Part shown: positions 1-64,000 of the stretch, in pieces
Layout: each line of letters begins with the position of its first letter
Position numbering within the stretch: position 1 is the stretch's first letter
DNA from: an uncultured Tenacibaculum sp.
GTDB taxonomy: Bacteria > Bacteroidota > Bacteroidia > Flavobacteriales > Flavobacteriaceae
Length of the DNA: 64,000 bases
NCBI GenBank assembly: GCA_947504185.1
Contig: CANNGJ010000011.1
Span: forward strand, 32,822-96,821
Direction: 5' to 3'
Position numbers and translations under genes: made by a program
Notes under the pieces: generated by a model
The model's database searches: none
The model's input: the letters and a program-made list of their open reading frames with translations, nothing else
Told to the model about the DNA's origin: nothing

Positions 1-111
1 ATTGGTTAGTTCATTGCCATTGACGCTTTAGAATTGTTATTTATTCTAGCAAAAAATTCAAGACTGTTTGTTGTAAGTGTAAACCTAAAAGGAATGAGTT
101 ATCATTCTTTC

Positions 112-1446
112 TTACTCATTTTTTAAATATACCGATGTAGAAGGCAGTGCAAATTCAATATGCTGTTCTTCTGTTAGCAAGAACAGTTTTGATAAAATTT
201 CTTGACGACATTGTAGTTCGGCCTTGTAAGTGTCAATATCAAAATAGCAATAAAACAAAATTACTGGCAATCCGTCTTTTATATCGTTTAAACAAACTTC
301 AAAGTCATCTTTTACAGTATTTGGGTGTGCCATTACTATTTCCTTCAGTTTTAAGATAAACGCATCAATAGTTTTTACTGGCAGGGTTTGCTTAAGAGTA
401 AACAGTGTTTTAAAAAGACGGTGGTTTCTTAACCCATTATTATTTACAATATTATCTGACAAAAGACTATTGGGTACATAAACCAACGAGTTTTCGAAAG
501 TTCGAATACGTGTAGACCGAATACCAATTTCTTCTACTGCTCCTTCAATGTCATTAAATATTACCCAATCATCAATTTGAAAGGGCTTGTCTATAAATAT
601 CATTACTGAACCAATAAGATTCTTTACTGTGTCCTGAGCGGCCAATGCCAAAGCCAAACCACCTATTGACAATCCTGTTAATAAGGTAATTACATTAACA
701 CCAATGTATTCTAAAATGTATAAAATACCAATTACCCATATGACAGCTTTTAAAAGCCTGTTTATAATAGGAAACAGTTGGTTTTCGTTTTCATTATTAG
801 CTTTCCCCTTCAAATAGGAAGCAAAAGCGTCAATAAGTTTATTGATTAATGCAATAAGCAGTATAATTGCGGCTATGCCAATAGTGCGCAACAAAAAAGC
901 ATTCCACGCAACAGGAAGTCGTAATTGAGGTAATAGAAATATGAACGTTTTTGCAGCAATATATAAGCCAAATATTTTTGAGGATTTCCTTAATTCTTCC
1001 TGAACGGTTTTAGTTATCTTAAACTTGTTTTTAAAATATTTATTTGTGATTAAGTAATATATTTTCTTACTTATTAAATAGGCAATGTAACATATAGGCA
1101 AAAGTAGTAGCAAACCAATCCATTTAATTAGGGATACGCCAAGAACTTCTTTATACCAAAATTTTGATTTGAAATACTTTTGAAAATTTATGTCTAGAAC
1201 ATAAATATCATTATATAAGTTAGAGAGCTGATTAATGGTTTCTTTAGAATAGTACCATTTTCCGTTTGTTTTTTCAACATAAATCCTTCTTTCCAAAGAA
1301 TAAGGAAAATATACTTCCCTTCCACTTAATGTATCTACATAGTTGATGTTTTTAGTTTCTATTTGAGCATTAACTGCCATGCCAATTAGAAGAAAAAAGG
1401 AACCAGCAACTAGTTTTTTCATAGTTATGTATAGATAAGAAGTCAT
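112..1446 (-). CDS. MscS-family mechanosensitive ion channel; real start probably at 1422
   Basis: TM-rich; MscS core GGLALALAAQDTVKNLIGSVMIFIDKPFQIDDWV. Confidence 0.93.
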   Translation of the reverse strand: MTSYLYITMKKLVAGSFFLLIGMAVNAQIETKNINYVDTLSGREVYFPYSLERRIYVEKTNGKWYYSKETINQLSNLYNDIYVLDINFQKYFKSKFWYKEVLGVSLIKWIGLLLLLPICYIAYLISKKIYYLITNKYFKNKFKITKTVQEELRKSSKIFGLYIAAKTFIFLLPQLRLPVAWNAFLLRTIGIAAIILLIALINKLIDAFASYLKGKANNENENQLFPIINRLLKAVIWVIGILYILEYIGVNVITLLTGLSIGGLALALAAQDTVKNLIGSVMIFIDKPFQIDDWVIFNDIEGAVEEIGIRSTRIRTFENSLVYVPNSLLSDNIVNNNGLRNHRLFKTLFTLKQTLPVKTIDAFILKLKEIVMAHPNTVKDDFEVCLNDIKDGLPVILFYCYFDIDTYKAELQCRQEILSKLFLLTEEQHIEFALPSTSVYLKNE

Positions 1447-2354
1447 TAGTACCTGTTGTTTGTTAAGAAAATGTTATTGTTATTTGTAATAAAGTTAACT
1501 GCACTAGGTAAAATTTTAATGTTCAACTCTTTAAATTTCCCTATCACTTCACCGTCTAATTGCAACATACGCGGTTTTTCAAAACTAATTACTGCTTCTT
1601 GTGTACTCACAGATATACCATTTTGACTATCGGCAAATTTTTCATTGAATTTTGATAAACCAGCTTTAATAAGCGTGGTCATATTCAAATTTTCAATAAC
1701 CACAATTTCAAATTTCCCATCCATTGGATTACCGTGAATATTCAAAGGTACTCCTGTTCCATATTTTTTAGAGTTACAAATACCTACCATAAGACTATTC
1801 CCTTTATAGGTTTTGTTATTAGCAGTAATGCTGTAGCTGAAAAGTTCTGATTTTTCTAATTCTTGAATAAAATATTTGGCATAGGTTGCCATTCCTCTAT
1901 TTGGGTCTTTATCATATGCTTCTACAATATTGGCATTAATCCCAACATCTCCAATATGGATAGAATAGTGCTCATTATTTACAACCACTAAATCTAACCC
2001 TTCAATAGCTTCTGAAAGAATGGCTTCTTTTAAAGCCTCAATAGGGTCGTTATTTACAAATAATTCAACAGCCATTCCGTTTGCAGAACCTAACGGAATG
2101 ATAGCCATAGGATAGTTGGTGTTAAGCAACGCTATAGAAGTAAATAATGTAGTGCCATCTCCTCCAACCGACAAAACACGGTCTGGTTGAACCTTATTTA
2201 AAATAGATGTTAAATTTTGTAAATCGTTTTTACCCGTAGTTTTAAAAATTTTATACTGATGATTAAATTTTTTGCAAAGTAACTTTGCCTCTTTTAAAAA
2301 AGGTTCTTTATCTACACCTCCAGAAATGGGGTTTACAACAAAAAGTAATTTCAT
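1446..2354 (-). CDS. Diacylglycerol/lipid kinase family protein (YegS-like)
   Basis: N-terminal VVNPISGG and SVGGDGT motifs of the DAGK catalytic domain. Confidence 0.93.
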   Translation of the reverse strand: MKLLFVVNPISGGVDKEPFLKEAKLLCKKFNHQYKIFKTTGKNDLQNLTSILNKVQPDRVLSVGGDGTTLFTSIALLNTNYPMAIIPLGSANGMAVELFVNNDPIEALKEAILSEAIEGLDLVVVNNEHYSIHIGDVGINANIVEAYDKDPNRGMATYAKYFIQELEKSELFSYSITANNKTYKGNSLMVGICNSKKYGTGVPLNIHGNPMDGKFEIVVIENLNMTTLIKAGLSKFNEKFADSQNGISVSTQEAVISFEKPRMLQLDGEVIGKFKELNIKILPSAVNFITNNNNIFLTNNRY

Positions 2355-2654
2355 ACGTTTAAATTTTATTAATTATTTGATAATAAATTAATTATAAAAT
2401 TGAGAACGTATGTAACCGCTACGCTCTCGCATTAAAAATTTTAAACATTCCCTTTTGTGAAAAAATACTTAAATTTTATTAATGCTCGTTTCATGTGATT
2501 AATTTTATTGTTTTTTAACGGACACATACTGTTCGCAAATAATCATTCCTTTGCATAATGAAATTTTGAACATGCTTGTTTCGTCTATTTAAATTTTCAC
2601 AAGAACCTATATTTCAGCTATTTAATCATTTTGGGGGTATTGACCATTATTTGC

Positions 2655-2678
2655 CTAATGCCCATTATGGGCTTTCAT
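2655..2678 (-). repeat. Copy 1 of the MKAHNGH intergenic repeat (mini-ORF truncated by TAG); whole repeat about 2583-2678
   Basis: ATGAAAGCCCATAATGGGCAT identical to the other three copies; codon 8 is TAG. Confidence 0.7.
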
Positions 2679-2683
2679 AATAA

Positions 2684-3616
2684 TTAATAGTTAATGTTTT
2701 TTAAAGATTCCCATTCTTCGTGAATATTGGTGTATTTATTATAATAAATAGCGTTTTCACAGGTATGTTTTAGTTGTGTCCAATATTTGTTTTTCGTTTT
2801 ATTGATATACGATTTGGTTTGCCTAATGTATATTTTGGCAATTCTTTTGGGATATTTTTCAGCAATTATGCGATAAATTTCCATGTCTTTTTGGGTGTCG
2901 TCTCCAAACAATACAAATTTTTTGTTTCCAGAATTTTTAAGCACATATTCTATAGATGATAATTTGTAGTTTTTACCTTTTTTACGGTTAAGTAGCTCTC
3001 TGAATTGAATAAAGGGTGTTAAAAAAAAGCCCCCTTTTGGTAAATCATGATTTAAAAAAATACGACTTATAAATTCAAATAAGTTACTTTCACTTTTTGA
3101 AATATAATATACCGAACCCTTACGTTCTTTTAATTTTTGGATAAGAAGTTGGGTGAATTTAATATATTCTCTTTCATTTGGTGGTACTAATGTTAAGGTC
3201 TTAATTCTTTTAATGGCATTTGCTGTATGAGATACTATAAGGGTATCGTCTAAATCTGAAATAACTGAAATAGAACCTTTTGAGTATTCAAAAAAAACTG
3301 GATATTCTTGAGTAATTTTTAGCGTTTCTTTATGATATAAAAACTGAAGAGTAGGTGCTTCGATAAGTTGTATGGGGATTTCCAATTTAAAAGCACCTTT
3401 GTTATTGGTAGTAACCTTATATTCCTTTTTATTTATATAAGCTTGAACAGATTTTTCTTTAAGAGGTTTTTTAAAATATGAACCCAATACTTCAATTGCG
3501 TTTTTTATTGAACCCGTTCGCTTTTGTCCGGTATTTGCTTTTTCGTTTAAAACAACTCCAGAAACCAATGTTTTATGCTCAAGAGCAATTATTGCTATTT
3601 GCCATAGATAAGCCAT
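2684..3616 (-). CDS. App1-like phosphatase domain (DUF2183) protein
   Basis: ISDLDDTL motif and SNLFEFISRIF...LPKGGFFLTPF pattern. Confidence 0.82.
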   Translation of the reverse strand: MAYLWQIAIIALEHKTLVSGVVLNEKANTGQKRTGSIKNAIEVLGSYFKKPLKEKSVQAYINKKEYKVTTNNKGAFKLEIPIQLIEAPTLQFLYHKETLKITQEYPVFFEYSKGSISVISDLDDTLIVSHTANAIKRIKTLTLVPPNEREYIKFTQLLIQKLKERKGSVYYISKSESNLFEFISRIFLNHDLPKGGFFLTPFIQFRELLNRKKGKNYKLSSIEYVLKNSGNKKFVLFGDDTQKDMEIYRIIAEKYPKRIAKIYIRQTKSYINKTKNKYWTQLKHTCENAIYYNKYTNIHEEWESLKNINY

Positions 3617-3827
3617 ATAGAAATCAACAATTAGTTAGTTGTAATTTAGTAAGTGTATTTTTTATAGTGCTATTGGTTAAAATAAGCGTAAAGCCATCAA
3701 TAATTAATACAACTCCAATATAAGACATTGTAATTTGAGTTTTTCTTAATTTAATATCCATAATTAAATGTTTTAAAGTTACTAACAGTATCTCATAAGC
3801 TTACCTCTAAATAGTTTACTTCTCAAT

Positions 3828-5102
3828 TTAGATAAAAAAAGCGGTAATTAAAGCCGTTACCACTATTAAAATTACACCAGGCAGAATCTCTTTTTTAAGT
3901 AATTTATGGGTTGATGACATTACAATAGATGCCTTTACAACTGTATTAGAAACGGCCGCCAACGTTATGGCTTTAACAGCAACATTTGGTGCAACACTTC
4001 CAGATGCTTTGCTCATTTCTGCCATTGTTAGGGTAATTGCATCTACATCTGTAAATCCAGAGGCAATAGCAGAAACATATATTCCACTATCTCCAAAATA
4101 AATTTGAGCTATATTGGCTATAACAATAACAGCGGCATATAGCCCTCCAAAAGCAAGAGATTTTTTTAAAGAAAATGGTTTTTCTATAGAAATATCCTCT
4201 TTTATAGTTTCGTGTTTGGTATCTTTTCTGGTTAAATACAAACCATACAATCCACCAACCACAGCTGCCGAGGCCATAGGAATCCACATATCTTTTACTA
4301 AGTTAGGGTTAACTACAACTACTTCCACAATTATTCTTAAAAACATAGTAACCCAAGAAAAAATAATGGCTGCAGCAAATAATTTCGATAAATCTGGTCG
4401 GTCTTTGCTTCGAAAGGAAAATGAAAGTGTTACTGCTGTACTGGACACCAAACCTCCAAGAAACCCTGTAAGTACAATAGCTTTTTGGTTGCCCAATATT
4501 TTCTTTAAAAAATAACCTACCATACCAATTGCTGTAACTAGAATGACCATCCACCAAATATTACATAATATCAATACATCAAAAGGTGGTGGTAAGGTTG
4601 GTTTGTCAGGTAAAATTGGCAATACTATAGCTGTCATGAGTCCAAACTTTGCTAAACCCACAATTTCATCTTGTGTTAACATTTTACTAACACTATGCAT
4701 TTCAACTTTTAAGGATAATAGTATAAGTACTACAACGCCTAAAGCAGCAGCAATTTCAATTTGACCATAGTAACAAAAAGCACCAATAATTATTGTAATT
4801 AAAGCAGCTACCTCTGTTGTTATTCCTATATATTTAGTTTTTATTGTTCCGTAGTAAGCTACAATCAAAAAAGCTCCAACTACAGCAAAAGGTAGAGAAA
4901 AACCAAGTGGCGACTCCATAATATCTCCTAACATTGCAGCAGCGCAACCAGATAAAGCTAACAAAGGAAATGTACGAATTCCTCCAAATAGATACTGATA
5001 CGATTCATCAGACTTTTTAAATTGTCGTTCTAATCCAATTAATAGCCCTATTGCGAGAGCTACGCCATAGTGGTAAAAAAGTTCATTCATAATATTATTC
5101 AA
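3828..5102 (-). CDS. MgtC/SapB family membrane protein with DUF4010
   Basis: N-terminal GVALAIGLLIGLERQ; multiple TM segments; GFTDVDAITLTMAE. Confidence 0.88.
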   Translation of the reverse strand: MNNIMNELFYHYGVALAIGLLIGLERQFKKSDESYQYLFGGIRTFPLLALSGCAAAMLGDIMESPLGFSLPFAVVGAFLIVAYYGTIKTKYIGITTEVAALITIIIGAFCYYGQIEIAAALGVVVLILLSLKVEMHSVSKMLTQDEIVGLAKFGLMTAIVLPILPDKPTLPPPFDVLILCNIWWMVILVTAIGMVGYFLKKILGNQKAIVLTGFLGGLVSSTAVTLSFSFRSKDRPDLSKLFAAAIIFSWVTMFLRIIVEVVVVNPNLVKDMWIPMASAAVVGGLYGLYLTRKDTKHETIKEDISIEKPFSLKKSLAFGGLYAAVIVIANIAQIYFGDSGIYVSAIASGFTDVDAITLTMAEMSKASGSVAPNVAVKAITLAAVSNTVVKASIVMSSTHKLLKKEILPGVILIVVTALITAFFI

Positions 5103-5199
5103 AACTCAATATAAATTTACTCGATAATCGAGATTTAGCCGAATTCAAGTAAGAAAATCAATACTATAAACTTCAGTAATAATCAACTAAAGATGTTTG

Positions 5200-5273
5200 T
5201 AAAGATGAAATTTAAAGAGATAAATGTTCTTGAATTAATTCAAGAACATTTGATTTTTTACAACCTAAATTTA
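5200..5273. promoter_or_regulatory. Candidate divergent promoter with palindrome site 1 (ATGTTCTTGAATTAATTCAAGAACAT, 5224-5249)
   Basis: 26-nt perfect palindrome; core 5229-5244; 21 bp to TAAATTTA (5266-5273) rightward and 21 bp to CATCTTTA (RC of 5200-5207) leftward. Confidence 0.75.
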
Positions 5274-5410
5274 TCCTTATTAAACCTCTATTTATATATG
5301 CATCATAATAGTATTAAGTATTCTCATATTTTGATACCATAATCAAGGTATATACTACTAAACTCATTTAAAAACTGATTAGAAAATGATTAGAAAATGA
5401 TATTAAGTAA

Positions 5411-6301
5411 ATGAAATTTGTAGATTACTATAAAATCTTAGGTATTTCTAAAACAGCTACGGAAAAGGAAATTAAAACTGCCTATCGAAAACTTGCCCGA
5501 AAACACCATCCAGATGTAAACCCTGACAATAAGGAAGCTGAAAAAAAATTTAAAGAAATAAATGAAGCTAACGAAGTATTAAGCGACCCTGAAAACCGTA
5601 AAAAATATGATAAATATGGTGAAAACTGGAAACATGGCGAAGCGTATGAAAAGGCCCAACAACAGCAAAGACAGTCGTATCGCCAATCCAGTCAGCAAGA
5701 GTTTTCAAACGAAGATTATTCAGACTTTTTCGAGTCGATGTTTGGAGGCAGAAGATCATCATATAGCCAAGGTCGTAGCCCAAAATTTAAAGGTCAGGAT
5801 TACAATGCCGAATTACAACTCAATCTAAAAGACGTTTATACCTCGCAACAACAAATCCTAACTGTTAATGGAAAAAAAATAAGACTAACAATACCTGCAG
5901 GAGTTGAAAACGGTCAAGTTATAAAAATTAAAGGAAAAGGAGGTGTAGGAATTAGTGGAGGTCCAAAAGGAGATTTATTTATCACGTTTACCATTAACAA
6001 CCACACAAAGTTTAAACGAGAAGGCAACAACCTTTATCTAAACATGGATCTCGATTTATACACATCTATTTTAGGAGGAGAAATTAAAGCAGATACTTTT
6101 AATGGTAAGGTAAAGCTTAAAATAAAACCAGAAACAAAAAATGGATCGAAAGTAAAATTAAAAGGAAAAGGCTTTCCTATTTATAGAAAAGAAGGAAAGT
6201 TTGGAGATTTAATAATTACTTATAAAATAAAAATACCAACAAATCTAAACGAAAAAGAAATTAAACTATTTAAAGAATTACAAAAATTTCAAGCAGAATG
6301 A
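5411..6301 (+). CDS. cbpA: DnaJ C-terminal / curved DNA-binding protein CbpA-like co-chaperone
   Basis: J-domain with HPD ([11 protein letters not shown]) followed by DnaJ C-terminal domain without zinc finger. Confidence 0.93.
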
Positions 6302-6594
6302 CCGAAAAGTTTTTAATATCAACGCAAACACTTTGTTCTCATTATAGCATTGAGATTCCTTTTATAAATGCTTTAGATGAAATGGGACTCATCAAAATCA
6401 AAATTATTGATCAAAAACAGTTTATACACCAAGATCAAATTAGTGATTTAGAAAAAATAATCAGACTTCATAACGAATTAAAAGTAAACCTTGAAGGCAT
6501 TGATATCGTGTTTAATTTATTGGAAAAGGAAAGAAGACTACGAAATGAATTGAATGCCTTAAAAAATAGATTAAGACTTTATGAAAATGACTAA
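6298..6594 (+). CDS. cbpM: Chaperone modulator CbpM-like
   Basis: 98 aa MerR-like N-terminus; ATGA overlap with cbpA stop; canonical neighbour. Confidence 0.82.
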
Positions 6595-6796
6595 AAATGG
6601 CAGTCTTTAATTGTATGATTAGTAGAATAAAATAACTTATAAAAAAGCTGAACTTCCTATATTAAACTAGACATTTAGTTGTGATGCTAGAAGTTTTAAT
6701 TTGAAGAAGTTTATGCTAATTGCAAAAAAAGAAAAATATTTCGATTTTTAAATTATACCAAATATAATTCCAGAATAAAAATTAAATATAAAGATT

Positions 6797-7468
6797 ATGA
6801 AAAAAGTAGTGAAATGTATAGCAGGATTATTAGTTTTAACTTTAATGAGTAGTTGTTATTCTTCATTAAAAGTATTAAACTCATGGACAGAAAGCGAAAA
6901 CAATGATTTAAGCAGAAAAAATGTTCTAGTAATTGCTAAGACAAGCAATAACTCAGTACGTATTGAAACCGAAGAAGCAATAACAAAGCAATTAGCAGCT
7001 TCTAACATTAAAGCAACATCAAGTTTTGACTTGTTTTCTATGTTAGATCCAGATAGAAAGCTCAGTAAAGAAGAAGTAGAAGATTTTGAGAAAAAAATAA
7101 AAAACAAAGGATTTAATGCTATTGTGTTAACAACACTAAAAGATTATGACGAAACGCAACACACAGAAGAATCTGGAGGCTATTATGCAGGAGGAAATTA
7201 TTACGGAGGCTATTACGGAGGATTTAATTCTTACTACGGAACAATATATCCAATATATTTTGATAGTGGAGTTTATGTGCCAAGTGAAACCAATACATAT
7301 ATTTCAAAAAAATATGTTCTAGAAACAGTTACTTACAATTTAGATTTACCTAAAAACAAAGAATTAATTTCTGTAACTACAGTACAAGTAGAAGATCCTG
7401 CGAACTTATCAAGTATTACAAAAAAATATGCAAAAGCTGTGGTAAGTAGAATTTTAAAACCCCAGTAA
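6797..7468 (+). CDS. Putative lipoprotein of unknown function
   Basis: Lipobox LMSSC; Gly/Tyr-rich insert YYAGGNYYGGYYGG. Confidence 0.6.
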   Translation: MKKVVKCIAGLLVLTLMSSCYSSLKVLNSWTESENNDLSRKNVLVIAKTSNNSVRIETEEAITKQLAASNIKATSSFDLFSMLDPDRKLSKEEVEDFEKKIKNKGFNAIVLTTLKDYDETQHTEESGGYYAGGNYYGGYYGGFNSYYGTIYPIYFDSGVYVPSETNTYISKKYVLETVTYNLDLPKNKELISVTTVQVEDPANLSSITKKYAKAVVSRILKPQ

Positions 7469-7828
7469 TTAAACTACTATGAAATAAAAGTAGCATAGAT
7501 TTGTTATACAAATGAAATTCGGTCTAATACTTACTAAATATCGTTGGAAGGTGAAAGCTAGAAGCAGATTATCATTTAGCTTCAGACTCCCAACTTCTAA
7601 CCACAAAATTTATTGAAACTAAAAATCTTAAATTAAAGCACATAGTTTTAACTAAAGAGTGAGAGCAATAAAAAAATCAGAAAGAATAATATTTTTAGTA
7701 CATAACATATGTAGAATTATCTAAACACAGTCTGTATAAAAAGTGACTTTATTATAAAACTAGTAAATGCCTTACTTTATTTTATCATTCTACCTTTAAA
7801 CAACGAATTTAAAGAAACTATCAAAAAT

Positions 7829-8728
7829 ATGGCTGAAGAAAACAATCAAGAACTAGATATTTTAGTAGCCGAAGATTCTTTCAAAAAATTACTGAATAGA
7901 CTTCCGGGTATTTTCTATTTGTACGAACATATTAATGATGATTTTTATCTAAAAGTATGGAATAAGCACCATGAAGAAGTAACGGAATATACGGCAAAAG
8001 AGCATTACAATATGAAACCTTATGATTTTATACCTTCCGTAGATAAGGACTTAATATATGAAACCTGTCGTAAGTTGATGAAAATAGAAAAGGTACAAGT
8101 AAAATCGGCTATCCGTTCAAAATCAGGAATTGATACACCCTATTTTTTTGAAGGCTATGCCTTTTCTTCTAATGGACGAGAATTTTTTATGGGTGTAGGT
8201 ATAGACCTATCCAATTACTCGGTAATGGAAAGAGAGTTAGAAGAAAGTAAACAAATTCTCGAAAAACTAGAAAAAGAACGTATTATACGCAACTTAAATA
8301 CCCAAAACAAAGAGTTGCTAATCTTTAGTGTAGAAATAGCAGAAAACAATAAGTTAAAGAAAGCAATAAGGAAACAAATAGAAGAAATAGAAAAATTAAA
8401 CACTAAAGAAGAAATCCAACAGGCACTTTTTAAACTTAAAAGTAGCATCGATGCCGATACAATGGATGATGCAAAATGGAATGCCTTTAAGTATCGTTTC
8501 AAAAACATCTACCACAACTTCTTTGACAGCTTATCTCACAAACACCCTACACTTACAGACTCCGATTTGTTATTCTGTGCTTATATAAAATTAAATATGC
8601 CTACCGAACAAATATCGTCTTTATTAAATATTTCTAAAATGGGCATCAAAAAAAGACGATACCGACTCAGAAAAAAACTACTTCTGAACGAAAAAGATTC
8701 CTTAAATCATTATATATCCTCTTTTTAG
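7829..8728 (+). CDS. PAS-domain protein with LuxR-like C-terminal HTH
   Basis: PAS-like N-terminus, coiled coil, C-terminal LTDSDLLFCAYIKLNMPTEQISSLLNISKMGIKKRRYRLRKKL. Confidence 0.75.
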   Translation: MAEENNQELDILVAEDSFKKLLNRLPGIFYLYEHINDDFYLKVWNKHHEEVTEYTAKEHYNMKPYDFIPSVDKDLIYETCRKLMKIEKVQVKSAIRSKSGIDTPYFFEGYAFSSNGREFFMGVGIDLSNYSVMERELEESKQILEKLEKERIIRNLNTQNKELLIFSVEIAENNKLKKAIRKQIEEIEKLNTKEEIQQALFKLKSSIDADTMDDAKWNAFKYRFKNIYHNFFDSLSHKHPTLTDSDLLFCAYIKLNMPTEQISSLLNISKMGIKKRRYRLRKKLLLNEKDSLNHYISSF

Positions 8729-8954
8729 AAGAAACAGCCACTTCTCCTCTTTTTCAAATTTTACAAAAGAAGCTAATACTTTATCCTGTCTACCTTTTGT
8801 CTACCATCATGAATTATTTTGTCTACTTTTTATCCGCCACTTAGTCTGAATTGATTTGAGGGATAGTATATAATTTTGTGGCAAGAAGAAATCCTGTAAG
8901 ATTATATTCTTTGAAAAGAAATTTTACATACACAAAAATCTATAATAAACTTAT

Positions 8955-10454
8955 ATGAAAACATTCAAATTCTCTTGGCTAACACTTATACTTTTTATAA
9001 TAAGTATAGGGTTTGTTCAAGCCCAAAACACTACAAAAGACAATCTTCAAAATGCAAAACTATATGGCGATGAAACCATAAACACGCCCATTGGGCAAAT
9101 CGTTTTAAAAGATAATTATATTGCTCAAGGTTCACAAGCCCTATTTGATGATATGGATTATCAACGTGCTTGCCAAGCCTATATTTGGTCTACCCCAGCG
9201 GTTTCTTATAAACAATGGCAAACGGCTCAAGCCAAAACATTTGATGCGTATAATTTAGGAGATTTTGTAGTGTACAAATCACTGCTTGAAAAAAGAGGAA
9301 TTGTTACTGCAAATTTAACTACACCCTATGTAATTAATTTCACATCTTTGAAAAAAGGAGCTATTATGGTAAAAATTCCGGCAGGACAAATTGCAGGAAT
9401 GTTTATGGACGTATGGCAACGCCCTGTATCAGATATTGGACTAACGGGACCAGATCAAGGAAAAGGGGCTACCTATATTGTGGTAGGACCAGAAGAGGAC
9501 AAATCTAAATACGAAGGCAAAGCGGACTATATCATACAATCTGCAACCAATAATCTTTTTATTGGCATCCGATTAATTGACCCTTCTCCAGAATTTGAAA
9601 AGAAAGTAGCCCAAGAAATGAAGGTAGCGCTAGTTGGACAACCATTAAAACCAATTCGTTTTATTAAAGGCGTAAATAAAGAATGGTCTGGCACCGCACC
9701 TAGAGGAATGGCATACTGGAAGTTGGTTAATCAGTTTATTCAGGAAGAACCTACACGGGAACAAGACAAAGCTTGGACAGCAATGTTAGAGCCTCTTGGA
9801 ATTAAAAAAGGACAAGATTTTAAACCCGATGAACGTCAAACAAAAATACTCACGCGAGGTGTAGCGATGGGCGAATTGATGGCGCGAAATCTTCAGACTA
9901 CCCCCCGAATGGCACAACCCTACTGGGAGAATACCAATTGGTATAAATGTTTTGATTTTACCGTTTCTCAGGAAACGAAAAACAAAATAGAATTGGATGA
10001 ACGCGTAGTATGGTTTTATGAAGCCGTAACTTCTTCAAAAGGAATGGTAACTCCTACAGTAGGAAAAGGACAAGTTTATATGACATCCAAAAAAGACAGT
10101 AAAGGCAACTGGTTACGAGGAGATAAAACGTACAAACTGCATATTCCAAAAGATGTTCCTATCAAACAATTTTGGTCTGTTACACTATATAGCGAAAATA
10201 CAAGAAGACCTTATAGTAACGGTGGAACAAAAATAAAAGACGGAACATTAGGGAGTAAAAGCAAACAACTACAATATAATAAAGATGGTTCTGTAGATAT
10301 TTATATCGGAGCCAAAGCACCCAAAGGAAAAGAAAGTAACTATTTAAAAACGATAGGAGATGATGGTTGGTTTGTATATTTCCGTCTATACGCCCCAACC
10401 GAGCCATTTTTCAATAAATCCTTTTCACTACCAGATTGGGAAATGATTGATTAA
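8955..10454 (+). CDS. DUF1254/DUF1214 domain protein, exported
   Basis: Signal peptide; YIWSTPAVSYKQWQ and C-terminal FWSVTLYSENTRRPY...DGWFVYFRLYAPTEPFF. Confidence 0.88.
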   Translation: MKTFKFSWLTLILFIISIGFVQAQNTTKDNLQNAKLYGDETINTPIGQIVLKDNYIAQGSQALFDDMDYQRACQAYIWSTPAVSYKQWQTAQAKTFDAYNLGDFVVYKSLLEKRGIVTANLTTPYVINFTSLKKGAIMVKIPAGQIAGMFMDVWQRPVSDIGLTGPDQGKGATYIVVGPEEDKSKYEGKADYIIQSATNNLFIGIRLIDPSPEFEKKVAQEMKVALVGQPLKPIRFIKGVNKEWSGTAPRGMAYWKLVNQFIQEEPTREQDKAWTAMLEPLGIKKGQDFKPDERQTKILTRGVAMGELMARNLQTTPRMAQPYWENTNWYKCFDFTVSQETKNKIELDERVVWFYEAVTSSKGMVTPTVGKGQVYMTSKKDSKGNWLRGDKTYKLHIPKDVPIKQFWSVTLYSENTRRPYSNGGTKIKDGTLGSKSKQLQYNKDGSVDIYIGAKAPKGKESNYLKTIGDDGWFVYFRLYAPTEPFFNKSFSLPDWEMID

Positions 10455-10496
10455 TATATTCCATTTTCTTAAATAATAAACTAAACAATTATAATT

Positions 10497-11915
10497 ATGC
10501 GCATTTTAGAACGCATCCTTACACGCTCAATTTTTCTACTGGCAATTTTCATGACTTTTGGTTTATCAAGTTGTAAACAAAGCACTAGAAACGCTTCCAC
10601 ACCAACCGATGATACTCTTAATAAAGAATTAGTAACCGCTGCTAAAGAAGCCTATATATTTTCTTACCCATTGGTAATGTATTACCAAACTATGTATTTA
10701 CAGGCATTAAACCCTAAAGGTGGTGTTGGCATGAATAAATGGTTGAATCTAGGGGTAAGTAGCCCACAAGATACTACCATTGTTACCCCAAATAATGATA
10801 GTCCGTATAGCTATGCTTGGGTAGATCTACGAGCAGAGCCCTATGTACTCACTTTGCCCAAAATAGAAGCCAAACGATTTTATACTTCCCAATGGAATGA
10901 TATGTATGGCTTTGTGTTAGACAATGCTGGTTCGGTAGGTGATGGAAATGATGGAGTTCGGGTATTATTAGCAGCTCCTGATTATTCAGGAGAACTGCCT
11001 AAAGGAGTAAACCGAATTATAAAAGGAGAGAGTTCTATTTTAGGGTCTCTAACTAGAACCCAGTTGATTGGTATGAAAGATTTACCACGCGTAAAAGAAA
11101 TTCAAAAGGAATACAAGTTAGAACCTTTGAGTTCTTATCTCGGAACAGAAGCTCCTTCGCCTGCGCCTGTCATAAATTGGCTTAAATGGAAAGCAGGAAG
11201 CGAAACCAAACCCGATTTCTGGAAATATGCTGGATTCATCTCTCAATTTTTAACAAAAAATGTAGCCGATAAAGCAAAATGGGATGCCTTGGCAAAATTT
11301 GGCTTCAAACAGGGCGAAGATTGGGAGGTTTCCAAATTAGATAAGGAGCATAAACAGGCACTTCTTCAAGGACAAAAAGAAGCTTTAACTTACCTACATG
11401 ATTTAGCTTCTAAACCTTTTGATCCTAAAAAATTCTTTAATCCCAGAAAAGGTTTTAAGAATATAAAACATCCCTATGAGCAACGTGCTTTAGGTGTAAT
11501 GGCAGGTATTTTTGGAAACACAAAAAACATTTCTGTGTATTATGGATTTCAGAAAGATGTTAAGGGCAATATTCCTGATGCCAGTAAATCGGTTTATACC
11601 TTAACTTTTAAAGCAGGGGAATTACCAAAGGTGAATAATTTTTGGAGTATTACGATGTACAGTTTACCAAACCGTTGGTTAGTACCAAATGAGTTAAATC
11701 GATATAGTATAGGCAGTGCATCAACCAATATGAAAGCAAACAAAGATGGGTCTTTGACTCTTTATATACAACCCAAAAACCCAGATGGAGAGAAAGAAGG
11801 CAACTGGTTGCCCTCCCCAAATGGTCCTTTTTGGATTGTTTTGCGTTGTTATGGTCCTGACGAAAGTATTATAAAAGGTACATGGCAAGAACCTGCGTTA
11901 GCTCCAGTGAAATAG
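10497..11915 (+). CDS. DUF1254/DUF1214 domain lipoprotein
   Basis: Lipobox LSSC; AYIFSYPLVMYYQTMY, TPNNDSPYSYAWVDLRAEP; tandem with preceding paralog. Confidence 0.88.
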   Translation: MRILERILTRSIFLLAIFMTFGLSSCKQSTRNASTPTDDTLNKELVTAAKEAYIFSYPLVMYYQTMYLQALNPKGGVGMNKWLNLGVSSPQDTTIVTPNNDSPYSYAWVDLRAEPYVLTLPKIEAKRFYTSQWNDMYGFVLDNAGSVGDGNDGVRVLLAAPDYSGELPKGVNRIIKGESSILGSLTRTQLIGMKDLPRVKEIQKEYKLEPLSSYLGTEAPSPAPVINWLKWKAGSETKPDFWKYAGFISQFLTKNVADKAKWDALAKFGFKQGEDWEVSKLDKEHKQALLQGQKEALTYLHDLASKPFDPKKFFNPRKGFKNIKHPYEQRALGVMAGIFGNTKNISVYYGFQKDVKGNIPDASKSVYTLTFKAGELPKVNNFWSITMYSLPNRWLVPNELNRYSIGSASTNMKANKDGSLTLYIQPKNPDGEKEGNWLPSPNGPFWIVLRCYGPDESIIKGTWQEPALAPVK

Positions 11916-11994
11916 CAATTTATTTGCTACTTAAAAAGATAAAATTCAAACACCTTTGTAAAATGATTTTGAAAGAGTTTTTTTAAGTAAACGA

Positions 11995-12057
11995 CCTCGG
12001 AGCAAGATCACGAGGCATTCGTAAGAAAAAAACATTAAAATTTCGAAGCAAGCTTCG
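11995..12057. repeat. Two small intergenic hairpin units
   Basis: CCTCG...CGAGG (11995-12015) and CGAAGCAAGCTTCG (12044-12057). Confidence 0.5.
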
Positions 12058-12154
12058 GAGCATTTAAATCTCGATTATCGAGTAAAGATTCTATAAGTGC
12101 GTAAGCTAATAAAGTTCAAATTTATTAAGTCAAAATCACATTAACTACTACGTT

Positions 12155-12199
12155 CTTGAATTAATTCAAGACCATTTGTGTTTTTGTAACCTAAATTTA
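12155..12199 (+). promoter_or_regulatory. Palindrome site 2 plus -7 box upstream of csbD
   Basis: CTTGAATTAATTCAAG 12155-12170; 21 bp; TAAATTTA 12192-12199. Confidence 0.75.
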
Positions 12200-12256
12200 C
12201 GATTCTATTTAAATATCATATAATTTCTATTAAAATAAAACTAAAAAAACAAAACA

Positions 12257-12676
12257 ATGAACAAAGACATTTTACAAGGTGAATGGAAAGAAGTTAAAGG
12301 CGCTGTTAAATCTTGGTGGGGAAATCTTACCAACGATGAAGTAGAAGAAACTGCTGGTGAGCAAGTAAAATTTGAAGGTTTACTTCAAAAGAAATTTGGA
12401 AAATCTAAAGAAGAGGCTATAAAAGAAGTTAATGACTTTTTAAAAACTAACCATGCTATTAAAGGAAATGCTAAAATAGCAGAAGGTTACTTTAAAAATA
12501 AATGGGGAAGCCTTACAGGTTCTGATGTTACTCAAATTAAAGGCACTTTAGAGTCTGTGGCAGGTTATGCTCAAAAATATGTAGGCGTTGAAGGCGAAAA
12601 ACTTCGTAAAGAGATTGTTGAAGCTATAAAATCTACAGATTTTGAAGATTATAAGAAAACTTTTGGGGATAATTAA
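12257..12676 (+). CDS. CsbD-family stress protein, two CsbD-like segments
   Basis: LQGEWKEVKGAVKSWWGNLTNDE and AKIAEGYFKNKWGSLTGSDVTQIKG repeats. Confidence 0.85.
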   Translation: MNKDILQGEWKEVKGAVKSWWGNLTNDEVEETAGEQVKFEGLLQKKFGKSKEEAIKEVNDFLKTNHAIKGNAKIAEGYFKNKWGSLTGSDVTQIKGTLESVAGYAQKYVGVEGEKLRKEIVEAIKSTDFEDYKKTFGDN

Positions 12677-12711
12677 ACGTATTCCTATATAACACTTAAA
12701 GGTTTCTTATT

Positions 12712-12743
12712 AAGTCCATCTTTTTCTTGATGGACTTTTTTTG
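12712..12743 (+). terminator. Rho-independent terminator
   Basis: AAGTCCATC-TTTTTCTT-GATGGACTT followed by T-run. Confidence 0.88.
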
Positions 12744-12758
12744 TTGAGACAAGTTTTT

Positions 12759-13862
12759 TTATAAACCAAAATCAAAACTATATCTAAATCCAAGAGTTAT
12801 AACGTTAATTGTATTATTAAAACTCACTCCTTTTGAGTCACTTATTCTTGCATCTAAATATATACGTGTTTTAGGGTCTAAATAATAGTTTATTCCTAAT
12901 ATATAATGCTTTAAGCTATAATCATCTTTATAACTTACTGAACTTTTGGTTTTTTCAGAAAGATTAAAACCGCCTTCAAAAACCCATTTTTTAGTAAGAT
13001 TGTATCTTATTAATAACTCGGAACCTCTCGTAGGAAAACTAATTGCTGTACTATCGTTTAGCACTAAAATTTCATCTTCATTTACTGAATAAGTAAGAGC
13101 TCCATAGAGCTTTTTTCTTTTATATTTTACACCTACAACAACGTTTTCGGTTCTTTTACCAATGTCTTGTATAAAGACTTGATTTTGCTTTGTAATGCCT
13201 CCATTATTGTATGCAACACCTACAATTGTGCTTGGAAATAATCTGTACTGTAAAGATGCTCCGTAGTTTTTAAACGCTCTATAAAGTTGCGTTTGTAAGC
13301 CAATTTTTAGTTTTCCAAATTGATTTCTATATTGAATAGATTTATCTGCTCGACCTGTACCTTTCCATCCACCATCTGTATTTCCTGTATATATACCATT
13401 AGAATTACCTCCAAAAACTGAAAAATTATCGGTAAGTCCAGCGATATCGTAATAAACTCCCCATTGTTTTCCTACAGTTAGAATTCCCCATTTTTTATGT
13501 GATAGACCTACATAAGCCAATCGCGATTTAAAGGGTTCTTTTTTTATTTGTGGATTAGCTAAAAACTCGGTACTTGTACTAGCATCGTTATTAAAATCAA
13601 CACCATCAATAATATGAATACCATACTCTAACTTTGCGAAAATTTTTGTGTGTGCATTAACATCTCTAGCTATATTAACACCAATTCTTGGTGAATTTTC
13701 TTGTAATTCTGTATCGCCATCAAAACTGGCTGCTTGTACACGTAAACTTCCATAAAAACTCAATGAGTCTAAAACCTTTGTGGTTTCATTTTGCGATTGT
13801 AGTGTAGTTAACATAGTTAACCACATAAAACAGGTGAGTAATATTGTGCTATTCTTTATCAT
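12759..13862 (-). CDS. Outer-membrane porin
   Basis: Signal peptide; LSFYGSLRVQAASFDGD start, KWGILTVGKQWGVYYDIAG, C-terminal aromatic FRYSFDFGL. Confidence 0.78.
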   Translation of the reverse strand: MIKNSTILLTCFMWLTMLTTLQSQNETTKVLDSLSFYGSLRVQAASFDGDTELQENSPRIGVNIARDVNAHTKIFAKLEYGIHIIDGVDFNNDASTSTEFLANPQIKKEPFKSRLAYVGLSHKKWGILTVGKQWGVYYDIAGLTDNFSVFGGNSNGIYTGNTDGGWKGTGRADKSIQYRNQFGKLKIGLQTQLYRAFKNYGASLQYRLFPSTIVGVAYNNGGITKQNQVFIQDIGKRTENVVVGVKYKRKKLYGALTYSVNEDEILVLNDSTAISFPTRGSELLIRYNLTKKWVFEGGFNLSEKTKSSVSYKDDYSLKHYILGINYYLDPKTRIYLDARISDSKGVSFNNTINVITLGFRYSFDFGL

Positions 13863-13898
13863 TAGCTCCTACTTTGTGTTTGGTTAAAAACACTCTAT

Positions 13899-15356
13899 TT
13901 ACATTAAAGGTGAAAACAGTCGAGCTATTCGCTCTAAAACTTGAGTAAAGTAAGGTCTTTCTTTCCATTCTTGCAATTTAATTTCTTCTGAATCCTGTAA
14001 ATCATATAAAAAATCTTGCTTTAATTCTTCAGATAATTTCTTATCGAATACAATAGCATTGACTTCAAAATTTAAATCAAAACTTCTATTATCTAAATTA
14101 GCAGTGCCAACAAACGACACAAAACTATCGCAGACCATTGTTTTTGCATGTACAAATCCTTTTTGATACTTAAAAATTTGTACTCCAGCTTCCAATAAAT
14201 CTTGATAGTACGAGTTAGAAGCTGCATTTACAAAAGCAGAGTCTGAAATCCCTGGTATAATTAATTTTATAGACACACCGCTTAATGCCATAATCATTAG
14301 AGCATCTGTATATGATTTTTCTGGAATAAAATAGGGTGTGGTAATTAAAATTTCTTCCCTAGATAGTAAAATGGCTTGAATTAAAGCGTACATGATATTC
14401 GGATAAGCCGAATCTGGTCCACTTGAAGATATTTGTACGAGTTTATTACCAAAGCAAAAATCGGTTTGTATTGTCGGGAAATAATCATGCGAAAAAGGGA
14501 CGTTATCCTTTGCGCAAAAATTCCAATCGGTTAAAAATATGTGCTGTAAATCCAAAACGGCTTGTCCCGTAATTTTTAAGTGAGTATCTCTCCAGAATAA
14601 TTTATTTTTATTATTGTAAGGTGCCGTATTTATGTATTTGTCAGAGATATTGATGCCGCCAACAAAACCAATCTTACCATCAATAACTATTATTTTTCGA
14701 TGGTTTCTGTAATTTAATCTATTTGCTAATACTATTAGTTTTATTTTGTAAAAAGGTGCTGTTGCTACACCTTTAGTTTTTAATTGTTTAATGAGATTCT
14801 TTCTAATACTTTGACTCCCAAAGTCATCGTAAATAAGTCTAACTTTAATGCCTTGATTAACTTTTTCTACTAAAATATTAGCGATTTCATTTCCTATAAT
14901 ATCATTTTCAAAAATGTAATATTCAATATGGATGTGGTGTTTAGCCTGTTTTAATGCCAATAAAACTTCTGGATATTTTGTTTCTCCGTTTCTTAAAAGT
15001 TGCGTTTCGTTATTAATTGTTATTAGGCTTGCCTTTGGTGTTATAATATTGGCTAGTTGGTAAAAATAGGCTAGCGTAGATTTGTTTTGGTTTAATAAAT
15101 TTCCTGAAAATAATTTTATTTGTTCTTCTAATTCTTTATGGTCAAAAATGTCACTGCTTAATTTTTTCTTGTACATTTTACTTTTTCGATAATTTATACC
15201 AATTGAAAAGTAAAGTATTATGCCTAATATAGGTACAAATAAAACCAGTATTACATAAATAAGCGCTTTAGTGGTATTGGTGGTATCTAAAATGATTTTA
15301 ACACAAATAGCCAAAATAACAATGTAGTACACTATCATTAATAAAGGATACTCCAT
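13899..15356 (-). CDS. cls: Cardiolipin synthase
   Basis: Two TM segments plus HKD motifs NHRKIIVIDGKIGFVGG and HAKTMVCDSFVSFVGTANLDNRSFDLN. Confidence 0.96.
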   Translation of the reverse strand: MEYPLLMIVYYIVILAICVKIILDTTNTTKALIYVILVLFVPILGIILYFSIGINYRKSKMYKKKLSSDIFDHKELEEQIKLFSGNLLNQNKSTLAYFYQLANIITPKASLITINNETQLLRNGETKYPEVLLALKQAKHHIHIEYYIFENDIIGNEIANILVEKVNQGIKVRLIYDDFGSQSIRKNLIKQLKTKGVATAPFYKIKLIVLANRLNYRNHRKIIVIDGKIGFVGGINISDKYINTAPYNNKNKLFWRDTHLKITGQAVLDLQHIFLTDWNFCAKDNVPFSHDYFPTIQTDFCFGNKLVQISSSGPDSAYPNIMYALIQAILLSREEILITTPYFIPEKSYTDALMIMALSGVSIKLIIPGISDSAFVNAASNSYYQDLLEAGVQIFKYQKGFVHAKTMVCDSFVSFVGTANLDNRSFDLNFEVNAIVFDKKLSEELKQDFLYDLQDSEEIKLQEWKERPYFTQVLERIARLFSPLM

Positions 15357-15371
15357 GTTTTAATTATTTTG

Positions 15372-16196
15372 TTAGATATGCACTTCTGTTCCTTCTCGGG
15401 CAAGAAAACAATTTGGGAATCTTTTTTGACATTGTTTTTCGACCTTTCTTAAAAATGCATCATCATGGTCAGGGTCATGATGGGTAAGGTAAAGCCGTTT
15501 TACATTGGCTCTTTCTGCCACTTCAATTGCTTGTTCCCAACTACTATGTCCCCAGCCTTTAAAATTAGGTAATTCTTCGGGCGTGTATTGAGCTTCGTGT
15601 ATTAAGATATCAGCATCTTTTGCTAATTTTACAACATTCTCATCTATATCTGTTCCATGTTCTACATCCGTACAAAAAACAACAACTTTGTTATTTGTCT
15701 CAACTCGATATCCTTGTGCGCCACCAGGATGGTTATGACTATTAACTAGTACGCGGCCATCAGGAAATATAGCTTCTTTGATTTTTCTTAAATCAAAATC
15801 AAATTTAGCTCCCATATTTTCCAGTTTAATAGGGAAATAGGTGTTTTCCATTTGTCTTGACAATACTTCTTTTAAATCATTTATGGTAAGTTTTTCTCCA
15901 TAAGCTACTAAAAGTATCTCTTTGGTCGAATCATAGGCTGGATCAAAAAATGGAAAGCCTTGAATATGATCCCAATGAAAATGGGAAAAACCAATAATGA
16001 TCCTTTGGTTTGGAAAGAATGTTTTTTCCATGAGTTCTTTTCCCAAATTTCTAATACCACTACCACTATCAAAAACTACGATGTCGTCTTGCTCTTCTCT
16101 AAAAAGTGCTACACATGTAGTATTGCCACCAAATTCTTGAAAATCTTTATCACAAATAGGAATTGAACCTCTAGTTCCATAAAATTTAACTCGCAT
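15372..16196 (-). CDS. MBL-fold metallohydrolase (ORF track start 16304 is probably too long)
   Basis: MRVKFYGTRGSIPICD start; FSHFHWDHIQGFPFF metal-binding motif; LTHHDPDHDD. Confidence 0.87.
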   Translation of the reverse strand: MRVKFYGTRGSIPICDKDFQEFGGNTTCVALFREEQDDIVVFDSGSGIRNLGKELMEKTFFPNQRIIIGFSHFHWDHIQGFPFFDPAYDSTKEILLVAYGEKLTINDLKEVLSRQMENTYFPIKLENMGAKFDFDLRKIKEAIFPDGRVLVNSHNHPGGAQGYRVETNNKVVVFCTDVEHGTDIDENVVKLAKDADILIHEAQYTPEELPNFKGWGHSSWEQAIEVAERANVKRLYLTHHDPDHDDAFLRKVEKQCQKRFPNCFLAREGTEVHI

Positions 16197-16272
16197 TTTA
16201 TTCGCTTTATGATTATAAAATATGTTTATTATGAGTAAGTTAAGGAATTTATATTTATGTATAGATAGAAAA

Positions 16273-16299
16273 GGGCGTAGTAAATCTTTTACTACGCCC
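16273..16299 (-). terminator. Strong hairpin, probable terminator of the 16348-16815 gene
   Basis: GGGCGTAGTAAA-TCT-TTTACTACGCCC. Confidence 0.65.
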
Positions 16300-16347
16300 A
16301 CCAACCATCATCAAACACTAACCATTAACTATTAATGAATGGTATTT

Positions 16348-16815
16348 TTACCTTTTAAGAGGTAGGTTTTCATATAACTTATAGTTTATTGCATTCCTAA
16401 TATACTCCTCTATTTGAAAAAACTGCATTGCCGTTGTTGGCGAAACTTTTTTTGCAATTTTTTTATAGGTTTGTTTTATGTTTTTTTCTGCTTGCCTGTT
16501 TAGTTTATGAACCTGATTCATAAATTTTCCTTGGTCGTCATTTTCGCCTTCCGAATATAAAAAAACATATTGCCCGATTAGCTTTACTCTTTCCCTTGCC
16601 AGTTGTTTTCTTTTTACTTCATAGGCATTGTACAAATTCCAAAATTCGGAATCTAAAAATGATGGAATAGTTATATTGTCTGCAATAAAGTCTTTTTTTG
16701 CTTTACCAAGCAGGCTTTCTATTAATTCTATTTCGGTTTCAAATTCTTGGGCTAGTGTATTTTGTGTTGTTAGCCCAACCGTTATTAACATTATAATAAA
16801 AATTGCTTTGTTCAT
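16348..16815 (-). CDS. Hypothetical exported protein
   Basis: Signal peptide MNKAIFIIMLITVGLTTQNTLAQ; helical, charged. Confidence 0.5.
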   Translation of the reverse strand: MNKAIFIIMLITVGLTTQNTLAQEFETEIELIESLLGKAKKDFIADNITIPSFLDSEFWNLYNAYEVKRKQLARERVKLIGQYVFLYSEGENDDQGKFMNQVHKLNRQAEKNIKQTYKKIAKKVSPTTAMQFFQIEEYIRNAINYKLYENLPLKR

Positions 16816-16879
16816 TTTAAAAAAATTAAAGTTTATATAAGTATAGTGACGGTAAACCTAGCACTAAGCACAGATTATG

Positions 16880-17560
16880 TTATGATTTTCCTGCTTTTTT
16901 TTTAAAGGTTTCAAACCACATTTTAAATGCTTTTTTTCTAGTTAAAGCATTGGCATGGTGTTGCTCTTTTCTTATTTTTCGTTTTTCTTTTAGCTCATCT
17001 ATTTTAGCTTGTAATTTAGCTTTTCTTTCTTCATTAGCATCTTTAAAACTTTGTTTAGCTTCTTCTATGTCTTTATCTAATTGATCAAGATCTTCTTGTA
17101 TAGATTTATTTATTTCCTCATCTACATTTATTCGTTCTATGTCAGATACTTCTCCTAGAGCGGTATCTATTGGTGTTGTCCAATCCTCGTAAACATGAGA
17201 GATGACCATAGATGCCCCATTGGGCATTTCTCTACCAAAAGCATATAGAATATCTTCTTGAGAGTCATAGTTTAATAAATCTCCTAACGATCCAAACAGT
17301 GTACCAAAAGCAGTTCCTAACAAAAAGCCTGCAGGCCCACCTAAAAGTCCTACAAGCCCTCCGGAAAGAGCGCCAAAAGCGGTAAGCTCAAAATCTTGAC
17401 CTCTTTCATCTTTAAGTGATACACTTCCATTAGCACTTTTTTCTAAAACATAGGTTTCTGCTAATGAGATTTCGTTTTTAAAGTTTAAGTCTCTTAACTT
17501 TTCTATTACTTTATAGGCTTCGGTTTGATCTTTTACCAAAAATTTGATTACTTTTTCCAT
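16880..17560 (-). CDS. DUF1269-like protein, copy A
   Basis: Gly-rich FGALSGGLVGLLGGPAGFLLGTAFGTLFG; paralogous to 28449-29126. Confidence 0.75.
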   Translation of the reverse strand: MEKVIKFLVKDQTEAYKVIEKLRDLNFKNEISLAETYVLEKSANGSVSLKDERGQDFELTAFGALSGGLVGLLGGPAGFLLGTAFGTLFGSLGDLLNYDSQEDILYAFGREMPNGASMVISHVYEDWTTPIDTALGEVSDIERINVDEEINKSIQEDLDQLDKDIEEAKQSFKDANEERKAKLQAKIDELKEKRKIRKEQHHANALTRKKAFKMWFETFKKKAGKS

Positions 17561-17637
17561 TTTTGAATGTTTAAATGATTAATTATAGTTATAGATGCTT
17601 ATTCAGTATGAGATACTGAAAGTTAAATTTTACCCTA

Positions 17638-17682
17638 TAAAGGTATTGTTCGTAAAATGAGAGTTTCTTGAATTAGTTCAAG
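17638..17682 (-). promoter_or_regulatory. Palindrome site 3 plus -7 box upstream of DUF1269 copy A
   Basis: CTTGAACTAATTCAAG (sense), core 17667-17682; 21 bp; TACCTTTA at 17645-17638. Confidence 0.72.
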
Positions 17683-17952
17683 AATGGATTTAATAAATGA
17701 CTTCAATATGTAGATAGTCCGAAAAATTAATCATCCTAATTGATTGCAGAAATCTTTGAAAATCAAGTTATCTTAACTACTTCTTTTTGCGTAACTCTAT
17801 AATGCGGTTTCTTCAAACAAATTCAAAATCTAATAAAATAGATAGTATATATTAATATACTTAGTAAATGGGACTTTATACCCTCGAAACTAATCTTCAT
17901 ACATTAAATAGAAATAACATTTTTAAATCTCTGTATTTTAGTAATCTTAATT

Positions 17953-18960
17953 ATGGACAACAAAACAATCATCAAAGTCATTATCCACTCATTATTTTGG
18001 ATATCCTATATCATTGTACTATTCGTATTTGCCCCTCTTTGTTATGACGATTTAAACGTAAACACATATTCTAAAATTGAAATCAGTTTTTTATTTATAG
18101 TAGCTAGTATTACTTACCTAAATGACCAATTGCTATTACCTTATTTCTTTAAAAAGAAGTCTTATATTCTCTATACTTTAATTGCATTTGGTTTAATACT
18201 ATTGGCTACATTTCTATATTGTTATTATGTATTAGGTTGTGTAGATAGTCTTTTAGCCTGTTATTCGGATGATCTTTGGATTATCGCTCTACCTTTCGTT
18301 TTATTATCCTTTATCTGGGTAGTTTTAGAATTTTCTAAAAAGCAAAATGAGCTAGATAAAGCACATAGTGATAAGATTGAATCTGAGTTGAAATTTTTAA
18401 AAGCACAAATAAATCCACATGTATTATTTAATAGTTTAAACACTATATACGCAAAATCGGTAAAGGAAAATGATGAAATTGCTGAATTGATTTTAATACT
18501 ATCAGAAAATTTAAAATATATTTTAAATCAAAGTAATGACACATTTGTAGATCTTGAAAAAGAGATAACTTTTATCGAAAACTATCTAGAATTTCAAAAA
18601 TTACGAACACAAGGCATTAATAATATTATTTATAATAAAGAAGTTGATTCTTATAACCATTCAATTGCACCGCTCATTTTAATTGATTTTATAGAAAATG
18701 CATTTAAACATTCCACTTATAAAGATGATGAGTTAAGCGATATTACTATTAATTTAAGTATCAAGGATGGAAAAATACATTTTACTTGTATGAATGAATT
18801 TCATTTGGCTAACACTCATCAAGAAAATTATGAGACCTCTCAAATAGGATTAAAAAATTTAAAGCAAAGGTTAGAATTAATATATAAAAACAAGTATGCG
18901 TTAAATTTTAATAAAGATAACGGAGTATTTATTGTAGATTTAAAGATTGATTTAGAATGA
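17953..18960 (+). CDS. LytS-type sensor histidine kinase
   Basis: KAQINPHVLFNSLNTIYA (His_kinase) and IDFIENAFKHS. Confidence 0.92.
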   Translation: MDNKTIIKVIIHSLFWISYIIVLFVFAPLCYDDLNVNTYSKIEISFLFIVASITYLNDQLLLPYFFKKKSYILYTLIAFGLILLATFLYCYYVLGCVDSLLACYSDDLWIIALPFVLLSFIWVVLEFSKKQNELDKAHSDKIESELKFLKAQINPHVLFNSLNTIYAKSVKENDEIAELILILSENLKYILNQSNDTFVDLEKEITFIENYLEFQKLRTQGINNIIYNKEVDSYNHSIAPLILIDFIENAFKHSTYKDDELSDITINLSIKDGKIHFTCMNEFHLANTHQENYETSQIGLKNLKQRLELIYKNKYALNFNKDNGVFIVDLKIDLE

Positions 18961-19676
18961 ACTGTATAATTATAGAAGACGAAGTTCCTGCACAAGAAGT
19001 ACTCATTGGTTATATCGAAAAAATACCAGAATTAAAACTTTTAAAAGTTTATAATTCGGCACTTAAGGCAAATACGGTATTGCAAAATGAAACTGTAGAT
19101 GTTATTTTTTTAGATATTAATTTGCCTAATATTTCAGGAATGAGTTATCTAAAAACACTCAAAAATCCGCCAATGGTGATAATGACTACTGCGTATTCTA
19201 ATTATGCAGTTGAGAGTTTTGAATATGATGCTATTATAGACTATTTAGTAAAGCCATTTAATTTTGAGCGCTTTTTAAAGGCTATAAACAAAATAGAGTT
19301 AATAAAGCAAGACAAAGTTCTAGACGTTCAATATCAATCTATTAATGATATTAGTAAAACCGGAGAATTTGTATTTATAAAGGTTGATAAAACACTACAC
19401 AAAATAAGCTTAAATACCATTATCTATGTACAATCTGATAGAAACTATGTAACTGTTGTAAGTAAAGCGTTAAATCTTACGTTTATTGACTCTTTAAAAA
19501 ATTGGACAAGTTATTTAAATCAAAGTAATTTCCTTCAAATCCATAGGTCTTTCATTATAAACATAAATTATATAGAAAAGCTTACAGGAAATCTTGTATA
19601 TATCGATAAACAAAAAATACCTGTAGGTAAAACTTATAAAGAAGATTTGTTTAAAAGGGTAAAGCCTATCAATTAA
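18957..19676 (+). CDS. LytTR-family response regulator
   Basis: REC (IIIEDEVPAQE, FLDINLP, KPF) plus LytTR (VQSDRNYVTV, LQIHRSFIININYIEK); overlaps kinase stop. Confidence 0.94.
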   Translation: MNCIIIEDEVPAQEVLIGYIEKIPELKLLKVYNSALKANTVLQNETVDVIFLDINLPNISGMSYLKTLKNPPMVIMTTAYSNYAVESFEYDAIIDYLVKPFNFERFLKAINKIELIKQDKVLDVQYQSINDISKTGEFVFIKVDKTLHKISLNTIIYVQSDRNYVTVVSKALNLTFIDSLKNWTSYLNQSNFLQIHRSFIININYIEKLTGNLVYIDKQKIPVGKTYKEDLFKRVKPIN

Positions 19677-19812
19677 AGTAATTTTTCTTTTTCTAATATA
19701 CTTAGCAAAATTTATTTCATACCTAACTAACTTCCCTTTGTACACTTAATTTGAATTCAAGATTTCTACTGCTGTATTTTAGTTGAAATAATAATTCAAA
19801 TTTCAAATAGAT

Positions 19813-20613
19813 ATGAAAAGACGAAAATTTATAGGAAACGCTATATCGTTTTCACTACTTATGGTATTTCATAGAGAAGCACAAGCATTGTCAAAATTAA
19901 ATATGGAAAAAGGAGAGGCATTAGAACCTAGTACTAGTCGATTTAAAAAAATTACACTTTATACATCTAAACTAAATGCACAATACGATTTCTACAACAA
20001 GATATTAGGTTTTCGCATTATTAATAAAGATGAAAAGCAATTTTCAATGCAACTTGGCGAATCTGTATTACAATTTAAAGAAGTAAAGGATGGCACAGAA
20101 CCTTTGTATCATTATGCAATTAACATCCCTTCAAATAAATATAATGAAGCAAAAAAATGGCTTTCGGACAGAACAACATTACTATTAAACGGAAATGGTG
20201 GAGACCTATTTTATTTTGACTTTTGGGATGCTCATGCTATGTATTTTAAAGACCCTTCAGGAAATATCGGTGAGTTAATAGCAAGACATACATTAAACAA
20301 TGATAGCGATGGTGAATTTGGTGTTTCAGATTTGCTATGTGTAAGCGAAATAGGTACACCAGTTAATAATCCTTCTGATTTTGCTTCCGAGTTAAAAAAG
20401 GAATATGGATTAAATCCTTATGTAGGATCCATGTTTATTGGAGATGAAAACGGAATGTTTGTAGTTGTACCAGTTAACAGACCTTGGTATCCTGAATATA
20501 AAGTAAAAGCGAATATTCATCCAACAGATATATATATATATCAGGTAAAGGAAAGGAAACCTATCAATATAAAGATTATCCGTATAAAATTAAACATAAA
20601 AAATAAATTTTAA
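19813..20613 (+). CDS. VOC/glyoxalase-like protein with N-terminal export signal
   Basis: MKRRKFIGNAISFSLLM signal; KITLYTSKLNAQYDFYNKILGFRI and MYFKDPSGNIGELI. Confidence 0.72.
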   Translation: MKRRKFIGNAISFSLLMVFHREAQALSKLNMEKGEALEPSTSRFKKITLYTSKLNAQYDFYNKILGFRIINKDEKQFSMQLGESVLQFKEVKDGTEPLYHYAINIPSNKYNEAKKWLSDRTTLLLNGNGGDLFYFDFWDAHAMYFKDPSGNIGELIARHTLNNDSDGEFGVSDLLCVSEIGTPVNNPSDFASELKKEYGLNPYVGSMFIGDENGMFVVVPVNRPWYPEYKVKANIHPTDIYIYQVKERKPINIKIIRIKLNIKNKF

Positions 20614-20623
20614 AACCTAGATT

Positions 20624-21295
20624 ATGACCAAAAAAAAACTCTTACTGTTAATATTTTTGATATTAACCTCTGTTATAGTATTCAACGTTTTTAATAATAA
20701 TTCTGGGCGTTCAATAGAATCTGAAAAAGCAAAAACAGTAAATACCACCAAAACAGAGCAAACTATTGAATATAATAGAATTAAAGCTGGAAGTTTCTTA
20801 AATTGGAGAGCTTCACATTTAGGTGGAACAGGTACTAGGTTAGGAAAAATATATTGCAAAGAAGCAACTGCATTCGTTACTAATGAAAAACTAACTAATT
20901 TGAATGCTTTAATTGATATGTCTAGTTTAACTGTTGAAAATTTAGATAAAACAGATGCAAATGAGCTTACAGAGCATCTTAAAAATGAAGATTTTTTTAA
21001 TGTTACAATTTACCCTGTTTCAAAATTTGAACTGACAGATTTAAAGCAAATAAAAGGTGAGCATAATTCAGAACTTACAGGTAATCTTACAATTTTGGGT
21101 ATCACAAAAAGTATTACATTTAGTGCAACTATTAGTGTATCTGAAAACGAAATTTCTATTACATCTGAAGATTTTATGATTAATCGATCAGATTGGAATA
21201 TGACATACAATGCAAAAGGTACAGCAGGAGTTCCTCTTAATTATCTAATTTCAGATGATATAGGGTTTAGTATAGCAATTACAGTTTTAAAATAA
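20624..21295 (+). CDS. YceI-family protein
   Basis: FLNWRASHLGGTG, LTGNLTILGITKSITF, INRSDWNM.. Confidence 0.9.
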   Translation: MTKKKLLLLIFLILTSVIVFNVFNNNSGRSIESEKAKTVNTTKTEQTIEYNRIKAGSFLNWRASHLGGTGTRLGKIYCKEATAFVTNEKLTNLNALIDMSSLTVENLDKTDANELTEHLKNEDFFNVTIYPVSKFELTDLKQIKGEHNSELTGNLTILGITKSITFSATISVSENEISITSEDFMINRSDWNMTYNAKGTAGVPLNYLISDDIGFSIAITVLK

Positions 21296-21306
21296 AGACT
21301 TTAGAA

Positions 21307-22011
21307 ATGAAAAATACAATAACCATTTTTAATTTGGCATTAATAGGATGTATTATTATTGGATGCAAACAGAAATCTAAAAACCTTGAAGTAAAAGATA
21401 TTAAAAATAACCAAGAATTAATAAACGATATTTCGCAACTAGTTGATAGTCTATATACTGTGGACCAAAATATTCAGTTAGCACATATTGAAGCTATTCA
21501 AAGTGGAAAAAAGGAAAAAATAAAAGAACTGGCTTTAGAACAAAAAAGGACTTTTAAAAGACATATTCCTATCTTAAAAGAAATCTATAACCAAATAGGA
21601 TATCCAACTATTGAGCGCGTTGGGAAAGAAAGCTCTACAAAATTCTTTACCATGATTCAACATGCAGGCGCAGATGTAGCGTTTCAAGAAATGATGTTAG
21701 ATATTATTTCTACTGAAGTAAAAAAAGGAAATGTAAATGGAAAGGATTTTGCATTCTTAACAGATAGAGTAAAACTTGTACAACAACAAGTACAAGTTTA
21801 TGGAACACAGGTAGAATTTAATACAACATTAGGGCAAGTTTATCCAAAACCTTTAATCGATAGTATAAATGTTAATACACGTAGAAAAGAAATTGGACTT
21901 AAACCTTTAGAAAACTATTTAAATAAAGTTATTAAAATGCATTTTAAAATGAATAAGGCACACTATGATAAAATTGGTATTCTTGAACCAAAATTATATC
22001 CTGTAAATTGA
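21307..22011 (+). CDS. Lipoprotein, DUF6624-like
   Basis: Lipobox; FTMIQHAGADVAFQEMML, VQVYGTQVEFN. Confidence 0.6.
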   Translation: MKNTITIFNLALIGCIIIGCKQKSKNLEVKDIKNNQELINDISQLVDSLYTVDQNIQLAHIEAIQSGKKEKIKELALEQKRTFKRHIPILKEIYNQIGYPTIERVGKESSTKFFTMIQHAGADVAFQEMMLDIISTEVKKGNVNGKDFAFLTDRVKLVQQQVQVYGTQVEFNTTLGQVYPKPLIDSINVNTRRKEIGLKPLENYLNKVIKMHFKMNKAHYDKIGILEPKLYPVN

Positions 22012-22841
22012 AAACCTATTTTCTCATATTGTTTATAGCACTATTTGCTCTAGGGTGTAATCAAGTATCTGTAGAAAAAAAAGTAGATAAAAAGACTCAA
22101 AATAAAATCATTGATAGATATTTAAAAAAAGGAGCTTGGCAACATCACTATTTAACTAAAGAATGGGAAGAATGGATTGACAAAGGGTTAAAAGAAGATT
22201 CAACAATCGCTTATCTGTGGCAACAAAAAGCATTACCATATTGGAAGCAAACAAAGTATTCACAAGCTATACAATTCTACGATAAAGCCGTTCAATATGA
22301 TCGGCAAAAATGGTTGTCAAGATTAGGGTTTTTGAAATGTATTTTTGCTAAAAACTATAATGATGCCTTAATAGATTTAATAACATACAAAAAAGAGTTT
22401 GGTACAACTTACGAGCAAGACCACTCTCTTGAGTTTTATATGGCACTTTGCTATTTACAGTTAAATCAATATGATAATGCATTAGTTTTACTCAAAGAAA
22501 CGATTGGTAAAGAAGAAATCGAACACGGAACAACTTGGGTACATTATCTAGATAGATTTTATTTGGCAATCACATATTATGAGCTTAATGATTATGAAAA
22601 AGCGATTACCGAATTTGATAAGGTACTAAAAGAATATCCAACATTTTCAGATGCACAATATTATAAAAGTCTCTGCTTAAAATATATTGATAAGTACGAG
22701 GAAGCAAAACTATTAATGTCTAAAGGAAAGTTGAACTATGAAAACGGAAATTCTTTTAATGAAGATTCTTCTACTCACGAAACTTATCCCTATCAGGTTA
22801 CTTGGCAATGGAAAGCATCCAAATCTTTATTAAAGTTATAA
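22008..22841 (+). CDS. TPR-repeat lipoprotein (TTG start overlapping upstream TGA)
   Basis: Lipobox ALGC; TPR-like YSQAIQFYDKAVQYDR, YEKAITEFDKVLKEYPTFSDA. Confidence 0.75.
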   Translation: MKTYFLILFIALFALGCNQVSVEKKVDKKTQNKIIDRYLKKGAWQHHYLTKEWEEWIDKGLKEDSTIAYLWQQKALPYWKQTKYSQAIQFYDKAVQYDRQKWLSRLGFLKCIFAKNYNDALIDLITYKKEFGTTYEQDHSLEFYMALCYLQLNQYDNALVLLKETIGKEEIEHGTTWVHYLDRFYLAITYYELNDYEKAITEFDKVLKEYPTFSDAQYYKSLCLKYIDKYEEAKLLMSKGKLNYENGNSFNEDSSTHETYPYQVTWQWKASKSLLKL

Positions 22842-22843
22842 TT

Positions 22844-23734
22844 ATGAAATCATTGATTTTACGAATTGTAATTAGTTCAATATCTATTTTCTTGTCTTGT
22901 TGCATAGGCAGGAATAACGGAAATACGTTACCTCACGGTAATTCACCTTTTGATTATTGTGCTGAGTTTAATAAAGATCAATTCATTTCTATGGATTCAA
23001 TATTTGTAGAAACGGCAGATGAATTGAGAAATCAACTTCGAAACAATAGAATATTAATTCTTAAAAACAAGAAATACGAGTTAGAATCCACTCTACAAAT
23101 AGACAATATTGAAAATCTGAAGATAGTTGGGGCTAAAACCTCAGTATTGATTACTTCTGAACAAAACTTTACCGTTCTTAAATTGTTGAATTCAAAAAAT
23201 ATTTCGATAGAAAATATTAAAATTGGACACTTCAGAAACCAAGAACATACGGGAGAACAGGGAGTTCTTCGAATCGAACATTCCTCGCAAATAAATATAT
23301 TGAACTGCAAAATTTCAGGAGCAGGCACCTTTGGATTGATTACAAAGGATGTGTGTAATCTGAAATTTGAAGATTCAGAAATAACAAAATGTACAGCATT
23401 GATATTTGAATTAGATAAGAGTCGAAAAATTGAATTTAAGAATTCCAAATTCCAAGATAATAGATTGGCAATATCGGTTCTTGGTGGCTTTACAAATTCA
23501 ACAAAAGAAGTAACTTTTTTGGGTTGTGAATTTTTGAATAATCAACCAGTAATAAGTGGAAATCCAGCATTTAACTTTAATAACAATTTTCAAAACTTTG
23601 AAGAAAAGATAATATTTAGGAATTGTACATTTAAGAACAATAAAGGTTATAAATGGTATGGGGAGAAAATCAAACTTGAAAATTGTAAAATTGATTCATC
23701 AGATTTCATTGGAATACATTGGAAAAAACAGTAA
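22844..23734 (+). CDS. Right-handed parallel beta-helix protein (start trimmed from 22802)
   Basis: Repeated short rungs (LKNKKYELES, ISIENIKIGHF, INILNCKISG...) typical of pectate-lyase-like helices. Confidence 0.7.
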   Translation: MKSLILRIVISSISIFLSCCIGRNNGNTLPHGNSPFDYCAEFNKDQFISMDSIFVETADELRNQLRNNRILILKNKKYELESTLQIDNIENLKIVGAKTSVLITSEQNFTVLKLLNSKNISIENIKIGHFRNQEHTGEQGVLRIEHSSQINILNCKISGAGTFGLITKDVCNLKFEDSEITKCTALIFELDKSRKIEFKNSKFQDNRLAISVLGGFTNSTKEVTFLGCEFLNNQPVISGNPAFNFNNNFQNFEEKIIFRNCTFKNNKGYKWYGEKIKLENCKIDSSDFIGIHWKKQ

Positions 23735-23790
23735 CTGTCCGTCAGATTAAGCTTCATTCATTACATATTACCTTTTTTATAACAATTTAG

Positions 23791-24981
23791 TCAATTACTT
23801 CTTACCAATCTAAAGCCTACATGCTGCATACCACTATCTGGTGTAAGTCTCATTCGGCGTGCATTACGATATCCAGAACACCAACTATCATTACATAAAA
23901 AAGAACCTCCTCTAACTACCTTATTGGTTGCTTGCTGATTGTATATTTCCAAACTTTTTACAGGACCTTGAGGATTCTTGGCTATACGATTTGCATCTAA
24001 AAGTTCTTTGTAATATAATGGACTATACCAATCATTGGTCCACTCCCAAACATTACCTGAAATATCATATAGACCGTAGTTGTTTGGGGGAAATGATTTT
24101 ACTGGGCTGGTAAATTGAAAACCATCTTCGGCAGTATTCTTATAAGGGAAATTGCCTTGTAGAAAATTACCTTTATACGATGTGTCTTCAAAAAGCTTTT
24201 CATTACCCCATGGATACATTTTGTTTTTTTTTCCTCCTCGCATGGCATACTCGTATTCTGCTTCTGTTGGCAGTCGTTTATCTACCCATTTAGCATACGC
24301 CATGGCATCGTACCAAGAAACTTGGGCAACAGGATGGTTTAACAATGCATTAAGGTTAGATGTTTTTCCGTTGGGATTTTTCCATGAAGCTCCTTTAACA
24401 AAAGACCACCAGTTAGCAAGATTATCTTTTAAAGCATTTTTATTGGCATAATGAAAGACTAAAGCTCCTGCTTTTAAAGCATCGCCATCGGGTTTAGGGG
24501 TTCCTGCTGGTGCTTGCTTTTTAAGTTCTTCCCAATCGATATCAAACTCTGCTACAGTTTTATAGCCTGTTGCTTCTACAAATTCTAAAAACTGACCAAT
24601 AGTAACCTCGTGTTCATCCATGTAAAAACTAGATACTTCTACTTGATGTTTTGGCATTTCGTCACCTTGCGGAAGTGCAGTTTTTGGCATGCTTTTAAAA
24701 CCTTCTAGAACATCTCCTCCCATTTTAAATACACCTCCCTTTATTAATACCATACCTGAATAGGATTTGGCATGTGTTTTAGATGTAGGAATATTATCAA
24801 TTATAGTTAGAAATTTTGTGTCTAAATAATTTTTTCCTAAAAGCGAATTAGTATCTATACAACCTATTGAGTAACCAATTTTATCGGCTTCTTCGAGTTG
24901 TTTTTTTGATTCGTTTTTACATCCTAAAAACAAAAATAACAGACCTATAAATACTAATTTTAAATTAAGAAATTTGCACAT
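23791..24981 (-). CDS. Formylglycine-generating enzyme (SUMF1) family lipoprotein
   Basis: LIKGGVFKMGGD, DISGNVWEWTNDWY, and GGSFLCNDSWCSGYRNARR with two Cys spaced as in active FGE. Confidence 0.9.
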   Translation of the reverse strand: MCKFLNLKLVFIGLLFLFLGCKNESKKQLEEADKIGYSIGCIDTNSLLGKNYLDTKFLTIIDNIPTSKTHAKSYSGMVLIKGGVFKMGGDVLEGFKSMPKTALPQGDEMPKHQVEVSSFYMDEHEVTIGQFLEFVEATGYKTVAEFDIDWEELKKQAPAGTPKPDGDALKAGALVFHYANKNALKDNLANWWSFVKGASWKNPNGKTSNLNALLNHPVAQVSWYDAMAYAKWVDKRLPTEAEYEYAMRGGKKNKMYPWGNEKLFEDTSYKGNFLQGNFPYKNTAEDGFQFTSPVKSFPPNNYGLYDISGNVWEWTNDWYSPLYYKELLDANRIAKNPQGPVKSLEIYNQQATNKVVRGGSFLCNDSWCSGYRNARRMRLTPDSGMQHVGFRLVRSN

Positions 24982-25003
24982 GTTATTTTAACTCTTTAAA
25001 TAG

Positions 25004-25771
25004 TTATGGGGTTTCTTCTAAATTCTTTTTAGCCAACTCCTCTGTAATAAAAGGCAGACTAATATGTATAGAGAAGTAATTACTTTTATTATTTCCGCTA
25101 AATAGTGCGTCTTCAAATACATCTGTAAACCCTTGATAATATCTTAAATTAAGCATCAGCCCTTTCCCTTTGTTCCCAGTTTTAAAATAATATCCTAAAT
25201 TGAACAAAGCACCATAATTTGTTTTATTAATTTGAGGTTTAACATCTTGCGTAAAATCTCCTAGCTCTCCTTTATAAGTAATTGAAGCATTTTGCCTAAA
25301 TGAAATTTGAGGTGCAGCACCTATTCTAAAACCTGAATTATTGAATTGATAATAAACAAAAGCATTAACATCAATGTATTTTACTAACAAATCTGCACTT
25401 ACATTTTGATAAAGTGCATTTAAATTAGAATCATTTGTATTTAAAGTAAAAGACTCTAGTTTGGCAGTTCTTTTAGAAAGAAAATATGCTGTTGGACTAA
25501 TATACCAGTTTTCTGATAGTTTAACATTACCAGCAATGCCAAAATTAATTCCTGAATTTGAAGAGAGGTTTTCAATATTGCTAAAGTTATTAAAAGGTAC
25601 GCCCAACTCTAAACTAAGATTAAATTTCTCTGATGCTACTTTATCACCAAAAATAGCAGCCAAAATAGCTGCTTGTGAAAAAGCCGTTTGAGATGTTATC
25701 ATTAAAAGGAAACATAGTACTATTTTTATAACTATTTTCATTTTTAAGATTTTATTTAGTTTTATATACAA
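25004..25771 (-). CDS. Outer-membrane beta-barrel-like protein
   Basis: Signal peptide and alternating amphipathic strands; overlaps HAD gene. Confidence 0.55.
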   Translation of the reverse strand: MYIKLNKILKMKIVIKIVLCFLLMITSQTAFSQAAILAAIFGDKVASEKFNLSLELGVPFNNFSNIENLSSNSGINFGIAGNVKLSENWYISPTAYFLSKRTAKLESFTLNTNDSNLNALYQNVSADLLVKYIDVNAFVYYQFNNSGFRIGAAPQISFRQNASITYKGELGDFTQDVKPQINKTNYGALFNLGYYFKTGNKGKGLMLNLRYYQGFTDVFEDALFSGNNKSNYFSIHISLPFITEELAKKNLEETP

Positions 25772-26774
25772 CTTTCCAATCTTTTTCTATATCAACAATT
25801 GTCCATTTCTTTTCAATAGCTTCATCTAAAGCTTCACCTAATTTTCCTGCAATGGTCTTTCTATCGTAAGCAAACTCTCTAATACTATCTGTGTGGTGTA
25901 CCAATAGCTTAAAAGACGGGTAGGTATTACTATCCGTAAATTGTAACATCTCTAAATCTCCATCTGAATTACCCGCAGCAAAAACTGGTTTTTTCCCAAT
26001 AAAAGTATGGATGTTTTCAACCTTAACTTCCCTATCATTTATACTTTGTATCAAGGGCATTCGCTTTAAGGTAACATTTCCTGTACTATCTATGCTAAAT
26101 TGTGTTTTAAGACTACTCCCTATAATTTGCTCTTTAGGTACGCCATAGACTTCTGGTGCCCAAACTCTCATAAAGTCTTGCCCGCCAGCAGATACGATAT
26201 AAACCTTAAAATCGTTTTCTTTTAGATATTTTATTAGGTCTATCATAGGTTGATACGCCAACTCTGTAAAGTATTTGTCTAAAACAGGATGCTTTGCCGT
26301 TTTTAACCATTTTTGAACTGATTGCTCAAACTCTTCAGAAGTTATACCGGCATGTGTTGCCATAACCAAGGTCATTAAACCTTTCGTTCCTGATTTTTTT
26401 AAGGTTACCAAATCATTTTCTAATGCAGCTTTAAAAGGTTGAGTAACTTTCCATTGTGGGTTATCTTTTTTCATTTTATGCAACCTATCTATAAGATATA
26501 GAAACTGGAAGTACACAGGCTGTTCACTCCATAGTGTGCCATCATTATCAAAAACAGCTATACGGTCTTTTTTAGGAATAAAACCTGCATTATTCTTATT
26601 TGTAACTTGAGAAACAAAATCTATAATGGCCTTTTTATTTTGCGTATTATTCCAAGATTCTAAAATAGGAATATGAGTTATAAAATCATTTTTATTTTTT
26701 ACTTCTTTTTTGCAAGAATAGAAAAGCAAGAAGGATATAATCAACAGTATGGTGTATCTGTATGAAAATTTCAT
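25752..26774 (-). CDS. HAD-superfamily phosphatase lipoprotein
   Basis: VFDNDGTLWSEQP motif I; KVYIVSAGG motif II; AAGNSDGDLEML motif IV. Confidence 0.87.
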   Translation of the reverse strand: MKFSYRYTILLIISFLLFYSCKKEVKNKNDFITHIPILESWNNTQNKKAIIDFVSQVTNKNNAGFIPKKDRIAVFDNDGTLWSEQPVYFQFLYLIDRLHKMKKDNPQWKVTQPFKAALENDLVTLKKSGTKGLMTLVMATHAGITSEEFEQSVQKWLKTAKHPVLDKYFTELAYQPMIDLIKYLKENDFKVYIVSAGGQDFMRVWAPEVYGVPKEQIIGSSLKTQFSIDSTGNVTLKRMPLIQSINDREVKVENIHTFIGKKPVFAAGNSDGDLEMLQFTDSNTYPSFKLLVHHTDSIREFAYDRKTIAGKLGEALDEAIEKKWTIVDIEKDWKVVYKTK

Positions 26775-26790
26775 GTTTTTTGTTATGTAG

Positions 26791-26819
26791 AGAAAGGGAA
26801 CTTGTTATGTTCCCTTTCT
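26791..26819 (-). terminator. Intercistronic hairpin between arylsulfatase and HAD genes
   Basis: AGAAAGGGAAC-TTGTTAT-GTTCCCTTTCT. Confidence 0.6.
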
Positions 26820-26842
26820 TATATTAATTCTCTTTTTTAGTA

Positions 26843-28402
26843 TTAATGACTTGTTGGCTCTGTTAATTTAGACATTACTTTATCTAAGCTAAAGCTAGCA
26901 GCCTTTTGTCTTGGTGGGTATTCTTTAAAAGTGCCTAAAAAACCGCCAACATATTTTTGTGCAGGAACCAATAAATATATTCTATCTATCAACCAATCAT
27001 AATAGGTATTAGAAGTAATTTGTGCTCTTTCATAAGGGTCTCTTCTTAAGTTAAAGATTAATGGAACCCTTAAAGGCGTAAAAGGATTAGCCCATGCTTC
27101 AAGTGTTTGGGCAATTCTTTGCTCTAAAAACACTAACTTCCAATCTCCATATCGTAAAGCCGACAAATCTCCATCATCTGTAAAATAGAATATTTCATTA
27201 CGTGGACTTGCCACATTTTGCGGATCTGCTAAATGAGCAGAGATATCATACCCATCTAAATGTATTTTATAATTTCTACCTAATGATTTAGATTTATATC
27301 CATCTAACAAATCTTCTTTAATATCTTTTTTACCAGCTGCGGCTAAAAAAGTAGGTAACATATCCATGTGATGAACAATGCCATTACTAACAGAACCAGG
27401 TTTAATTTTACCTGGCCATTTCATAATTGCCGGTACTCTCCAACCACCTTCCCAATTGGTGTTTTTCTCTCCTCTAAATGGGGTTGCAGCAGCATCTGGC
27501 CATGTATTATAATGAGGTCCATTGTCTGTAGAATAATGTACTATAGTGTTATCTGCTATACCAAGTTCATCTAATAAATCAAGGAATTTTCCAATATGCA
27601 TATCATGTTCTACCATACCATCTCCATATTCATCTTGACCAGAAATACCTCTAAGTTCCTTTTTTACATGTGTTCTAAAATGCATTCTTGTTCCACTCCA
27701 CCAAACAAAAAATGGTTTATCAGCTTTTACAGCATCTCTAATAAATCTCATAGCCTCTTTAGATGTTTCATCATCTACTGTTTCCATTCTTTTTTTGGTT
27801 AATGGTCCTGTATCTTTAATAGAGCCTTTTGCATAAGAATGAATGACTCCTCTAGGTCCAAATGTTTCTTTAAAAGTTCGTCCATCCGGCATAATAAAAT
27901 CTGCTGGATAGTCTTCATTTTCAGGCTCTTCTTCGGCATTAAGGTGGTAAAGATTTCCAAAAAATTCATCAAAACCATGATTGGTTGGCAAATGATTGTC
28001 TCGATCACCAAGATGATTTTTACCAAATTGTCCTGTTATGTAACCTTGATCTTTGATTAAACCTGCAATAGTAGGATCTGCTTCGTTCATTCCCTCTTTT
28101 GCGCCTGGCAATCCAACCTTAGAAAGCCCAGTTCTAAATACGCTTTGCCCCATAATAAATGAGGATCTACCTGCTGTACATGATTGTTCACCATAATAAT
28201 CGGTAAAAATCATCCCTTCTTTTGCAATACGGTCTATATTAGGCGTATGATATCCCATCATACCTTGTGTATAAGCACTAATGTTAGAGCGACCAATATC
28301 ATCGCCCCAAATGACAAGAATGTTTGGTTTTTGGTCTTTTTGCGCGCTTGCTGTCATTAAAAACAACATCAAACAACACATTGTCAGAATTTTTGTTCTC
28401 AT
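26843..28402 (-). CDS. Arylsulfatase (type I, Cys-type)
   Basis: NILVIWGDDIG..., sulfatase signature QSCTAGRSSF, STDNGPHY. Confidence 0.93.
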   Translation of the reverse strand: MRTKILTMCCLMLFLMTASAQKDQKPNILVIWGDDIGRSNISAYTQGMMGYHTPNIDRIAKEGMIFTDYYGEQSCTAGRSSFIMGQSVFRTGLSKVGLPGAKEGMNEADPTIAGLIKDQGYITGQFGKNHLGDRDNHLPTNHGFDEFFGNLYHLNAEEEPENEDYPADFIMPDGRTFKETFGPRGVIHSYAKGSIKDTGPLTKKRMETVDDETSKEAMRFIRDAVKADKPFFVWWSGTRMHFRTHVKKELRGISGQDEYGDGMVEHDMHIGKFLDLLDELGIADNTIVHYSTDNGPHYNTWPDAAATPFRGEKNTNWEGGWRVPAIMKWPGKIKPGSVSNGIVHHMDMLPTFLAAAGKKDIKEDLLDGYKSKSLGRNYKIHLDGYDISAHLADPQNVASPRNEIFYFTDDGDLSALRYGDWKLVFLEQRIAQTLEAWANPFTPLRVPLIFNLRRDPYERAQITSNTYYDWLIDRIYLLVPAQKYVGGFLGTFKEYPPRQKAASFSLDKVMSKLTEPTSH

Positions 28403-28448
28403 AAATTATGGTTTAATTGATTAATATTTAAGTTAAAATTGTTTCAAA

Positions 28449-29126
28449 TTATTTTTTCTTGATTTTCTTTTTGAAAGTTTCAAACCATTTTTTATAGGCT
28501 TTCTTTCGTGTTAAAGCATTTGTCTTTTGTTGTTCTTTTTTAACCCTTCTTTGTTCGTTTAGTTTATCTATCTTTTTCTGTATTCTTTCTTTTCTATCCT
28601 TACTTGCTGCAATGAGATTTTGTTTTGCATCTTCTATACTTTTATCAATATGATTGAGGTTCGTTTGTATAGCATTGTCCATTTCCTCTACGTCAATACG
28701 CTCAATTTTTGCTAGGCTTCCTATGGCAGAATCGATAGGGATTTTCCATTTTTCATAAACATGTGAAATAACCATAGAAGCTCCATTGGGCATTTTGCGT
28801 CCAAACTCATCCAAGATATCTTCTTGTGAACCATGGTTTATTAAATCTCCCGTTGTGCCCAACATAGCTCCATAAGCAGTTCCCAAAGCAAATCCCACAG
28901 GTCCTGCCAATAAACCTATAAGTCCACCAGACAGTGCCCCAACAGCCGTATATTTAAAAGTCATCCCTCTGTCATCCTTAAGGGTTACCTTGCCATTGGT
29001 ATCTTTTTCAAGTACATACGTTTCGGCCAATGAGATTTCCCCTTCGCTATTTAATGTTCTTAATTGTTCTATTACCGAATAGGCTTCTGACTGGCTTTTT
29101 ACCAAAAACTTGATTACTCTCTCCAT
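28449..29126 (-). CDS. DUF1269-like protein, copy B
   Basis: Full-length paralog of 16880-17560. Confidence 0.75.
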   Translation of the reverse strand: MERVIKFLVKSQSEAYSVIEQLRTLNSEGEISLAETYVLEKDTNGKVTLKDDRGMTFKYTAVGALSGGLIGLLAGPVGFALGTAYGAMLGTTGDLINHGSQEDILDEFGRKMPNGASMVISHVYEKWKIPIDSAIGSLAKIERIDVEEMDNAIQTNLNHIDKSIEDAKQNLIAASKDRKERIQKKIDKLNEQRRVKKEQQKTNALTRKKAYKKWFETFKKKIKKK

Positions 29127-29179
29127 TTATATTTGTCGTAGTGAATTTTAATACTACCTGAAAAATCTGTTTTAAAACA

Positions 29180-29224
29180 TAAAAGTAATTTTAAGAAAAC
29201 CAGATGTTATTGAACTAATTCAAG
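29180..29224 (-). promoter_or_regulatory. Palindrome site 4 plus -7 box upstream of DUF1269 copy B
   Basis: CTTGAATTAGTTCAAT (sense), core 29209-29224; 21 bp; TACTTTTA at 29187-29180. Confidence 0.7.
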
Positions 29225-29401
29225 AAAATAAGTTTGGTTAGAATTAGACTCGTCAATATCTATTGGTAAAAAAAATGATATCTCTTGTTGCCCTTTATTT
29301 AAAATGATAACCGCATGGAAAATACATTTTTCAAGGATCTTTAGCATGACATTCAGCTTTTTATTAAAGGAAAGTATTAGATATATATTTAGAAGTAATT
29401 T

Positions 29402-29641
29402 AAATTTTTTCGTTTTTTTGCTGAATTCTTTAAGAGCTATCACGAAGAAAACTAGATAGTTGAACCCTTTCCCGCTTTCCGTTGCGGTATTGAACAGGTT
29501 GAGTAGAAAACGATAGCTGTCCATCCAAGCGTTTGTGCGTTCTATGACATACCCTTCATCATAAAAGTCTTGGGCAAAGTACTCATCCCTATCGGTATTT
29601 CCGTTCCTTTTATTGAAACATGTTGTCCTTGAGGGCATCAA
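29402..29641 (-). pseudogene. IS5-like transposase C-terminal fragment
   Basis: VIERTNAWMDSYRFLLNLFNTATESGKGFNYLVFFVIAL resembles IS5-group transposase C-terminus; no N-terminal part. Confidence 0.75.
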
Positions 29642-29681
29642 GGAACCTTATCCAACAATGCTTCTATGCAAAAGAGCTAGC

Positions 29682-30143
29682 CTAAATACTTATCTTTGTT
29701 TTGTTTTTGGTTTGTTTTATTACAAAAGAACTTTGAATATTAGAAATTATATCTAATTGAGAAATTTTGTTTACGATAAAATCTTGATAATCTTTCATAT
29801 CATTTAGAACTATTTTTAAAAAAAAGTCATAGGAACCAGCTATAAAGGAAACCTCTACAATTTCGTCAATTGTTTGAGTATAACTTTCAAACTTTTTAAA
29901 AAATTTATCTTGATGCTTAACCAAAGTTATTTGGCAATATACTATTAAATTTTTGCCTAGAACTTCAGGTTTTACAATAGCCACGTATTTTTCGATAGCA
30001 TTATTTGTTTCTAGACGTTTAATGCGTTCATGAGTAGGTGTTATAGAAAGATTTACTTTAGCTGCCAATTGTTTAATTGATTGTTTGCTATCCGTTTGTA
30101 ATTCGTCTATTAATTTTAAATCTATGGTGTCAAATTGATACAT
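29682..30143 (-). CDS. Lrp/AsnC family transcriptional regulator
   Basis: LDLKLIDELQTDSKQSIKQLAAKVNLSITPTHERIKRLE HTH plus RAM domain. Confidence 0.94.
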   Translation of the reverse strand: MYQFDTIDLKLIDELQTDSKQSIKQLAAKVNLSITPTHERIKRLETNNAIEKYVAIVKPEVLGKNLIVYCQITLVKHQDKFFKKFESYTQTIDEIVEVSFIAGSYDFFLKIVLNDMKDYQDFIVNKISQLDIISNIQSSFVIKQTKNKTKISI

Positions 30144-30269
30144 AACTTAACTGGCTTAATTAAAAAACAGTATTTTTTTCTAATAATATTAAAATTATTA
30201 TTATGTTTTAATACTTTTTTCTGTTGTAATCAAAAATATAGAAAAATTTTGTCTTTTCAATATATTATT

Positions 30270-30299
30270 AAAAGAATATTATTCTTTTTAATAGTTTTG
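30270..30299 (+). promoter_or_regulatory. Candidate hdc promoter/operator: AT palindrome directly upstream of a TAnnTTTG box
   Basis: AAAAGAATATTATTCTTTT (30270-30288) then TAGTTTTG (30292-30299). Confidence 0.55.
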
Positions 30300-30317
30300 C
30301 GCTAGAATTTTATTGCA

Positions 30318-31439
30318 ATGAAAAAAATTAAAGAAATACATAATAGAATAAACCAGTTATCTAAAAATTTTTTGGGTTATCCACTTGCTAAAGACTTTGA
30401 TTATAGAAGTTTTGCACCTTTTTTAAATTTGTGTGTAAACAATGTAGGTGATCCTGAATCTTCATCTACTTTAGGCATAGATACAAAAGATATTGAACAA
30501 GAGGTGATCTCTTTTTTTACAGAACTTCTCTCAACTAATATTCAAGAATGTTGGGGATATGTTACCAATGGCGGTACAGAAGGTAATTTATACGGATTGT
30601 ATTTAGCGCGCGAGAGCTTTAATAATGCTATTGTATATTATAGTGAGTCAACACATTATAGCGTGAAAAAGAACCTTCATTTGTTAGGCTTAAGTAGCAT
30701 TGTAGTTAAAAGTCAAGACAACGGAGAATTAAATTATGATGACCTTAAAAGCCTTTTAGCCTTGCATAGAGATAAACCTGCGATTTTCTTTTTAAATATT
30801 GGCACCACAATGACAGAGGCTGTGGATGATCTTGATAAAATAAAAGAAATCATACATATATATGCTATTAAAGATTATTATATACACTGCGACGCTGCCT
30901 TTTTGGGTTGTATAGCTCCTTTTGTCGAGCCAAAGCCAAAATTTGATTTTTCTGAAGGAATTGATAGTGTATCCATTTCTGGCCATAAATTTATAGGAGG
31001 TCCAATACCTTGCGGTATTGTTTTAGCCAGAAGAAAGCATAGAAATCGTATTGTAAATTCTGTTTCTTACATAGATGCATTAGATACAACTATTACAGGT
31101 TCTAGAAATGGTTTAACACCATTGTTTTTATTAGATTTTATTGAAAAACATGGTAAAGAAGGCTTAAAAAAGCGCGCTAGAGCATCACAGAAACTCGCAG
31201 CTTATACCGAGAAACAGCTGAATAAATTAGGGGTTAATGCTTGGCGTAATAATGATGCACTTACGGTTGTTTTTGATAAACCTTCAAAAAAGTTGTGTAA
31301 AAAATACCAATTAGCTTCGCAAGATAATATTGCTCATATTATTTGCGTGCCTGGGATAGAGCAATGGCAAATAGATAATTTTATTAATGATTACAGAATA
31401 GAATTAGACGTTGTTGAATTAGAAGAGGCATCCGTTTAA
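30318..31439 (+). CDS. hdc: PLP-dependent histidine decarboxylase
   Basis: GYVTNGGTEGNLYG, YYSESTHYSVKK, HCDAAFLG, SISGHKFIGGPIPCGI (PLP-Lys). Confidence 0.88.
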   Translation: MKKIKEIHNRINQLSKNFLGYPLAKDFDYRSFAPFLNLCVNNVGDPESSSTLGIDTKDIEQEVISFFTELLSTNIQECWGYVTNGGTEGNLYGLYLARESFNNAIVYYSESTHYSVKKNLHLLGLSSIVVKSQDNGELNYDDLKSLLALHRDKPAIFFLNIGTTMTEAVDDLDKIKEIIHIYAIKDYYIHCDAAFLGCIAPFVEPKPKFDFSEGIDSVSISGHKFIGGPIPCGIVLARRKHRNRIVNSVSYIDALDTTITGSRNGLTPLFLLDFIEKHGKEGLKKRARASQKLAAYTEKQLNKLGVNAWRNNDALTVVFDKPSKKLCKKYQLASQDNIAHIICVPGIEQWQIDNFINDYRIELDVVELEEASV

Positions 31440-31530
31440 GATTAGGTTACCAACTAAATAATGAGAGACTTAATATTAAAATAAGAATAATTTTATTTGT
31501 GTTATTAATTATAACTACAACTTTTTCAGA

Positions 31531-31593
31531 ATGATAAACATAACAATTAATACTATTATTATAACTATTACCCGAATTAATATTCAGAGGTAG
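31531..31593 (+). CDS. Ile/Thr-rich leader peptide, MINITINTIIITITRINIQR (not in ORF track)
   Basis: 20 codons, 9 Ile and 4 Thr, followed by a hairpin terminator then ilvN. Confidence 0.82.
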   Translation: MINITINTIIITITRINIQR

Positions 31594-31624
31594 GTATGGT
31601 ATTGATACAACTTATAAAAAGAAG

Positions 31625-31652
31625 ACCATCCTTAAAAAAGATGGTTTTTTTT
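31625..31652 (+). terminator. Attenuator terminator upstream of ilvN
   Basis: ACCATC-CTTAAAAAA-GATGGT followed by T8; upstream GGTATGGT near the leader stop can pair with ACCAT as an anti-terminator. Confidence 0.8.
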
Positions 31653-31717
31653 ATGGTGAAAAATAATAAATATGTCCAATTATTGGTGGATTAATCTTTA
31701 TCTAAATAAAGTTAAAT

Positions 31718-32239
31718 ATGAATAAACTTAAAACATACACCGTATCTATTTATACAGAAAATACAATAGGTTTACTTAATCGCATTTCTGGTATTTTTCA
31801 ACGAAGACATATTAATATACTAAGTATTAATTCTTCTATTTCAGAAATTGAAAACGTTTTCAAATGGGCTATTGTCGTTAATATCACAGAAGAACAAATT
31901 AAAAAAGTTATTACGCAAATAGAAAAGCAGATAGAAGTTATTAAAGCGTATTACCATACCGATGATGAAATTTTGTATCAAGAATCTGCAATGTTTAAAA
32001 TAAAATCAGAACTGCTATTTGATAATAAAGAAGTACAAAAAAAAATAAAAGATAGTAATGTGCGAATTATTGAGGTAAACAAAAAATATTGCGTTTTAGA
32101 GAAATCGGGTGACTCAAAAGAAGTAACTGATTTATATGACTTTTTAAACCCATACGGAATACTTCAGTTCGTTCGTTCAGGCAGAATAGTTATTTCAAGA
32201 GAACCTATGAATATATCTATATTATTAGAAAAATCGTAG
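31718..32239 (+). CDS. ilvN: Acetolactate synthase small (regulatory) subunit
   Basis: YTVSIYTENTIGLLNRISGIFQRRHINILSINSS ACT domain; C-terminal ALS_ss domain. Confidence 0.9.
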   Translation: MNKLKTYTVSIYTENTIGLLNRISGIFQRRHINILSINSSISEIENVFKWAIVVNITEEQIKKVITQIEKQIEVIKAYYHTDDEILYQESAMFKIKSELLFDNKEVQKKIKDSNVRIIEVNKKYCVLEKSGDSKEVTDLYDFLNPYGILQFVRSGRIVISREPMNISILLEKS

Positions 32240-32252
32240 TTAACTTCAATAT

Positions 32253-32561
32253 TTGTCTAAAAAAATAAAGCTAAATTCGAGAGAATGCTTGGTAAAAGGC
32301 AAAACCATGACAAGCTTTCCATCATGGAATGAAAAAAATATAATGAAGCAATCTAACTTTGGCAAATTATTGCCTTATGATATGGAAACCGAATTACTAA
32401 AAAGAGGTGCTAAACTGAAAGTCTATAACCACGAAAAGAAGATAAATTACGAAATCGTGGATTCTAAAAACAGATTGGTTACAGCATCCTTTTCGAATAG
32501 CGGAAGTTTTTTGGCAAAAGAATTTTTGAAATTAATTAATAGCTTGCATGAGACCAACTAA
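32253..32561 (+). pseudogene. 3' fragment of a DJ-1/PfpI-type protein gene
   Basis: Strong identity to the C-terminal part of the 53381-54142 product (KTMTSFPSWNEKNIMKQSNFGKLLPYDMETELLKRGA...); N-terminal half absent. Confidence 0.85.
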
Positions 32562-32589
32562 CGTGTTTGTAAGACGCCTTTTTTATATT

Positions 32590-33627
32590 TCACTCCGATG
32601 TGCTATCATAGTATATTTCCACTATCGAGGTTGTTAACCCAGCTATCACAGGTCCGAGTATAAAACCGGAAAGTCCAAAAAGGGTAATGCCACCCAAAGT
32701 ACTTATTAAAACCATGAGGTCCGACATTTCTGTGTCGCTTCCCACTAAAACTGGGCGTAAAATATTATCTATATTGCTTACCACTAAAAAACCCCAGACG
32801 AGTACGCCAATTCCAGCGGTAGTATTTCCTGTTAACATTAAATATATGCTCGCAGGCACGTAGATCATGGCACTCCCCACACTTGGAATCAATGATGCAA
32901 TGGCTGCCAAGGTTCCCCAGAACAAAGGGTCTCCGATACCTGCAACCCAAAATGCCAATCCAACCAAAGCTCCTTGAACCATACCTATGAGTAAGGCACC
33001 CTTTATGGTAGCTCTTGAAATGGAAATTATCTTTTTTATCAAATCTTGAGTTTGCTGTTTTGTAAACGGGGTGTATTTGAGTACCATTTTATTTAACATC
33101 TCTTTTTCAGACAAAAAATAATACAAGGCGTATAACATAGTGAACAGGTTAATGAAGAACACCAAAGTACCTTGTGCAAAACTGCTTAATCCTTCTACAA
33201 ATACATTGCCTAATAAACTTGTCAGCTCTCCTATTTTGGTATAGATTTCTGTTTTGTAGGGCTCTAATTGCCCTTTAAACGGAAACCACTCCGGAAGTGA
33301 TTGGTTGAGTGCATCTGTATTTGACATTTGGTTTTCCAGCAATACAGGAAGGCTCTGAGAAACAGAAACTGCCTGTTTGTATACAAGAATGATTAAAAAA
33401 ATGGAAGGGATTATAATGGTCAACAAAAAGAGTATCGTTGTTATTACGGCAGATAATATTCTTTTTCCTTTCAGTTTTTTTAACAGTTTACCATAAAACG
33501 GCTGAAGCATGCCTGCCACCAAAGCTGCTATAACTACAGGTATAATATAATCTTTTACGACAATTAAAAAGAGTATGCCAATTACAATGAGCAGTAGGGT
33601 TGCCAATACATTATTTCTTTTGGTCAT
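32590..33627 (-). CDS. AI-2E (YdiK/PerM) family transporter
   Basis: Polytopic; C-terminal GSDTEMSDLMVLISTLGGITLFGLSGFILGPVIAGL. Confidence 0.92.
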   Translation of the reverse strand: MTKRNNVLATLLLIVIGILFLIVVKDYIIPVVIAALVAGMLQPFYGKLLKKLKGKRILSAVITTILFLLTIIIPSIFLIILVYKQAVSVSQSLPVLLENQMSNTDALNQSLPEWFPFKGQLEPYKTEIYTKIGELTSLLGNVFVEGLSSFAQGTLVFFINLFTMLYALYYFLSEKEMLNKMVLKYTPFTKQQTQDLIKKIISISRATIKGALLIGMVQGALVGLAFWVAGIGDPLFWGTLAAIASLIPSVGSAMIYVPASIYLMLTGNTTAGIGVLVWGFLVVSNIDNILRPVLVGSDTEMSDLMVLISTLGGITLFGLSGFILGPVIAGLTTSIVEIYYDSTSE

Positions 33628-33666
33628 TGTTCTTTTTTGTTTTGAATTGCTTTACGATTATCCATT

Positions 33667-34356
33667 CTATTCCTTTTTGAAGAACATACTAATGGCAATA
33701 AATCCAAAAATGGCCCCTCCAATATGGGCGAAATGCGCAATATTGTCCCATTGAAAATTCTTAACCCCTAAAAACAGTTCAATGCCCATATAAACAGGGA
33801 TAAAATATTTTGCCTTTATAGGAATGGGTAAAAAAATGAGGCTTAATTCGGTATTGGGAAAAAAATAGGCAAAGGCAGCCAAAATACCCATAATGGCGCC
33901 TGAAGCCCCAACGATTGCGCCATTAATTTTTAGATTAATATCTGCTAGATAAGAATCTATATAATTTCTTCCGTTGGCAATTAGTTCGGCTCCTTCGTTT
34001 TGTATTTGGGCTATAATATCTGTTGGAACATCTGATAATTGAAACCAAATTACTGCCATGTGCAACAAAAAGGCTCCAAAAGCGGAGAAGAAATAGAGGA
34101 AGATATATTGATTTGAAGCCAGCTTTTTTTCAATAGCGCTTCCAAAAACAACGAGGGCATACATGTTAAACAATAAATGTGCCCATCCACCGTGCATAAA
34201 TATGTGTGTTACTATTTGAAAGGGTTTAAAAAACGTACTCTTAAAATAATAGAGCGCCAAAAGTTGGTTTAATGCGGGTATTATTAATGCCAAAGCAAAA
34301 AAGGCTATATTCAATATCAATAGGACCTTTGTAACTTTTGGTAAATTTATATTCAT
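33667..34356 (-). CDS. Rhomboid family intramembrane serine protease
   Basis: HIFMHGGWAHLLFNMYAL, GASGAIMG catalytic Ser, HFAHIGGAIFGF catalytic His. Confidence 0.93.
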   Translation of the reverse strand: MNINLPKVTKVLLILNIAFFALALIIPALNQLLALYYFKSTFFKPFQIVTHIFMHGGWAHLLFNMYALVVFGSAIEKKLASNQYIFLYFFSAFGAFLLHMAVIWFQLSDVPTDIIAQIQNEGAELIANGRNYIDSYLADINLKINGAIVGASGAIMGILAAFAYFFPNTELSLIFLPIPIKAKYFIPVYMGIELFLGVKNFQWDNIAHFAHIGGAIFGFIAISMFFKKE

Positions 34357-34385
34357 CTATTTAAATTTTATCAAGAACCTATGGT

Positions 34386-34451
34386 TCAGTTATTTAACTT
34401 TTTCGGCGGGTAATGACCATTGCCTGCCAAATGCCCATTATGGGCTTTCAT
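34386..34451 (-). repeat. Copy 2 of the MKAHNGH intergenic repeat with 21-aa mini-ORF MKAHNGHLAGNGHYPPKKLNN; whole repeat about 34357-34452
   Basis: Direct read of the complement; hairpin GCCCATAATGGGC. Confidence 0.75.
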
Positions 34452-34525
34452 AGGTGTTTATTAAAGTTTTTATTGGGATTGAAAGATTTGAGTTTAGTTG
34501 GTTATACGATTTTTGATCTCTCAGA

Positions 34526-35209
34526 TTATAGTGCATATTCCAATAAAAAGATATGGCCGTTACCTCCTTCGTGGTGAACTGCTTCATAAAACGATTCTAT
34601 TTTATAACCAAAGCCTATTTCGTGGTTATTTTTGAATTTATGAACGAATTTTAATCCAAACTCCCTTGAGTTTGGAAAACGCTCTCCGCTGGCTGGGTCT
34701 TTTAAGAAATACCATTCGGCAGAGGTTTTGAGTTTCCATTCGGTGTTCTTCTCTTCGTTTTCAGACAATAAAAAGTGAAGATCCATCCTGTATCTAAGTC
34801 TCCCGTAGTTTTCGTTTTTAGTGTCTTCGCCAGAAATAAAAAGGTTTCTCCATTCCGCTTTTGCCTTTTGATAGAACAAAATACGCTCAGAAATAGGTGT
34901 ATATAAGCCTATTCCTGCCCAAGGTCTTAGTTCATAAAGGTTATCAATCTCTTTATTAAAAGTGTAGCTATTGTATAAACCTCCTAGTAAATGCCAATTA
35001 TTGAGTTTTCTTATGGCAGTAAAACCAAGTCCTAAACGTCTCCAGCCTACTTCATCGTATATGTGTTTCCAGCTTGGGGTTATTCTTAACGTCCATTTTT
35101 CATTTTCAAACACATCAGCTCTAAATTCTAACTCATTAAAAAATTCGTCTTGCGCCCAAGATAGTTGGCATACCAACAGTAGTAACGCTGTAATTAAAAT
35201 TTTGTTCAT
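34526..35209 (-). CDS. DUF2490-type outer-membrane protein
   Basis: Signal peptide; WTLRITPSWKHIYDEVGWRRLGLGF; beta-barrel pattern. Confidence 0.7.
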   Translation of the reverse strand: MNKILITALLLLVCQLSWAQDEFFNELEFRADVFENEKWTLRITPSWKHIYDEVGWRRLGLGFTAIRKLNNWHLLGGLYNSYTFNKEIDNLYELRPWAGIGLYTPISERILFYQKAKAEWRNLFISGEDTKNENYGRLRYRMDLHFLLSENEEKNTEWKLKTSAEWYFLKDPASGERFPNSREFGLKFVHKFKNNHEIGFGYKIESFYEAVHHEGGNGHIFLLEYAL

Positions 35210-35248
35210 CTATTTTTTTTTACAAGACCCTATGGTTCAGTTATTTAA

Positions 35249-35302
35249 TTATTTCAGTGGGTAATAACCATTGCCTGCCAAATGCCCATTATGGGCTTTC
35301 AT
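35249..35302 (-). repeat. Copy 3 of the MKAHNGH intergenic repeat with 17-aa mini-ORF MKAHNGHLAGNGYYPLK; whole repeat about 35210-35303
   Basis: Direct read of the complement; starts 3 nt after the BamA-like stop codon. Confidence 0.75.
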
Positions 35303-35305
35303 ATT

Positions 35306-36535
35306 CTAAAAAACCTCGTTTACGCTTAAATAAAATCCTTGTGCCCCATAATTACCAAATGCATAATCCAAAGCAATATTGGTTCTCGATTTTTCGTTGA
35401 CCATAAAACGCAGACCTGTCCCAATACCTGTATTTATATAATCGAACATTTTTATATTGGCGTCTTTATTGGTTGCCGTAGTGGCATTGGCATAAATCAC
35501 TGCACCCCATTTCTCCTTGTTTTTTTGTAACGGAAAACGCCACTCCAATTCGGTATAAGAGAGAGACTGTCCTCTAAAACGTCCTTGTGGGTAAGCTCTA
35601 CCAGACCGCCCAAATTGGTCCCATCCTAACGATGGCAAATCTAAATAAGGTAGTGTGCCGCTTGTTTCAAAGTTGCTATAAGTCCAGAGAGCCAGTACGT
35701 TTCTTGGTTGGTTTTTATTAAGGTTAAAATAATCCCTATACTCTAACCATAAGGTCGATGAGCTTTTATTGCTTCCCAGCCATTGCGGGTTGACTTTAAA
35801 TGATATGAAGGCATACCTGCCGTCGTAAGGGTTTATGGTATTGTCCCGTGTGTCGTACAATGCGTTTATAGAAACTCCTGACAAGGTGTATTTTTCCGGA
35901 TTAAAGCCTTTGTCCATACTATAGGCATAATGGCTGGTAATGACCTCGGGCGTAGTTTCCAAATCTAACAACTGGTCGTCTATCTTGCTATGGATGTCCA
36001 AATGATAGCCTACGCCTACAAAAAATCTGGAATTATTAATTCTCTTTAAAGCGGTTTGATACAATCTTAAAAAGTTAAACTTCATAAATTGTGCTTCATC
36101 TATCCCTGCACTTACAAGTCCGTCGTCGTATTCTATACCTGTAGATACCAATCGTGCCGATTGTGGCCCCGTACCAAGGCCAAAAGTGGGTTGGGAGGTG
36201 ATAAAGTACCTCCAATCGGTCATAATTGCCCAAGAGTCTTCTTTTAAAAATGCGGTGGATTTTAGGGTTAGAAGCCACTGCTTTTTTGTTGTGTATATAA
36301 TAGATCCCAAAGCAGAAGATATACTTGTGGTTTCTGGGTCGCCCATATTCCAATTGGCAGCAGGTGCTACACCAAACATCCAACCCGTAGCCGGTGTTGA
36401 GGCTATTATCGGTAACCAAACCGTATTCACTTTTTTACTTGGGTTCTTTTTATCTTCTATATTTTGTTCTTGTGAAAAACCAATTTGAAAAACAGAAAGT
36501 GTAAAAATAAAAATGATTATTCTGGATGCCTTCAT
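35306..36535 (-). CDS. BamA/TamA-family (D15-type) outer-membrane protein
   Basis: Signal peptide; YDTRDNTINPYDGRYAFISFK; RFRGQSLSYTELEWRFPL; C-terminal strand ending in F. Confidence 0.8.
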   Translation of the reverse strand: MKASRIIIFIFTLSVFQIGFSQEQNIEDKKNPSKKVNTVWLPIIASTPATGWMFGVAPAANWNMGDPETTSISSALGSIIYTTKKQWLLTLKSTAFLKEDSWAIMTDWRYFITSQPTFGLGTGPQSARLVSTGIEYDDGLVSAGIDEAQFMKFNFLRLYQTALKRINNSRFFVGVGYHLDIHSKIDDQLLDLETTPEVITSHYAYSMDKGFNPEKYTLSGVSINALYDTRDNTINPYDGRYAFISFKVNPQWLGSNKSSSTLWLEYRDYFNLNKNQPRNVLALWTYSNFETSGTLPYLDLPSLGWDQFGRSGRAYPQGRFRGQSLSYTELEWRFPLQKNKEKWGAVIYANATTATNKDANIKMFDYINTGIGTGLRFMVNEKSRTNIALDYAFGNYGAQGFYLSVNEVF

Positions 36536-36575
36536 ACGTTTAATTTTTTCATGAACTTGAGGTTCGGTTATTTAA

Positions 36576-36629
36576 CTATTTCGATAGGTAATGCCCTTGG
36601 TTTGCTAAATGCCCATTATGGGCTTTCAT
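36576..36629 (-). repeat. Copy 4 of the MKAHNGH intergenic repeat with 17-aa mini-ORF MKAHNGHLANQGHYLSK; whole repeat about 36536-36630
   Basis: Direct read of the complement; TAA-T-ATG junction with the upstream DUF308 gene. Confidence 0.75.
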
Positions 36630-36630
36630 A

Positions 36631-37275
36631 TTAATTACTGTTCTTTTTAATTTCTTCGCTTATTTCCTGCTTAACAGCTGCAAATTTTTCTTTCAGTTCT
36701 TTTGAAATCCTTTTAGGTGTGTCTTTTAATTTTTTCAATTTTAATGAAACATAAATGTTGTACACTCCTGCCATAATTAGCGACAATGCTGTCCATACTA
36801 CCACAGTGAGTCCTGCAAATACGGGATTCCAAATAAGGATGAACGAAAAAATGAGCCCCAAAACAGCCATAAACATAAGTCTGCCCCAATGTGGTACACC
36901 GTAATTTTTTAAATCGAAGGCATAACCTAAACCAGTTATAGACCTGAACATTAACATAAAGCCAACATAAAAAGGAAGGGCGTTTAAAGAAATATTTGGA
37001 TGCATTAACAATAACACACCTATAACAGCGTTTACTATCCCAAAAACCAAGCTCCAGCCCCAATTGTCCAGTATTTTTCGGTTAGAGATAGAAAAGTAAA
37101 CTTCCATAAGACCCGTAACTAAAAATGAAATACTAAAAACTAAAGAAAGTGCAACATAGGATTCTACCGGATAACCAAATACATAGATTCCTAATACTAT
37201 AAAAATGACACCTGTAATTAGAGGTAAATACCAATGCTTAATAGTGTTACTGATTAGTTTAATAAAGTTTGACAT
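36631..37275 (-). CDS. DUF308/HdeD-family membrane protein
   Basis: Six hydrophobic segments; GVIFIVLGIYVFGYPVESYVALSLVFSISFLVTGLMEV. Confidence 0.85.
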   Translation of the reverse strand: MSNFIKLISNTIKHWYLPLITGVIFIVLGIYVFGYPVESYVALSLVFSISFLVTGLMEVYFSISNRKILDNWGWSLVFGIVNAVIGVLLLMHPNISLNALPFYVGFMLMFRSITGLGYAFDLKNYGVPHWGRLMFMAVLGLIFSFILIWNPVFAGLTVVVWTALSLIMAGVYNIYVSLKLKKLKDTPKRISKELKEKFAAVKQEISEEIKKNSN

Positions 37276-37355
37276 GATTCTATGGTTTTAAATTGATTTT
37301 TATTTGTTTTAACAGATAAATTAAATTGAGAACAGTATCTCGTTATCTGGATAAC

Positions 37356-37745
37356 TTATCTTAAGTTCTTTTTTAATTCATCTGCTTCTATTGCTGTATT
37401 AATGGCTTTTATGATTGCTAATTCTGCCTCCATAATGGATTCGTGAGCCAATCTTATGCGGGCCGCAGCATATTTTTCAGAGTGTTTGGCACGCCTAATG
37501 GCTTGCTTTTTTGTAGGGCTGTTATCAAAATCTTCAACACTGCTTTTTAAGGTTTGTTTTTTTATGATTAGATTTTCCTGGGCCGCACTAAAGGCGCTCA
37601 TAGTTTTGCTTTTATTTTTTTGTATTAGCTGTAAAACCTGTTCTTCTTTGTAATTCGCTTTTTCTATTATATCATCCACTTTTGCCTTAAGTATGGTTAT
37701 ATCTTTTGTAAACTTATTTTTTAACTGCTGTACAGATAAATCCAT
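37356..37745 (-). CDS. Hypothetical small helical protein
   Basis: 129 aa, coiled-coil/charged; under palindrome site 5. Confidence 0.6.
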   Translation of the reverse strand: MDLSVQQLKNKFTKDITILKAKVDDIIEKANYKEEQVLQLIQKNKSKTMSAFSAAQENLIIKKQTLKSSVEDFDNSPTKKQAIRRAKHSEKYAAARIRLAHESIMEAELAIIKAINTAIEADELKKNLR

Positions 37746-37841
37746 AACTTAAATATTTATTATGCGTATTGTTTCAATTAGATGCGAAGAGGTTATAAAA
37801 TTTCAAATGCTTCTACATGAAGTACAATGTGCTAACTCAAA

Positions 37842-37886
37842 CAAATTTAGAAGACTAAAAATCAAATAATCTTGAATTAATTCAAT
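37842..37886 (-). promoter_or_regulatory. Palindrome site 5 plus -7 box upstream of the 37356-37745 gene
   Basis: ATTGAATTAATTCAAG (sense), core 37871-37886; 21 bp; TAAATTTG at 37849-37842. Confidence 0.75.
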
Positions 37887-37968
37887 AATATTTCTTGTAT
37901 GTACGTCTTCAGATGAATTTGAACCTTTTGGGTTAAAATTTAAAAAGGTTTGTATGCTAATTTTAAGT

Positions 37969-38915
37969 TTAATTTACATCCCTTTCAGACAAAAAATTAA
38001 GTGTTGTTTTTTTCACTTTATCACCATCATTTCCCCACCATACAAAGTGTCCCGCTCCATTAATTTTAATCATTTCAATTGTTCTTATTTCTTTTTCTAG
38101 TTTTTCAGCGTGCTCAATTCCAACATCTTTATCAACTTTTGAATAGATTGCTAATGTTGGACACGAAATAGAAGACCAATCAATATTAGCAAGAGCTGTT
38201 GCATAGGCAACTTCTGCCATCATGTCATTGTAAAGTTTATCCATTGGTGTAAGAGTATATACATATTGTTTAAATTCTTTTTTCTTCTCGCTACAATTCA
38301 TAATCTCATTAGCTATTTTTATTATTTCTTTTTTGTTGATATTGGCTTCGGTTTTTAGAAATGATTTTATTGTAGCCTTAGGAAATACTAGAGCTGATAA
38401 CTTCAATAAAAAGGATATTGCCTTTTTACCTTTTTTAGATAGAATTATTTTTCCTAATAAGGAATTTGCTGATGCTTGATTAATTGTATATTTTCCTGCA
38501 ATTGCAGACCAAAGAATAAGTTTTTTTATAGGAAACTTTTTTGCATAGAATAAAGCTTGTAATCCGCCTATTGAAATTCCGAAAACCGTTACAGGGGTGG
38601 TAACACCAATACTTTCAAGAGTCTCTTTGTAAATATTAGCATGCTCTTTATGCTGTTTACAGTTTTAAGAGGTAAATTGTAGTAACCTGGTCGGTTAACA
38701 CTAATTAATCTATATCCTTTGTTTATTAACCAATTAAAAACTAAAACACTGTTAAATCCAGCTCCACCTCCTGTAGAGAATAAAATGATTTCGCCGTTTT
38801 TCGGCCCAACATCAATATACCTAATTTCTCCATAAGAAGTTTTAGCCGTTTTATAAGTGTCGAATTTTCTTTTTTCAAGTTTACTAACTAATGATAAACA
38901 ATCAATATTAAACAT
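37969..38915 (-). pseudogene. Alpha/beta hydrolase split by a single frameshift near 38640-38665
   Basis: N-terminal part in 38589-38915; frame continues as HKEHANIYKETLESIGVTTPVTVFGISIGGLQALFYAKKFP... through to 37969. Confidence 0.85.
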
Positions 38916-38920
38916 TTGTA

Positions 38921-39063
38921 TGTCCGTTTTATGTCATAATTATATTTTAAAGCGTCATTCCGAATTTATTTCGGAATCTCATCACTCAATAAATCAAATA
39001 TTTACAATGAGAACCTGAAACAAGTTCAGGTTGACGAGTGTCTTTTATGACTCATTACGGACA
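38921..39063. mobile_element. MITE-like palindromic element
   Basis: TGTCCG...CGGACA outer ends; inner CGTCA (38953) ... TGACG (39036); internal hairpins TTCCGAATTTATTTCGGAA and AACCTGAAACAAGTTCAGGTT. Confidence 0.6.
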
Positions 39064-39098
39064 ATCAATTAAACATTTATACTTTCCTAAATCAATTA

Positions 39099-39407
39099 TC
39101 AAAAATCTCCTTTTGCCCATTTTTCCTGTAACTCAATATATTTTTGTTTTGGTTCGCAAGTTTTCCAATTAATAGTATGCTTTTTACATATTTGAAGATG
39201 AAATATAAACCCAATTAAAGGGTGCCCTATAATAAATAGCAAACTCCAATGTAAAAACCAATACGAAAGAGCAAAAGATACGCCTACATAAAAAAGGAAT
39301 TTTCCTGGTATTTTCCACTTTGGTCTTACATATTTTCCATTGTGAAAATAACCTAAAAACCAAATAAAAATGGCTAATATTGTATATAAAAGTTGAACTG
39401 TTTTCAT
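39099..39407 (-). CDS. Small membrane protein, unknown function
   Basis: 102 aa with 2-3 hydrophobic segments. Confidence 0.45.
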   Translation of the reverse strand: MKTVQLLYTILAIFIWFLGYFHNGKYVRPKWKIPGKFLFYVGVSFALSYWFLHWSLLFIIGHPLIGFIFHLQICKKHTINWKTCEPKQKYIELQEKWAKGDF

Positions 39408-39667
39408 TTTAAAAAAGGATTTCCTAGTTCTCTTAATTTTCTTAAATGTGTGTTGCAGAGTTCTGATATCTCACAAAAATCTTCAGAAAAATATAATTTA
39501 AACATATTTTGGGTGTCGCAACTTACTCCCAACAAATACCCTGTAGGGAATATTTTGAGCGCTACAGCAGATTCTGTTTGTTCATCTTCTTCCTTAACAA
39601 CGATAGGCCACTCGGTAGCTCCTTCTGCTAATTTGTATGCTTGCTTTTCAGTAATTTCTTTTATCAT
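39404..39667 (-). CDS. Hypothetical protein
   Basis: 87 aa; 4-nt overlap with the next gene. Confidence 0.45.
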   Translation of the reverse strand: MIKEITEKQAYKLAEGATEWPIVVKEEDEQTESAVALKIFPTGYLLGVSCDTQNMFKLYFSEDFCEISELCNTHLRKLRELGNPFLK

Positions 39668-39686
39668 TTTAAAAATGAATATTAAT

Positions 39687-40130
39687 TTAACAATTTCTAT
39701 TTATCCACCTTTTAAAGGTCATTTCAAATTTTATTTCTCCATCTCCATAAACTCCAATTTCTATCCAACCTGACTTTCTGTAAAATAAATCAGCTCTTGT
39801 GTTTGGTGTAGTACTTAACCAAATGCTTTTATCAGTTTGGTTAAAATACCAGTTTAACATTTTATCATGCAATTGTCTTCCAATTCCTTTTTTGTCATAA
39901 GTTGGGTGAACGAATAATGCCCAAACGTTATTTTCTTTTAAATCAACTATTGAAAAACCTACAACTTTGTTTTCAATTTCGCATACCCATCCTTTCCCTC
40001 TTTTAGTTATATAATCTAAACAATCTGTATCAGTAACTAAATCGGGATTTGATAAAATGTTTTCTTTTACACTGTTACGTATAATTTGAATTTCAGCAAT
40101 ATCAGCTTTGGTTGCCGTTCTAAATATCAT
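39687..40130 (-). CDS. GNAT family N-acetyltransferase
   Basis: ALFVHPTYDKKGIGRQLHDKML acetyl-CoA-binding motif. Confidence 0.9.
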   Translation of the reverse strand: MIFRTATKADIAEIQIIRNSVKENILSNPDLVTDTDCLDYITKRGKGWVCEIENKVVGFSIVDLKENNVWALFVHPTYDKKGIGRQLHDKMLNWYFNQTDKSIWLSTTPNTRADLFYRKSGWIEIGVYGDGEIKFEMTFKRWINRNC

Positions 40131-40196
40131 TTTTTAATTTATGTATTAGTTTTTATGTAATTGCTTTTTTACAATTGTTTATAACTGATTTTTAAA

Positions 40197-40474
40197 CTAA
40201 ATTTCATTAAGTTCTTTAACTGTAAATTCATTTTCAATGTTTCCAGTATTTAGAGTAGTTTTAGGTTCAAAAAGAAGAACTTTTACTTCTCCAACTGCAA
40301 TAGGTTTATGATTGGTTTTTCTAGGAATAATAACAAATTCTCCAGGGTCTAACTCTAAAGTTTTATTATCTAAAACCATTAATAACTTTCCTTCAATGAC
40401 AAGAAACATTTCGTCTTCATTTTCGTGTTGTGCATTATAAATTTATCTTTAAGATTTACAGTCTTTATTTCCAT
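40197..40474 (-). pseudogene. Cupin-domain protein with out-of-frame internal deletion
   Basis: ATG at 40474 reads MEIKTVNLKDKFI..., then frame changes to ..NAQHENEDEMFLVIEGKLLMVLDNKTLELDPGEFVIIP. Confidence 0.75.
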
Positions 40475-40621
40475 TTAATTTTTATAGTTTGTTTACAATT
40501 ATTACACAAATACAATTTAATCTATTCGATCTTTTAACCATCATTCAACTTATTTCTAAATATGAAAAAAAAAATCAAATAATTGTTTTTTAAGCAAAGA
40601 TACATATATTTGCTCTTTAAC

Positions 40622-40639
40622 AAACCAACTAGTCGGTTT
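40622..40639. promoter_or_regulatory. Candidate TetR autoregulatory operator
   Basis: AAACCAACTAGTCGGTTT near-palindrome just upstream of the TetR gene. Confidence 0.6.
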
Positions 40640-40645
40640 TAATAT

Positions 40646-41221
40646 TTGGTGTTTATGGTTTCTAAAATGGCAATCGTTATAGATGTGGCAAGAGAACTCT
40701 TTGCAGAAAAAGGATATGATAATACCTCTATGGCAGATATTTGCAATAAAGCGAGTGTATCAAAAGGGTTAATTTATCATCACTTCTCATCAAAAGAAGA
40801 ACTTTTAAAGGCTATATACATTAGTACAGTAGAAGAAATGAAAAACTTGGGAGGAGAAATTAATTTAAACAAACCTCCTAAAGAGATAATTATAGAATAT
40901 ATAGATACTATTATAGAGCAGGTTAAATTGCATAAGACCTTTTTTAAAATTCATTTAAACAATTCAGTCTTTCAACCGAGTACTCGTAAAATTTTGCAAG
41001 AGCATATTGCATCTACTACAACTACTTATTTAGAGCAAGTGAAAATGGTATTTAATAGAGTGGATAAAAAAAATGCAGATGTATTGAGTTATCTGTTAAT
41101 TTCTAAAATTGACGGAGTGGTATTAAACTATTTAACGGTATTTAAGGATTATCCAATTGACCAAGTTAAGAAAGCACTAATAGAAGAGTACAAAATATTA
41201 TTAAACCAAAATTTATCTTAA
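40646..41221 (+). CDS. TetR/AcrR family regulator
   Basis: ARELFAEKGYDNTSMADICNKASVSKGLIYHHFSSKEELLKAI. Confidence 0.94.
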   Translation: MVFMVSKMAIVIDVARELFAEKGYDNTSMADICNKASVSKGLIYHHFSSKEELLKAIYISTVEEMKNLGGEINLNKPPKEIIIEYIDTIIEQVKLHKTFFKIHLNNSVFQPSTRKILQEHIASTTTTYLEQVKMVFNRVDKKNADVLSYLLISKIDGVVLNYLTVFKDYPIDQVKKALIEEYKILLNQNLS

Positions 41222-41230
41222 TCAACATCA

Positions 41231-42043
41231 ATGAAAAAAATATTACTCATTCTGTTTGCAGCAATGCTACTATTTAATTGCACAGAAAAGAAAACAGAAT
41301 TGATAATTCTTGGCACAGTACATAAACCCATTAAAGGTTTTCAACCAGATAGCCTCTATAAAATCTTAGTTAATATAAAACCAGATTTAATTCTCTTTGA
41401 AGTAGACTCATCCTTCTTTACTAAAGAATTTAAATTTAATAAAACTTGGGATAGTAATGAGAATATTACTACCGTTAAGTATATGAAAAATTTTGATGTT
41501 GATGTTAGACCTTATGAATTTACTAGCAGGAATGAATATAGAAGAAAAATAGGTGCCAGACCTACGGACTCTAAAGCCCTAAAGCTTTTAGACAGTATGT
41601 TTAAAAAGGAACAATTAGATTCTGTAAGCAAACAAGTTTACAGCCAGTTTTTAAGATTAAATGACACGCTAAATTCGTTCGCTTTTTATGGAGCCGAGGC
41701 ATTTAATAATATTGAAGCAGATAAGATATCTGAGGCTAGACAACACCATAAATACAAAGAACTTTTAAAGATAATGGAAAAATATTCTGTTTTTTCTGAA
41801 ACCTTCTTTGTAAAAAATAATAATGATAGCATAAGCTATTTAGAAGGTTATAAAAGAGCTTCCAAGTTTTGGGATTTAAGAAATGAAACAATGTCAAAAA
41901 ACATTTTACATTTTGTAAAAGAATACAAAGGTAGCAAAATTGTGGTTTTGAATGGTTATTACCATAGATATTATTTAAACGCTTTAATTAAACCAAAACA
42001 AGATAGTTTAAGATTTATAGTTAAAGAGTTTTATGATTACTAA
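41231..42043 (+). CDS. Putative lipoprotein, unknown function (possibly TraB/ChaN-like)
   Basis: Lipobox LFNC; ELIILGTVHKPIKGF...KPDLILFEVDSSF. Confidence 0.5.
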   Translation: MKKILLILFAAMLLFNCTEKKTELIILGTVHKPIKGFQPDSLYKILVNIKPDLILFEVDSSFFTKEFKFNKTWDSNENITTVKYMKNFDVDVRPYEFTSRNEYRRKIGARPTDSKALKLLDSMFKKEQLDSVSKQVYSQFLRLNDTLNSFAFYGAEAFNNIEADKISEARQHHKYKELLKIMEKYSVFSETFFVKNNNDSISYLEGYKRASKFWDLRNETMSKNILHFVKEYKGSKIVVLNGYYHRYYLNALIKPKQDSLRFIVKEFYDY

Positions 42044-42512
42044 ATCTATACATTTCAATTATAAGTTCAATTATTCAAGAGTTAAATGTCAAAAAATATA
42101 CATTCACTTTATTGGTGCTACGGCTACCTCTTTTGGTGTTAAAAAGCATATACACTCTGTTCCAGAGAAAATGATACTTATCAGTCCATATAATTCAATC
42201 AACTATTTGGCCGAAAACATGGCTAACTTTTTAAAGCTTAATAAAAAGTTTGTTAATGAGTTTAACAATAAAATTTTAGAAGAACTAAATCATTCTCTTG
42301 AAGAACTAGAAATATCGAAACAAGTTGAAAATTTAAAAGATCATAATATTTCAATTATTCATTCAATTGACGACCCGATAATAGATTTCTCAGAAAGCAA
42401 AAAGATTAAAAACAACTCTTTAACCAATGTTAATTTAGAATTAGTAGATGGAGCAAAACATTCAAAAAGTCACCCAATTATTTTTAATGCAGTATTAAAA
42501 AAAGTTAGTTAA
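42033..42512 (+). pseudogene. C-terminal fragment of an alpha/beta hydrolase
   Basis: GATATSFGV resembles a nucleophile-elbow remnant; ISIIHSIDDPIIDFSES (Asp) and DGAKHSKSHP (His); no N-terminal core. Confidence 0.6.
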
Positions 42513-42547
42513 CTACACTAAATGATTTTACCAAAAAATAATATCTT

Positions 42548-43510
42548 ATGATAAAAAGAATAACAGCCATATTATTTTGTCTTATTCTTCAGAGTAGTTT
42601 TTCACAAAATACTGTCGAAGCTGAATTTGACACTATTTTTAGATATGAGTTTACATCCTTAAAAAATAAGCATAACAAAAAAGTTCTTATAGACGAAGCA
42701 CATAATACCATATATTCATTACCCCACGGAAAAGCAAGTGCTAGAGAAATGTTACGAATAATGGAAGTAGATGGCTTTGAAGTTGAGTTCACAAAAAACA
42801 AATTAGACTCAATCAATCTTACAAAATCTAAAGTAAATTTGTTAGTCTTACATGGTATGCCAAACGATAAGGTTACCTTAAATAGTGGTTCAAAACAAGA
42901 AATTTTATATAAATCACCGTTAGATAATCAAGAAGTAGTTGATATTACAAAATATGTATATCATGGTGGAAGTCTACTCTTGTTTTTAAGTCATTTTCCA
43001 AATGGTAGTGGCGCATTACCGCTTTTAGAAGCTTTTCAAGTAAAATTTAGAGACGGATATGCATTTCATCCAAATTATCTTGGGCATAATGGAGGGTTAT
43101 GTAGTCACTTCTTGATGAATGATGAAAACAATCTTTTAAAAAAAGAGCATCCTGTTTTTAAGGATAATTATAACCTAAAAACGCCAATGCCAAACAATGT
43201 AAAATTCCTTTGTGGTGCCGCTGTCTTTAGAAACTCTGAAGACGTGATATTAGCATTTCCAAACAACACGACCAACTTTACTCCAGCAAAAAACAGTGAA
43301 GACATTGAAGAAATCTCTGACGCCTATGCAGGAATGATTGGGTTTGAGTATGGCGCGGGCAGAGTTGTTATTGCAACAGACCAAGGTATGTTTAGAAGCT
43401 TGGATTTGATAATTGATGACGAAAAAATACCAGTTACCATTCATGATCCAGAATGCGATAATGCGACCTTGTTTTTGAATGTTTTGAGATGGCTGGCTCA
43501 ACTAAATTAA
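42548..43510 (+). CDS. DUF4350-like / GATase1-like exported protein
   Basis: Signal peptide; KVLIDEAHNTIYSLPHG, VNLLVLHGMPN, GGSLLLFLSHFP, GAGRVVIATDQGMF. Confidence 0.6.
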   Translation: MIKRITAILFCLILQSSFSQNTVEAEFDTIFRYEFTSLKNKHNKKVLIDEAHNTIYSLPHGKASAREMLRIMEVDGFEVEFTKNKLDSINLTKSKVNLLVLHGMPNDKVTLNSGSKQEILYKSPLDNQEVVDITKYVYHGGSLLLFLSHFPNGSGALPLLEAFQVKFRDGYAFHPNYLGHNGGLCSHFLMNDENNLLKKEHPVFKDNYNLKTPMPNNVKFLCGAAVFRNSEDVILAFPNNTTNFTPAKNSEDIEEISDAYAGMIGFEYGAGRVVIATDQGMFRSLDLIIDDEKIPVTIHDPECDNATLFLNVLRWLAQLN

Positions 43511-43555
43511 ACTGATTTCGACTAACAAAATCATTGGCTATAAAAACTTGTTGCT

Positions 43556-44374
43556 ATGAGTAAGTTAAAAAACATAAGAGAACTATTTCAACCTATACAG
43601 CCATCTGTAAGAAAAGTAGGAGGAAATGTTTCTTATACCGAATTCCCGCCGTCAACTAACTTACAACCGTATATATATTGTTATTGGCAACTAAAAACAA
43701 CTAAAAAACTAGACGAACATTTTAGTTATAAAGTAGTTTCTGATGGTTGTATAGATATTTTATTTGAAATAAATAATCCGAAAGAAAACTTTGTAGCTGG
43801 TTTTTGTAGAAAGTATACTGAATATGTATTACTGCCAGAATTTAACTATGTGGGCATACGCTTTTTACCAACCATTTTCCCTCAATTTTTTCACGTAAGT
43901 GCAGAAGAGTTAAGTAATAAGTTTCAAATCTTGGGTAATTTTGCTCCGCAAACTTCAAAGTTTATTGCCGAACATTTTTACGTAGAGATGAACGTAAATG
44001 AAATAAAGCAAAAGCTTGATAATCATTTTACATCTCTTTTAAACAAAATTACTTTTGATCTTGATAATAGATTGTATAATGCCATAGATATTATTCTTAA
44101 AAATTATGGGGTTTTAAATGTTCAAAAAGATATTGATGTTGGGTTGAGTAATAGGCAATTAAGAAGACTTTTTCAGTTTTATATAGGCGATTCCCCTAAA
44201 ACGTTCAGTAAAGTTGTTCAGTTTCAAAATATACTAAAAGCTAAACCATCAAAACAAAGTTTAAAACAAAACAAACTATTCTATGATGTAGGATATTACG
44301 ATCAATCTCATTTTATAAAAGATTTTAAGAATTTTTATGGAGTTACACCCAATAAAGCATTTGACAGAAGTTAA
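43556..44374 (+). CDS. AraC family transcriptional regulator
   Basis: C-terminal HTH: SNRQLRRLFQFYIGDSPKTFSKVVQFQ...DVGYYDQSHFIKDFKNFYGVTPNKA. Confidence 0.92.
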   Translation: MSKLKNIRELFQPIQPSVRKVGGNVSYTEFPPSTNLQPYIYCYWQLKTTKKLDEHFSYKVVSDGCIDILFEINNPKENFVAGFCRKYTEYVLLPEFNYVGIRFLPTIFPQFFHVSAEELSNKFQILGNFAPQTSKFIAEHFYVEMNVNEIKQKLDNHFTSLLNKITFDLDNRLYNAIDIILKNYGVLNVQKDIDVGLSNRQLRRLFQFYIGDSPKTFSKVVQFQNILKAKPSKQSLKQNKLFYDVGYYDQSHFIKDFKNFYGVTPNKAFDRS

Positions 44375-44418
44375 TATGTCCGTTTTTTACTATTGACAAA
44401 TGAGCTATCAACATAATT

Positions 44419-44907
44419 TTGTGGTATAAATTAAAAACTAAAACGATGAAACAAGTTTTAAAAATCTCACTAATCTTTTTAGTAATAACACAAATGAATG
44501 CTCAAACAAATCAAAATTTAAAAACTATGAAATTAAACGCAGGAATTATTACAGAAAAATTATCGGAAACCAAAGAGTTTTACAAAAACGTACTCGGTTT
44601 TGGAGTTACTTTCGAAAATGAGTTTTATTTACTAATGCACACTCCCAATCATCAAGCAGAAATTAGTTTTTTACTACCAAATCACCCAACTCAAAAACCT
44701 TTATTTCAAAAAGCATTTGCAGGAAACGGAATGTATTTAACTATTGAGGTTGATGATGTTGATAAAGTTTACCAAGACATAAAAAAGAAAGGTATAGAAA
44801 TTAAAATAGATATTAGAAATGAACCTTGGGGCGATAGGCATTTTGCAATTGTTGATCCAAACGGAATAGGAATTGACATAGTTAAATATACAGCCCCAAA
44901 ACAGTGA
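44419..44907 (+). CDS. VOC family protein
   Basis: KEFYKNVLGFGVTFENEF...GDRHFAIVDPNGIGIDIV; true start probably internal. Confidence 0.88.
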   Translation: MWYKLKTKTMKQVLKISLIFLVITQMNAQTNQNLKTMKLNAGIITEKLSETKEFYKNVLGFGVTFENEFYLLMHTPNHQAEISFLLPNHPTQKPLFQKAFAGNGMYLTIEVDDVDKVYQDIKKKGIEIKIDIRNEPWGDRHFAIVDPNGIGIDIVKYTAPKQ

Positions 44908-45272
44908 AAATAAGTACGGAGGTTTATACTAGTAAAATTAATGATTGTGAAAGGTTTTATGTTGAGTACTTTCAATTTAAAATAAAATTTAAAACAGAAG
45001 GTTTCATTATACTTCAACATAAGAAATATCCAGAATATGAATTGATGTTTTGCTTACCAAATTCGCCTTTTGTAAACCCTGTTTTCCATCCAGAATATAA
45101 TGGCAAAGGTATTATACTACAGTTTGAAGTCGATAATGTGGAGCAAGAATATAAACGCTTAAAAAAGCTAGGGTTAGGCATCGTTGTAGATTTAGTAAAA
45201 GAAGATATTAATGGGTATCATTTTACAATAAAAGACCCTAGCGGATTATTAATAGATATAGTAAGCTATTAA
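44904..45272 (+). CDS. VOC family protein, paralog of the preceding gene
   Basis: CERFYVEYFQFKIKFKTEGF...YHFTIKDPSGLLIDIV; ATGA overlap. Confidence 0.87.
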   Translation: MKISTEVYTSKINDCERFYVEYFQFKIKFKTEGFIILQHKKYPEYELMFCLPNSPFVNPVFHPEYNGKGIILQFEVDNVEQEYKRLKKLGLGIVVDLVKEDINGYHFTIKDPSGLLIDIVSY

Positions 45273-45283
45273 AACTTGAACAA

Positions 45284-46024
45284 ATGAAAACAAGCAACAG
45301 TATAACAGCATATTTTAACGAGTCTTTAGCCTCTCTGTTATCAGAAAAAATAAAACAGGTTTATCGCTCTTTTAACTCTGAAAGTTTTATAAAGAACGTT
45401 AAAATAGATGTAGTTGGCAAAACATATACACAACGAATTGTTTTAATAGCAGAACAATTAGCAGAACATCTTCCTAAAGATTATGAAAAGGCTATAGATA
45501 TATTGATTTCGATTTTAGGGGAAGAAAATCCAAATGAAACAGGAATGTTTAAGTTCTATTACTGGGTTATGCCTATTGGTAAGTATGTTGAGCTATATGG
45601 TGTTGATTATTACGCTACTTCAATAAAAGCTATAGAAGCCATCACTAAACGTAATACTGGAGAGTACGCCATCAGGCCGTTTATCAGGAAATACCCTAAT
45701 AAGAGTTTAAAGCAAATGAAAAAGTGGGCACAATCTAGTAACTTTCATTTAAGGCGTTTAGCCAGCGAAGGATTAAGACCTAAACTACCTTGGTGTACAA
45801 AACTAGATACATTTAATGCAAACCCTTACCCAGTATTTGAGGTTTTAGAACTTTTAAAAGAAGACCAAGTAATGTTTGTTAAAAAATCTGTAGGAAATCA
45901 TCTTACAGATTGGCTAAAAGTAAATTACGAACCCACAAAACTACTGATTAATAAATGGAAAGAATCTGATAATAAACACACACAATGGATTATAAAAAGA
46001 GCAACACGAAAAATAAGAGTCTGA
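45284..46024 (+). CDS. DNA alkylation repair protein, HEAT-repeat AlkC/AlkD-like
   Basis: WAQSSNFHLRRLASEGLRPKLPW; KKSVGNHLTDWLK; HEAT-like repeats. Confidence 0.85.
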   Translation: MKTSNSITAYFNESLASLLSEKIKQVYRSFNSESFIKNVKIDVVGKTYTQRIVLIAEQLAEHLPKDYEKAIDILISILGEENPNETGMFKFYYWVMPIGKYVELYGVDYYATSIKAIEAITKRNTGEYAIRPFIRKYPNKSLKQMKKWAQSSNFHLRRLASEGLRPKLPWCTKLDTFNANPYPVFEVLELLKEDQVMFVKKSVGNHLTDWLKVNYEPTKLLINKWKESDNKHTQWIIKRATRKIRV

Positions 46025-46158
46025 TGAAATGGCTTAACAAACTCATAACGCTGTTTATAACCCAGTTATCTTCTGTTCTCTATATTGAAATAAATAATCT
46101 AAAAATTGAAATAACAGAAGAAGAAATAATTGAGCAACTAGAAAGCAGAAAAGCATAA
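46024..46158 (+). CDS. 44-aa small ORF coupled to the upstream gene (not in ORF track)
   Basis: TGATG stop/start overlap; MKWLNKLITLFITQLSSVLYIEINNLKIEITEEEIIEQLESRKA. Confidence 0.5.
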   Translation: MKWLNKLITLFITQLSSVLYIEINNLKIEITEEEIIEQLESRKA

Positions 46159-46370
46159 GCAACTTGCTTAAAAATAAATAGTTAAAAGCAAAATTATTTT
46201 GTAAACTATTTGTTAACTAAACGGGATGGGGTTAGTAAAAAACACTAACTCTGTCCTAATAGTTGAAAAACAATAAAAAATAACTAAATTAAATAGTATA
46301 AAATATTAATCATAAATTGTTGCTTTATTTCTAAAATAATAAAATTACAAACCAATAGAACAAGGGAACG

Positions 46371-47033
46371 ATGAAGAAATTAAAAATCATAAAAAAAATA
46401 GATTGGAAATATATTACCCGTGAAATATTGCTACTATTTATTGGAATTAATCTCGCCATATGGTTTAATAATTGGAACTCTCAAAAAAAGTCTGACAAGA
46501 ATAAGATAATTGTTATTGATAAGATAACGGTTGAAATAAAAAATAATCTTAAAGAATTAAAAAAAACGCTAAAATCTAATCGCAATATAATAGAAGCTTC
46601 TTCTGAATATGCTGAATTATTTGAAGGTAACACTTCACGCATAAAAGCATCACCTAAAAAAAGAGTACAGCTCCAAAAAAAGTTTCCTAACTTTTATAGA
46701 GTAAAAGACTCTATAAGACTTGAAAAAGAACTGTACCTATACAATGGTGTTAAACTTATTGAACTTGAAATCCCCCAACTAACTAAAATAGCTTGGGAAA
46801 CAGCAAAAACCATAAATATTATTAATGAGTTTAAATATAATTGTTTGTATGAGTTAGAAAGCATCTATGGGTTACAAGAGAGAGTTCAAAATGAAATAAA
46901 CAAATCTTCGGATGCACTACAAAAAGAAAATGTTAATGAGCTTTTAAAAATTTTACGTTTTGAAAATCAATTAAATAATCAATTAATAAGTAGCTATTCA
47001 AAAATGTTAAAAAACATTAACAGCTGCTATTAA
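46371..47033 (+). CDS. DUF6090-like membrane-anchored protein
   Basis: Single TM near N-terminus: REILLLFIGINLAIWFNNWN, then coiled coil. Confidence 0.65.
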   Translation: MKKLKIIKKIDWKYITREILLLFIGINLAIWFNNWNSQKKSDKNKIIVIDKITVEIKNNLKELKKTLKSNRNIIEASSEYAELFEGNTSRIKASPKKRVQLQKKFPNFYRVKDSIRLEKELYLYNGVKLIELEIPQLTKIAWETAKTINIINEFKYNCLYELESIYGLQERVQNEINKSSDALQKENVNELLKILRFENQLNNQLISSYSKMLKNINSCY

Positions 47034-47259
47034 ATAAAATTAATCAACGATTTCTAAAAATATAAATTTTTAATCTTGATGGTTTTAATCAATATTTTTA
47101 CTTGCAGGTAACAATAACATGAGCAATTGCCTCATTTTTTAATAAAAACAAAGAAATGAGTGTTAAAAACTTGTAATAAACGATATAATATTAGTTTTTA
47201 CTAAACAATAACGATAAGACAGTTCCAACTTAAGTAGTACTTCTTTACTATATACATAA

Positions 47260-47961
47260 TTAGCACGATGTTTTTTGAATTTGCATGATTGAAAAGATAT
47301 GCATAAAAATTGCAGAGGGTACCATAAATGCAGGTAATAAAATAAATGGCAATTGAGTAAATCGGATGTCAATTAATTCTGTTTCACTTCCCCATACCTG
47401 TGGTGCAAAATAGGATGAAACCATAATGCTCACTACAATTATCAAAAAGATAATTCCAATGACATTCCAAATTATTGCTATTTTTTTTGGAATAATCGGT
47501 TTAACAAATGTAAAGTAGCCCACAAATGGTGCAGTACATGCAAATACAATTTCAAAATTATACCCCTCAAATGTTACTTGAATTGGAATCAATCCAGCAG
47601 TATAGGTCATAAGTATTATTAGTTCCATCACAATCCTGAAGCTCTGATAATAGATTGACCAAGTAGTTGGAATGTGCTCAAATAGTAAGCTATTTCTCTT
47701 GGAATATAGGAATAGACCAATAAATGCTATGGAAGGAATAAATACTAAAATAGGAAACCTTGGAGGCATTGATTTGTCAAAAATAAACCCATTGTAAGAG
47801 ATAAGATACAGGTAGATGAGCCAAGCGATTATTCCAAAAAAATAGAAAAAAGTCGCTCTTTTTACCTTTTGGCGTTCTTGATACCTAAATACTTTTCGTA
47901 GAGCTATATATATAGCTGTTACAAGTGAAGCGAAAACAAATAAGTATGTAAACACTAACAT
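47260..47961 (-). CDS. Polytopic membrane protein, unknown
   Basis: Six or more hydrophobic segments. Confidence 0.55.
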   Translation of the reverse strand: MLVFTYLFVFASLVTAIYIALRKVFRYQERQKVKRATFFYFFGIIAWLIYLYLISYNGFIFDKSMPPRFPILVFIPSIAFIGLFLYSKRNSLLFEHIPTTWSIYYQSFRIVMELIILMTYTAGLIPIQVTFEGYNFEIVFACTAPFVGYFTFVKPIIPKKIAIIWNVIGIIFLIIVVSIMVSSYFAPQVWGSETELIDIRFTQLPFILLPAFMVPSAIFMHIFSIMQIQKTSC

Positions 47962-48440
47962 ATATTGTGATTTTTTAATGTTGAATGAATGGCATTAAGG
48001 GCATCTTCTCCCTCTTTTCCTATAATTTCTTTTACCTCTTTCATGGCATTTTCCCAACTTGGAACAATACTTTCTAATAGTTGTTTGCCCTTTTCTGTTG
48101 TAGTTAAAGAATGCTTTTCAAATGATATGAGACCTTTGTTTGTAAGTCTTTTTATATTTCTATTAACCGTTGACTTTTCAGATACTAAAAAGTCGGAAAT
48201 ACTCTTTTGGTTTACATTTTTACTTTTCGTGACAAAGAAGAGAATACTTAATTGACTGTCTGTTATTTCAAAAGACTTCAAGTGCTTTCTGAATATGTTG
48301 GCAATCATTCGATTACACATCATCATTTTATTTGAATAGCATGTTATAGGATTTGCGGCCGCTATTTTGGGATATTCTTGCTTCATTATACAAATATACA
48401 ACAAAAAGTTGTATATACAACTCTCTTGAAAGAGTAACAT
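47955..48440 (-). CDS. MarR family regulator
   Basis: ITDSQLSILFFVTKSKNVNQKSISDFLVSEKSTVNRNIKRLTNKGLIS wHTH. Confidence 0.88.
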   Translation of the reverse strand: MLLFQESCIYNFLLYICIMKQEYPKIAAANPITCYSNKMMMCNRMIANIFRKHLKSFEITDSQLSILFFVTKSKNVNQKSISDFLVSEKSTVNRNIKRLTNKGLISFEKHSLTTTEKGKQLLESIVPSWENAMKEVKEIIGKEGEDALNAIHSTLKNHNIC

Positions 48441-48474
48441 TTAGCAAACATAACAATATTGGTGAGCTTTAGCT

Positions 48475-48647
48475 GAATGCGTTCTATTTCAAGGGTTAAA
48501 CGTAGTTCTGCTTTGAGAATTCGAGAATTAGCGCCAAATTACTTTTAACCACCGATGACACACGTTTAGGCTCGAAGCCCGCAAGAGGAGATATAATTAA
48601 GATAAGGAGGAAAGTAATTTGGTAACCCTTGAGAAGAGAATACGTTC
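48475..48647. repeat. Structured element A: nested asymmetric inverted repeat
   Basis: GAATGCGTTCTATTTCAAGGGTTA (48475-48498) / TAACCCTTGAGAAGAGAATACGTTC (48623-48647); CCAAATTACTTT (48534-48545) / AAAGTAATTTGG (48611-48622); 35-nt conserved insert on the left side only. Confidence 0.75.
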
Positions 48648-48708
48648 TTTAAGATGCAGTTAAAACGTAGTTACACAGAGGGTTTTTTCATCTTTGTTGG
48701 CAGTAGTT

Positions 48709-49146
48709 TTATTTTACACAGTATTTTTTTGTCTGAATTAAAGGTAAAACAATTGGAATTAGAACTAATAAATTCATTAATGCATGAACTTTAAATCCTG
48801 TTACTAATGAGATATAACTATCACCAATGAACCATCCAACTGTAGAAAATAAAAATGTATACCAAGTCCATTTTAAACCATTCTTTATTCCGTGTTTTGC
48901 TAGAAAATAAATGGTTATTCCCCAGCTTACTAACAACCCTCCAGTTGCTCCATAAACAAACCGTTGAAATTTTAAATCTCCAGCGGATAATTGTCCATAC
49001 TTATCAAACGGAAAATAATTATCATAATACATTGAACCTAAAGTCCACTCCATAAATGGGGTAAAAGATAATAAGACTCCAAATGCTATAAGAGAAATTC
49101 CTATTACTTGAAGCCATTTTGTCCAAAAATTAAGTTTCGATTTCAT
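48709..49146 (-). CDS. Membrane protein, unknown
   Basis: Four hydrophobic segments, divergent from HxlR gene. Confidence 0.6.
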   Translation of the reverse strand: MKSKLNFWTKWLQVIGISLIAFGVLLSFTPFMEWTLGSMYYDNYFPFDKYGQLSAGDLKFQRFVYGATGGLLVSWGITIYFLAKHGIKNGLKWTWYTFLFSTVGWFIGDSYISLVTGFKVHALMNLLVLIPIVLPLIQTKKYCVK

Positions 49147-49219
49147 TGTTTAAGTTTTGAACAAATTTATATTCTATTTACTATATTTACAATAGTAATA
49201 TACTAAAGTATAGTAATAT

Positions 49220-49561
49220 ATGAAACAAGAAAAAATAGACAGTATGAAAAAAGAATTTATGGCTTTACAAGATTCTTTAGACATCATATCAGGTAAATGG
49301 AAAATTAAAATCATGGCCGTTTTATGTCAAGGGGAGTTTAGATTCTCTGAAATAGAAAAAGTAATCCCAGAAATAACTCCTAGAATGTTATCAAAAGAGT
49401 TAAAGTTACTGGTCCAAAATAAGCTTGTAACGAGAAAGGTCTATAATGACACTCCTGTCAAAGTTACCTATACATTAGATGACTATGGACTGTCTTTAGA
49501 GCCTGTGATACAAGAATTAGTGAAATGGGGAATGAATCACAGACGCAAAATATTTAAATAG
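49220..49561 (+). CDS. HxlR family transcriptional regulator
   Basis: LDIISGKWKIKIMAVLCQGEFRFSEIEKVIPEITPRMLSKELKLL. Confidence 0.94.
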   Translation: MKQEKIDSMKKEFMALQDSLDIISGKWKIKIMAVLCQGEFRFSEIEKVIPEITPRMLSKELKLLVQNKLVTRKVYNDTPVKVTYTLDDYGLSLEPVIQELVKWGMNHRRKIFK

Positions 49562-49570
49562 CTTCTTAAG

Positions 49571-49939
49571 TTATCTTTTTTCCAAGAAGTCATAAAATAT
49601 ATCCATCTCAACACTTGACGAGAATTTTTGATTACTCGCAAAAGACATCCACTTATCTGTGGTTTCTTTTGCGGATTTTGCATCTTTCCAATCTATTAAC
49701 CAAGTAAATACACAGGGGTCTTTGGGTGATTGGTACACTTCAAAATCTAGCAAAGTACCATTACTACTCTCTTGCATTTCTAAAATGATTGTTTTGTTGA
49801 GTTCTATTGCTCCTTTAAGTTTATTATTCTTGAATTTAAAAACGGCTATTTCTTTACATCTCATTTGATTTTCTATTCTGCCAACGTCTAAGTTGTGGTT
49901 AGTGTAGGGTTTAAAGTTACTAAATTTTCGATTAAGCAC
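49571..49939 (-). CDS. Hypothetical protein
   Basis: 122 aa ORF, downstream member of a minus-strand cluster. Confidence 0.45.
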   Translation of the reverse strand: MLNRKFSNFKPYTNHNLDVGRIENQMRCKEIAVFKFKNNKLKGAIELNKTIILEMQESSNGTLLDFEVYQSPKDPCVFTWLIDWKDAKSAKETTDKWMSFASNQKFSSSVEMDIFYDFLEKR

Positions 49940-49995
49940 TTAACCAAAACTTGTCTAAAACCTTTAAACTTTGGACTAAACACCAAACCCTGTAA

Positions 49996-50451
49996 TTAAT
50001 TATGGGCATTGAGGGCATTTCGTTTTTCTACGTACTTTTCTAGGTCTTCATTAAAAAGATTAAAATCAGCAAAACCTTTTTCAATTTTCGCCCATAAAAT
50101 TTTTATAAGTATCCCTTTTCCTGTCCAGGTTTGGATAAATTTTGTTCTATTGTTAGGCAGGGGAATAAAATCAAACTTATGGGTTAATTCCCCTATTCCT
50201 TTTGCAATAAGGACTTTGGATAATAAGAACCCCGCCCTTTTATTTATTGATACTACCTTTGGATTAAATGGCTTTTCTTTATTATTTAATTTTAAAACTA
50301 AAGCTAACTCTTTACCTACAATTAATTTTCCTTTTGCTTTTGGAATAATTGTGTTCCATTTATTATAATTTTCAAAATCAGAAACTATTTGAAAAAGAGT
50401 GTCCGAATTGATATCATAATTTTTTGAAATACTATATGTTTGAGACTGCAT
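49996..50451 (-). CDS. SRPBCC/START-like domain protein
   Basis: DTLFQIVSDFENYNKWNTIIPKAKG...LTHKFDFIPLPNNRTKFIQTW. Confidence 0.83.
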   Translation of the reverse strand: MQSQTYSISKNYDINSDTLFQIVSDFENYNKWNTIIPKAKGKLIVGKELALVLKLNNKEKPFNPKVVSINKRAGFLLSKVLIAKGIGELTHKFDFIPLPNNRTKFIQTWTGKGILIKILWAKIEKGFADFNLFNEDLEKYVEKRNALNAHN

Positions 50452-50459
50452 ATTTTTCT

Positions 50460-51236
50460 TTAATTAGGACAACCTATTAGGTATATTTTTTCAGATTCCC
50501 CCTTAATAATTCCTTTTTCCCAAGTGTAATTTTCGTTTCCTAATCCTTTTAATAGAATATCTAAGTCATCCATTCGATAAATTCTTCCACTAGTTATTAC
50601 AGCATCCCAAGCAAAACAAATAGGGATGATTGGAATTAAGTAAGTAAAAATAATTTGTTTAATCGTTAACGGTTTTACTAGTGGTGTTATAAATAAACAT
50701 AGAATAGCACTTAATGGAATAAGCAACCACCATAAAACAATTGGAAATTTTTTATTGATTTCCATAATGCAAATGGGTTGTTCTTTTCTTTGAGCTTCTT
50801 TAAGAATCGATTTTGCCAGATTTGGTTTCATATGATGAAAACTACCAACCATAGTTAGTATTCCTTTTATATCATTATCAATATTTGTTGCATCTAAAGG
50901 CTCGGTTCTATAATAAATATGATTATTTAGTTGGTTTATTCTTTTTGCATCTTCCAAGTTTGGGTATAGATCGGTTAATACTAGTTCAATATTTTCAATT
51001 TTATAACTATTTTTCAATTGAGAAATAGTGTCTAACATAGGCCCTCCACTTCCAGAACATAAATCAATAATTTTAGTTGTATTCGTTTGTTTAATTAGCT
51101 TGACAAGTAGTTTGGCCATATCTTCGCTAGTTTTGAACTTTTTATGCATTACCAATATAAGCCGGGTAAGGCAAATTCTAATCCAATTAGGGAACCATTG
51201 TAAGTCTTCAAATTCAAATAAATGTATTCTTTTCAT
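50460..51236 (-). CDS. Class I SAM-dependent methyltransferase with hydrophobic C-terminal part, copy 1
   Basis: IIDLCSGSGGPMLD motif I; paralog of 57795-58571. Confidence 0.82.
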   Translation of the reverse strand: MKRIHLFEFEDLQWFPNWIRICLTRLILVMHKKFKTSEDMAKLLVKLIKQTNTTKIIDLCSGSGGPMLDTISQLKNSYKIENIELVLTDLYPNLEDAKRINQLNNHIYYRTEPLDATNIDNDIKGILTMVGSFHHMKPNLAKSILKEAQRKEQPICIMEINKKFPIVLWWLLIPLSAILCLFITPLVKPLTIKQIIFTYLIPIIPICFAWDAVITSGRIYRMDDLDILLKGLGNENYTWEKGIIKGESEKIYLIGCPN

Positions 51237-51242
51237 TTTCTA

Positions 51243-51635
51243 TTAGTTTCCAATTAATGTTAGTATCCCTATCAATAAAAGTACTATCCATCCAGGATGT
51301 TTGCCTTTTGTTCCTACTAAAACCAGAGCAGAAGATAAAAACATAGTGCAAATGATTGCATTTAGAATCAAATCAATCAATTCTGTATTTTTCAGGTTTT
51401 CAATTGCTGCTATTTTAAGTAAAATAGCACCTATACACCACCCAAAAACAGAAGCTAAATGCCATGTAGCCCATAGTATTCTTAAATGCCTTTCTTTTAG
51501 TTCAACGTTTCCTTTTGAAGGAACTAAATTTCCTTTCTCTTTTTTATTTTTAAAAATTAAGTATTCCCCAAGGAATGAATGAGCAGCCCCTAAAAAGAAA
51601 CTTAAGATACTAGCGATTAAAAGATATGAATTCAT
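51243..51635 (-). CDS. Small membrane protein
   Basis: 130 aa, four hydrophobic segments. Confidence 0.6.
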   Translation of the reverse strand: MNSYLLIASILSFFLGAAHSFLGEYLIFKNKKEKGNLVPSKGNVELKERHLRILWATWHLASVFGWCIGAILLKIAAIENLKNTELIDLILNAIICTMFLSSALVLVGTKGKHPGWIVLLLIGILTLIGN

Positions 51636-52142
51636 TTTTGTGCTTTTTGTTGATTAGTCATTTTTTTTAATTGATTACTTCTCGCTTTTGAACTTTAATT
51701 CTCTAACATATTTCATGCTTTTCCATAAAGAGACATTCCCTTTTAAACCATTTGTTAATTTTATTCTTCTATTTAATTGTTCAATTTTTTCTTCCCCGGC
51801 TTTTCTTTTTTCGTCTAATTTACTATATAGTTTAATGGTAGTGTAGCTCTTCCTTGAAGAGGGATTTAATCCAATAGAAATAATTGCTACTAACTCCTAA
51901 AGACAGGTGTTCTTGTTGGTTTAGTATGAACTGGGAGCTATTATGGAAATTTCTCAAAATAAAAACCCTATTGAGGCTGCTGTTGGATTGATATTTACAT
52001 CAACAGAAGCAACCGATACATAAAAATTAGATTTGAAACTTTTATTAAAAAGCATTTTCATTTTTTTTAATCTTTAATTATCTTATCATTTTGATATACC
52101 TGCAAAGGTAAATTCAATAGTAGAGATATCATTTGATATAAA

Positions 52143-52736
52143 TCAAATTCGCGTTTTTAATTTTCGTATTCTACTCAATGTTTCGAGTGTAATGCCAATA
52201 TAGGATGCGATATGCATTAAAGGAACTCGTTGAGTAATATTTGGGTAAGCTAACAAAATGTTTTGATACTTCTGTTGGGCAGATTGAAATTGCATTGATA
52301 CAACACGTGCTTGCAATTTTAACATTGTTTTAGTGGCAACTCTGTTTGTTAATCTTTCGAAATCGTGGTATTTATCTGATAATTTCATAATCTGGTCTCT
52401 CGAAATGACTAATAATGTAGTATCTTCTATTGTCTCTATAAAATGCGGGCTTGGGATGTTTTGAAAAAAACTATTTATAGCGCAGATAAAATCATTTTCA
52501 AAAGCAAACCAATCTGTAACGTCTTTTCCATCATTAAGATAGTATGCTCTTGCACTTCCATTAACTATGAAATACGCTTTATCAGAATGTTGTCCTTCTT
52601 TAACTAAAATTACTCCTTTTTTTAAAGTTAATATTTTAGAATTATTAAAGAATTCTGATTTGCACTCGGAACTCAAAGGAGCATATTTAATGCTAATGGT
52701 ATTTATTATATCTTTTTTAGTCATTTTAAATTCCAT
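52143..52736 (-). CDS. Crp/Fnr family regulator
   Basis: cNMP-like jelly roll (GVILVKEGQHSDKAYFIVNGSARAYY) and C-terminal HTH VPLMHIASYIGITLETLSRIRK. Confidence 0.92.
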   Translation of the reverse strand: MEFKMTKKDIINTISIKYAPLSSECKSEFFNNSKILTLKKGVILVKEGQHSDKAYFIVNGSARAYYLNDGKDVTDWFAFENDFICAINSFFQNIPSPHFIETIEDTTLLVISRDQIMKLSDKYHDFERLTNRVATKTMLKLQARVVSMQFQSAQQKYQNILLAYPNITQRVPLMHIASYIGITLETLSRIRKLKTRI

Positions 52737-52872
52737 ATTTTTTTTCAGGATGTTAGATAATAAATCTATGCTTTTTTTAAATTGTCACAACGGCAACATG
52801 TATATGAGGAGAGAGAGGCTGAAGCTCGATAGCCGCCATTACTGCACCTTGCTGGTTATATATTTTGTTATG

Positions 52873-52893
52873 GTGAGCGCTCCCACTGCTCAC
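52873..52893. repeat. Intergenic hairpin within a compositionally distinct non-coding segment
   Basis: GTGAGC-GCTCCCACT-GCTCAC. Confidence 0.6.
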
Positions 52894-53122
52894 GCACGAA
52901 TATAATAAAAAAACCATGTTCATTGAGCAACGGGGTGCGTATCAGGTTGCTGCTAGGATGAATTGTACGTGAGTATTACACGATAACAGAATGCAAGTAC
53001 ATGACATAGTGTATGTCTTGTGTATGAGTAGTAGCGGATTATGTACAAAACTCTCGTTTAAGCAAAGGTTTCCCCGTTTTTACTTACTTTACTTTTAGCG
53101 ATTAAGCCACTATTTTTTAATA

Positions 53123-53338
53123 TTGTTAGAGCCACAGCCCTTTATTCATTTTTCTTATAGGTTAGATCGATGTAAACACAACAAGGCTTGTAGAGAATTA
53201 TATAAAAGAATTGTTGCTAAAGGAAAGAGCAAGAAGTTAACTTTGATTGCAGTGTCAAATAAACTATTAAAACAGGCATTTGCAATCGCAAAAAGTGGAT
53301 TGCCTTATGATGAGAATTTTGTTTCCAAATTAAGTTAA
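53123..53338 (+). pseudogene. IS110-family transposase C-terminal fragment
   Basis: CKHNKACRELYKRIVAKGKSKKLTLIAVSNKLLKQAFAIAKSGLPYDENFVSKL matches the IS110/IS116/IS902 C-terminal domain pattern. Confidence 0.87.
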
Positions 53339-53380
53339 AAAGACTTGTTTTTTAACTCAGTTCTTTGTTGTAAGCCGTTT

Positions 53381-54142
53381 TTATTTCGTTTTATCAATCA
53401 ATTTTAGAACTTCATCAGCTACAAACTTTCCACCATTAGCAAAAGAAGCAGTTATCAATCTGTTTTCAGAATCTACGATTTCATAATTTATTTTCTTTTC
53501 GTGATTATACACTTTCAAATTAGCACCTCTTTTTAGTAATTCAGTTTCCATATCATAAGGCAATAATTTTCCAAAGCCGGATTGTTTCATTATGTTTTTT
53601 TCATTCCAAGTAGGAAAACTTGTCATTGTCTTGTCTTTTACCAAATACTCTCCTGAATTCAATTTAACATCGATAAGTGTTGCTGTTCCGTGACCGATTG
53701 TTCCGACAATTCCTCCATTATCATATATCTCTGATATCACTCGAAGAATATCTACATCTTTATGAGTGTCCCAAAATTGTCCATATCCACCAGGAATGAT
53801 AACAGCTAAATACTCTTCTGGATTAATTTCTGTCGGTTTTAAACTATTCTTTATCTTACTTTGTAATAGTTCACTTTTGATAATTGATTTAACTAAATTC
53901 GTTGTGTCTCCGTTATGGTAGATTGGAATTTCTCCACCTTTTGGTGATACAATATCAATTTTAAGATTCTTTTCAGAGAATTTATTGAAAGGAATTGCCA
54001 ATTCAATCAAATAAGTTCCATTTGGTTCATTTTTCATTTCATTAACGTTGGTTGTAATGAAAAGGATTTTCGTTTTTTCGTTACTCTTATTACAAGAAAT
54101 AACTAAAAAAAATAATAGTAATAATGTAAAAATCTTGTTCAT
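53381..54142 (-). CDS. DJ-1/PfpI (type 1 glutamine amidotransferase-like) lipoprotein
   Basis: Lipobox; KILFITTNVNEMKN, AVIIPGGYGQFWD, VGTIGHGTATL (nucleophile-elbow position). Confidence 0.88.
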   Translation of the reverse strand: MNKIFTLLLLFFLVISCNKSNEKTKILFITTNVNEMKNEPNGTYLIELAIPFNKFSEKNLKIDIVSPKGGEIPIYHNGDTTNLVKSIIKSELLQSKIKNSLKPTEINPEEYLAVIIPGGYGQFWDTHKDVDILRVISEIYDNGGIVGTIGHGTATLIDVKLNSGEYLVKDKTMTSFPTWNEKNIMKQSGFGKLLPYDMETELLKRGANLKVYNHEKKINYEIVDSENRLITASFANGGKFVADEVLKLIDKTK

Positions 54143-54168
54143 AGTTCTATTTTTCTCAAATGGTGTAC

Positions 54169-54450
54169 AATGATCTGCTAAACGCAGTTCTGCTTTGCGA
54201 ATGAAAAGATAATAAATTTAAGTAACAATGATTTGAGAATTAGACCAATGTTAGTTTAGTTATCTCAAATTATTGTTTGTCAACAAGGTAGCGTAGCTAC
54301 CGTTAGTTGTTAAATTTATTAGATTGAGAATTCAAGAAGTAGAATCAAATTGCTTTTAGCATACTGTTATTAGTAGTCCAGCGCTTTGTGCGAGTAAGCT
54401 ACGTGGGTTAAATTGAAATTGCGTAGAGCAATTTGGTTTAGCAGGTCATT
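54169..54450. repeat. Structured element B: nested inverted repeats sharing a core with element A
   Basis: AATGATCTGCTAAAC / GTTTAGCAGGTCATT; CAAATTGCT (54346-54354) / AGCAATTTG; inner AATAAATTTAAGTAACAATGATTTGAGA against TCTCAAATTATTGTT + TTGTTAAATTTATT. Confidence 0.75.
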
Positions 54451-54537
54451 ATTCAGCAATTTAGTGAAAGACGCATAGTTTGAGAGCTTTAGCGATCAAC
54501 GCGGATTTGACTCCCGCGTAGCGGGATTGCTGAATAA
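54449..54537. repeat. Inverted repeat with internal hairpin, abutting element B
   Basis: TTATTCAGCAAT ... ATTGCTGAATAA, with TCCCGC-GTA-GCGGGA inside. Confidence 0.75.
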
Positions 54538-54654
54538 CGTGTTTGTGTATGATTTCGTTGCGTGTTTTAAGCATTAAAGTTAGTAAATAAATACAGATAA
54601 AAAGCTCGTAAGGACTTTCGTAAATTGGCTAAAACTAGCAATTAATTTTATACA

Positions 54655-55075
54655 ATGTTGGCAACTGGCTTTTGTTGGTCTCAAATTTAACTAAAAATTT
54701 TATCTTCTGCTGTTTATGTCGAATCAAAGAATAAATGGTCACACACAGTTTCAAGGTTAATAGTTCTTGTAGTTTTAAGTACAAAAGATAGATGTTTAGT
54801 GTTAATAAGCGATGTTCGGAAAAGATACAGAAAAATATTAGCACAAGTAGTTGATGTAGAGATGATTAATGTTTTTAAAGGTGTAATAAGTAAGGACTAT
54901 ATCTATAAAGAATATCATTCGTTATAAGATATAAGTAACCTAGTTAAGAAATTGAAAGAAAGAAAATCGAGACAATTACTACAAGATTTTCCTAAACTGC
55001 ATAAGAGATATTTGGGGCGTTATTTTGGGCAATAGGCTTAGATATTAGAGTACAGGTAATATGGTGATGTGCACT
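54655..55075 (+). pseudogene. Degenerate IS200/IS605-type Y1 transposase (TnpA)
   Basis: Frame from 54721: KWSHTVSRLIVLVVLSTKDRCLVLISDVRKRYRKILAQVVDVEMINVFKGVISKDYIYKEYHSL* then DISNLVKKLKERKSRQLLQDFPKLHKRYLGRYFGQ*; HUH motif eroded, multiple stops. Confidence 0.85.
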
Positions 55076-55095
55076 CGTGCTTTTTTTTCAGTTTT

Positions 55096-56070
55096 TCAAA
55101 CTCCTTCAGATTTCCTTATATGTGCGTTTACTTTACTCAATATTTTTTTTGGATTTTCCAGTTGAGGGAAATGCCCAACGGAATCAAGTTTTATAACATT
55201 TGAATTTGGTACAAGTTCTATATATCTTTCAACAGTTTCGCTTCCAGTAACAGGATCAAGTTGTCCGCTTATGTATAGAATAGGTACTTTAGGTGAAATT
55301 AAAGCACTAACCCAGCGTTCTCTATTTATTTTGCGGTCATTTGATGCGTGAGTAAGTTTGTCGGCAATTTTATAACCCTTTTGATGACAAATTATATACC
55401 ATTGATCTATTAATTCTTGTTGAGTTGGTTGGGTGTTAGGTCCAAAAACTTTACTGAAACTTTTACCAAATAATGTTTGATTCATGAAAGACGTTACAGT
55501 ACCGCCAATCGGACTACTCAATAATTTCTGAATCGTTGTTGGGCGATGAGTTTCGGGAAATAGTCCACCATTTAAGAGTATTAAGGATTCTATTTTTAAG
55601 AAATACTTTTCTTTTTGTTCAATATTCCTTGCTAAGATTTCCTGCGCTACATTATCTCCATAGTCATGAGCGATAAGATTTACGTTTGCAACATTTAGAT
55701 TTTTCAATAGAGCTTCTAGAATATTTGTTTGCATAGAAATTGTATAACCTATGTTATCAGGCTTATCAGAGAATCCAAAACCTAGCATATCCATTGCAAT
55801 TAAACGATAATTGGTATTAAGTTCTGGCCATATTAAACGCCAATCATATGATGAAGTAGGATAACCATGTATAAGAACAATTACTTTTTTTGATGTATCT
55901 CCTGAATCATGATAAGATAATTTATGGTTTCGATACCTAAATGTTTTCTCTGTTGATTTCCAATCGAGTAAACTCTGGCTTATATTTTCTATTGAAGGAG
56001 TTTTATCCAATTTAGTATATAAGAAAGCAATTACGATAAGTGTTAAGCTAGCAATTAAAGTTTTTTTCAT
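55096..56070 (-). CDS. Alpha/beta hydrolase, haloalkane dehalogenase/epoxide hydrolase-like
   Basis: VLIHGYPTSSYDWRLIWPEL, LIAHDYGDNVAQEI (nucleophile Asp), VGHFPQLENP. Confidence 0.88.
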   Translation of the reverse strand: MKKTLIASLTLIVIAFLYTKLDKTPSIENISQSLLDWKSTEKTFRYRNHKLSYHDSGDTSKKVIVLIHGYPTSSYDWRLIWPELNTNYRLIAMDMLGFGFSDKPDNIGYTISMQTNILEALLKNLNVANVNLIAHDYGDNVAQEILARNIEQKEKYFLKIESLILLNGGLFPETHRPTTIQKLLSSPIGGTVTSFMNQTLFGKSFSKVFGPNTQPTQQELIDQWYIICHQKGYKIADKLTHASNDRKINRERWVSALISPKVPILYISGQLDPVTGSETVERYIELVPNSNVIKLDSVGHFPQLENPKKILSKVNAHIRKSEGV

Positions 56071-56176
56071 TTATGTTTGATTATTTAATAAATAAGTATG
56101 GACTCTGTGATTAAAACTAAAGGCCTATGTTTTCTTATATATTGTTAGCAAATTTCTTAAAAAGGATGATAATTAG

Positions 56177-56560
56177 TTACTTTTTGGTAAATCCTATTAT
56201 CATTTCTTGTCCATGTTTATTTGTTGAGAAAACTAATTTAGAAGAGTTAATCGAAATTATTTTTTGAATATCTATTTCCTCCTTATCAGTTACTTTTAAA
56301 GCTCTTTTTTCTTTTAAGTATTCCCAACTTCCAGTTTTTAGTACTCCTTTTTGATCCATCCCTTCAGCTCTTCCGTCTGTATAGTATATAACCCAGCTAT
56401 TTTTTATCATTTCAGGAGGTAGAGGAATTTTATTTCCAGCTACTTCCATGTATTCTATATACCATTTCCCCGAACAAATAAGGCTTATATCGTCTTGAAT
56501 GTAATTTGATTGAAATGATAATGATATTAGAGTTAAAAGAATCATTACTGTTTTTTTCAT
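56177..56560 (-). CDS. Small exported protein, lipocalin-like
   Basis: Signal peptide; CSGKWYIEYMEVAGNKIPL..., GSWEYLKEKRALKVTD. Confidence 0.55.
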   Translation of the reverse strand: MKKTVMILLTLISLSFQSNYIQDDISLICSGKWYIEYMEVAGNKIPLPPEMIKNSWVIYYTDGRAEGMDQKGVLKTGSWEYLKEKRALKVTDKEEIDIQKIISINSSKLVFSTNKHGQEMIIGFTKK

Positions 56561-56583
56561 GGTTTTAATGTTGTAAAGTTAAT

Positions 56584-57615
56584 TTATATTTTTCTTAATT
56601 CAACTCGCCTATTTTTAGCTTTTCCTTCTTCAGTTGAATTACTTTCTAGAGGTTTGGTTTGTCCAAAACCTTTGCTTTTTAATCTGTCTTCATCAATATT
56701 TTCATCTGTAAGTGCTATAAGAACTGATTGCGCTCTATTTTTGGATAATTTCATATTAGATGCTTCATCACCAACATTATCTGTATGCCCTTCGATACTA
56801 ATTTTTAATTCAGGATTAGATTTCATCATTTTTGAAATTTCAGCAATTATTTCATAAGAATCTGTTTTAATTCTAGATTTTCCAGTATCAAAGTTAATAT
56901 GTAAAGTAGCAAAACCTTTATTAGTAATTTCTTTTAAAATATCGTTTGCGGTAATTTTTTCAATTGTTTGTTCAAATTCTTTTGATTCTACTATACCAAT
57001 TTGTGCGGTAGCGGTATTAGAATAAACTTGAATCCCAATTTTTTTAGTTGGTGTTTTTAAAACAAACATTCTAATAGTTTCATTTACTATGTCACCAATA
57101 TAAAAGTTATTACAATAAGCATAACGTTCGTTTGTGGTCTTTCCTTTTTTATCTATTAATTCATCTGGGATTTTACCTTTAAAAATAAGTTGGGCGCCAA
57201 TAGAATTCATATAATCTTCTATACTTTTATCAAAATAATATTGATTCCAATTTTTATCTCCATCCATTATAATTCCTATTTTATCCACTTGCCCTTCGAT
57301 ATCAAAAAACGATTTACCATCAAACATTTCAAGCTTATGAAAATCATAAGATACGGTATTACTGGTATTTTCATCTACTATCATTCCTTTTGGAGGTGTG
57401 ATGTATGGATAATCTCCTATTTCAGTAGCTGATTCAGGAATATTATCCCAAGAGAACTTTTTAATTGTTTTTTTATTTGATAATTCTTTGTTTGATTCAT
57501 CTCTATTTGCATTAATTATTTCTATTTCTTTATCAGTATTTCGTTCTTTGTTATCCTTACAAGCAAATATAGTAACTATTGTTAATACACTACTAATTAG
57601 ATGTGTTTTTTTCAT
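56584..57615 (-). CDS. OmpA-family lipoprotein
   Basis: C-terminal LKISIEGHTDNVGDEASNMKLSKNRAQSVLIAL...RLKSKGFGQTKPL..KAKNRRVELR. Confidence 0.93.
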   Translation of the reverse strand: MKKTHLISSVLTIVTIFACKDNKERNTDKEIEIINANRDESNKELSNKKTIKKFSWDNIPESATEIGDYPYITPPKGMIVDENTSNTVSYDFHKLEMFDGKSFFDIEGQVDKIGIIMDGDKNWNQYYFDKSIEDYMNSIGAQLIFKGKIPDELIDKKGKTTNERYAYCNNFYIGDIVNETIRMFVLKTPTKKIGIQVYSNTATAQIGIVESKEFEQTIEKITANDILKEITNKGFATLHINFDTGKSRIKTDSYEIIAEISKMMKSNPELKISIEGHTDNVGDEASNMKLSKNRAQSVLIALTDENIDEDRLKSKGFGQTKPLESNSTEEGKAKNRRVELRKI

Positions 57616-57794
57616 TGTTTCGTTTTATTTTTTATTGTAATTAAGTGTAACCTCTGGAGTATGAAATTGTAGTGTGTTTAATGTAACTAAATTTCAGGTT
57701 ATGTACTTATTGATTTTGTAAACAACCATAAGTTTTTTTGTTGGCATTAGATGTTTTATATTTTCTTATACCCCATTAGTATTTCGTTTCTTCT

Positions 57795-58571
57795 TCAACT
57801 TGGATAACCCATTAAATAATTTTTTTCAGAGTCCCCTTTTATAATTCCTTTTTCCCAGATGTAATTATCGTTTCCTAACCCTTGTAATAAAATGTCTAAA
57901 TCTTCCATTCTATAAATTCTGCCACTAGTAATTACTGCATCCCAAGCAAAACATATGGGGATAATTGGGATTAGGTAAGTGAAGATAATTTGTTTTACTG
58001 TTAGTGGTTTAACTAATGGTGTAACAAATAAGCATAAAATAACACTTAATGGAATAAATAACCACCATAAAATGATTGGGAATTTTTTATGTATTTCCAT
58101 AATGCATATTGGTTGTTTCTTTTTCTGTGCTTCAACCAAAATTTTTCTAGCTAATTTTGGTTTCATATGATGAAAACTTCCAACCATAGTTAATATTCCT
58201 TTAATATCAGTGTCAAGTTTTGTAGCGTCTAAAGGAGTTATTCTATAACTGATTGAATCATCTACCTTGTTTATTTTTTTAGCCTCTTCTAGATTTGGGT
58301 ATAAATCTGTTAAAAGGAGTTCTATGTTTTCGATTTTATGAATATTTTTTAATTTAGAAACCGTATCTAACATAGGGCCTCCACTTCCAGAGCATAAATC
58401 GATAATTTTATTGTTATTGGTTTGCTTGATTAATTTGGAGAGTAATTTTGCCATATCCTCACTTGTATTAAATTTTTTATGCATTACTATAATTAGTCGA
58501 GTGATACTAACCCTAATCCAATTAGGAAACCATTTTAAATCTTCAAATTCAAATAAATGTATTCTTTTCAT
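57795..58571 (-). CDS. Class I SAM-dependent methyltransferase with hydrophobic C-terminal part, copy 2
   Basis: Near full-length paralog of 50460-51236. Confidence 0.82.
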   Translation of the reverse strand: MKRIHLFEFEDLKWFPNWIRVSITRLIIVMHKKFNTSEDMAKLLSKLIKQTNNNKIIDLCSGSGGPMLDTVSKLKNIHKIENIELLLTDLYPNLEEAKKINKVDDSISYRITPLDATKLDTDIKGILTMVGSFHHMKPKLARKILVEAQKKKQPICIMEIHKKFPIILWWLFIPLSVILCLFVTPLVKPLTVKQIIFTYLIPIIPICFAWDAVITSGRIYRMEDLDILLQGLGNDNYIWEKGIIKGDSEKNYLMGYPS

Positions 58572-58664
58572 TACTAATTATTTTTTACTCTAAAAACAAA
58601 CGTACGTGCTCTATCAATAGAAATAATACAACCCTTTGGAGCTAATATTAAATGCTCTGTGTTT

Positions 58665-59057
58665 TTAAACTCTGTTCTTAGTTGGTAGTATTTTATTCAA
58701 TACAATCATTTGATTTACACCGAGGTATAAAACTATGAAAGCAATTATTGCAATTATTAGATTTCCTATTGCTGTAATTTGAAAAGGATTGAATATAATT
58801 AGTATTAAACTTCCTAAAACCCAAGCGTAATCTTGAATAATAATCCATAAAATGGCTAACCTACGTAGTTTGAAAATTTCATACCAGATTGTAGCTGAAA
58901 AACAGATTAATATTAAGCCTATAGTCCAGAATACAGTATTATTTTTAACTCCAAATAAATCTGCTATTTGTCTATTTAATAAAATTAAAATTATTCCGGA
59001 GACAACTGAAAATATGGCATTTACTGTCAAAGCTTCTTTTAATTTTTTCATAACCAC
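58665..59057 (-). CDS. Small polytopic membrane protein
   Basis: 130 aa, four hydrophobic segments. Confidence 0.6.
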   Translation of the reverse strand: MVMKKLKEALTVNAIFSVVSGIILILLNRQIADLFGVKNNTVFWTIGLILICFSATIWYEIFKLRRLAILWIIIQDYAWVLGSLILIIFNPFQITAIGNLIIAIIAFIVLYLGVNQMIVLNKILPTKNRV

Positions 59058-59425
59058 TAATTTCTCATTTCGTCAAATACTTTTCTCCATTCAGAAGCAT
59101 CATAGATTAAGTGCGATTCTTGGATTTTTCCATTTTCAACTCTAAACCATTCATTTCCTAAAGTCATTTCTAACCCTTTTATTGAAGATTTAAACACATA
59201 ATTTACAGCTACCCAATTATCACTTACGGCTATTTTTTTGATGTCAACGCCAGTAAGCACCTTTGCTAACTCTTGAACTGCCCCAATAAATTCAGTCTTA
59301 GAATAACTGTTTCCTGTAGGGCTTGTAAAATGATATTCATTGGTCAATAAGTCTAATGATTTTTGAATCTTTGATAGATTGTTAAAACCATTTAAAAACT
59401 TTTTTACAGTTTCTATATTTGTCAT
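59057..59425 (-). CDS. SnoaL/NTF2-like protein
   Basis: Nuclear-transport-factor-2-like size and pattern: VKKFLNGFNN...WVAVNYVFKSSIKGLEMTLGNEWFRVENGKI. Confidence 0.65.
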   Translation of the reverse strand: MTNIETVKKFLNGFNNLSKIQKSLDLLTNEYHFTSPTGNSYSKTEFIGAVQELAKVLTGVDIKKIAVSDNWVAVNYVFKSSIKGLEMTLGNEWFRVENGKIQESHLIYDASEWRKVFDEMRN

Positions 59426-59429
59426 GTTG

Positions 59430-60164
59430 TTATTGTTTTTTAACTTTTTGGTTTCTTACCGGTTCGTTCCTTTCTACGAATACACCATCTTCATAATAAT
59501 TTAAAAATTGAGCAGGAAGGCCTAATCCTTCAAGCTCCCCAGATGAGCTTTCTAATTGATAGTGTAGATGTGGAGCATCAGAAGAACCACTATTACCTGT
59601 TTTACCTACTTCTTGACCTTTAACAACAAGATCTCCCGCAGAAACCATAATTGATCCTTTCTTTAAATGTGCCATTATTGAAGTTTCACCATTTAAATGA
59701 TCTATAATAATATAATTACCGCCAGGTTGATCTCTGTTAATAGTACCGGGTTGATTATCTTCTACATGATTTACAACTTCTATTATTTTTCCATCACCAG
59801 GAGCATTTAAGCGTTTTCCAAAACAATAATGGTCTTCATTTTGTTTTCCATCACCTGCATGTATCTTTCTTAATATGCCTGTACTTGTTTCTGTATCTAC
59901 TACTATTACAAAATCAATAGCATATCGTTCGCCTCCACCACGAGTTGTAAAATGATGCGCACCTTCTCTATGTGTTTTTCCGCCATTAAAAACATACCAC
60001 TCTTCTTCAAAAGGTAATTCTAAATCGGTAATAGTTTGGTAGTTTAAATAAATAACTTCGTCTAATGTCCCTTCATTTCCCATTAAAATATCTGTACAAG
60101 AGATTTGAGTTAAAACTAACATAATAGTGAATAATGAACAAGTTAATTTTCTTATATGCTTCAT
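59430..60164 (-). CDS. M23-family peptidase (LytM domain) lipoprotein
   Basis: NAPGDGKIIEVVNH...NYIIIDHLNGETSIMAHLKKGSIMV...GNSGSSDAPHLHYQL. Confidence 0.9.
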   Translation of the reverse strand: MKHIRKLTCSLFTIMLVLTQISCTDILMGNEGTLDEVIYLNYQTITDLELPFEEEWYVFNGGKTHREGAHHFTTRGGGERYAIDFVIVVDTETSTGILRKIHAGDGKQNEDHYCFGKRLNAPGDGKIIEVVNHVEDNQPGTINRDQPGGNYIIIDHLNGETSIMAHLKKGSIMVSAGDLVVKGQEVGKTGNSGSSDAPHLHYQLESSSGELEGLGLPAQFLNYYEDGVFVERNEPVRNQKVKKQ

Positions 60165-60166
60165 AG

Positions 60167-60913
60167 TTAAAATTTTATGTTAATGCCTAGATTAATTTGT
60201 TGTTGTAATTCTCTATATGCATTTGAAATTTGAAGTCTGTCATAGTTGAAATTATAGTTTATTTTTACATCAAAATGATTAGAAAGCTTATATGTATACT
60301 CATTATTCCATAAAATACTTTGATAACTTTTTAATGAGTATAAATTTTCTTCAAAAGTTGAAGTTCGCCACATCATAAATGGAATGGTAAGTTTAGATGA
60401 CAGTGAATTTTTGTTATTAATTTTATAGATCAATTGACCTGTAATTCCAAGCTTCTGTTGGAAATCAAATACGTCGTCTTTACGACTAAATATGTTGGTT
60501 TTCTGACCGAATTTAGAAAAAGAAGACATATTGGTTTGTGTTTGTAGTCCAACATGTATTGAGAACTTATCGGTATCAAAAACTCGTTTTAAGTACGAAA
60601 AATCAAGTGTTATCTTAGAATAGTAAGGTAAATTAAGTTCAGGGATAAGATTAGACGTTAATCCTGATTCTAAATACCCTATTTTTAACTCAACTAGATT
60701 TTTTTTAGTAGTGGTTCGTGTATATTTTAATTGATGATATAATCCGTTATATTCATAAAGTGAAAGAGGCGCTAATGCTAAATTTTTTAAGGCACCAAAA
60801 TTGTATCCTGTTAAAAGCTCGAGTTGATTCTTTTTTGTGTCGATATCTGTTTGGGTATACCCAGTAACGTAATAAAGCGTGAGAATTAAAAAAAACAACA
60901 ATTTAATATTCAT
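60167..60913 (-). CDS. Outer-membrane beta-barrel-like protein
   Basis: Signal peptide MNIKLLFFLILTLYYVTGYTQ; amphipathic strands to C-terminus. Confidence 0.5.
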   Translation of the reverse strand: MNIKLLFFLILTLYYVTGYTQTDIDTKKNQLELLTGYNFGALKNLALAPLSLYEYNGLYHQLKYTRTTTKKNLVELKIGYLESGLTSNLIPELNLPYYSKITLDFSYLKRVFDTDKFSIHVGLQTQTNMSSFSKFGQKTNIFSRKDDVFDFQQKLGITGQLIYKINNKNSLSSKLTIPFMMWRTSTFEENLYSLKSYQSILWNNEYTYKLSNHFDVKINYNFNYDRLQISNAYRELQQQINLGINIKF

Positions 60914-60981
60914 AGAAAGTGATTTAAGTAAAAAAATAGTTAAGTATACAAAGTTCAATTAAGATTTATGATGTTAGATAC

Positions 60982-61842
60982 TTATTGCATTTCTATTCCA
61001 AATGCCTCAGAAAATCCTTGTAAGAGAAAATCACCAATAGTTTCATCGTGGTTTCCATTTCCAGTAATTATGTTAACATTTTTAGATTCTAAAAATTGAA
61101 TTTCGTTATCTGTAAGTCTACCAACAGCTTGGTCTGTTTTTCCATAAACATAAGTGATTTTGGATAAATCCTCAAAAGTGTCAAAAATTTGCGTATATCT
61201 ATTCATTGATAATCCAGCGGCTAATCTATCCATATTTCTCTGAGTTACATCTGTACCTGATTCTTGATCTATTATAGGGGTGATTCCGTTTTCAAAATAC
61301 CCGAATTTTCCTTCTGAAAATGCTTGCCATATTACATCATCCATATCTAATCTACCAACCATAATTAAATATTTATCAGCTACATCTGCTCCTTTTTTTG
61401 CGATAAGCTCTTGTGTCATAAAAGCACCAAATGAAATTCCTAGAACATAAACCGTCCTACCTTGATCTTTAAAATATTTTATAACTTGAGATAGTATTTC
61501 TAGACTTTCAGAATTAAAATGAATAGCTTTTTCAAATGAAATATCATCATTTTCGAATAGGCTTGGATTAAGCGTTTGTACTTGGTGTACATTTACAGCT
61601 AAAAGGTCAGTAGTATTAAAAAGCCGAGAAATTTCGTCAACTTCATCCGTAGTAAACTCTGTATCGGGGCCACCTTGTGCATTGATTAAAACTACAGGTG
61701 CATCTTCTTCTCCTTTGAAATAAATTAAATCTTTAATTTCTTGCGATATTCCTATAGGTGCAGGGGCTCCATCATCATTAGAGCAAGAAATTGTAAAGAT
61801 TGTTAATAATAGGACTAGAATTAAATTTGTTTTTTTTATCAT
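60982..61842 (-). CDS. Alpha/beta-hydrolase-like lipoprotein (start trimmed from 61905)
   Basis: Lipobox TISC; VLGISFGAFMTQEL; C-terminal GNGNHDETIGDF. Confidence 0.65.
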   Translation of the reverse strand: MIKKTNLILVLLLTIFTISCSNDDGAPAPIGISQEIKDLIYFKGEEDAPVVLINAQGGPDTEFTTDEVDEISRLFNTTDLLAVNVHQVQTLNPSLFENDDISFEKAIHFNSESLEILSQVIKYFKDQGRTVYVLGISFGAFMTQELIAKKGADVADKYLIMVGRLDMDDVIWQAFSEGKFGYFENGITPIIDQESGTDVTQRNMDRLAAGLSMNRYTQIFDTFEDLSKITYVYGKTDQAVGRLTDNEIQFLESKNVNIITGNGNHDETIGDFLLQGFSEAFGIEMQ

Positions 61843-62024
61843 GATTTTTTTGATTGAAAGCTGAAAAATATATTTTCTTATTTTTACGACTAAAATTTTA
61901 AACAAAAAAACAGAAAAGAAAGTTTAAAAAAATAATAATTTGATTAACGTAGAATAGTTAGTGATGAACGTTTAATTCTGTTCGTGACAAATAAATTATA
62001 CTTTATTTTGTTAAAAAATGTTAA

Positions 62025-63047
62025 ATGAATAAACGCAAAACAGCAATAAATATAACGGGGCACCTATTCTTTTGGTTATTAAATTATTGGTTTATTGCTT
62101 TTGGATCAGATTTCAATTGGAATGGTTTTACGGCTAGTTCTGGTAGTTTAGCTTTTGCCTATACTTATGGGCTTTTTTTTAATGCCATTTTAGTTTATGT
62201 ACAAATTTTTTGGCTATTTCCGAAAATGTATGCCCTTAATAGAAAGGTAAAATTTTATACGTTTTCTATTTCCATAATTACTGTAATTACACTAATTGAG
62301 ACCTATTGTGATTCTGTCCTTTATGGTATCTACAAAATAAATAATGAGTTATCAGGAAGCTTTATTAGTAATTCTATATTTCATATAGAATATAGTATCG
62401 TAGGCTTTTACTATATTCTAAAGTTTGAATACAGAAAATCGGAGAAAATAAAGCAAAACCTTTTAGAAGAAACCTATAAAACCGAATTAAAATATCTAAA
62501 AGCTCAATTAAACCCTCATTTCTTATTTAATGGAATTAATAATATTTATCATTTAATTGGTAAAAATGATGATTTAGCCAAACAAACTTTACTTCAGTTT
62601 TCAGGTTTATTGCGTTATCAATTATACGAAAGTAATACTCATATTTTATTAGAAAAAGAACTAGACTATGTATTAAAGTATATCAAAATTGAAGAGACTC
62701 GAAAAGGCTCAGATATTCAATTAGATTATGATATTATATCCGAGAATTCTACATTGAAAATAGCTCCTTTATTATTGATTCCTTTTATTGAAAATGCTTT
62801 TAAACATTGTAGTAATCATATAGATAATAGTGCAAATACAATTAAAATAAAAATAGAAGAAGTTGATGGAAAACTTAATCTAAACGTTGTAAATAGTTAC
62901 GATAACTTAATTTATAAAAATAGCGTAGGAGGAATAGGCCTAAATAATGTGCAAAAACGTTTGTTTTTATTGTATAGAAATCAACATGAACTAGAAATTA
63001 AAAAAGATAAAACTAATCATATTGTAAATCTCTCTATTAATTTATAA
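62025..63047 (+). CDS. LytS-type sensor histidine kinase
   Basis: KAQLNPHFLFNGINNIYHL and LLIPFIENAFKHC. Confidence 0.92.
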   Translation: MNKRKTAINITGHLFFWLLNYWFIAFGSDFNWNGFTASSGSLAFAYTYGLFFNAILVYVQIFWLFPKMYALNRKVKFYTFSISIITVITLIETYCDSVLYGIYKINNELSGSFISNSIFHIEYSIVGFYYILKFEYRKSEKIKQNLLEETYKTELKYLKAQLNPHFLFNGINNIYHLIGKNDDLAKQTLLQFSGLLRYQLYESNTHILLEKELDYVLKYIKIEETRKGSDIQLDYDIISENSTLKIAPLLLIPFIENAFKHCSNHIDNSANTIKIKIEEVDGKLNLNVVNSYDNLIYKNSVGGIGLNNVQKRLFLLYRNQHELEIKKDKTNHIVNLSINL

Positions 63048-63055
63048 AACGAAAA

Positions 63056-63730
63056 ATGAAACAACTTAATTGTTTAATTATCGATGATGAACCTATTGCT
63101 CGAGAAGCTATAGCAGACTATTGTAAGAAAATATCATATTTAAACGTTGTTGCACTATGTAAAAATGTATTACAAGCAAATCATTATTTAGAAAAAAAAC
63201 AAATCGATTTAATTTTTTTGGATATTAATATGCCAATAGTAACTGGGATTGATTGGTTAAAAGGTATAAAAAAATCTCCTTTAATTATTATGACAACTGC
63301 ATATGAAGAGTATGCCTTAGAAAGTTTCTCGTATAATGTTTTAGATTATTTAGTAAAACCGATTTCTTTTAAACGTTTTCTGAAGGCTGTTAATAAGGTA
63401 AACAGTTATCATAAGCATAAGGATGAAAAAAACATACTTTTTTTAAAAAGTGAAAGACAACTTAAAAAGGTAGATATAAAAGATATTTTATTTGTAGAGG
63501 CAATGCAAAATTATATCAAAGTTGTAACATCTAAAGAGATTATAGTTACACAAATACCTTTAAAGAACTTTAAAGATCAATTACCCGAAAATAATTTTAT
63601 TCAAACGCACAAATCGTATATGGTATCTAAATTTAAAGTAGATGAAATTATAGAAAATAAAATTATTATTGGTGATTATGAAATACCTATAAGTGTACGT
63701 TTGAAAAAGGAGGTGTTAAGTAGTTTCTAA
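63056..63730 (+). CDS. LytTR-family response regulator
   Basis: REC plus LytTR (VEAMQNYIKVVTSKE, FIQTHKSYMVSKFKVDEI). Confidence 0.94.
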   Translation: MKQLNCLIIDDEPIAREAIADYCKKISYLNVVALCKNVLQANHYLEKKQIDLIFLDINMPIVTGIDWLKGIKKSPLIIMTTAYEEYALESFSYNVLDYLVKPISFKRFLKAVNKVNSYHKHKDEKNILFLKSERQLKKVDIKDILFVEAMQNYIKVVTSKEIIVTQIPLKNFKDQLPENNFIQTHKSYMVSKFKVDEIIENKIIIGDYEIPISVRLKKEVLSSF

Positions 63731-63899
63731 GAGTGTTATTTAAGTATCATCAACTATAATTATTTTATTAATTCATAGCAATAGTTGGATTACTTTTTTA
63801 TGCCTTTGTCAATTTATACCTCTTTTATTAATTTCTTTAGTCAACTTGAGACGTTATTTTTGCTGTCTCGTCCTGAAATATGGCTACAGGTTAAAATTG

Positions 63900-63959
63900 A
63901 ATTTCCGCTGAGGAAATTCAGCCGCAATTAATTATACACGTTGTGCTTGTTGCACAAGT
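63900..63959. repeat. Two consecutive hairpins in the terminal non-coding segment
   Basis: GAATTTCC-GCTGA-GGAAATTC and TTGTGC-TTGT-TGCACAA. Confidence 0.5.
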
Positions 63960-64000
63960 TTAGTTAAAGATAAAAAATAGTTGTATTTTGATATATGCAA

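Follow-up and report, generated by a model that had tools for sequence, protein, structure and literature searches.

Two structured elements, A and B, in the window studied here (the whole 64,000-nucleotide stretch of DNA from an uncultured Tenacibaculum sp.) are very probably folded single-stranded recombination sites of an integron-like cassette system of the Bacteroidota. On sequence grounds, they are assigned to a second, larger type of site (F) of this system, beside a standard type (M). In the mechanism proposed, the catalyst would be a tyrosine recombinase akin to IntI and XerA but devoid of the IntI-specific insertion; acting at G^TT, it would join an attI site beside the integrase gene (TATATAACGAG^TT) with the attC-like sites at cassette ends. 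On excision, the cassette would circularize, bringing the ~14 nt that precede the site (..xxxAAC) together with the ~14 nt at the start of the same cassette (GTTxxx..); by base-pairing, these two ends would fold the site into a single hairpin on the strand opposite to that of the gene. The F site would close a gene-less cassette body (E) of ~80 nt, and E-F would insert between a standard M site and the next gene cassette as an empty, self-spreading cassette. The features that argue for this reading, all seen at the level of sequence, are the arrays and their orientation, boundaries and breakpoints located to the base, covariation, strand asymmetry, attI, and the adjacency of the integrase.

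The core common to A and B, first noticed in a sequence-only reading of this DNA, is present in exact form in both elements, on the + strand and with 0 mismatches (Table 1); it has no third match within the 64-kb window, and a search of the organism's own genome gave 2 matches as against 0 for a reversed-pattern control. All of the arms quoted in that reading are present in the two elements, which were drawn there on the + strand, the strand opposite the genes. The stable secondary structure that it claimed was borne out: as single-stranded DNA both elements adopt branched folds, with energies of −21.6 kcal/mol for A (z −3.5) and −45.9 kcal/mol for B (z −6.7), and in neither case was any of 200 shuffles equally good. 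The extent of B had been underestimated, since the element is present but its structure extends further to include the hairpin module E (54450-54537) and a third structured site (54536-54660), the structured tract that includes B being 54171-54672. Similarly, the insert described in the left side is present, but in B it also houses a ~130-nt nested hairpin pair that is absent from A. The complementarity of the arms was kept in the inner arms of 12 longer copies, but the outermost arms, and only these, were mismatched in about 4 (L034, L035 twice, and L027), or about one-third of the longer F copies; the counter-evidence specified in the sequence-only reading, arms that are not complementary, is thus partly seen, and chimeric outermost arms of this kind are the outcome expected of recombination between sites.

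Table 1. Positions of the elements, neighboring sites, and genes in the 64-kb window
Feature	Position	Strand	Remarks
Outer extension of A (GAATGCGTTCTATT)	48475..48488	none	pairs with 48632-48646 (GAAGAGAATACGTTC)
Element A, putative F-type attC-like site, short form	48489..48632	minus (gene orientation)	arms TCAAGGGTTA/TAACCCTTGA and CCAAATTACTTT/AAAGTAATTTGG; core 48499-48520
R''-like cassette end AAACTACTGCCAAC (gene orientation)	48690..48709	-	just past the stop of gene 48709-49146
Cassette gene	48709..49146	-	stop adjoins R'' of A
Probable third attC-like site, decayed, CTCTAACAATATT..CATACACAAGAC	52770..53135	-	read by eye
IS110-like element, 3' end (..KLLKQAFAIAKSGLPYDENFVSKLS)	53123..53375	+	directly adjoins R'' (junction of GCTTACAAC and AAAGAACTGAG)
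Cassette gene, DJ-1/PfpI-like by reading	53381..54142	-	between R'' and B
Next-cassette start TTGTACACCATTTGAG (gene orientation)	54155..54170	-	directly before gene 53381-54142; A where G expected, decayed
Element B, putative F-type attC-like site, long form	54171..54449	-	core 54181-54202; nested hairpins 54206-54330; inner arms CAAATTGCT/AGCAATTTG, outer arms TGATCTGCTAAAC/GTTTAGCAGGTCA
E module, putative gene-less mini-cassette body	54450..54537	-	complementary ends TTATTCAGCAATC/AATTGCTGAATAA, 12/13
M-type (standard) attC-like site beside B, ~126 nt	54536..54660	-	right end CACACAAACACGTT, left end AGTTGCCAAC; model R1 105.7 bits, E=7e-19
Gene, alpha/beta hydrolase-like by reading	55096..56070	-	upstream of the M-type site

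The complete order M-E-F is found at B, whereas A is a short F site beside a decayed neighbor, and the outer extension of A bears a likeness to the end arms of the E module. In the window, neither A nor B is followed by an intact GTTR or by a matching R'' downstream, so that the fit to the downstream R'' failed; because no GTTR follows them, both copies are taken as decayed. The R''-like end near A is assigned as the remnant of a decayed standard attC. A further structured insert lies in the probable third site and extends to the start of the next cassette, GTTGTGACAATTT; the site gave no match to model R1 at E<=1 over 52770..53135. The IS110-like end next to it is also found in L032 (- strand, near 3704). 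By eye, no Y1 HUH transposase, the mark of IS200/IS605 and REP-RAYT, was recognized among the genes near the elements. A methyltransferase-like gene occurs twice in the array region (50453-51236 and 57788-58571), the copies lying 7.3 kb apart with ~83% DNA identity over 300 nt.

A search of same-genus genomes with 130 bases from the right end of B as the query identified co-oriented arrays of the ~126-nt M sites beside a tyrosine recombinase in seven relatives (G201, G203, G205, G208, G209, G210, and G213), and a further array is present in the organism's own genome on contig C41. The sites are spaced at 0.45-2 kb and read, in gene direction, xxxAAC-ACC-GTATAT..TTATTGC....GCAACAAA.CATATAC-AAACAC-GTTxxx. 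Small genes alternate with them: the 177 intervals between sites have a median length of 645 nt, and 114 contain an ORF of at least 60 codons (none is present in the other 63). The ORF is on the strand of the site in 93 cases, and the median distance from its stop to the following site is 12 nt. The left end of an integron site belongs to the preceding cassette, which starts at the previous site, and each left flank was therefore compared with the start of its own cassette, as well as with the right end of the same site and with permuted starts, using 110 unique neighboring pairs. The left flank is 85-95% complementary to its own cassette start at most positions, out to ~14 nt, as opposed to ~35-45% for the right end of the same site or for permuted starts. 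No pair was seen at position 11 of the gene strand, where C is opposite A. The two ends of each cassette are thus complementary over 13-14 nt and, because the partners sit at opposite ends of the cassette, closure of the site is possible only in the circular, excised form; this covariation between cassette ends is evolutionary evidence for excised circles as a selected substrate. The crossover point is indicated by comparisons within G213, counted as pairs and not as independent events, in which sites with identical left 200 bases precede different cassettes and diverge 2-3 bases past the G in most pairs, while the converse comparison places divergence 2-3 bases before the TT; divergence on both sides locates the exchange within CG/TT. 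The canonical GTTRRRY core is absent from M sites, which have GTTR followed by cassette-specific bases.

An exact scan for the A/B core, using one genome per species, found it in 20 Flavobacteriaceae stretches, most of them from Winogradskyella and Seonamhaeicola; viral contigs gave no match. The core is often ~60 bases from a contig end, and two copies on one contig share direction, a pattern typical of repeats at which assemblies break. Full repeats terminate in ..TATACATTGTTGGC, as is the case for B (54649-54662). Read in gene direction, an M site comes first in the longer copies, followed by E (~80 nt), F, and then the next cassette, with F bearing the core and terminating at the GTTR of the next cassette. 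F is complementary at 12 or more of 14 positions to the own end (R'') of the downstream cassette in 20/37 copies, against 1.7% for permuted starts. The ends of E bodies are complementary at 11-13 of 13 positions in 9/12 copies, and the bodies mostly lie directly after the right end of a site; some begin with G^AT and not G^TT. The complementary ends and this placement suggest that E-F is built like a cassette that has no gene but an elaborate site, and it may still be mobile. In a covariation table for F, based on few sequences and with the core of A badly placed relative to the long copies, 19/70 pairs had double changes and the covariation term was not favorable; because of this misalignment covariation adds little for F, and the boundary tests carry the case. 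Three sites (L018, L022, and L024) are chimeric: an M-site left half (or the end of a gene) is fused to an F-site right half, apparently through a common hairpin sequence. Separately, a Chryseobacterium plasmid array (L084:6000-6160, 8080-8415, and 10265-10830) has gene-less hairpin modules (GTTGGGAAAAATCGCCC..GGCCAGCTCGG..) at attI and attC-like sites, which follow the same plan as E-F but are unrelated to it in sequence.

The many near-identical copies per genome, often at contig ends, could also suggest a different nature for E-F (A and B), namely a small MITE-like mobile element, unrelated to cassettes, that targets the attC/cassette junction, and the IS110-like element in the same kind of site indicates that site-targeting elements exist here. 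This is considered unlikely, since E has cassette-like complementary ends and follows the right end of a site, F ends exactly at G/TT with extended cassette pairing downstream, and the modules of the Chryseobacterium plasmid, lying directly at attI and attC, have the same plan without sequence relationship.

The structure of the M sites was analyzed with R-stem covariation computed on 35 reconstructed circles. In these, 94.7% of cells are paired in the proposed 27-pair structure, and the covariation score of 0.514 compares with 0.141 for shuffled (0/500) and <=0.105 for slid alignments. M sites have the paired R and L boxes of attC-like sites. Two of the pairs are G.T in 33/35 circles and appear as A.C mismatches on the gene strand; energy calculations indicate that the strand opposite the gene is the more stable in 150/150 M sites (mean −26.8 versus −21.3 kcal/mol), an advantage in folding to which the two near-invariant G.T wobbles contribute. 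The folded strand would presumably be the substrate for recombination. These observations bear on the two options offered by the sequence-only reading, a structured RNA or a folded single-stranded DNA recombination site. Stable, conserved folds lie upstream of genes, and the RNA fold of the whole region (B plus flanks) has a z of −6.8, as might be expected of a structured non-coding RNA between genes, such as a riboswitch, attenuator, or sRNA; the fold of A alone with long flanks is weak as RNA (z −1.1). However, the covariance models of Rfam 15 gave 0 matches over the 64-kb window, the stronger folding of M sites is on the strand opposite the gene, and the partners of the R-stem, located at the two ends of a gene cassette, can pair only once the cassette has circularized. 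A structured RNA was rejected as the main reading because of this location of the pairing partners, and is thought very improbable; nothing that was found requires RNA. The recombination-site option, on the other hand, gains from the elements ending exactly at cassette boundaries and having attC-like neighbors with covariation and strand asymmetry.

The attI-like motif TATATAAC(N)(A/C)G^TT is located 8-161 nt past the integrase stop in 9/9 loci, including contig C41 of the organism's own genome; in all nine, ATATAAC follows the stop, and then G^TT and the start of the first cassette. The genome encodes two integrases with attI and cassettes, a divergently transcribed one of 278 residues on contig C10 (L055:2027-2863) and a co-oriented one of 369 residues on contig C41 (L056:9449-10558). 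The C10 gene has TTATACTAACC^GTTACCAATAATGC upstream, and the start there matches the end of its cassette at 14/16 positions. The proteins belong to the Phage_integrase family and are close to the XerA/integron-integrase model NF040815 (219.1 against a cut-off of 220). In an alignment with IntI4 (2A3V), 15 residues correspond to 58 in IntI4, which indicates that the 43-residue IntI-specific insertion, the domain around patch III, is missing; this insertion has been described as essential for integron function (Smyshlyaev et al., PMC8138268). The long type of integrase has an extra N-terminal domain of ~75 residues, weakly matched in Pfam by DUF5710 (one member only, E=2.5e-4), which could bind folded or branched DNA. 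The N terminus of the long type (A2 columns 1-80) reads as beta-beta-alpha-beta-beta-alpha-beta. The predicted fold (pLDDT 79, pTM 0.48) bears out the assignment to the tyrosine recombinases but is uninformative about the substrate. The adjacent integrase is presumed to catalyze cassette recombination; that the enzyme lacks an insertion said to be essential, and that the partner enzyme of F sites could differ from that of M sites, weigh against the overall reading, as do the decay of the two window copies, the mismatched outermost arms, and the genomes that have a site or a strong integrase match without the other. That a conventional IntI encoded elsewhere moves the cassettes, the adjacent recombinases being bystanders, is scarcely credible, for although one integron is confirmed in the Bacteroidetes, in Salinibacter ruber (PMC9024848), 0/39 relatives encode a protein above the integron-integrase cut-off (TIGR02249), and attI and the first cassette lie downstream of the stop at 9/9 integrase loci.

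With a covariance model of the M site (match, E<=1e-3), sites were detected in 225/251 Flavobacteriaceae genomes, representing 212/237 genera, with at most 12 sites counted in any one genome. In a sample of the phylum, 71/198 Bacteroidota genomes have site matches and 70/198 a strong integrase match (E<=1e-55); the two occur together in 44 (Fisher p=6e-9), while the site is present without a strong integrase match in 27 genomes, and a strong integrase match without the site in 26. Genomes without a site match include many small ones, and some sites are scattered and distant from any integrase. It should be noted that the evidence for the specificity of the model comes from the 127 negative genomes of this sample, all within the Bacteroidota.

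The system shares with integrons (IntI/attI/attC, as in the Vibrio cholerae superintegron and class 1 integrons) an integrase beside attI, co-oriented tandem single-gene cassettes, imperfect inverted-repeat sites with two paired boxes, a G^TT crossover, strand-asymmetric folding, and gene-less cassettes. It differs in that the integrase lacks the IntI-specific insertion and often has the N-terminal domain, cassette ends pair over ~14 nt as compared with the 6-7 nt of the integron R box, G.T wobbles are near-invariant, and GTTR is followed by variable bases in place of GTTRRRY. In the sedentary chromosomal integron of Treponema denticola, the integrase is transcribed in the direction of the cassettes, as is the 390-residue integrase type here, but the integrase and sites are ordinary IntI and attC. 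IS1111-attC elements and group IIC-attC introns are located at the attC sites of ordinary integrons; IS110-like elements or ends directly at R'' (window 53123-53375; L032; L084:9272-10273) resemble the former, whereas E-F encodes no protein and has the boundaries of a cassette. The closest solved structures to the integrase, in both sequence and fold, are those of XerA and archaeal Xer recombinases (5HXY and 4A8E), which do not manage cassette arrays. Most Flavobacteriaceae and much of the Bacteroidota probably contain a separate class of integron, with IntI/XerA-like recombinases lacking the IntI domain, strand choice built into G.T wobbles and a 14-nt stem formed only in the circle, and gene-less cassettes such as A and B.

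For the Bacteroidetes, the IntegronFinder 2.0 paper gives only In0 elements from earlier work and one complete integron, in S. ruber (PMC9024848), and a Tenacibaculum genome run through IntegronFinder was reported to be without integrons (PMC10013915). Reviews list the Bacteroidota among phyla with integrons (PMC8618304). The absence of the 43-residue insertion may be the reason why IntegronFinder reported almost no Bacteroidetes integrons. No description of the Flavobacteriaceae arrays was found in the open-access literature, so that their novelty is provisional, as is the view that a system occurring in the majority of the Flavobacteriaceae sampled has gone unrecognized. Gene capture proceeds in large part through integrons, of which published surveys have recorded hardly any in a phylum where one family has the sites in most of its sampled genera. 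A system that appears to work without an insertion held to be essential makes the recognition of folded attC directly testable.

The resistance gene tet(X3) adjoins TpnF, a 47%-identical relative of the integrase (L083:4700-6240, plasmid FJ012881; L082, NZ_CP104735). It starts after CTTG^TTATGTGCCATTTT and has AAAACGGCTACTAAC behind the gene, and these are partly complementary, with 3 mismatches and the usual C.A at position 11. This raises the possibility that tet(X) was formerly a cassette in a system of this kind, a link that would tie the system to a resistance gene of current concern.
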